Program-made: the position numbers and the translations under genes
Part shown: piece after piece, positions 1-25,207 of the stretch
Numbering within the stretch: position 1 is the stretch's first letter
Layout: each line of letters opens with the position of its first letter
The notes under the pieces: generated by a model
Database searches by the model: none
Told to the model about the DNA's origin: nothing
Seen by the model: only the letters and a program-made list of their open reading frames with translations
Virus record (IMG/VR): IMGVR_UViG_3300031227_000385
Location: 1 to 25,207 of that record
DNA: 25,207 nt
Direction: 5' to 3' (one strand)
Source of the DNA: a virus

Positions 1-7
1 TAATTGA

Positions 8-1204
8 AATAGATATGTAACTGTTTTAGATAGCGGTGAAGTTGGTATTGGTACAGCAACACCAGCAGAATTATTAGATGTTAAAAATGGAACATCAACT
101 GAAGGTGAGCCTGTAACTGGCGGAACTGCAATTATAAGAGGTTATGATTATACTATTGGCAGCTTTTTTAGAAAGGGTATATTAGATATTGAAGCATCAA
201 GTACTATTGCTGGAATAGATAAAGGTGCCACATTAACATTTTCTAATAATGCTTGGAAGTATGGAACGTCATATAGTAATGTTGGTGGTGCTATTAAAGT
301 TGGGTTGGCTACTGACTTTAATCAATACTCAAATAGTTATATGGGTTTTTATACAAGTGATAATGTAGCTTGTTATGAAAGAATGAGAATTCAATATGAT
401 GGTAATGTTGGTATTGGAACAACTGCACCAACAAATAAATTAACTATTGATGGTGGTATAACCATAATGCCAACAATATCAGCAACATATGAGGCTGGTT
501 CTCTTGGCTTTACAAATGTTAATTGGGGTTTCTTATACAGACCACCAAGAGTTGGTGCTGTAGGTGCTCACGCATTTTATAATTATGCTGGTAATAAAGT
601 TTTAATGAACATAGAAGATGCTGGTAATGTGGGTATTGGAACTACATACCCTTATTATAAATTAGATGTAGATGGTAATGTTGGTATAACTAGTTTATCA
701 GCATCAACAGAGCGAATAATTACAACATCTGGAACATCAGAATTACAGAATTATCTTGAAATAGATACAATAATTATAGTTGATAGCTCTTTAATAGTGG
801 CATTACAAACACCACAAAATTGGACAGGTGGAACATATGAAGGAACAATTATAAATGCAATTGATGGACAATATTATGTTGGTGATTATTACAAATACGA
901 ATTTGATAATTCAGAGTTTAAGAGATATGAGTTTGCCGATTATCCAACATTTACGATAACAGAAGATACTACTGGCTCGACATATCATAAAAATGTTGTG
1001 ATTAATTCAACTGGAGGTGTGTCTTATGTATTAGGAGAAGCCAGTACTATGGTATTTGATGAAATACATATAACAAATATAAATACTGGAACTGTTACAA
1101 TCATTCCAACAACATCAACAATTATGGGTGAAACATCACAGTTATTAGGTCAATGGGAAAGTATGCACCTTAAAAGATATGAAAATAATTATATAATACA
1201 ATAA
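8..1204 (+). CDS. Tail-fibre protein, C-terminal part (5' end missing)
   Basis: The frame is open from base 8 to a TAA at 1202-1204. It has no ATG, GTG or TTG until a TTG at 305, so the real start lies outside the window or the frame is broken at the edge. The translation has three copies of the motif G-x-VGIGT-x-x-P followed by a (K/L)L-x-(V/I)-D/K-x-G segment, near bases 35, 401 and 623. This repeat is common in phage tail fibres and other trimeric beta-structured fibre proteins. The last 150 or so residues are rich in Thr, Gly, Tyr and Asn and look like beta structure. No intramolecular chaperone (S74 peptidase) domain is visible. The stop overlaps the next ATG by one base (TAATG), which suggests translational coupling. 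The fibre role comes from the repeat and the neighbours; receptor specificity cannot be told. Confidence 0.75.
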   Translation, partial: NRYVTVLDSGEVGIGTATPAELLDVKNGTSTEGEPVTGGTAIIRGYDYTIGSFFRKGILDIEASSTIAGIDKGATLTFSNNAWKYGTSYSNVGGAIKVGLATDFNQYSNSYMGFYTSDNVACYERMRIQYDGNVGIGTTAPTNKLTIDGGITIMPTISATYEAGSLGFTNVNWGFLYRPPRVGAVGAHAFYNYAGNKVLMNIEDAGNVGIGTTYPYYKLDVDGNVGITSLSASTERIITTSGTSELQNYLEIDTIIIVDSSLIVALQTPQNWTGGTYEGTIINAIDGQYYVGDYYKYEFDNSEFKRYEFADYPTFTITEDTTGSTYHKNVVINSTGGVSYVLGEASTMVFDEIHITNINTGTVTIIPTTSTIMGETSQLLGQWESMHLKRYENNYIIQ

Positions 1205-2457
1205 TGGGAAGAGTATTAAAACAAAACGATAATTGGGCGCATTTTAATGGTACATCATCTCTCATACGCAATGGTAGTACTTCAACATTAGGTTGGATGA
1301 ATGATGGTGTTTTTAGAATGGAATTTGATATCATAGCTAAAAGTGTGCCAAGTGTTGGTGATAGACCAATTGCGACTGCCATTAATAACGCAACAAGAGG
1401 CTTTATGATTTATTGTAGTGGTAGTGATTATAGGATATATTGGTGTAATGGTAGTGGTACATCATATGGGTGTGCTATCGCTATTTGTCCAGCAACAACT
1501 ATTGGTGAAATATATCATATTATTATAGAGGGTGACGGGACTAAGTTGTACACAACTTCGTTAGACAGCAACGGTAATATTGTTGTTGCTAGAAGCGGTG
1601 TCTTTTGTACTTACATATCTAACCCGACTACATCGTATCCCCTTACGTTTTCACTTTCAACATATAAAGCAAATGTGTTACTAAAAAACTTTAAAATATG
1701 GAAAGACCAAGAAGGCACAGAACCATTTTTACATATGCCTTTACAAGATGAAAATAATATATCTTATGATTTAGTTGGTGGATTAACGGGAACCGTAACT
1801 GATGTATCAATAGTAGATAGAAATAATAAAGTTCTTAAATCAAATGATGATTGGATGTACTTTAATGGCGAAACCGCACAGATAGTCGGTGGTGATACAT
1901 CAACACTTGGTTGGATGAACGCTGGAACATTCAGTATGGATTTAGATATTATAAGAGGTGAATATGATAATGCTACAATAGCCATATATACAGGTGGTGG
2001 TCCTGCAGCAAGAGGCTTTATGTTTGGTTATACTTCTGGTTCCAATGCAGTGGTTTATTGGAGTAATGGTAATAGTAGCGCATATGCAAGAAAGCTTTAT
2101 GGTGTAGCATTAGTAATTGGTACAAAATATAGATTAACATTAAAAGGCAATGGAACACAGTTACGCTATATACAAACTAATTTAGAAACAAACACATTAC
2201 ATTATGATAGTGGTTGGGTTGCTTGTACTTTCGTACCATATGCAACAACATCACAGTCTATAAGAATTGCTGTTGGTAATGGTTTTTGGGCTGGCTATCA
2301 ACGAGATTTTAAGGTTTATAGAGATACAGAAAGTACAGATTTATTCTTACACGCACCATTAAAAGATTATGCTACGGTTGATTTAACTGGTAATGTTGCA
2401 TTAACACACTATAATACAGAAGTTCAAGATTTGAATAATAAAATTTTAAAAAAATAA
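1204..2457 (+). CDS. Tail adhesin with two tandem LamG/lectin-like domains
   Basis: This 417-residue protein consists of two related halves, residues 4-209 and 210-417. Each half starts with a VLK-x-N-D-x-W segment, then an F-N-G motif, then STLGWMN, and ends in F-L-H-x-P-L. Alternating hydrophobic residues and Gly/Asn turns, with a terminal K-x-(W/Y)-(K/R)-D segment, resemble the concanavalin/LamG jelly-roll folds that bind sugars. The fold is inferred from pattern only. The start ATG overlaps the stop of the fibre gene by one base, and the next gene follows after 11 bases, so the three form one adhesin cluster. A likely job is a receptor-binding tip or decoration of the tail fibre. There is no signal peptide or membrane segment. 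Confidence 0.65.
   Translation: MGRVLKQNDNWAHFNGTSSLIRNGSTSTLGWMNDGVFRMEFDIIAKSVPSVGDRPIATAINNATRGFMIYCSGSDYRIYWCNGSGTSYGCAIAICPATTIGEIYHIIIEGDGTKLYTTSLDSNGNIVVARSGVFCTYISNPTTSYPLTFSLSTYKANVLLKNFKIWKDQEGTEPFLHMPLQDENNISYDLVGGLTGTVTDVSIVDRNNKVLKSNDDWMYFNGETAQIVGGDTSTLGWMNAGTFSMDLDIIRGEYDNATIAIYTGGGPAARGFMFGYTSGSNAVVYWSNGNSSAYARKLYGVALVIGTKYRLTLKGNGTQLRYIQTNLETNTLHYDSGWVACTFVPYATTSQSIRIAVGNGFWAGYQRDFKVYRDTESTDLFLHAPLKDYATVDLTGNVALTHYNTEVQDLNNKILKK
1213..2457 (+). repeat. Tandem duplication inside the adhesin gene (unit about 618 bp)
   Basis: Unit 1 spans about 1213-1830 and unit 2 about 1831-2457. They are offset by 206 codons. Similarity is visible at the DNA level around the STLGWMN motif (bases near 1276 and 1894) and at the protein level throughout, so the copies come from a duplication that has since diverged. 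Confidence 0.75.
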
Positions 2458-2468
2458 AAGATAAAAAA

Positions 2469-3797
2469 ATGAGTTATTTTAAGAGTATAATACAAGATGT
2501 AAAAGCGGATGATAATAATAGTTCAACAGACAATATATTATTTGGTGAAACTTGGAGTGGTACATCTACATCAACATTAGGTGTTGTAGGATTACAATTT
2601 AGTTTGAAAACAGACCAAAATATGACGGTATGTGTAGAACAATCCCCCGATGGTACAAATTGGGATTTAACAGATGAATATGATTATATATCATCCAAAG
2701 GTGGTGATGGTTGGACTACTCAAGCCATTAATAGTTATATGAGAGTTCTTGTAACTAATGTAGGTTTTACAGGCACAACATATTTTAGAGCACAAACGGC
2801 TTTGTGTCCTATCGCAGAACCATTACCTCGTTCATTAAGTGATGATGGTAGGCTGAAAAGCGAGTGTCATATATCTGACCAGAATGATAGACACGTTAGG
2901 ATTAGTAGACAAAGTGAATTACTCACAACCCCTGTTTATAGGATGGTTGGTACTTCATTCAATACATATTATGATACTAATTTCTGGCTTACTGGTGGAA
3001 CAAATGGTGGTACTGTTTCGTTTGATGGTGATGCTCAATTATCATCATCAATTGCCTCAGGTGGAACGGCAACACTAAATAGTGTTAGAAAAGCAAGATT
3101 TGTAACTGGTTCAGCCAACTTATATAGAGGTGCATTAAGATTGACAACATTACCAACATCTGGTTGCACCAGAAGAACAGGCGCTTATAATGATGATAAT
3201 GGATTTTATTTACAGTTAAGTGGTGAAACATTGGGAATAGGCTCAAGAAAAGGTGGCGTAGATACGGTTGTAAGTTCAGGAAGTTTTAATGGTGATTTTG
3301 GTTCAACGGTTGATTTAAGTGAAACGGTTGGAACTAATGCTTTTGGTTTAAAAATAGAATATGGTATTCAATCAGTAGATTATTATGTAGGTGATACATT
3401 ATTACATAAAATACCATTAGTAGATGATAGTTTTGTAGAAACATTAACATTACCTTTAAGAACAGAGGTTATAAATCAAGGTTCAACAGCGAATAATGGT
3501 ATTATTATATTTGCTAAATCATTATTTAGAATAGGTGAATTAAAAACAAATCCAACTTGGAAATACTTTGAAGGTAATCAAGCAGAAGTATGTAAATATA
3601 GTTCTGGAACAATTCATTCATTAATAATTCAAGACAGTAGTGGTAACGCTGCAATATATGATGGTATAGATGATACTGGTACGTTAATAGCTGATGTTGA
3701 TTTGGCTACTGGTACATTGGTATTTGATTTATCATTTAATAATGGGTTATATATTGAAACAACGAATGGAGCAAATGTTACAGTAACTTATGAATAA
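2469..3797 (+). CDS. Putative virion adhesin or tail-fibre-associated protein
   Basis: This 442-residue protein has no family I can name with certainty. It is rich in Gly, Ser, Thr and Asn with alternating hydrophobic residues, as in beta-sandwich virion proteins. Residues 1-110 look like one compact beta domain: a GETWSGTSTSTLG stretch, then a VEQSPDGTNWD segment typical of phage tail proteins. A linker follows, then a larger beta domain from about residue 150. The start ATG follows an A-rich leader (aaagataaaaaa) with no Shine-Dalgarno sequence, 11 bases after the upstream adhesin. No membrane or signal segment is seen. Its position between adhesin and phospholipase genes suggests a host-contact role. 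Confidence 0.6.
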   Translation: MSYFKSIIQDVKADDNNSSTDNILFGETWSGTSTSTLGVVGLQFSLKTDQNMTVCVEQSPDGTNWDLTDEYDYISSKGGDGWTTQAINSYMRVLVTNVGFTGTTYFRAQTALCPIAEPLPRSLSDDGRLKSECHISDQNDRHVRISRQSELLTTPVYRMVGTSFNTYYDTNFWLTGGTNGGTVSFDGDAQLSSSIASGGTATLNSVRKARFVTGSANLYRGALRLTTLPTSGCTRRTGAYNDDNGFYLQLSGETLGIGSRKGGVDTVVSSGSFNGDFGSTVDLSETVGTNAFGLKIEYGIQSVDYYVGDTLLHKIPLVDDSFVETLTLPLRTEVINQGSTANNGIIIFAKSLFRIGELKTNPTWKYFEGNQAEVCKYSSGTIHSLIIQDSSGNAAIYDGIDDTGTLIADVDLATGTLVFDLSFNNGLYIETTNGANVTVTYE

Positions 3798-3829
3798 TAT
3801 AAAAACAATAAATATTTAACAATAAAAGA

Positions 3830-4735
3830 ATGGAAAAAAAAGAAATTAAAAGAGCTCTTGTTATTAGTGGTGGCGGAGCTAAAGGTGCTTGGGGAGGCGG
3901 ACTATTACAGTGTTTAATCGAAGAGAAAGATTATGATTGGGATATGTATTTCGGAACCAGCACGGGTTCTTTGCTTATTACATTGACCGCGTTGCAAGAA
4001 ATGGAAAAATTGAAGAGCGCGTATACATCAGTTAGCAATAAAAATATTTTTTCTGTAAATCCCTTTACAAAAAAAGGGAAGATTAATTGGCTTAATGCAA
4101 TATGGAGAACTGTTAGAAAAAAGAATTCCCTTGGGGAGGCTAATGGCTTATATAAGCAAATTCAGAGGATGTTTACCGAAAAGGAGTACAACATGCTTAT
4201 TAATATGAAAAGACCTCTTTATCCGTGTGCGACAGATTATTATTCTCAATCTGCAAAATATGTGTGTAATCTTAATGTTGATTATGAAACATATTGCAAA
4301 TTTACATTAGCGTCGGCAAGCGTTCCAGTTGCATTTGATTATGTTGAAGTAGGAGATTATTTATTACTTGATGGTGGTGTAACTCAGCATATACCAATTC
4401 AAAAAGCAATCGATGAGGGTGCAGATGAAATAGATGTTATTGTATTTAGGCCAGAAAAAATTGAATATGATGGATGGCAACCAAACGGTTGGTTTGACGC
4501 ATTACTCAGAACAACAACAATTCAAGAAACTCAAGTGTCGTTAAATGATGTTACAATAGCCATGCTACGTGCTAATAATAAAGATGTTAAAGTTAGAATT
4601 CGTTATACCCCTTATGTTTTGACTCATAATTCTCTTGTATTTGATAAAGAGCAAATGTTAAAATGGTGGAAAGAGGGTTATGATTATGGCAAATTAGATG
4701 ACAAATCCACTAAAATCACTATTAAGAAAAAGTAG
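3830..4735 (+). CDS. Patatin-like phospholipase
   Basis: This 301-residue protein carries all landmark motifs of patatin-like acyl hydrolases. Residues 13-19 (SGGGAKG) form the oxyanion-hole glycine loop, 42-46 (GTSTG) the G-x-S-x-G nucleophile elbow with Ser44, and 181-183 (DGG) holds the Asp181 partner of the Ser-Asp dyad. The ASASVP segment at about 161-166 is also typical. The family cleaves acyl chains from membrane lipids. The motifs are intact, so the enzyme is probably active. There is no signal peptide, so the protein would act in the cytoplasm or be carried in the virion. It lies between adhesin genes and the terminase, 32 bases after the former. A role in lysis, in host membrane change or as a virion effector is possible, but the sequence does not decide. 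Patatins are uncommon in phages. Confidence 0.9.
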   Translation: MEKKEIKRALVISGGGAKGAWGGGLLQCLIEEKDYDWDMYFGTSTGSLLITLTALQEMEKLKSAYTSVSNKNIFSVNPFTKKGKINWLNAIWRTVRKKNSLGEANGLYKQIQRMFTEKEYNMLINMKRPLYPCATDYYSQSAKYVCNLNVDYETYCKFTLASASVPVAFDYVEVGDYLLLDGGVTQHIPIQKAIDEGADEIDVIVFRPEKIEYDGWQPNGWFDALLRTTTIQETQVSLNDVTIAMLRANNKDVKVRIRYTPYVLTHNSLVFDKEQMLKWWKEGYDYGKLDDKSTKITIKKK

Positions 4736-4737
4736 AC

Positions 4738-4745
4738 TATTTATA
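4738..4745 (+). promoter_or_regulatory. Putative late promoter element TATTTATA upstream of terminase
   Basis: TATTTATA is followed by an A-rich tract and lies directly after the patatin stop, 75 bases before the terminase ATG. It is one of five exact copies in intergenic gaps of this window. The 84-base gap contains no gene. The assignment as a phage late promoter is inferred from recurrence and from the downstream genes. Confidence 0.45.
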
Positions 4746-4819
4746 AAATAATAATATAAATGTAGTATATAGTTCTGATTATATTAGAATTAACTATGAA
4801 TATATATTGAAACTTAGTT

Positions 4820-6781
4820 ATGGGTTTTTCAGATAAGGAAAAGGAATATATTAAATGTGCTTCGGACCCTCTTTATTTTTTAAATAATTATGGGTATGTG
4901 TTCGACGCTAGAAAGCAGAGAGTTGAACGGATGACATGTTTTAAATATCAGGAGGAGTGTATAGAAAAATTTCACGAATTTCAGAATAATATTGTTCTTA
5001 AGTCGAGACAAACAGGACTTTCAGTTATTTCGGCTGGATATTGTGCATGGAGGTTGATATTTAGAACTGACCAAAAGATTTTAATTATTGCGAATGATGG
5101 TGATGGAGCTGAGAGGTTCCTGGGAATCATTAAGCAATTTGTAATTAGAGCTCCGTCGTGGATGTTACCAGATGGTGGAACTGCAGATGACCCAACCAGA
5201 ACAAACAATCAGAAAAAAATTGAATTATATAATGATTCTTGGGCTAAAGCTAGAGCAAGTAGTGAAAATGCTGGTCGTGGAGAATCACTTACATTATTAG
5301 TGCTTGATGAAGCTGCTTTTATTGAGCATATCACAAAGATTTGGATGGGTGCTGGTATGGCACTTTCAGCTACACAGGGTAAGTGTATATGGTTGTCAAC
5401 TCCAAATGGAACGGGAGGTTTATATCATAAAGCTTGGATTGATGCTGAGGATAAGAGAAATGATTTTGTCCCAACAACTGTTCATTGGACACAAAATCCA
5501 AATTCTGCCATAGGTTTAGAGAAACGAAGAGATATGAACGGTGAATCTGTTTTTTGGAGCCCATGGTATGAAAAAGAATGTAAAAGATTGAATTATGACC
5601 CTGTTTTAATTGCTCAGGAACTTGACCTTTCTTTTGAAGGTTCAAAGAGATTGGCAATTGAGACTGACCTTATTTCTAAGTATGAAAAAAGGCTTCTTAC
5701 TGATGAATATAAGAAAATCGTATCGGAGAAAAGATACTATGATTATAGACAACCAGTTGGTAATAGGTTTGTGACATATGAAACATCTTTTCATGTGTTT
5801 AAACCCCCTCAGACTGGGCACAGATATGTTATTGGTGGTGATGTCGCGAGAAGTGATGGGACTGACTACTCTACATTACATGTTGTTGATATAGATACAC
5901 TGGAAGTTGTTGCAGAGTATAGAGATAAAATTTCTCCCGATTTATTTGCAGAGGTGATTTACGCTGTCGGTAAAGATTTTAATTATGCATATCTTGCAAT
6001 AGAGGCGAATAGTTTTGGCTTAGCAACTACTCTTGACCTTAATAGAAAAATGGGTTATGAGAGAATGCATTTCTGTAAAACGATTAAGGAGTTACACGTA
6101 AGAACTGAGGATTATAAAGTTAATACTGATGAGACAATTCCAGGATTCCAGACAACTAAGAAAACGAAACCTCTTTTAGTTAACACGCTTCGTGTATATA
6201 TGAGAGAGGGTGAACTTAAGATATATTCACAAAGAGTTTTATCCGAACTCAGAAGTTTCATTCAAAAAGGGGATAAATCTGAGGCTGAAAATGGTTATAA
6301 TGATGACCTTGTAATAGCACTTGGAATAGCTCTGTATATTAGAGATACAGACTTTCAGAATGCTACTCAAACTCAGGAGATGTATAGAAGCATGCTTGAT
6401 GCTATTTCTTATAGCTCTGGCGATATGGAAGGTAAATCATATACTGCCAATGAGAAAGTAGAAAATAATCAGGTTGCAGACGGAGGCGGCTTGTATTTCG
6501 GAAATTATATTGAAGAAGAGGGAGAAATTTTGGACGAGGAGGGGAATGATGTAAGTTGGTTACTTACTCCGATAAACCCAGTTAAAACTCATTATTTTGA
6601 TGACCCTGAGGCGAGTCCTCGTGATGAACTTTTAACACTCGCAAAAAGACAAGGATATGTTCCTAAAACATGTTTATTGGGTGGTGAAACCGTTATGGGG
6701 TTAGTAAATAAAGGCGAAGACCCATGTTTAGGTTGTCAATGTGATAGAATAAAATGTAAAGGAAGATTGATAAACGCTTGA
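4820..6781 (+). CDS. terL: Terminase large subunit (T4 gp17-like)
   Basis: This 653-residue DNA-packaging motor has an N-terminal ATPase and a C-terminal RNase H-fold nuclease. The Walker A-like motif is SRQTGLS (62-68), equivalent to the SRQ-type motif of T4 gp17. Walker B is VLDEAAF (161-167), with a coupling motif STPNGTGG at 193-200. The nuclease acidic residues are Asp341 (GGDVA), Glu395 (IEANSFG) and Asp495/Asp496 (NDDLVIAL). An in-frame TGA at 4808 fixes ATG 4820 as the start. The last 35 residues are unusual, with Cys618 followed by a tight cluster Cys636, Cys639, Cys641 and Cys646 that could bind a metal. Terminase and portal are adjacent, as is usual for tailed phages. No small subunit was recognised nearby. 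Confidence 0.95.
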   Translation: MGFSDKEKEYIKCASDPLYFLNNYGYVFDARKQRVERMTCFKYQEECIEKFHEFQNNIVLKSRQTGLSVISAGYCAWRLIFRTDQKILIIANDGDGAERFLGIIKQFVIRAPSWMLPDGGTADDPTRTNNQKKIELYNDSWAKARASSENAGRGESLTLLVLDEAAFIEHITKIWMGAGMALSATQGKCIWLSTPNGTGGLYHKAWIDAEDKRNDFVPTTVHWTQNPNSAIGLEKRRDMNGESVFWSPWYEKECKRLNYDPVLIAQELDLSFEGSKRLAIETDLISKYEKRLLTDEYKKIVSEKRYYDYRQPVGNRFVTYETSFHVFKPPQTGHRYVIGGDVARSDGTDYSTLHVVDIDTLEVVAEYRDKISPDLFAEVIYAVGKDFNYAYLAIEANSFGLATTLDLNRKMGYERMHFCKTIKELHVRTEDYKVNTDETIPGFQTTKKTKPLLVNTLRVYMREGELKIYSQRVLSELRSFIQKGDKSEAENGYNDDLVIALGIALYIRDTDFQNATQTQEMYRSMLDAISYSSGDMEGKSYTANEKVENNQVADGGGLYFGNYIEEEGEILDEEGNDVSWLLTPINPVKTHYFDDPEASPRDELLTLAKRQGYVPKTCLLGGETVMGLVNKGEDPCLGCQCDRIKCKGRLINA

Positions 6782-6807
6782 TAATTTTTCTAAAATTACT
6801 ATATTTA
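6778..6807 (+). promoter_or_regulatory. Putative Bacteroidota-type promoter for the portal gene
   Basis: TTG at 6778-6780 is separated by 19 bases from TATATTTA at 6800-6807. This fits the Bacteroidota -33/-7 pattern (TTG, then TAnnTTTG) with one mismatch at the last base. The portal ATG lies 14 bases downstream, giving a very short leader. Confidence 0.4.
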
Positions 6808-6821
6808 ATAAAAATACAATA

Positions 6822-9032
6822 ATGGCTGATAAAGTACAGAAGAAACAAAAAGATAATGGTAGTATATTCCAGGGAGTTCTGGATGCTGTTAGTGGTAGTC
6901 GTCGAAAAAAGTTTGATGATAACGAGAATCAAAACTCGTCCCCTTATCAAACTATGCCGCCACAATCTAAGGGTGGAAGCGTAGAAGATAAGCAACAGGG
7001 GTTTTTAGATTGGCAGGTTCATAAGATTTCTCATGATTTATATACTAGAACAGTATACTTTGATACAGATAGAATTTCCGCTTATCAAGATTTTAGAGCA
7101 ATGGATGGAACTCCAGAAATTGCAGCTGCACTTAATATCATGAGAGACGAATGTCTTACAAGAGGTGAGTCTGGCGATATATTGGGAATATACTCAGAAA
7201 ATCAAAGAGTAAAAGAAGTTTTAGATGATTTATTTAGAAACGTTCTTAACGTTGAATTTAATCTTAGATTGTGGATTAGAGACTTATTGAAGTACGGCGA
7301 TTATTTTGTACTTTTAAACATTGATAAAGAGTTAGGTATATATGATTTTCTTACTCTTCCAATGGAAGAAATTCACAGAGAAGAGGGTTATGATGGTAGA
7401 CTTGACAGTGTAAGATTTAGATGGGAAACAACTGGAGATTATTTTGAAGAATGGCAGGTAGCACATTTCAGACTACTTGAAGACTCTAGAAAATTACCTT
7501 ACGGTAGAAGTATACTTGACTCTTCCAGAAAACTTTGGAAACAGCTGCAGTTGGCTGAGGATGCAATGTTGGTATATCGTATTGTAAGAGCCCCAGAAAG
7601 ACGAATTTTCTTTGTTGAAGTTGGAAATCTTCCTGACCAGGACGTTAAAGGTTACATGCAGAAGATGCAGAATCAAATTAGGAAACAACCGATGGTTGAT
7701 ATGAGAAATCCTGCTGGTAACACAACTATGAAATATGACCCAGCCAATGTGACGGAGGATTATTGGGTACCAATTAGAGGAGATAAACATTCAAGAATAG
7801 AAACTTTACCAGGAGCAACAAACCTGGGAGAGATTCAAGATATAGAATATTTGCAGAATAAATTATTTGCAGCATTACAGGTTCCAAAAACTTATTTGAA
7901 TTATACAGAATCAATGGCTGGTGGAAGTATGTTATCACAAGCAGATATTCGTTTTGCAAGAACAATCGTGTCAATTCAAGAGGCAATTTTATTAGAACTT
8001 AGGAGAATTGCTAATGTTCACCTGTATTTCTTAGGATTTACAGATGATATGGACAACTTTAAACTTACACTGACAAATCCATCTACCCAACAAGAATTGT
8101 TGAAATTGGAAACAATGAAAGCAAGACTTGAAGTATTTAAAGAAATGTTTAGTTCAGAGGCAACGTCTCCAACATCTTATACTTGGGCGATGGAGCAAAT
8201 CCTAGGATTTTCAAAATCTGATATTAAATTAATATTGAAGCAGAAGAAAGTTGAGAAGAAACTATTTGCTGAGATTGACGCTGCTGTCGAAACTTATAAG
8301 AAAATCGGTTTATTTGATGAACTTGACGCAATATATGAAGACCCTGCGGCTGCAGCTGCGGCTATGGCTGCTCAAGGCGGCGAAGATGAAGGTGCAGATG
8401 AAGGCGGCGGTGGCGGCTTTGGCGGTTCCAGTGCATTAGGCGGTGGCGGCATGGGTGGCGACCCTGGAGCTGAAATGGGTGATGAAATGGGTGCAGAATT
8501 AGGTGCAGAGCCAGGCGCCGAATTAGGCGCAGAGCCAGTAGTTGGAGATGAAGAAGAAGAACTGCCTCCTGAATTATCAGAAGATGCTAAGAAGAAGATT
8601 AAACTTATGAAAGAAGTGTGGGATGCGTCAGATAATCGTTCTAATAAACTATTAGAGGCATTATTAGGAGAAGATGATTACGCTAAAAAACTAAAGGATA
8701 AACGAAAAGATAACGCTCTTTCTAAGAGTAATAAGAAACTTGCAAACACTACAAAAAAATTAATGCGTACTATCGATGAAAAACTAGAAAATAGAAAAAA
8801 TACAATAGACATTAATCCTATTGTAAAAGAACCTGCTGATATTCTTACAGAGGAAGATAACGCGTTAATTAAAAATAATGTCGCCAATAATCTTAAAACA
8901 ACCGATATTTTTGCTAAGTTAGATGAAATAACCTCTAATGATGATTTGGTCATTGGGGAGGATATTTCAACACCTAAAGATGATATAGTTGCCGAGGGAG
9001 ATGACTCAAACCCTGCTGAGAATGGAAAATAA
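6822..9032 (+). CDS. Portal protein (T4 gp20-like) with long acidic C-terminal extension
   Basis: This protein of 736 residues forms the dodecameric portal at one capsid vertex, through which DNA is packaged. The core, about residues 60-470, follows the T4 gp20 pattern: an AxxIMRDEC-type segment, YGDYFVLL, the hallmark RAPERRIFFVEVGNLP stretch, then EDYWVP and the LQVPKTYLNY and GGSMLSQADIRFAR segments. After residue 510 comes a low-complexity Ala/Gly/Asp/Glu region with GAELGAEP repeats, then a charged Lys-rich helical tail of about 150 residues. The tail is absent from the classical family. It could be a scaffold-like or assembly domain, but this is inference. The gene follows terminase by 40 bases and overlaps the next gene by 11 bases. 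Confidence 0.93.
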   Translation: MADKVQKKQKDNGSIFQGVLDAVSGSRRKKFDDNENQNSSPYQTMPPQSKGGSVEDKQQGFLDWQVHKISHDLYTRTVYFDTDRISAYQDFRAMDGTPEIAAALNIMRDECLTRGESGDILGIYSENQRVKEVLDDLFRNVLNVEFNLRLWIRDLLKYGDYFVLLNIDKELGIYDFLTLPMEEIHREEGYDGRLDSVRFRWETTGDYFEEWQVAHFRLLEDSRKLPYGRSILDSSRKLWKQLQLAEDAMLVYRIVRAPERRIFFVEVGNLPDQDVKGYMQKMQNQIRKQPMVDMRNPAGNTTMKYDPANVTEDYWVPIRGDKHSRIETLPGATNLGEIQDIEYLQNKLFAALQVPKTYLNYTESMAGGSMLSQADIRFARTIVSIQEAILLELRRIANVHLYFLGFTDDMDNFKLTLTNPSTQQELLKLETMKARLEVFKEMFSSEATSPTSYTWAMEQILGFSKSDIKLILKQKKVEKKLFAEIDAAVETYKKIGLFDELDAIYEDPAAAAAAMAAQGGEDEGADEGGGGGFGGSSALGGGGMGGDPGAEMGDEMGAELGAEPGAELGAEPVVGDEEEELPPELSEDAKKKIKLMKEVWDASDNRSNKLLEALLGEDDYAKKLKDKRKDNALSKSNKKLANTTKKLMRTIDEKLENRKNTIDINPIVKEPADILTEEDNALIKNNVANNLKTTDIFAKLDEITSNDDLVIGEDISTPKDDIVAEGDDSNPAENGK
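8490..8537 (+). repeat. Two 24-bp tandem repeats coding GAELGAEP
   Basis: Bases 8490-8513 and 8514-8537 encode the same octapeptide with three synonymous differences. They sit in a locally GC-rich patch (about 8341-8560) that codes for the Ala/Gly/acidic region of the portal protein, in contrast to the AT-rich surroundings. Confidence 0.85.
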
Positions 9033-9282
9033 TAAAAAAGAGTTTGACATTTGGAAGAAAAATGATTATCATGGGATAAAAGAAAGTCTTGAGTCTCTTG
9101 ATAGTTATTTTGAGGATATCGAAGCGAATCTTATTGAATTTCTGGGAGCCAAATCTGTAAGAAAAAGAACAGTGCCGTCCGTAAAAGCCAGAAACCTATT
9201 TTTAAGTGCTAGTGTTACCATAAAAAAATTACGACAAAAAATCAATTATCAAAGACAAGATTTTTCTAGCGATTATAGTTAA
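9022..9282 (+). CDS. Small charged protein downstream of portal, function unknown
   Basis: With the ATG at 9022 the product is 86 residues and overlaps the portal stop by 11 bases. Upstream in-frame options are ATG 9001 and TTG 8989, but 9022 gives the usual short overlap and begins MENNKKEFD. The first half is acidic and probably helical. The second half is strongly basic, with repeated K/R-rich helical turns (SVRKRTVPSVKARN, then KKLRQKI). The basic half loosely recalls small histone H1/Hc1-like proteins of Bacteroidota and their phages, which bind DNA; this is a weak resemblance. By position it could instead be a head-assembly (core) protein, since T4 has small prohead-core genes after gp20. 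I do not recognise it firmly. Confidence 0.6.
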   Translation: MENNKKEFDIWKKNDYHGIKESLESLDSYFEDIEANLIEFLGAKSVRKRTVPSVKARNLFLSASVTIKKLRQKINYQRQDFSSDYS

Positions 9283-9317
9283 TCAACATTCTGTTTAGTT
9301 TTTACAATTTTATTTCG

Positions 9318-9325
9318 TATATTTG
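9318..9325 (+). promoter_or_regulatory. Bacteroidota-type -7 element for the dnaE N-terminal gene
   Basis: TATATTTG matches the TAnnTTTG consensus exactly and lies 19 bases before ATG 9345. The -33 position holds TTTA rather than TTG (9294-9297). The 62-base gap 9283-9344 shows nothing else. Confidence 0.5.
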
Positions 9326-9344
9326 TCTAAATTTATAAATTGGC

Positions 9345-10913
9345 ATGGGTGATAAATTAAACATTGAAAATTTAGATTTACGTACTGAGCAGGAAAAATC
9401 GTTAAATGAGAAAAAAACAGAATCCAGAACAGTTGATGTGGATACTAGCATTAAATCTTATTCTAACGATGATAATTCATATAGACCACTTGCTCACTTG
9501 CACCTGCATACATTTCACTCTATATTAGATGGTTGTGGGAGCATAGATAACTATGTTAAATTAGCTAAAGAATATAATCACCCCGCTATGGCCATAACTG
9601 ACCACGGTACACTTTCAGGTCTTTTCGAGTTTCAAAAAAAATTAAAAAGAGGTGGTATTAAACCTATTCTTGGAATCGAAGCCTATGTGAATGATAATAT
9701 GGGTGAGATGGAAGAGAAAAAATATGAAGGCGGTAATGCTCATCAGATTCTTCTTATTATGAATAAGACAGGATTTGTAAACGCGAATCAACTTGTATAT
9801 CGTTCTTTTACCGAGGGTTTCTACAGAAGAGGTAGAATGAGAACTGATTGGATTGTTGATAAGAGCGAGGGATTATTTGGAACCACTGCTTGTATAGGCA
9901 ATATGGTTGCTAAGTTGTTTTTTCAAAAGAGCCCACAAGAAGCTGAAAAATATTTTGTGCGACTGCGAGACGCTTTTGGAGAAAATTTTGCAGCTGAAAT
10001 TCATTTAAATGAACTTAAAGACCAATATTACTTTAATGCATTTTTAATCGAAATGGCTAATAAACACGGCGTTCCTATTGTTATTGGAACTGATGTACAT
10101 TACGCTTACCCAGAAGATGTAGCACTTCAAGATACTCTGATTGCAGTAAATCAGAAAAAAGATTTATCAAATTCGTTCAAACTAGATGCTAGACATTTAT
10201 ATTATCAAAGCAGTAAAGATTTACACATGTTTAATACAAGGTTTGGATATAATTATCCCGCTGAGTTTATTGACAGTTGTATGGATAATAGTTTATGGGT
10301 TGCAAACAAGTGTAATTTTGAAATGGAAACAGGGGTAGACAAATATCCTAAATTTGAACCCCCTAAAGACGTTTTGGACTATTTTAAGACAGATAACGTT
10401 AGGGATATTATGACAAAACTTGCTTTTGGGAAATTAAAACAAAAGTTTAAAAAATATAAAGAAACGAAAGTTGTTGAGCTTGACAAGGAAAAAGAAATGG
10501 AATACGCAAGGAGATTGCAGTATGAAATTGACGTAATTGACGACAAGGGCATGTTAGATTATTTCTTGGTGAATTGGGAAATAATTCGTGATTATCGAAG
10601 TAAGGGATATGAAATAGGTCCTGCTAGAGGTTGTTTTGTTCCAGGAAGTAGAGTTAAAATGATTGATGGGATGTACGCCCCCATAGATACAATTGAAGTG
10701 TGTGATATAGTTATAGATGCTTTTGGAGATGCAAGAAAAGTTATAGATGTTTTGGAGTATGATATTGAGGAGGATATTCTTGAACTCGAATTTGATGACG
10801 GGAGAATTATCGAGTGTACTTTTGACCATGAAATTTTGACGGAGAATCGTGGGTGGATACAAGCAAAGGATTTGACGTATGATGATGAAATAGTTGACAT
10901 AACTAAAATATAA
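9345..10913 (+). CDS. dnaE: DNA polymerase III alpha, N-terminal half fused to split-intein N-fragment
   Basis: Residues 1-429 are the N-terminal part of a DnaE replicative polymerase, and residues 430-522 are an intein N-fragment. After a 45-residue leader, the PHP domain starts with the H-x-H motif (HLHLHTFHS, 51-57) and continues with TDHG (85-88), GIEAYV and GTDVHYAY. The polymerase part stops inside the conserved YEIGPARG motif, just before the palm Asp residues. The intein begins at Cys430 (CFVPGSRVKM, block A) and carries a block B TFDHE at about 492 before a TAA stop. The half cannot polymerise alone because the catalytic Asp residues lie in the second gene. Trans-splicing with the product of 12007-14331 would restore the enzyme. 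A Bacteroidota-type promoter lies upstream. Confidence 0.95.
   Translation: MGDKLNIENLDLRTEQEKSLNEKKTESRTVDVDTSIKSYSNDDNSYRPLAHLHLHTFHSILDGCGSIDNYVKLAKEYNHPAMAITDHGTLSGLFEFQKKLKRGGIKPILGIEAYVNDNMGEMEEKKYEGGNAHQILLIMNKTGFVNANQLVYRSFTEGFYRRGRMRTDWIVDKSEGLFGTTACIGNMVAKLFFQKSPQEAEKYFVRLRDAFGENFAAEIHLNELKDQYYFNAFLIEMANKHGVPIVIGTDVHYAYPEDVALQDTLIAVNQKKDLSNSFKLDARHLYYQSSKDLHMFNTRFGYNYPAEFIDSCMDNSLWVANKCNFEMETGVDKYPKFEPPKDVLDYFKTDNVRDIMTKLAFGKLKQKFKKYKETKVVELDKEKEMEYARRLQYEIDVIDDKGMLDYFLVNWEIIRDYRSKGYEIGPARGCFVPGSRVKMIDGMYAPIDTIEVCDIVIDAFGDARKVIDVLEYDIEEDILELEFDDGRIIECTFDHEILTENRGWIQAKDLTYDDEIVDITKI
10632..10910 (+). other. Split intein N-fragment (IntN, 93 residues)
   Basis: This region encodes the catalytic Cys1, a block A of type CFxPGSRV, and block B with the T-x-x-H motif (TFDH). 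It ends at a natural stop where contiguous inteins would continue into an endonuclease or linker. The size is like the N-fragments of the phage gp41, NrdJ and IMPDH split inteins. Confidence 0.93.
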
Positions 10914-10926
10914 ATTATGAATACGG

Positions 10927-10954
10927 AAAATAAAACCTCTTGCGGGTCTATTTT
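10927..10954 (+). terminator. Possible weak terminator hairpin after the IntN gene
   Basis: AAAATA (10927-10932) pairs with TATTTT (10949-10954). Inside it, ACCT (10935-10938) pairs with GGGT (10944-10947) around a five-base loop. The structure follows the IntN stop by 13 bases and has an A-rich left and U-rich right flank. It is imperfect, so attenuation rather than full termination is as likely. Confidence 0.3.
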
Positions 10955-10965
10955 ATAAAATTTGC

Positions 10966-10991
10966 AGCTATTTATATAAAATAAGATAGCT
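10966..10991 (+). promoter_or_regulatory. Hairpin containing a TATTTATA late-type promoter, before the endonuclease start
   Basis: AGCTAT (10966-10971) plus TTAT (10972-10975) pairs with ATAA (10981-10984) plus ATAGCT (10986-10991), with G10985 bulged and a five-base loop. The stem ends on the base before ATG 10992, so it would hide the ribosome landing zone in read-through RNA. TATTTATA (10969-10976) lies in the left arm. RNA started from it would begin past most of that arm and could not fold the stem. This is the logic known for T4 I-TevI; here it is inferred. Confidence 0.5.
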
Positions 10992-12026
10992 ATGAAAAAG
11001 TTAACAAAAAAACAATTACAAGAATTGAGTACAGCAATATTAAATAAAGGTTTTTTAAACTGGGAAGAGGTTCATATGTTTAGAGAAAAATTTAATTACT
11101 CGTATGAAACATTTAAACGAGAATTGATGAATAATAAAATACCATTTAAAAGTGGTAATGCAGCAAATGTATTGTTAAGTTTTGGAGTTAAAATAAAAGA
11201 AAAAAAGATTAGATTTGGTGATTTTTATTCTTTGGGTAACTGGAAATTAGAAGTGTTTAAAAACTCTAAAATCAGAGTGATATTTGAGTGTCAAGAATGT
11301 GGAAAAGAATCTGATGCCAGATTAGCAAAGGTGATTAATAGAGAATTTTTTCCTAATGAGCCAATATGCTCTACTTGTATTAATAAGTTAGTTCGCAATA
11401 CTGATGAATGTAAAAAAAGAAATAGTAAAGCCCAATTTATTGCTCAAAATAGGCCAGAGGTTAAGAAAAAAAATAAAGAGAGTCAACTAAAAAGGTTTGA
11501 GAATCCCGAGGTAAGAAAAAAACATAGTGAAGCTGGAAAAAAGAATTGGCAAAATGCAGATTATAGAAGAAAAATGAAAGAGATTGCCAAGAAAAAATGG
11601 GATGACCCAGAATATGCAAAAAGAGTAATTCAAAATTCTAAAAATGGCGGCCTCAAGGGGATTTATAAAAATATTTATTATGATAGTGGGTATGAACTTG
11701 CGTGGTTAATGCTTATGGAGTTGAGAGAGGGTCTTGATGGTATACATAGAGCTAATATATATATAAGTTATATAAATTATAAAGAAAAATTTTCTCATTA
11801 TTATCCTGATTTTATTTTGAATGAAAAATACTTGATTGAGGTTAAAGGGTATGGTCCATGGGCTAATAGAGAAAATATTAGTAAAAAAAATAAGGCAGCT
11901 AAATTGTGGTGTCAGATGAATAACATGAGATATAGACTTGTTGAATTTAAAGATATTGGTAATCATTGGTATAGAAAAGCTAGAGAGAAACATAAAGAGT
12001 TAGATAATGACACGATTAAAAAATAA
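10992..12026 (+). CDS. Free-standing homing endonuclease, Vsr-related/PD-(D/E)xK type
   Basis: This 344-residue protein lies between the two dnaE halves. Residues 1-95 look helical and DNA-binding. C100-x2-C103 with C126-x2-C129 suggests a zinc ribbon. Residues 141-215 hold repeated basic helical units of the NUMOD3 type (for example NPEVRKKHSEAGKKNW), a DNA-binding module of homing endonucleases. The C-terminal nuclease runs from about 227, with Glu235 (SGYELAW), Asp273 (HYYPDFIL) and Glu283-x-Lys285 (IEVKGY). Together these form a PD-(D/E)xK-like core related to Vsr and the EDxHD homing nucleases of fractured phage genes. It probably cuts intein-less dnaE alleles to spread this locus; the target site is inferred. 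Its last 20 bases overlap the next gene. Its start is preceded by a hairpin with a late-type promoter. Confidence 0.85.
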   Translation: MKKLTKKQLQELSTAILNKGFLNWEEVHMFREKFNYSYETFKRELMNNKIPFKSGNAANVLLSFGVKIKEKKIRFGDFYSLGNWKLEVFKNSKIRVIFECQECGKESDARLAKVINREFFPNEPICSTCINKLVRNTDECKKRNSKAQFIAQNRPEVKKKNKESQLKRFENPEVRKKHSEAGKKNWQNADYRRKMKEIAKKKWDDPEYAKRVIQNSKNGGLKGIYKNIYYDSGYELAWLMLMELREGLDGIHRANIYISYINYKEKFSHYYPDFILNEKYLIEVKGYGPWANRENISKKNKAAKLWCQMNNMRYRLVEFKDIGNHWYRKAREKHKELDNDTIKK

Positions 12027-12114
12027 GAGGATAAAAAAATATAAAGGAAAAGTTCATGACCTTACTGTTGAAGAAACTCATTCTTACAACATAGAGGGAA
12101 TTGGTGTTCATAAC
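12007..12114 (+). other. Split intein C-fragment (IntC, 36 residues)
   Basis: It has a basic start (MTRLKNKRIKK), block F (VHDLTVEETHSYN) and block G ending GIGVHN. The penultimate His and terminal Asn needed for Asn cyclisation are present. The +1 extein residue is Ser37, a valid nucleophile. With IntN the whole intein is 129 residues. Confidence 0.93.
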
Positions 12115-14331
12115 TCCGCGGCTGGCTCGTTGTTGTCATGGTGTCTTGATATTACAAAGATTGACCCTATTAGATTTGGATTATATTTTGAAAGGTTTTT
12201 GAATCCTACTAGAAATTCTCCCCCAGATATTGATATCGATTTCATGTCGAATACAGACCATATAACTAATGAGTTTTTACAAAAGAAATATGGCAAAGAA
12301 AGAGTTTTGTCAGTTTCAACATTTAGCACATTTAATGAAAAAAATTGTATAAAGGATGTAACTAGAGCGTTTGGACAGGACACAAGTTTTGATTCAGATA
12401 TACATGCTGTTACTCAGGAAATGCCAGATTTTAATAAGGTTGATTATGGTTTAAAATGGTGGATAGAAAATCATCCAAAAGAAAAGGATTGTAGCGCCAG
12501 AGTTAAAGGGTGGATTGTAGACACAGGCAATAGTAAGATAATTGAGCAAGCCCTGAAACTGCAGGGGCAAATTAGAGGTATTGGTCAACACGCAGCGGGT
12601 ATTGTTGTGACACCTAGTTTGTCGTGGGAACATGTTCCTGTAAATATAATAGCTTCCAATAAGAATATTGTTACAGCATTTCAAGAGGCTGATAAGTCTG
12701 GGAAAGATTTGTCTGAGCTTGGAATATTAAAATTAGACAGATTAAAACTTGATACATTAAATGTTGTAGAAGAAGCTATTGACCTTATAAAAGAAACCAA
12801 AAATGTTGATGTGAGAGATAAAGTTTATTACATTGACCTTAATGATGAAAATTTATATCGAGAGCTTCGATTAGGGCTTAATAAGGGTATATTTCAGTTT
12901 GAGTCTGGTGGTATGAACGCGTTAATTAAAGGTATGCAGGTGCAGAATTTTGAAGAGATGGTGGCTGCAAATGCTTTGTATAGACCAGGTCCTATGGGAA
13001 TTAGGGCGCACGAAGAATATATAGAAAATAAATTTGCTAAAAACGATATTAAATATATAGACGAGAGCTTAAGACCTATTCTTGAATCTACTAAAGGTGT
13101 AATGATTTTCCAGGAACAGGTTATGTTTATTGCGAGTCAGATTGGAGGGATGTCTCTTGGAGATGGAGATATGCTTAGGCGAGCAATGGATAAGGCTAGT
13201 AAGTTGATTGATAAGGAAAATAAGGGGGAATTGTCCGATGAGGAGAGAAGGGGAGATAAGTTCCAGTTTTTCTTAAAATATTGGAATCAGTTCTTGAGTG
13301 GTGCTAAAGAGCGTGGACTTTCAGTAGAGGCGTTGGATAAGATAAAAAATTGGATGATAAAATACTTGGGATATTCATTTAATAAATCTCACTGTGTAAG
13401 TTATTCATATATTGGCGCACAAACATTGTTTTTAAAGCATTATTATCCTACAGAATTTTATACGGCACTTTTGAATCATCCTAAGTCTAACAGTAAGAAA
13501 GACGAGGAAAAAAGATGGTTAGCCTCAGCTATAGCGGCGGCAATGTCAAAAAACATTACAATTAAACCTCCATCTAGAAAATCAGGTCTCAAATGGACGA
13601 TGACAGGTGAACACGAAATATCTATGGGATTTTCGGGAATTAATGGACTTGGAAACATCGCATATGAAGAGCTTATAACGATTTTAAAAGCTACACAGGT
13701 TGATTTTGAAAGTACTACAATAGCTCAATTTTTTGACCTACCATTTTCAAAATTCAATAAGACCGCATTTAAGGCTTGTCTTAAGGCGGGTGTTTTTGAT
13801 GATTGGTCTAATTCTAGAGAGCATATGATGTCTTTATGGGAGAGGCGTAAAAAAAAGAAAAAAGGTGGCGCTGGACAATTGGCAATATTTGATATGAACT
13901 CTCCAGAGTTAAGCGCAGCTTTGATTAGCAGTGTTAAGTTTGCTGCAACTACCGAGGGGGAAAAGAGAGCAGAGTTTGTAGATGTTTGCAATTTTGACCT
14001 TGTTAAAATCAAGGAAATGGTTAAAATTAAAGACCAGATTCAAGAGAGAGCAGGGAGAGAAATTGAAAGTATAATGAACTTTGATGAAGATGGTTATTAC
14101 TTTTTTGTTGTTGATTCTTTTTTTGAGAAATTAACACAGAAGGGTAAAAAATATATTGAAATAAAAATGGGGGATGGAATATCCCATAGAACTATGAGAG
14201 CATTTTCACCATTCTGCAACAAGATAGAATCTAAACTTGAAAGGGGCGGCATATATGTATCTCAGTTTATGAAAAACCAAAAAGGGTTTGTTAACTTTGC
14301 CAGAAAGGCACAATTCGGGAGGATAAAATAA
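12007..14331 (+). CDS. dnaE: Split-intein C-fragment fused to DNA polymerase III alpha, C-terminal half
   Basis: Residues 1-36 are the intein C-fragment; residues 37-774 are the catalytic part of DnaE. The extein starts SAAGSLLSWCL, continuing the GPARG motif of the first half. Catalytic Asp residues are Asp74 and Asp76 (PPDIDIDF) and Asp244 (LKLDRL), equal to E. coli D401, D403 and D555. Other family motifs are LYRPGPMG, FQEQVM, GDMLRRAMDK and FNKSHCVSYSYI. A QLAIF sequence (624-628) after a Lys-rich stretch fits the internal beta-clamp-binding motif. The C-terminal 120 residues look like an OB fold. A TAG at 12001 fixes ATG 12007 as the start, inside the end of the endonuclease gene. The spliced enzyme would be about 1167 residues, normal for DnaE. 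The stop overlaps the next ATG (TAATG). Confidence 0.95.
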   Translation: MTRLKNKRIKKYKGKVHDLTVEETHSYNIEGIGVHNSAAGSLLSWCLDITKIDPIRFGLYFERFLNPTRNSPPDIDIDFMSNTDHITNEFLQKKYGKERVLSVSTFSTFNEKNCIKDVTRAFGQDTSFDSDIHAVTQEMPDFNKVDYGLKWWIENHPKEKDCSARVKGWIVDTGNSKIIEQALKLQGQIRGIGQHAAGIVVTPSLSWEHVPVNIIASNKNIVTAFQEADKSGKDLSELGILKLDRLKLDTLNVVEEAIDLIKETKNVDVRDKVYYIDLNDENLYRELRLGLNKGIFQFESGGMNALIKGMQVQNFEEMVAANALYRPGPMGIRAHEEYIENKFAKNDIKYIDESLRPILESTKGVMIFQEQVMFIASQIGGMSLGDGDMLRRAMDKASKLIDKENKGELSDEERRGDKFQFFLKYWNQFLSGAKERGLSVEALDKIKNWMIKYLGYSFNKSHCVSYSYIGAQTLFLKHYYPTEFYTALLNHPKSNSKKDEEKRWLASAIAAAMSKNITIKPPSRKSGLKWTMTGEHEISMGFSGINGLGNIAYEELITILKATQVDFESTTIAQFFDLPFSKFNKTAFKACLKAGVFDDWSNSREHMMSLWERRKKKKKGGAGQLAIFDMNSPELSAALISSVKFAATTEGEKRAEFVDVCNFDLVKIKEMVKIKDQIQERAGREIESIMNFDEDGYYFFVVDSFFEKLTQKGKKYIEIKMGDGISHRTMRAFSPFCNKIESKLERGGIYVSQFMKNQKGFVNFARKAQFGRIK

Positions 14332-14819
14332 TGGGAATGATTAGTCCGATTAAAAGGCGTATAAGCTTTAAGAAAAAAAAGGAAACCGTATTAATTGATA
14401 TGGATAATGTTTTATGTGATTTTACAAAGTCTTACGAGAGGCATTTGAAAAAAGAACCAGGAATTATCTATCCACAATGTCAACATAAGTTTTTTGAGAG
14501 ATTGGAATCTGTGCCTGGAGCTATAAAGGCTTATTGGAAGTTGAAAGAACATTTCCATGTGGACATTTTAACAAAACCATCTGTATGGAATCCTATGTCA
14601 TATACAGAAAAAAGAATTTGGGTTGAAGAACATTTGGGTTTTAAAGAGTGTGATAATTTAATTATGAGTACCGATAAGACTAAAGTTGTCGGAGATTATC
14701 TTATAGATGATTTTGACCAGCCAGGAAGAAATAAGCCGACCTGGGAACACATTAAGTTTGGAACACCTCAATTTCCGAATTGGGATATTGTATTAGAATA
14801 TTTAATACCTAAAAAATAA
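14331..14819 (+). CDS. 5'(3')-deoxyribonucleotidase-like HAD phosphatase
   Basis: This 162-residue protein fits the NT5C-type deoxyribonucleotidase branch of the HAD superfamily. Motif I is Asp23-Met-Asp25 (LIDMDNVLCDF), motif II is the Thr81 region (ILTKPS), and the Lys/acidic motifs III and IV are at TDKTKVVGDYLIDD (114-127, Asp126/Asp127). Such enzymes remove phosphate from deoxynucleoside monophosphates, which would tune dNTP pools during phage replication. The start overlaps the polymerase stop by one base, and the methyltransferase gene follows after four bases. This implies co-translation with replication genes. All HAD catalytic positions appear intact. A polynucleotide-phosphatase role is a less likely alternative. 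Confidence 0.8.
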   Translation: MGMISPIKRRISFKKKKETVLIDMDNVLCDFTKSYERHLKKEPGIIYPQCQHKFFERLESVPGAIKAYWKLKEHFHVDILTKPSVWNPMSYTEKRIWVEEHLGFKECDNLIMSTDKTKVVGDYLIDDFDQPGRNKPTWEHIKFGTPQFPNWDIVLEYLIPKK

Positions 14820-14823
14820 AGTC

Positions 14824-15504
14824 ATGTGTGAAAAAGATAAAACATACAGGGCGATTAGACATGATGTTGTTAGAAAAAAACAACGTGAAAATAGTCCTGA
14901 GGTTCACCATCCAGATGAAAAAATAAGACAAGTTCAAGAATTTCTTGAGGGAAAATCTGATTTGAAAATATTAGAGCTTTTTGCGGGGGGTGGAAATCTA
15001 ACAAAAATATATCAAGATTATATTGGAGATGGTGAAACTTTCATAGGCCAAATAGATAAAAAGCGAATAAAAAGGAATAAGGGCGCATTAGAGGTTTATG
15101 ATAAGGATAATTTGAAGACTGGCGATAGTTATAGTCATTTTCACAGGTTAATTGCAGAGAAACGAGTTTATGATGTTATTGATATCGACCCCTATGGTTT
15201 TCCATTAAAAATGCTTCCAGATGTATTTTTATTAATGTTGGATGGTTATATGTTTATGACATTTCCAAAACCGTGGGTAAATATACCTAATGGAATTACC
15301 AAGAAGACCCTTGAAAATTATATGGGAGTGGAGATGCCAACATTAGAACAGGTGAAAGAAAGAATTAAAACATATGCGTTGTGTCATTGGCGTGGCGTTG
15401 AATATGTGGATACTGTAGACTTGGGACGTCTTTGGAGATTCACAATGAGAGTAAAGCGAATTAAGGCAACGGAGTATTGTGGAGTTAGAAATCGTCCCTA
15501 TTAA
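14824..15504 (+). CDS. Class I SAM-dependent methyltransferase (DPYG motif)
   Basis: This 226-residue protein has a Rossmann methyltransferase core. SAM-binding motif I is ILELFAGGG (49-57), and motif IV is IDIDPYG (119-125), followed by FMTFPKPW. The DPYG form resembles the TRM1-type tRNA guanine-N2 methyltransferases more than the DPPY or NPPY of DNA amino-methyltransferases. The substrate cannot be fixed by sequence alone, and DNA, tRNA or rRNA are all possible. The N-terminal 30 residues are basic. It starts four bases after the HAD gene and ends ten bases before RNase HI, within the same transcription unit. It is shorter than TRM1 and lacks obvious RNA-binding domains, so it may use a single target motif. 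Confidence 0.75.
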   Translation: MCEKDKTYRAIRHDVVRKKQRENSPEVHHPDEKIRQVQEFLEGKSDLKILELFAGGGNLTKIYQDYIGDGETFIGQIDKKRIKRNKGALEVYDKDNLKTGDSYSHFHRLIAEKRVYDVIDIDPYGFPLKMLPDVFLLMLDGYMFMTFPKPWVNIPNGITKKTLENYMGVEMPTLEQVKERIKTYALCHWRGVEYVDTVDLGRLWRFTMRVKRIKATEYCGVRNRPY

Positions 15505-15514
15505 AAGTCAAGAC

Positions 15515-16042
15515 ATGGAAAAAGAAATTCAAATTTATACTGATGGGCATTGTAAGCATAACGGAAGCAAATCAAGAGATGCAAATGGTGGTTGGGCTTT
15601 TGTAGTTATCGAGAATGAAGAAAAAATTGCTCATGATTACGATTCTGAGGAAGATACTACTAATAATAGAATGGAAATGATGGCTATTATTAAAGCTATG
15701 AAATATATCTTGAATCATTATCCAGTTGGAGCAAATTGTATTATTTGTACAGATAGCTCATATGTTGCCAATGGTGTAAATGAAGACTGGGTAGGGAAAT
15801 GGGCGTCAAATGGTTGGAAAACACATTTAGGTACAGAAGTTTTAAATCAAGACCTTTGGAAAGAACTAATTGCAATGCAATCTAGGATAACTTGTGATAT
15901 TAAACGTGTTCATCGAGGAAACCCTTTTACCAGATTAGCTGATAAGATAGCTAGGGGTAATAAAGATGTGGATTATTGGTATAAATTTTTTATGAATGCG
16001 GAAAAAAAACCTAAAACAGAAGTCCTAAATATTCCATTTTAA
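15515..16042 (+). CDS. rnhA: Ribonuclease HI
   Basis: RNase HI cleaves RNA in RNA:DNA hybrids, removing primers or R-loops in phage replication. With ATG 15515 the product has 175 residues, close to the bacterial size. An upstream in-frame TTG at 15479 would overlap the methyltransferase gene and add 12 unrelated residues, so it was rejected. The active-site residues are present: Asp10 (YTDG), Glu54 (NRMEMMA), Asp80 (CTDSSYV) and Asp143 (LADKIAR). His133 (VHRG) stands at the flexible-loop His position, and the GKWASNGWKT handle segment is intact. The 3' end overlaps the tail of the minus-strand gene by 32 bases. Confidence 0.95.
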   Translation: MEKEIQIYTDGHCKHNGSKSRDANGGWAFVVIENEEKIAHDYDSEEDTTNNRMEMMAIIKAMKYILNHYPVGANCIICTDSSYVANGVNEDWVGKWASNGWKTHLGTEVLNQDLWKELIAMQSRITCDIKRVHRGNPFTRLADKIARGNKDVDYWYKFFMNAEKKPKTEVLNIPF

Positions 16043-16610
16043 AACCATCAAAAGCGTTTGTCATAGTACTAACTAATACATTATGACCTTTTTCTTTTAG
16101 AGTAATGTCGAGAGCTTGCTCAATTGTATAATCTTTCCACTCTTCATGGAGAGACTCTGACATTTCTTTTCCGTTGAATTTAAATTCTTTGAGCGCCAAA
16201 GCATCTTTACTAAACCTATTAGATATAAAAGCTCTTATTTTTGCAGATATTTCTCGCTCATTTCCTGCTATGTGATTTTCATCACTTATTTTTGTAAGAT
16301 AGTTGATAATATCAGCCTGAGCCATATTAAACGCGTAATTAGCCACAACTCTTGCTTGTGATTCACTCACGTTGTCAGTATATTTAAGTGTGGAAAATTT
16401 TAAATATTTTAATGTTTCAGAGTTTACTCGTGAAATTTCATCAAGGTGTCTATATATATATTGTTTAAATTCTTCGAGACTTTCTCTCTCTCGTTTACCT
16501 TTTTTTGCTTTAATTAAATCTCTTATGATTTGTTGAGTTACATAGATGATAAAAAGAGCTATGGTTCCCCATATACCAAAAGTTTGACCTAATTCATTTA
16601 ATCCATCCAT
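16011..16610 (-). CDS. Membrane-anchored protein of unknown function
   Basis: This 199-residue protein is the only clear minus-strand gene here. A single membrane helix spans about residues 11-29 (FGIWGTIALFIIYVTQQII). It is followed by a very basic stretch (KAKKGKRERE), then a charged helical domain of about 160 residues without Cys. The short N-terminus and positive-inside rule place the C-terminal domain in the cytoplasm. The first 60 residues loosely recall BhlA/UviB-like small holins, but the long soluble domain does not fit them. It converges on RNase HI with a 32-base overlap, so the two transcripts would be partly antisense. A clean TATATTTG lies 28 bases upstream of its ATG, suggesting host-polymerase (early) expression. 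Superinfection exclusion or host takeover are possible roles, but unproven. Confidence 0.75.
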   Translation of the reverse strand: MDGLNELGQTFGIWGTIALFIIYVTQQIIRDLIKAKKGKRERESLEEFKQYIYRHLDEISRVNSETLKYLKFSTLKYTDNVSESQARVVANYAFNMAQADIINYLTKISDENHIAGNEREISAKIRAFISNRFSKDALALKEFKFNGKEMSESLHEEWKDYTIEQALDITLKEKGHNVLVSTMTNAFDGFKMEYLGLLF

Positions 16611-16638
16611 AACTAAGAAATTTTTATAAAAACCATTT

Positions 16639-16646
16639 CAAATATA
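16639..16646 (-). promoter_or_regulatory. Bacteroidota-type -7 element for the minus-strand gene
   Basis: On the minus strand this reads TATATTTG, an exact TAnnTTTG match, 28 bases before the start of the membrane protein. The -33 region (about 16666-16668) has TTT rather than TTG. It shares the 87-base gap 16611-16697 with a plus-strand TATTTATA element. Confidence 0.5.
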
Positions 16647-16685
16647 AATAATAATCTTTTTTGAGAAACTTGCCTTTTTTTACAT

Positions 16686-16693
16686 TATTTATA
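16686..16693 (+). promoter_or_regulatory. TATTTATA late-type element before the small nuclease gene
   Basis: This is an exact copy of the recurring element, followed by GAAAA. It ends only four bases before ATG 16698, so transcription would start at or just past that codon. The real start may therefore be Met26 (16773) or Met30 (16785), or the mRNA may be leaderless. Confidence 0.4.
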
Positions 16694-16697
16694 GAAA

Positions 16698-17108
16698 ATG
16701 GCAAAAAAAAGGATAAAAAGACCCAGAACGCTACTCGAGAAAAAGAAGTATGTCAAAAGACAAGCGAGCAGGATGTCAAAAAAAATGACATGGCCTGAGG
16801 CCGAGTTTGTCAAACTTATGGAAGAATTAAATATAACATGTGAATCACAAAAGATAATTCGACTTAAGATTTATGATTTCTTTTTGCCAGATTACAATAT
16901 AATCATTGAAGTTGATGGAGATTATTTCCACGGCAACCCCGAACTGTTTGAGGAAATGAATAAGATGCAGAAAAGAAATATAAAGAATGATAAATATAAA
17001 GATATGTTAGCAAGAGGTCTAGGATATCAATTGGAGAGGGTTTGGGAAAATGATTTGAAAAATAATTATGAACAAGTAAAAGAACGCTTTAAAAGACTTT
17101 GTAGATGA
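16698..17108 (+). CDS. Small Vsr/DUF559-like endonuclease
   Basis: This 136-residue protein has a nuclease core of the Vsr/DUF559 type. Features are Glu36 in TWPEAEF, then DFFLPDYNIIIEVDGDYFH (60-78) with Asp65, Glu71 and Asp73, and a C-terminal GYQLERVWENDL (109-120). These match the T-x-x-E, P-D-x, E-x-D and L-R-x-W-E pattern of the fold. The first 25 residues are a very basic tail. It could be a repair enzyme, a packaging-related nicking enzyme, or a free-standing homing endonuclease between late genes. It is unlike the larger intein-linked endonuclease and lacks zinc or NUMOD parts. It overlaps the next gene by four bases (ATGA). Confidence 0.75.
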   Translation: MAKKRIKRPRTLLEKKKYVKRQASRMSKKMTWPEAEFVKLMEELNITCESQKIIRLKIYDFFLPDYNIIIEVDGDYFHGNPELFEEMNKMQKRNIKNDKYKDMLARGLGYQLERVWENDLKNNYEQVKERFKRLCR

Positions 17109-17527
17109 AACAAGAAGATTTAATTAGAAAAGTAGTCCAGGAGCATATTGGCAGAATATTTGAGGATGATATTGAGGGGGAACTTGGAGATAATATAGAA
17201 TTTTTCGATGATTACGAAAAAGACCAAAAAGAATATTTGAAATCTATGGCTGACAAAGCTAAGGCAGAGTTGAGAACCGCATCTTCTCAAAGGGTAGCGG
17301 GAAATGATTTTAAAGATGTCAACGCAAAAAATATTGCTATAAAAAGAGCTGACCAATCAGCCTGGGAAAATTCTGAAAGAAAATTTGATAAATTTTCTAA
17401 GAGCTTAGACCAATCCAAAGAGTTTATACAACAGCTACAACAAGCAAATAGTGAGATGCAACAAACTCAAGATGCAGCTGAAAGTACAGCAGTTGAGCCG
17501 CCAGAAGCACCCTCTGTTCCAGTTTAA
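17105..17527 (+). CDS. Acidic coiled-coil protein of unknown function
   Basis: This 140-residue protein has no family I recognise. It is acidic at the N-terminus (FEDDIEGELGDNIEFFDD), helical and heptad-like in the middle (about 45-118), and ends in a Pro/Glu-rich tail (VEPPEAPSVPV). The ATG overlaps the nuclease stop (ATGA), so translation is coupled. A baseplate promoter follows within 75 bases. Its shape would fit a small scaffold or assembly chaperone, but this is only a guess from composition and position. There is no membrane segment and no Cys. Confidence 0.65.
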   Translation: MKQEDLIRKVVQEHIGRIFEDDIEGELGDNIEFFDDYEKDQKEYLKSMADKAKAELRTASSQRVAGNDFKDVNAKNIAIKRADQSAWENSERKFDKFSKSLDQSKEFIQQLQQANSEMQQTQDAAESTAVEPPEAPSVPV

Positions 17528-17538
17528 TTTTTTTTTCA

Positions 17539-17569
17539 TTGACTTTACTTTTTTTTTTGTCTATATTTA
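17539..17569 (+). promoter_or_regulatory. Putative Bacteroidota-type promoter for the baseplate genes
   Basis: TTG at 17539-17541 is followed after 20 bases by TATATTTA at 17562-17569. Spacing is ideal for the -33/-7 pattern; the last base differs from TAnnTTTG. A run of T lies between the boxes. The gene start is 30 bases downstream of the -7 box. Confidence 0.45.
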
Positions 17570-17599
17570 AAATTACAGAACAAAAAATTTTAGTGAATC

Positions 17600-18442
17600 A
17601 TGGAAGATAATAGTAAAAACGAAGAAAACAAAATTAGGATTGGAAAGCAAGAGCCTAAAAAACAACAAGTTCCAAATGAATTTTTAGATGAAGAGTTCCT
17701 AACACCAACGGATAATATTGAATTACCGTCGTTGGGAGTTTTTAATAATGGGCAAAAAACCGTAGAGATAAAATATTTAACTGCTGAGGAAGATGATGTT
17801 TTATTTTCTCCAGAATTGTTAAAAAGCGGTAAAGTTCTAGATGCTTTATTGCAAGTATCAATTATTGATAAAACTTTAAAGGCAGATGATATGTTAATTG
17901 GTGACAGAAATGCTGTTCTTATTCACCTTAGAAGAACAGGTCTTGGAGATGAATATAATCCAGGTCCTATAGGGTGTCCTTCTTGTAAAGAAGATTATGA
18001 ACCAGACATCGACCTATCAAAACTTTCCCTTAAAAAATTAGAGCATGAGCCAGATTCAAATGGCTGGTATGAATTTTTTCTCCCAACAATCAAGAAGAAT
18101 ATTAAATTTAGATTCTTACGTGGTTCTGATGAGAACAAATTGTCTAAATCTACTAAAGGTGGAGTAAGAAGAAAAGGTAGTAGCTATAAAATTTCCACAT
18201 CTGTTACCGATAGGTATAAAATGCAGATAATGGAGGTTGAAGGCAACAAGGATAAAACTTATATATCTAGACTTGTTTCTGTAATGCCGATGTTAGACTC
18301 TGTTCATTTTAGAAAATATGTTAGAGAAATTGCTCCTGGAGTAGACTTTAGTTATAATTTCTGTTGCAAGAATTGTGGCTACACTTACGAAGATGATGTT
18401 CCTTTAAATTACAGATTATTTTATCCGAATGCTGATATTTAA
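17600..18442 (+). CDS. T4 gp26-like baseplate hub protein, paralogue 1
   Basis: This 280-residue protein has the pattern of the T4 gp26-like baseplate family. ELPSLGVF (41-48) is followed by VEIKYLTAEEDDVLFSPELLKSGKVLDALL (55-84) and a RRTGLGDEY segment. Cys126-x2-Cys129 and Cys256-x2-Cys259 form two CxxC pairs and could jointly bind one zinc. The family acts in assembly of the central baseplate hub of contractile tails. The next gene, six bases downstream, is a diverged paralogue with the same layout, so the two may form a heteromer. The N-terminal 30 residues are charged and probably disordered. A Bacteroidota-type promoter lies upstream. Confidence 0.8.
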   Translation: MEDNSKNEENKIRIGKQEPKKQQVPNEFLDEEFLTPTDNIELPSLGVFNNGQKTVEIKYLTAEEDDVLFSPELLKSGKVLDALLQVSIIDKTLKADDMLIGDRNAVLIHLRRTGLGDEYNPGPIGCPSCKEDYEPDIDLSKLSLKKLEHEPDSNGWYEFFLPTIKKNIKFRFLRGSDENKLSKSTKGGVRRKGSSYKISTSVTDRYKMQIMEVEGNKDKTYISRLVSVMPMLDSVHFRKYVREIAPGVDFSYNFCCKNCGYTYEDDVPLNYRLFYPNADI

Positions 18443-18448
18443 TAGTTA

Positions 18449-19561
18449 ATGCCTGATAACGAAGAATATAAAAAAATCGTAGAGGATTTACTTGACAAGA
18501 GCAAAGACGAAATTTTAGAAGGTGTTTATGATGTAGCAAAAAATGCTGAGAAATTGCCAAAGAAAAAAAAGTTTGACTTAACTAGGCAGTTTAGTGTTAT
18601 AAATTTACCTTCCCAGGGAAAATTTTATTCAAACAAAAAGAAAAGAATTTTAATAAAATATCTAACGGCACATGAAGAGCATGTGCTGACAGATATTTTT
18701 TTGGTTGAATCTGGAATTGGAATTGAAATGGTTTTGGATAATCTTATCATAGATGAAGATGTCCAATCTCGAGATTTATTGCTCAGTGATTTTCAAGCAC
18801 TTCTTATTTTTCTACGCTCTACAGCTTTTGGAGATAAAGTAGAACTTCCAGTTGTTTGTCCTTTCTGCAAAAGAGAAAGTGACTATGAATTTTATTTATC
18901 TCAGCTTGATTTTAGAGAAAATGCGAGCTATCCAAATAATAATGGAGAGTTTGAAGTTCTTATTGATACAGGTGAAAAAAAGTTTGATGTTAGGTTAAAA
19001 CCTATAACTTTTGGTCATTATATTGACCAGGAAGATGATGACGACGAAAAAAATTATATAATCTACAACGACGGTCAGAAGGAGATTAAGATTAAAAAAG
19101 AACGTACAATTAAAATGCTCAATACAATTAAATCTATGAATGGGCATACTGATAAGGAAAGGATTCGTAAGATGGTAAATTCGCTTCCAAAGTCTATTGC
19201 AGATGAGTTGAATGAGGTCATCAAAGATAATGAGGTTGGAGTAAGAGAAGAGACTACATTTATTTGTCCATATTGCTCTGAGGAGTCAAAACATAAAATT
19301 TCTTTGGGGTATAATTTTATATCTTTGCCAGAAAGTTACAAGGAAAATATCATGGAAGAATGTTTTCTAATTACTTATTATGGAAAAGGTATCACATATC
19401 AAGATTCTGTAAATATGCCAGTGTTTGTTAGGAAGTGGCATATTCGGAGAATAAAAAAAGAGGTTGATAAACAAAGCGCTGCTGAGAATTCGGCGGCAGC
19501 TAAGGGTAAATCAGGCAGCGGTTATAGACCATCAGGAACTCCAAAAATTTCTGGCTTGTAA
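18449..19561 (+). CDS. T4 gp26-like baseplate hub protein, paralogue 2, with extended C-terminus
   Basis: This 370-residue protein repeats the plan of its upstream neighbour: INLPSQGKFY (51-60), ILIKYLTAHEEHVLTD (67-82), then FLRSTAFGDKVELP. Its CxxC pairs are Cys137/Cys140 and Cys273/Cys276. It differs by a longer middle part with a poly-acidic loop (DQEDDDDE, 193-200) and an added C-terminal segment of about 80 residues. That segment contains EECFLITYYGKGITYQD and a RKWHIRRIKKE helix, which loosely resembles short chaperone-like tails found in contractile injection systems. The last 25 residues are Ala/Gly/Ser-rich. The gene ends just before a TATTTATA element. Baseplate placement is well supported; which T4 hub protein it replaces is not. 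Confidence 0.75.
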   Translation: MPDNEEYKKIVEDLLDKSKDEILEGVYDVAKNAEKLPKKKKFDLTRQFSVINLPSQGKFYSNKKKRILIKYLTAHEEHVLTDIFLVESGIGIEMVLDNLIIDEDVQSRDLLLSDFQALLIFLRSTAFGDKVELPVVCPFCKRESDYEFYLSQLDFRENASYPNNNGEFEVLIDTGEKKFDVRLKPITFGHYIDQEDDDDEKNYIIYNDGQKEIKIKKERTIKMLNTIKSMNGHTDKERIRKMVNSLPKSIADELNEVIKDNEVGVREETTFICPYCSEESKHKISLGYNFISLPESYKENIMEECFLITYYGKGITYQDSVNMPVFVRKWHIRRIKKEVDKQSAAENSAAAKGKSGSGYRPSGTPKISGL

Positions 19562-19573
19562 AATTTATTTACC

Positions 19574-19581
19574 TATTTATA
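19574..19581 (+). promoter_or_regulatory. TATTTATA late-type element before the 456-residue gene
   Basis: This exact copy of the recurring element is followed by ATAAAA and ends 14 bases before ATG 19596. Its position argues that the gene starts at 19596 and not at in-frame codons further upstream inside the baseplate gene. Confidence 0.5.
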
Positions 19582-19595
19582 ATAAAATTTTTCCC

Positions 19596-20966
19596 ATGAA
19601 AGACCATATAAAAAAATTAGAAGAAATCCAAGGAGGTAATAAAAAAGCGTTTGAACGAATCGATGAAGCTAGTAGAGTAGGTAGGGCGGCAGCTGGAGTT
19701 AAGAATGTTGCTAAGAGTGTGGTAGGAAAAGGTCAAAATACATCTCCCATAATACATCGTGGAGGAAATCAATTCTCAATAAACGGAAACCCAGTTGAAT
19801 ATATGTTTTTACATGCTTCAATAGAAAGTATTGTTAATTCTCCTAATTGGAATGGTCCTTGGAAGTGGTTATTAGATGGAAAATATTCATGTAGATATCT
19901 ATCACTCGCATCAAATAAAATTGTCTTCTGTGGCGATTGGTTAGACGGTGATTGTAAACCAAACAAATTTCAAGATACAATTTCACATATATCTAGATTT
20001 TTAGGTGGAAGATTTTTAGGTGGAGCATATCAGGCGGAGAATAATGGGTACGGAAAAGAGAATGTTGCAGACCATGCTCCTAAGGTTTTGCCAATATCCT
20101 TTGTTTCTGGCACATATAAAGATAATAAAGAGGGAATTTTTGGAAACAAAGACCTAATAGAGACCCCTACGGGATATAAGGGTGTAGAACTCGTTAAAAT
20201 ACCAGTTGGATATTACTTAGTCCTAAATAAGGGTATGCGCTCAGAAGCGGGGTTTCAACTTACAAGAAGAATTAACGAGAAGGATTCTATTTTCAGTTTT
20301 AACATCTTTCCTAAAGAAAGCTCTGCAAGTTTAAAATGGGATACTATTAGAAATAATTTTGCAGCTTATAATTTTATTCAGGTGGGCAAATCTTATGAGT
20401 TGCCAGGTATAATAAAAATTAAAAAAATAAATTCAATACACGTTCAACAAATACATCAATACGTTAAACAAAATGTGTACGTATTCCCATTAAAGAAAAG
20501 TCCTGAATTGGCTAGGATGAAATTAGGGATAAATCTAAATATTCCAACTATTCAAGGTAAACTTCATAGGCAATCAATCGATACTTATCAAAAAGATTTG
20601 TTTGATAATGTTATACCTGGCATGTTGAAAAGATTAAAAGAAAGTGGTGTAGATGGATATTATGCTCACGATTCTTTAAAATCTTTGTTTAATAATCAAC
20701 CAGGGGCAAAAGAGAGAGTTGATGGGAAAACTATGGAACTACTCAATTATTTAGCAGGTTTTTTTGATTATGTTGTTAATTGGTCTAATGAGAAAGATAG
20801 ATTTACAATTGCACTTAGAAATTATTTAGAGATACCTGAGGCGTCTCAGCAGAATATGGTTCCAGATGTAACACAAACTGCACAGGGAACATCAACAGAA
20901 GATGAATTGGCTAAGCAATATGCTGAGAAAGAAAAATTGAAAAAGTCTGGGAAACTTAAACAGTAA
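19596..20966 (+). CDS. Putative virion or tail-assembly protein, unknown family
   Basis: This 456-residue protein is not one I recognise. The frame is open back to 19464, but ATG 19596 (MKDHIKKLEEIQGG) is preferred because it follows a late-type promoter and avoids a 98-base overlap. The first 50 residues are charged and helical. Residues 55-330 are mixed alpha/beta with many aromatic residues, including GPWKWLLDGKYSCRY and FCGDWLDGD. The C-terminal 40 residues are polar and low-complexity, ending KLKKSGKLKQ. No membrane helix, signal peptide or catalytic motif is evident. It lies between baseplate and tape-measure genes, so a baseplate or tail-tube-linked structural role is likely. Confidence 0.7.
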   Translation: MKDHIKKLEEIQGGNKKAFERIDEASRVGRAAAGVKNVAKSVVGKGQNTSPIIHRGGNQFSINGNPVEYMFLHASIESIVNSPNWNGPWKWLLDGKYSCRYLSLASNKIVFCGDWLDGDCKPNKFQDTISHISRFLGGRFLGGAYQAENNGYGKENVADHAPKVLPISFVSGTYKDNKEGIFGNKDLIETPTGYKGVELVKIPVGYYLVLNKGMRSEAGFQLTRRINEKDSIFSFNIFPKESSASLKWDTIRNNFAAYNFIQVGKSYELPGIIKIKKINSIHVQQIHQYVKQNVYVFPLKKSPELARMKLGINLNIPTIQGKLHRQSIDTYQKDLFDNVIPGMLKRLKESGVDGYYAHDSLKSLFNNQPGAKERVDGKTMELLNYLAGFFDYVVNWSNEKDRFTIALRNYLEIPEASQQNMVPDVTQTAQGTSTEDELAKQYAEKEKLKKSGKLKQ

Positions 20967-20970
20967 TAAT

Positions 20971-21001
20971 TTGATATATAGATTAATAAATTGTATATTT
21001 G
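20971..21001 (+). promoter_or_regulatory. Bacteroidota-type promoter, best match in the window
   Basis: TTG at 20971-20973, 20 bases, then TATATTTG at 20994-21001 match the -33/-7 consensus exactly. Transcription would start near 21007, which rules out the TTG start at 20991 and supports ATG 21015 with a leader of under ten bases. Confidence 0.65.
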
Positions 21002-21014
21002 TAAAAAAATTTTT

Positions 21015-21329
21015 ATGAACGCGAAAGAATTTATATTTTGGCTACAGGGATATTTGGCAGGTGTTAACAAAGAAACTAAACCTATTGAAGAAATTGTAGA
21101 TGAGATAACAGAAAAATCAAAAGAGGTTGATTTGAATGAAGAGATTATTGAGAAAATAATTGAGAGAGAAATTGATAAAACGCCAGTATGGCCATTTAAC
21201 CCTCACTATCCAGAAAACCCTACTGTTCCACCGTTTGCTTCACCGTTTACAATAACAATGTACGGTTGTATACCTACCCAATACAGGAATATGCCAACTC
21301 CTGACTCTGGGGGTGGAAACAAATCTTAG
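21015..21329 (+). CDS. Small acidic phage protein with FWLQGYL motif, unknown function
   Basis: From ATG 21015 this is a 104-residue protein. It starts MNAKEFIFWLQGYLAG; a (F/Y)WLQG(Y/F) N-terminus is common in small proteins of phages and mobile elements, whose role is not known to me. A highly acidic helical middle follows (about 25-53, EEIVDEITEKSKEVD), then a Pro-rich tail (NPHYPENPTVPPFASPF) and a Gly/Ser end. Its own perfect host-type promoter suggests early expression, although it sits among tail genes. There are no membrane segments and a single Cys. Confidence 0.65.
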   Translation: MNAKEFIFWLQGYLAGVNKETKPIEEIVDEITEKSKEVDLNEEIIEKIIEREIDKTPVWPFNPHYPENPTVPPFASPFTITMYGCIPTQYRNMPTPDSGGGNKS

Positions 21330-21384
21330 AAAATCTGCAACAAAAAATTTTAATTTTCGTAATAGAATATAGAGTTAGGAATTA

Positions 21385-21408
21385 AAATTATAAAATTATA
21401 AAATTATG
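21385..21408 (+). repeat. Three 8-bp tandem repeats (AAATTATA) running into a start codon
   Basis: Copies occupy 21385-21392, 21393-21400 and 21401-21408; the third differs only in its last base, which makes the ATG of the next gene. Slippage in copy number would change the leader length of that gene. The 76-base gap 21330-21405 contains no clear promoter box. Confidence 0.8.
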
Positions 21409-21924
21409 AGATTTTTAAAAGGTTTAGTATTATCAGCAATAGGATTAATAGCTTGTATTTATCACAATGACATTATAAAATGGGCTGAATCCACATTTCA
21501 AGGTTTAGGATACACGTCGGATGAAGCGTTTAACGCTGCGGGGTTAGCAATGTTAGTTCCAATTTTAATTGCAGTATGCATGTTTTTTCTTGGGATTTAT
21601 GTTATGATGACTCATAACTCAGGGCCATTACCAATATTTACAAGTAGAGAAGCAGGACTAATGGGAGCGATGGACGGGCAAAGCTCAAAATATAATGGGC
21701 TTGGCAATCTTAAATCAACTTTAGATTACCGTGATGCTACTATGGGCACCGTAGGTAATAAAGAGGGTACTGAAATGTTTGCTAAGACCGCATGGGTAGA
21801 TGGTGTTATTGCAAATAATGGAGGAAATGAAAATACACAGTTTACTATTAATTATCTTAATGCCAAGTTAGGTACAATGGGTAACAAAGAAGGTCTTGAC
21901 TGGTTGAAGAGTGGTGCAAAATAA
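21406..21924 (+). CDS. Two-helix membrane protein of unknown function
   Basis: This 172-residue protein has two membrane segments, about residues 4-20 (LKGLVLSAIGLIACIY) and 47-68 (AGLAMLVPILIAVCMFFLGIYVMM). A soluble tail of about 100 residues follows. The tail contains two copies of a G-T-(V/M)-G-N-K-E-G motif (near 114-121 and 155-162), probably an internal repeat. Two helices and small size could suit a holin, but holins usually lack such a long Gly/Asn-rich tail, so it may be a virion-associated membrane protein instead. It follows an AT-rich tandem repeat and is closed by a strong terminator. Confidence 0.65.
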   Translation: MRFLKGLVLSAIGLIACIYHNDIIKWAESTFQGLGYTSDEAFNAAGLAMLVPILIAVCMFFLGIYVMMTHNSGPLPIFTSREAGLMGAMDGQSSKYNGLGNLKSTLDYRDATMGTVGNKEGTEMFAKTAWVDGVIANNGGNENTQFTINYLNAKLGTMGNKEGLDWLKSGAK

Positions 21925-21954
21925 ATTTTAATTCTCTATCTTTATATTTACTTT

Positions 21955-21984
21955 AAAAAGGTTCGAAAATTTCGAACCTTTTTT
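21955..21984 (+). terminator. Rho-independent terminator, probably bidirectional
   Basis: GGTTCGAAA (21960-21968) and TTTCGAACC (21970-21978) are perfect inverted repeats. They are flanked by five A on the left and six T on the right. The symmetric tracts allow termination in both directions. It separates the membrane-protein gene from the tape-measure gene. Confidence 0.9.
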
Positions 21985-22011
21985 ACTTTATAATAAAAAA
22001 ATTTTCTTTAT

Positions 22012-22019
22012 TATTTATA
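22012..22019 (+). promoter_or_regulatory. TATTTATA late-type element before the tape-measure gene
   Basis: This exact copy of the element is followed by AGAAAA and lies 18 bases before ATG 22038. The strong terminator upstream blocks read-through, so the tape-measure gene needs its own promoter. This makes this copy the best-supported one. Confidence 0.55.
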
Positions 22020-22037
22020 AGAAAACATTTTTATTAT

Positions 22038-25000
22038 ATGGCAGACGGAAAAATAGACCCAGGTGCTTATGAAAGAGCTTCAACAGCAGCAAAGAAGTTG
22101 TTGACTACTCAACAGGGCATAACCAAGGCAACCGCGGCATTCGAGGCGAATTTTAATAGTATAACCTCATTGTTTACGGACGTGTCTGGCTCAGAATTTT
22201 TTGATAAAGTTGCAAAAACTCCTCAAGATATTCAAGACCAAATAGGAATGTGGCAGCAATTAAAAGGAGAAATTGCTAGCGCTGCCAAGGAAATAAACCA
22301 AGGTCTTGGAGATGCATATGATAATTTTGCTCAAAAATATGATACACAATTAAAAGCTATTGATGCTGGAGCTCTAAGTATAGCAGATAGAATGAAAGAG
22401 AGTATTGGGGGTGCTATGGATTCTATTAGCGACGCTCAAATGCAAAAGTTATACCAAGCAGCCCAAATGACCACAGGTTCAATGGAGGCGATTAAGAATG
22501 AATTAACTACACAGGGAATTTCTTTGGGAGAAAATGAAGAGATAGTTAATAAAATTAAAATTGGCTATGAGGATATTGCAGAACAGAATGACCTTAATAA
22601 AAAAGCATTAGAAGATATATTAGAAGACCACGAGGGACTTAAATCTATCATAGATGATGAATTGCGTGCGAAGACAGCAATAGCTCTTAAAAATAGAGAA
22701 ATGCCAGCACTGCTTGAAAAAGTATCATCAATTGAAAGAGAACAAATATTAGCTGCTATTGACCAACAGAATACTGCTCTCGGAGAGCAAATGAGAGATT
22801 ATACTGACCTGGTTGGAAAATCTAAGGAGTTTGAACAAAATATGCAAGAGACTAACAAATCAGTGTTTAGTCTCGGAAAAGGACTTAAAGCAATCGGAAA
22901 AAATTTGCAAAAACAAATTATAGATAAAATGTTTGAGTTTGATACAATGCTCCATAAGGTTCAGCAGAACACGGGTATTGATATGGTAAACAACGCGGCT
23001 AAGATGACAGAGCTTACGGTTAAATCAGCTGAGTTTGGAATGACTGTTGAGCAAACTGGGGATATGATGGAAAGATTGAGCGACGAGCTTAGAAGTGTTG
23101 ATTTTGATTTGATTGCTGGAGCTGCCGAAGATTTTGTTGCTATTAGCAAGGCGACTGGTGCATCATCTGAGTCTGTTACAATAATAGCGGGTGAAATGAT
23201 GCGTGCTGGAGCCTCTTCTAAAGATGTGAAAGATGCTATGGCAGGTGCAAATGTTGAAGCTAAGAGATTCGGAGTTTCAACTAAAAAGGTGATTGAAAGT
23301 CTTTCTAGAAATTTAGAGAAAATGCGTACATTTGGTTTTACTGGTGGCGTAGAAAGTTTAGCTAAGATGACGGCAATGGCCGAGAGATTAAGATTCGAGG
23401 TTGATGAAATATTTAATGTAGCTAAGAAAGCTCGTCAAATAGAGGGTGCTATGGAAATGGCTGCTGAATTACAACTTGCAGGCGGTTCATTTGCAAATAT
23501 AAATCCAATGGATTTATTAGCCTCAGCTAGAAAAGGTCCTGAGGAACTTGGTAAAATATTAACCTCTATGGGCGAGGATGTTGGAAGATTTAATAAAGAG
23601 ACAGGTCAATATGAATTTGATGCTGTTGATATTGATAGATTACAAATAGTTTCAGAGGCAACAGGAATGGAATTAGATTCTCTCCAGAAAATGATTCAAA
23701 AAAATGCAGAGGATAATAAAAAATTAAGTGCCTTCCCAGAAGAGATGTTTAACATTGATGGTTTAGACCCTGATGCTGTGAAGGCTCAAATTTCAGATGC
23801 TATGGAATTTGACACAGAAAAAGGCGAATGGGTTATCAAAGGAGATAATATGTTTGGAGCTAAGAGTATTTCTGACTTACAAAATCTTACTGATACGCAA
23901 ATCAAGTCCGCTATGGATGAGCAAGAGGTAGAAGCTAAGAGGTTAGAAGACCAAGCTAGAGAAAATACAGATTTTAAACAAAGTTTAAAAGCTTTCACAG
24001 AAAGTTTAATAAATTTATTTACCATATTTCAACCTGTTCTTGAAGCGCTTGGCTGGGTTGTACAACAATTAACAAGTGTGTTGAAAACTGATGTCGGAAT
24101 GTGGATAGGTGGTTTAACTGTTGCATTATTACTTTTAGCAAAAAGCAAGGCAATAGGTAAAATAGCCTCTGGTGTATCAGGTTTGGCGAAGGGTATTAGC
24201 AGTCTTGGCAGTGGAGGCCTTATGGGTAAAATTGGAGCAGGGGCGAAAAGTACATTTATAGAAAAAGGAGCAAAAACAGGAGGTGCTTCGGTTATTGCTG
24301 ATACGGCTCAGAAAACAAAGAAAGTTTCAGCTGGAACTGGACTTAGACAGTTTATGCAGAATTTAGCTGCTGGGTTGAAGAGTTTTGGTAAAAATTCAGG
24401 GCAAATATTAAAAGGTGCTGCCACATTTGCATTAACACTTCTTATGGTTGGCGGCTCGTTAGCTCTTATTGCAGCTGCATTTGGCGCAATGGGCGGAGAC
24501 CCTCTTATTCTGTTGGCTATGGCTGCAGCTATTGTGGGGCTCGCTTTTAGTTTTAGTATTATGTCTAAAGCTGCGAAGGGTATTAAAATGGATAGTGTCA
24601 TGAAAATGTCTCTAGCAATGCTTGTGATGGGTGCCGCGCTTATACCATTTTCTATTGCAGCTCTTATAATGTCTGGAGTAGATTGGGGTAAAGTATTGGC
24701 GGGTATTGTTGTCTTAACCGCTGTTATATTTGGATTGATGGGGTTAGGGTTTTTATTTATGAATCCGTTACTTGGAGTAGCACTTCTGATTGGTATTGGA
24801 ATTTTAGTCTCTGTGGCGTTTGGACTGCTTATGTTTGGGGGGGCTATGTTAATGTTAGCGACAGCACTTCAAAAAATACAAGGTGTTGATGTTTCTAATA
24901 TTGCAGGAATTGCTATGGGTTTATTAGACCTAATTCCAGCATTGTTAGGATTAGCTTTAGCTGGACTAATGTTTGCTAATCCTCTTATATTATTAGGATT

Positions 25001-25207
25001 TGCAATGATGTTAATGTCATTGATGGCGTTATCATTTGTACTTATACCTCTTTCAGAGGCCTTGTCAATGGGGGCGGAAGCTCTCGATAAGATGGCATCT
25101 GGGGTTTTGAAGTTGGGCGATGCGCTTTCTAAGTTTGATGTAGAAAAAATGAGAGAACTCGGAGAAATATCTAAAAACATGGCCGCGGCTTCTAGTGATT
25201 CTAAAAT
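22038..25207 (+). CDS. Tail tape-measure protein, N-terminal part (runs off the right edge)
   Basis: The frame is open from ATG 22038 to the end of the window, giving at least 1056 residues. The first 650 or so are helical and charged with heptad-like spacing (for example EQNMQETNKSVFSLGKGLKA). From about residue 670 a long hydrophobic, Gly/Ala-rich region contains several probable membrane helices (such as GGLTVALLLLAK, LTLLMVGGSLALIAAAFGAM and VVLTAVIFGLMGLGFLF). This combination of coiled coil plus membrane-inserting helices is typical of tape-measure proteins, which set tail length and help DNA cross the inner membrane. The gene is preceded by a terminator and a late-type promoter, and follows baseplate-type genes. 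No peptidase domain is visible in the part present. Confidence 0.88.
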   Translation, partial: MADGKIDPGAYERASTAAKKLLTTQQGITKATAAFEANFNSITSLFTDVSGSEFFDKVAKTPQDIQDQIGMWQQLKGEIASAAKEINQGLGDAYDNFAQKYDTQLKAIDAGALSIADRMKESIGGAMDSISDAQMQKLYQAAQMTTGSMEAIKNELTTQGISLGENEEIVNKIKIGYEDIAEQNDLNKKALEDILEDHEGLKSIIDDELRAKTAIALKNREMPALLEKVSSIEREQILAAIDQQNTALGEQMRDYTDLVGKSKEFEQNMQETNKSVFSLGKGLKAIGKNLQKQIIDKMFEFDTMLHKVQQNTGIDMVNNAAKMTELTVKSAEFGMTVEQTGDMMERLSDELRSVDFDLIAGAAEDFVAISKATGASSESVTIIAGEMMRAGASSKDVKDAMAGANVEAKRFGVSTKKVIESLSRNLEKMRTFGFTGGVESLAKMTAMAERLRFEVDEIFNVAKKARQIEGAMEMAAELQLAGGSFANINPMDLLASARKGPEELGKILTSMGEDVGRFNKETGQYEFDAVDIDRLQIVSEATGMELDSLQKMIQKNAEDNKKLSAFPEEMFNIDGLDPDAVKAQISDAMEFDTEKGEWVIKGDNMFGAKSISDLQNLTDTQIKSAMDEQEVEAKRLEDQARENTDFKQSLKAFTESLINLFTIFQPVLEALGWVVQQLTSVLKTDVGMWIGGLTVALLLLAKSKAIGKIASGVSGLAKGISSLGSGGLMGKIGAGAKSTFIEKGAKTGGASVIADTAQKTKKVSAGTGLRQFMQNLAAGLKSFGKNSGQILKGAATFALTLLMVGGSLALIAAAFGAMGGDPLILLAMAAAIVGLAFSFSIMSKAAKGIKMDSVMKMSLAMLVMGAALIPFSIAALIMSGVDWGKVLAGIVVLTAVIFGLMGLGFLFMNPLLGVALLIGIGILVSVAFGLLMFGGAMLMLATALQKIQGVDVSNIAGIAMGLLDLIPALLGLALAGLMFANPLILLGFAMMLMSLMALSFVLIPLSEALSMGAEALDKMASGVLKLGDALSKFDVEKMRELGEISKNMAAASSDSK

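What the first reader, a model, noticed from the sequence alone, without database searches (positions are those of the whole stretch)
10632..12117. Fractured replicative polymerase: split intein with a homing endonuclease gene between the halves
The dnaE gene is cut within the conserved GPARG/SAAGS motif. The first ORF ends in IntN (Cys1, TFDH), the second starts with IntC (GIGVHN, then Ser+1). A complete endonuclease gene stands between them with its own start and stop. All residues needed for trans-splicing are present. Fractured genes with split inteins and Vsr-related endonucleases are known from phage metagenomic loci, so the arrangement class is known. This full context (PHP-containing DnaE, NUMOD3-like repeats plus zinc ribbon in the endonuclease, and control elements) looks worth description.
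Basis: partly seen in the sequence, partly recalled or inferred. Interest (0 to 1): 0.9.

Follow-up and report, generated by a model that had tools for sequence, protein, structure and literature searches.

The report
Phage polymerase split by a mobile intein
In this uncultured phage the DNA polymerase gene is cut in two, each half carries one half of a self-splicing protein element expected to stitch the enzyme back together, and the gene of a DNA-cutting enzyme that probably spreads the insertion sits between the halves; the arrangement is of a known kind, but related phages show many stages of its gain and decay.

Summary
Observation confirmed. ORF1 (9345-10913) ends in a 93-residue N-intein (Cys1 codon 10632). 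ORF2 (12007-14331) starts with a 36-residue C-intein (Asn36/Ser+1, codon 12115). An intact 344-aa endonuclease gene (10992-12026) lies between. Removing the intein gives a 1167-aa PHP-type DnaE that matches uninterrupted alleles in sister phages.

Best explanation: a 'fractured gene', i.e. a trans-splicing split intein plus a homing endonuclease that moves the cassette into empty dnaE alleles. Support: all splicing residues; N-intein -17 / C-intein +8 charge; at least 12 distinct phage lineages with the same IntN/endonuclease/IntC order at this site; seven relatives with the empty site; inteins about 76-82% identical where exteins are about 40%; endonuclease remnants with the intein halves kept.

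Splicing and homing are inferred, not shown. Class known; new member. Side findings may be more novel than the window itself: a relative whose endonuclease overlaps an open intein linker in another frame (L034), and a DnaE split at three sites (L024).

The parts
9345..10631 (+). N-extein of DnaE (429 aa): PHP domain and start of the Pol III alpha core, ending ...GPARG
   Evidence: Pfam PHP 1.4e-37, DNA_pol3_alpha 1.9e-10; matches uninterrupted DnaE of L011, 60.6% identity over the whole extein
10632..10913 (+). N-intein (93 aa + TAA): Cys1, block B TFDH, net charge -17
   Evidence: best solved relative NrdJ-1 intein, E 2e-6
10914..10991 (+). Intergenic leader of the endonuclease gene; two weak hairpins, not better than shuffles
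   Evidence: fold z -0.21
10992..12026 (+). Free-standing endonuclease gene, 344 aa, intact
   Evidence: homologues at the same dnaE site in further loci
10992..11192 (+). Endonuclease N-terminal helical domain, homeodomain-like arrangement (residues 1-67)
   Evidence: VIA-align Z about 5 to homeodomains, weak
11289..11378 (+). Endonuclease zinc ribbon: C100, C103, C126, C129
   Evidence: three Cys invariant, the fourth nearly so, in 14 homologues
11403..11603 (+). Endonuclease NUMOD3-like helical repeats (residues 138-204; SxAQxIAQNRPE)
   Evidence: Q148, I150, N153, E156 invariant; helices in the model
11649..12023 (+). Endonuclease catalytic domain, PD-(D/E)XK: E235, P272-D273, E283-x-K285
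   Evidence: TnsA Z 8.0 over 125 residues; T7 endonuclease I weak by profile, E 0.018
12007..12114 (+). C-intein (36 aa): block F VHDLTVEETHSYNI, block G GVHN; first 18 aa net +8; start codon inside the endonuclease gene
12115..14331 (+). C-extein of DnaE (738 aa), Ser+1, polymerase core with PPDIDIDF
   Evidence: Pfam DNA_pol3_alpha 1.3e-46, finger 4.8e-45

Best explanation
This is a fractured dnaE. ORF1 and ORF2 are made as separate proteins; the acidic N-intein and basic C-intein associate and splice in trans by the class 1 route (Cys1 attack, transfer to Ser+1, Asn36 cyclisation), giving an uninterrupted 1167-aa phage DnaE. The protein between them is a site-specific PD-(D/E)XK homing endonuclease. 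It would cut dnaE alleles that lack the insertion at the conserved GPxRG/S site during co-infection, and repair on the filled allele would copy the whole IntN-ENase-IntC cassette. The intein keeps the insertion harmless; the nuclease spreads it. When empty targets run out, the nuclease gene decays while the intein halves, now needed for polymerase, are kept. Shown: anatomy, intact reading frames, conserved residues, recurrence, empty and decayed alleles. Inferred: splicing, cleavage specificity, homing.
For: Intact frames with splicing residues. Same site and order in at least 12 distinct lineages with varied IntN stop codons, TAA/TAG/TGA. Of 27 loci found with the endonuclease profile, 19 (16 of them new) lie at this dnaE site, as a site-specific homing enzyme should. 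Empty site in the closest DnaE relatives L011, L059-L063, L066. Intein distances to L024/L017 of 0.26-0.29 against extein distances of 1.08-1.49; IntN identity 76-82%, N-extein about 40%. Endonuclease remnants in L024 and L028, and an apparent 11-codon scar in L017/L020, with IntN and IntC intact. Purifying selection on the intein (dN/dS about 0.06-0.10) and on an ENase pair (0.08). Charge split -17/+8, weaker or absent in contiguous same-site inteins.
Against: No biochemical evidence of splicing or cleavage. The extein tree does not formally reject a window/L024/L017 clade, i.e. vertical descent of their inteins (AU p = 0.067). dS values are near saturation, so dN/dS is rough. The endonuclease fold match is modest (Z 8.0, Foldseek E > 0.1). 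The collection of loci was gathered with junction and endonuclease queries, so frequencies are biased towards filled alleles.
Confidence: 0.86

Rival explanations
1. Gene-in-pieces without splicing: the two halves fold into a non-covalent polymerase, as in the Aeh1 NrdA split by mobE, and the intein remnants are tails.
For: A ribonucleotide reductase split in this way is known and works as two peptides (described in PMC10448857).
Against: All intein residues and charge complementarity are kept across a dozen lineages, and the halves persist after the endonuclease is lost. The cut lies inside the conserved GPxRG/SAAGS motif, and contiguous inteins occupy the same codon.
Confidence: 0.05
2. The endonuclease is a hitch-hiker or serves another role (general nuclease, recombination, phage exclusion) and does not home the intein.
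For: No cleavage data; TnsA and endonuclease I relatives are not homing enzymes.
Against: This nuclease family is tied to one dnaE site (19 of 27 loci), has a modular zinc-ribbon/NUMOD-like DNA-binding part, and decays independently of the intein.
Confidence: 0.1
3. The IntN stop is read through or recoded, giving one long contiguous intein with the endonuclease inside.
For: IntN and ENase happen to share a frame here; in L044 they are fused.
Against: At this point members use TAA, TAG or TGA, and the window uses all three stops normally; IntC begins in a different frame from the ENase.
Confidence: 0.02
4. Assembly chimera or pseudogene.
For: Single metagenomic contig; the near-identical contig L010 ends before the insertion.
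Against: All frames are intact, and the same architecture occurs in many unrelated contigs from different metagenomes.
Confidence: 0.01

Closest known systems
Fractured genes (Dassa et al. 2009, NAR 37:2560, doi 10.1093/nar/gkp095; not held here, described from own knowledge, cited in PMC10448857 and PMC12350094)
   Same: Conserved phage DNA-metabolism gene broken by a split intein with a free-standing endonuclease gene between the halves
   Different: Here dnaE at GPxRG/S; the nuclease is PD-(D/E)XK (TnsA/endonuclease I-like) instead of the Vsr/EDxHD type reported for about half of those loci; I could not check whether dnaE was among their gene types
NrdJ-1 / gp41-type phage split inteins
   Same: N-intein most similar among solved chains to NrdJ-1 (8ubs, E 2e-6); split point after block B
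   Different: Different host gene and insertion site; splicing untested
Cyanobacterial split DnaE intein (Ssp/Npu)
   Same: Split intein in a DnaE
   Different: Halves lie in separate genes in different parts of the genome (PMC7765530), without an endonuclease between them; IntN similarity only marginal
Contiguous same-site DnaE inteins of Bacillus phage G gp329 and Lactococcus phages 949/P1048
   Same: Same insertion codon, Cys1 ... HN/S
   Different: One polypeptide; in 949 the insert is long enough for a nuclease domain, in phage G it is shorter
I-Bth0305I (EDxHD homing endonuclease)
   Same: Related core fold in a modular phage enzyme; Z 5.7 over 80 residues
   Different: TnsA is closer (Z 8.0); the window enzyme has the classic ExK lysine; no Vsr profile hit

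Membership tests
Fractured gene | Conserved gene broken in two by a split intein at a conserved motif | tested here: met
   uninterrupted alleles L011, L059-L063, L066
Fractured gene | Free-standing endonuclease gene with own start and stop between the halves | tested here: met
Fractured gene | Trans-splicing of the halves | not testable with these tools
   residues intact only
Fractured gene | Vsr/EDxHD-type endonuclease (reported in about half of the original loci, own knowledge) | tested here: inconclusive
   no Vsr/DUF559 profile hit for 10992-12026; conserved E/PD/ExK triad; TnsA Z 8.0 vs I-Bth0305I Z 5.7
Class 1 split intein | Cys1, block B TxxH, C-terminal His-Asn, +1 nucleophile (Ser) | tested here: met
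   CFVPG..., TFDH, GVHN/S
Class 1 split intein | Oppositely charged halves typical of natural split inteins | tested here: met
   -17 vs +8 in the first 18 residues; contiguous homologues -8/0 and +2/-7
PD-(D/E)XK nuclease | Conserved E...PD...(D/E)xK residues | tested here: met
   E235, P272, D273, E283, K285 at least 90% conserved in the homologues
PD-(D/E)XK nuclease | Matching fold | tested here: inconclusive
   TnsA Z 8.0, 125 residues, 3.5 A; Foldseek E 0.3
Homing endonuclease | Empty target alleles exist in relatives | tested here: met
   seven empty-site relatives
Homing endonuclease | Cassette transferred horizontally | tested here: inconclusive
   intein distance 4-5 times smaller than extein distance, but AU p = 0.067
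Homing endonuclease | Specific cleavage of the empty site | not testable with these tools
   needs protein

The most novel reading that the evidence does not exclude
The GPxRG/S site of phage dnaE hosts one continuous evolutionary series: empty; contiguous intein; contiguous intein whose linker stays open while the endonuclease is read in an overlapping frame (L034); IntN fused to a nuclease (L044); fully fractured with a free endonuclease (window); nuclease remnant (L024, L028); short scar (L017); and bare split intein (L022). This would make the site a documented route between contiguous and split inteins, with several split inteins able to stack in one polymerase (L024, L066).
Probability: 0.35. 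Interest if true: 0.75.

Novelty: new member of a known kind. Interest (0 to 1): 0.52.

Why it matters
It gives a large, comparable set of natural split inteins at one codon of a replicative polymerase, with empty, filled and decayed alleles. That makes the origin of split inteins and the homing of fractured genes directly testable, and it supplies new candidates for trans-splicing tools.

Tried and rejected
Single-protein scans with ORF2 and the endonuclease found almost nothing in IMG/VR; only the junction pattern and the endonuclease alignment opened the family. Rfam: no hit, so no intron RNA is recognised. Leader hairpins and Bacteroidota-type promoter boxes: at chance level. Co-conversion tracts around the junction versus L011: codon differences are high throughout, no signal. 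The small 16698 ORF gave DUF559/Vsr in Pfam, but a PDB sequence search gave nothing usable. Literature: Dassa 2009 is not in the library; no held paper was found describing dnaE split inteins of phages. Foldseek against BFVD: best hits carry names such as endonuclease I, NUMOD3 and TnsA, with low TM-scores. A sequence identity between the window endonuclease and the site-2 endonuclease of L066 was sought and not found.

Full report
Observation. The window is an IMG/VR virus record with T4-like portal and terminase genes; the terminase is closest, at 32% identity, to Flavobacterium phage immuto, so a Bacteroidota host is possible but unproven. ORF1 (9345-10913) carries a PHP domain and the start of the Pol III alpha core, then runs from ...GPARG into CFVPG...TFDH...DITKI-stop. 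ORF2 (12007-14331) begins with 36 residues ending GVHN and continues SAAGSLLSW... Between them a 344-aa ORF (10992-12026) is complete. The Cys1 codon is 10632 and the Ser+1 codon 12115; the joined exteins give 1167 aa.

Empty alleles. The related contig L011 has the same gene order, terminase, portal, dnaE. Its dnaE reads straight through GPARGSAAGS (junction at L011:9101), 60.6% identical to the joined window product. L059-L063 and L066 are also empty at this codon. L010 is a nearly identical phage, but its contig ends before the insertion.

The family. A DNA pattern for GPxRG-C[FL]xPG hit 16 IMG/VR stretches. Most encode DnaE with an N-intein at this codon, and in most of these the N-intein ORF stops after 89-95 residues. 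An alignment of four endonucleases then found 27 loci, of which 19 (16 new) are at this same dnaE site and eight match only the repeat region. Complete IntN-stop/ENase/IntC order is seen in at least 12 distinct lineages: window, L016, L019, L027, L031, L032, L035, L037, L038, L039, L041, L045. Split without endonuclease: L017/L018/L020 (121-nt spacer) and L022 (20-nt spacer). Remnants: about 71 codons in L024 (75% identical to the C-terminus of the window enzyme) and 61 codons in L028. In L017/L020 the bases before IntC still read RKAKQEHKENN, an apparent scar of the window-type RKAREKHKELDND tail. Contiguous forms: L015 (mini-intein), L013 and Bacillus phage G, Lactococcus phages 949/P1048. 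PHROG families 13169 and 21652 match ORF1 and ORF2 along stretches that include the intein parts, so split forms are probably already catalogued there, without that label.

Is the intein working? Cys1, TxxH, the block F Asp, His-Asn and Ser+1 are present. N-intein net charge -17 and C-intein start +8 suit electrostatic association; two contiguous same-site inteins show -8/0 and +2/-7. dN/dS between the window, L024 and L017 inteins is 0.06-0.10, though dS is high. The best solved relative of IntN is the NrdJ-1 intein. Splicing is inferred, not shown.

Mobility. Window intein identity to L017 and L024 is 76-82% (IntN) and 78-81% (IntC), while the N-extein is 40-42% identical. Tree distances are 0.26-0.29 for the intein and 1.08-1.49 for the extein; for L016 the two are about equal (0.95, 1.03). 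This points to lateral spread. A formal test whether the extein data reject {window, L024, L017} as a clade gave p = 0.067, so it is suggestive only.

The endonuclease. Fourteen homologues share C100/C103/C126/C129 (zinc ribbon), an AQxIAQNRPE repeat motif and E235, P272-D273, E283xK285. AlphaFold gives mean pLDDT 84.8 but pTM 0.43, which fits separate domains. The catalytic part resembles TnsA best (Z 8.0), then others including I-Bth0305I (Z 5.7); profile hits to T7 endonuclease I are weak. So it is a PD-(D/E)XK enzyme, not clearly Vsr-like. In L044 similar N-terminal modules carry an HNH domain and are fused to IntN.

Three fracture sites. In the sister phage L066 this site is empty, but dnaE is split at NPTRN/C... 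and GYSFNK/C..., each with an endonuclease gene carrying an EVxGDYxH motif. Both are similar to the small free-standing ORF 16698-17108 of the window (2e-13 and 2e-9), which itself matches DUF559/Vsr. L024 is split at all three sites.

Verdict. The arrangement matches the published fractured-gene class (own knowledge; the paper is cited), so this is a new member. What is added here is the comparative series and the different nuclease family. I could not verify whether phage dnaE at this codon was among the published loci.

Noticed in passing
L034:2446-8688 and 3869-4813: One 2081-aa ORF runs through IntN, linker and IntC without a stop, while the same PD-(D/E)XK endonuclease is encoded in an overlapping frame of the linker; 0 of 20,000 synonymous-codon permutations leave the linker frame open (mean 15 stops).
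   Followed up: partly
L024:3318-7662: DnaE broken at three sites by three split inteins, i.e. four polypeptides.
   Followed up: partly
L066:4729-11138: Sister phage with site 1 empty but dnaE split at two other sites, each with a free endonuclease gene with an EVxGDYxH motif between intein halves.
   Followed up: partly
L017 vs L020: Nearly identical dnaE genes (98-100%) where only L017 has a second N-intein at GYSFNR/C; a possible strain-level presence/absence pair.
   Followed up: no
L011:208-2970 and 3021-7469: Contiguous inteins in the terminase (one, at the Walker A region) and the portal protein (two) that the window phage lacks.
   Followed up: no
L044:2777-4693: N-intein fused in frame to zinc-ribbon/NUMOD-like modules and an HNH nuclease, with the C-intein in a separate overlapping ORF.
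   Followed up: partly
window 16698-17108: Small free-standing DUF559/Vsr-like endonuclease, homologous to the site-3 endonuclease of L066.
   Followed up: partly
window 3830-4735: Patatin-like phospholipase gene (Pfam 1e-24) next to the terminase of a phage.
   Followed up: no
L004:2940-6912 (Bacillus phage G gp329-331): Contiguous same-site intein in DnaE, and the polymerase is broken again downstream by gene 330, annotated as a homing endonuclease.
   Followed up: no
L006:3891-8253 (Alicyclobacillus phage MMB025): DnaE without an intein at this site but split near its 3' part by an endonuclease gene, perhaps an intron.
   Followed up: no
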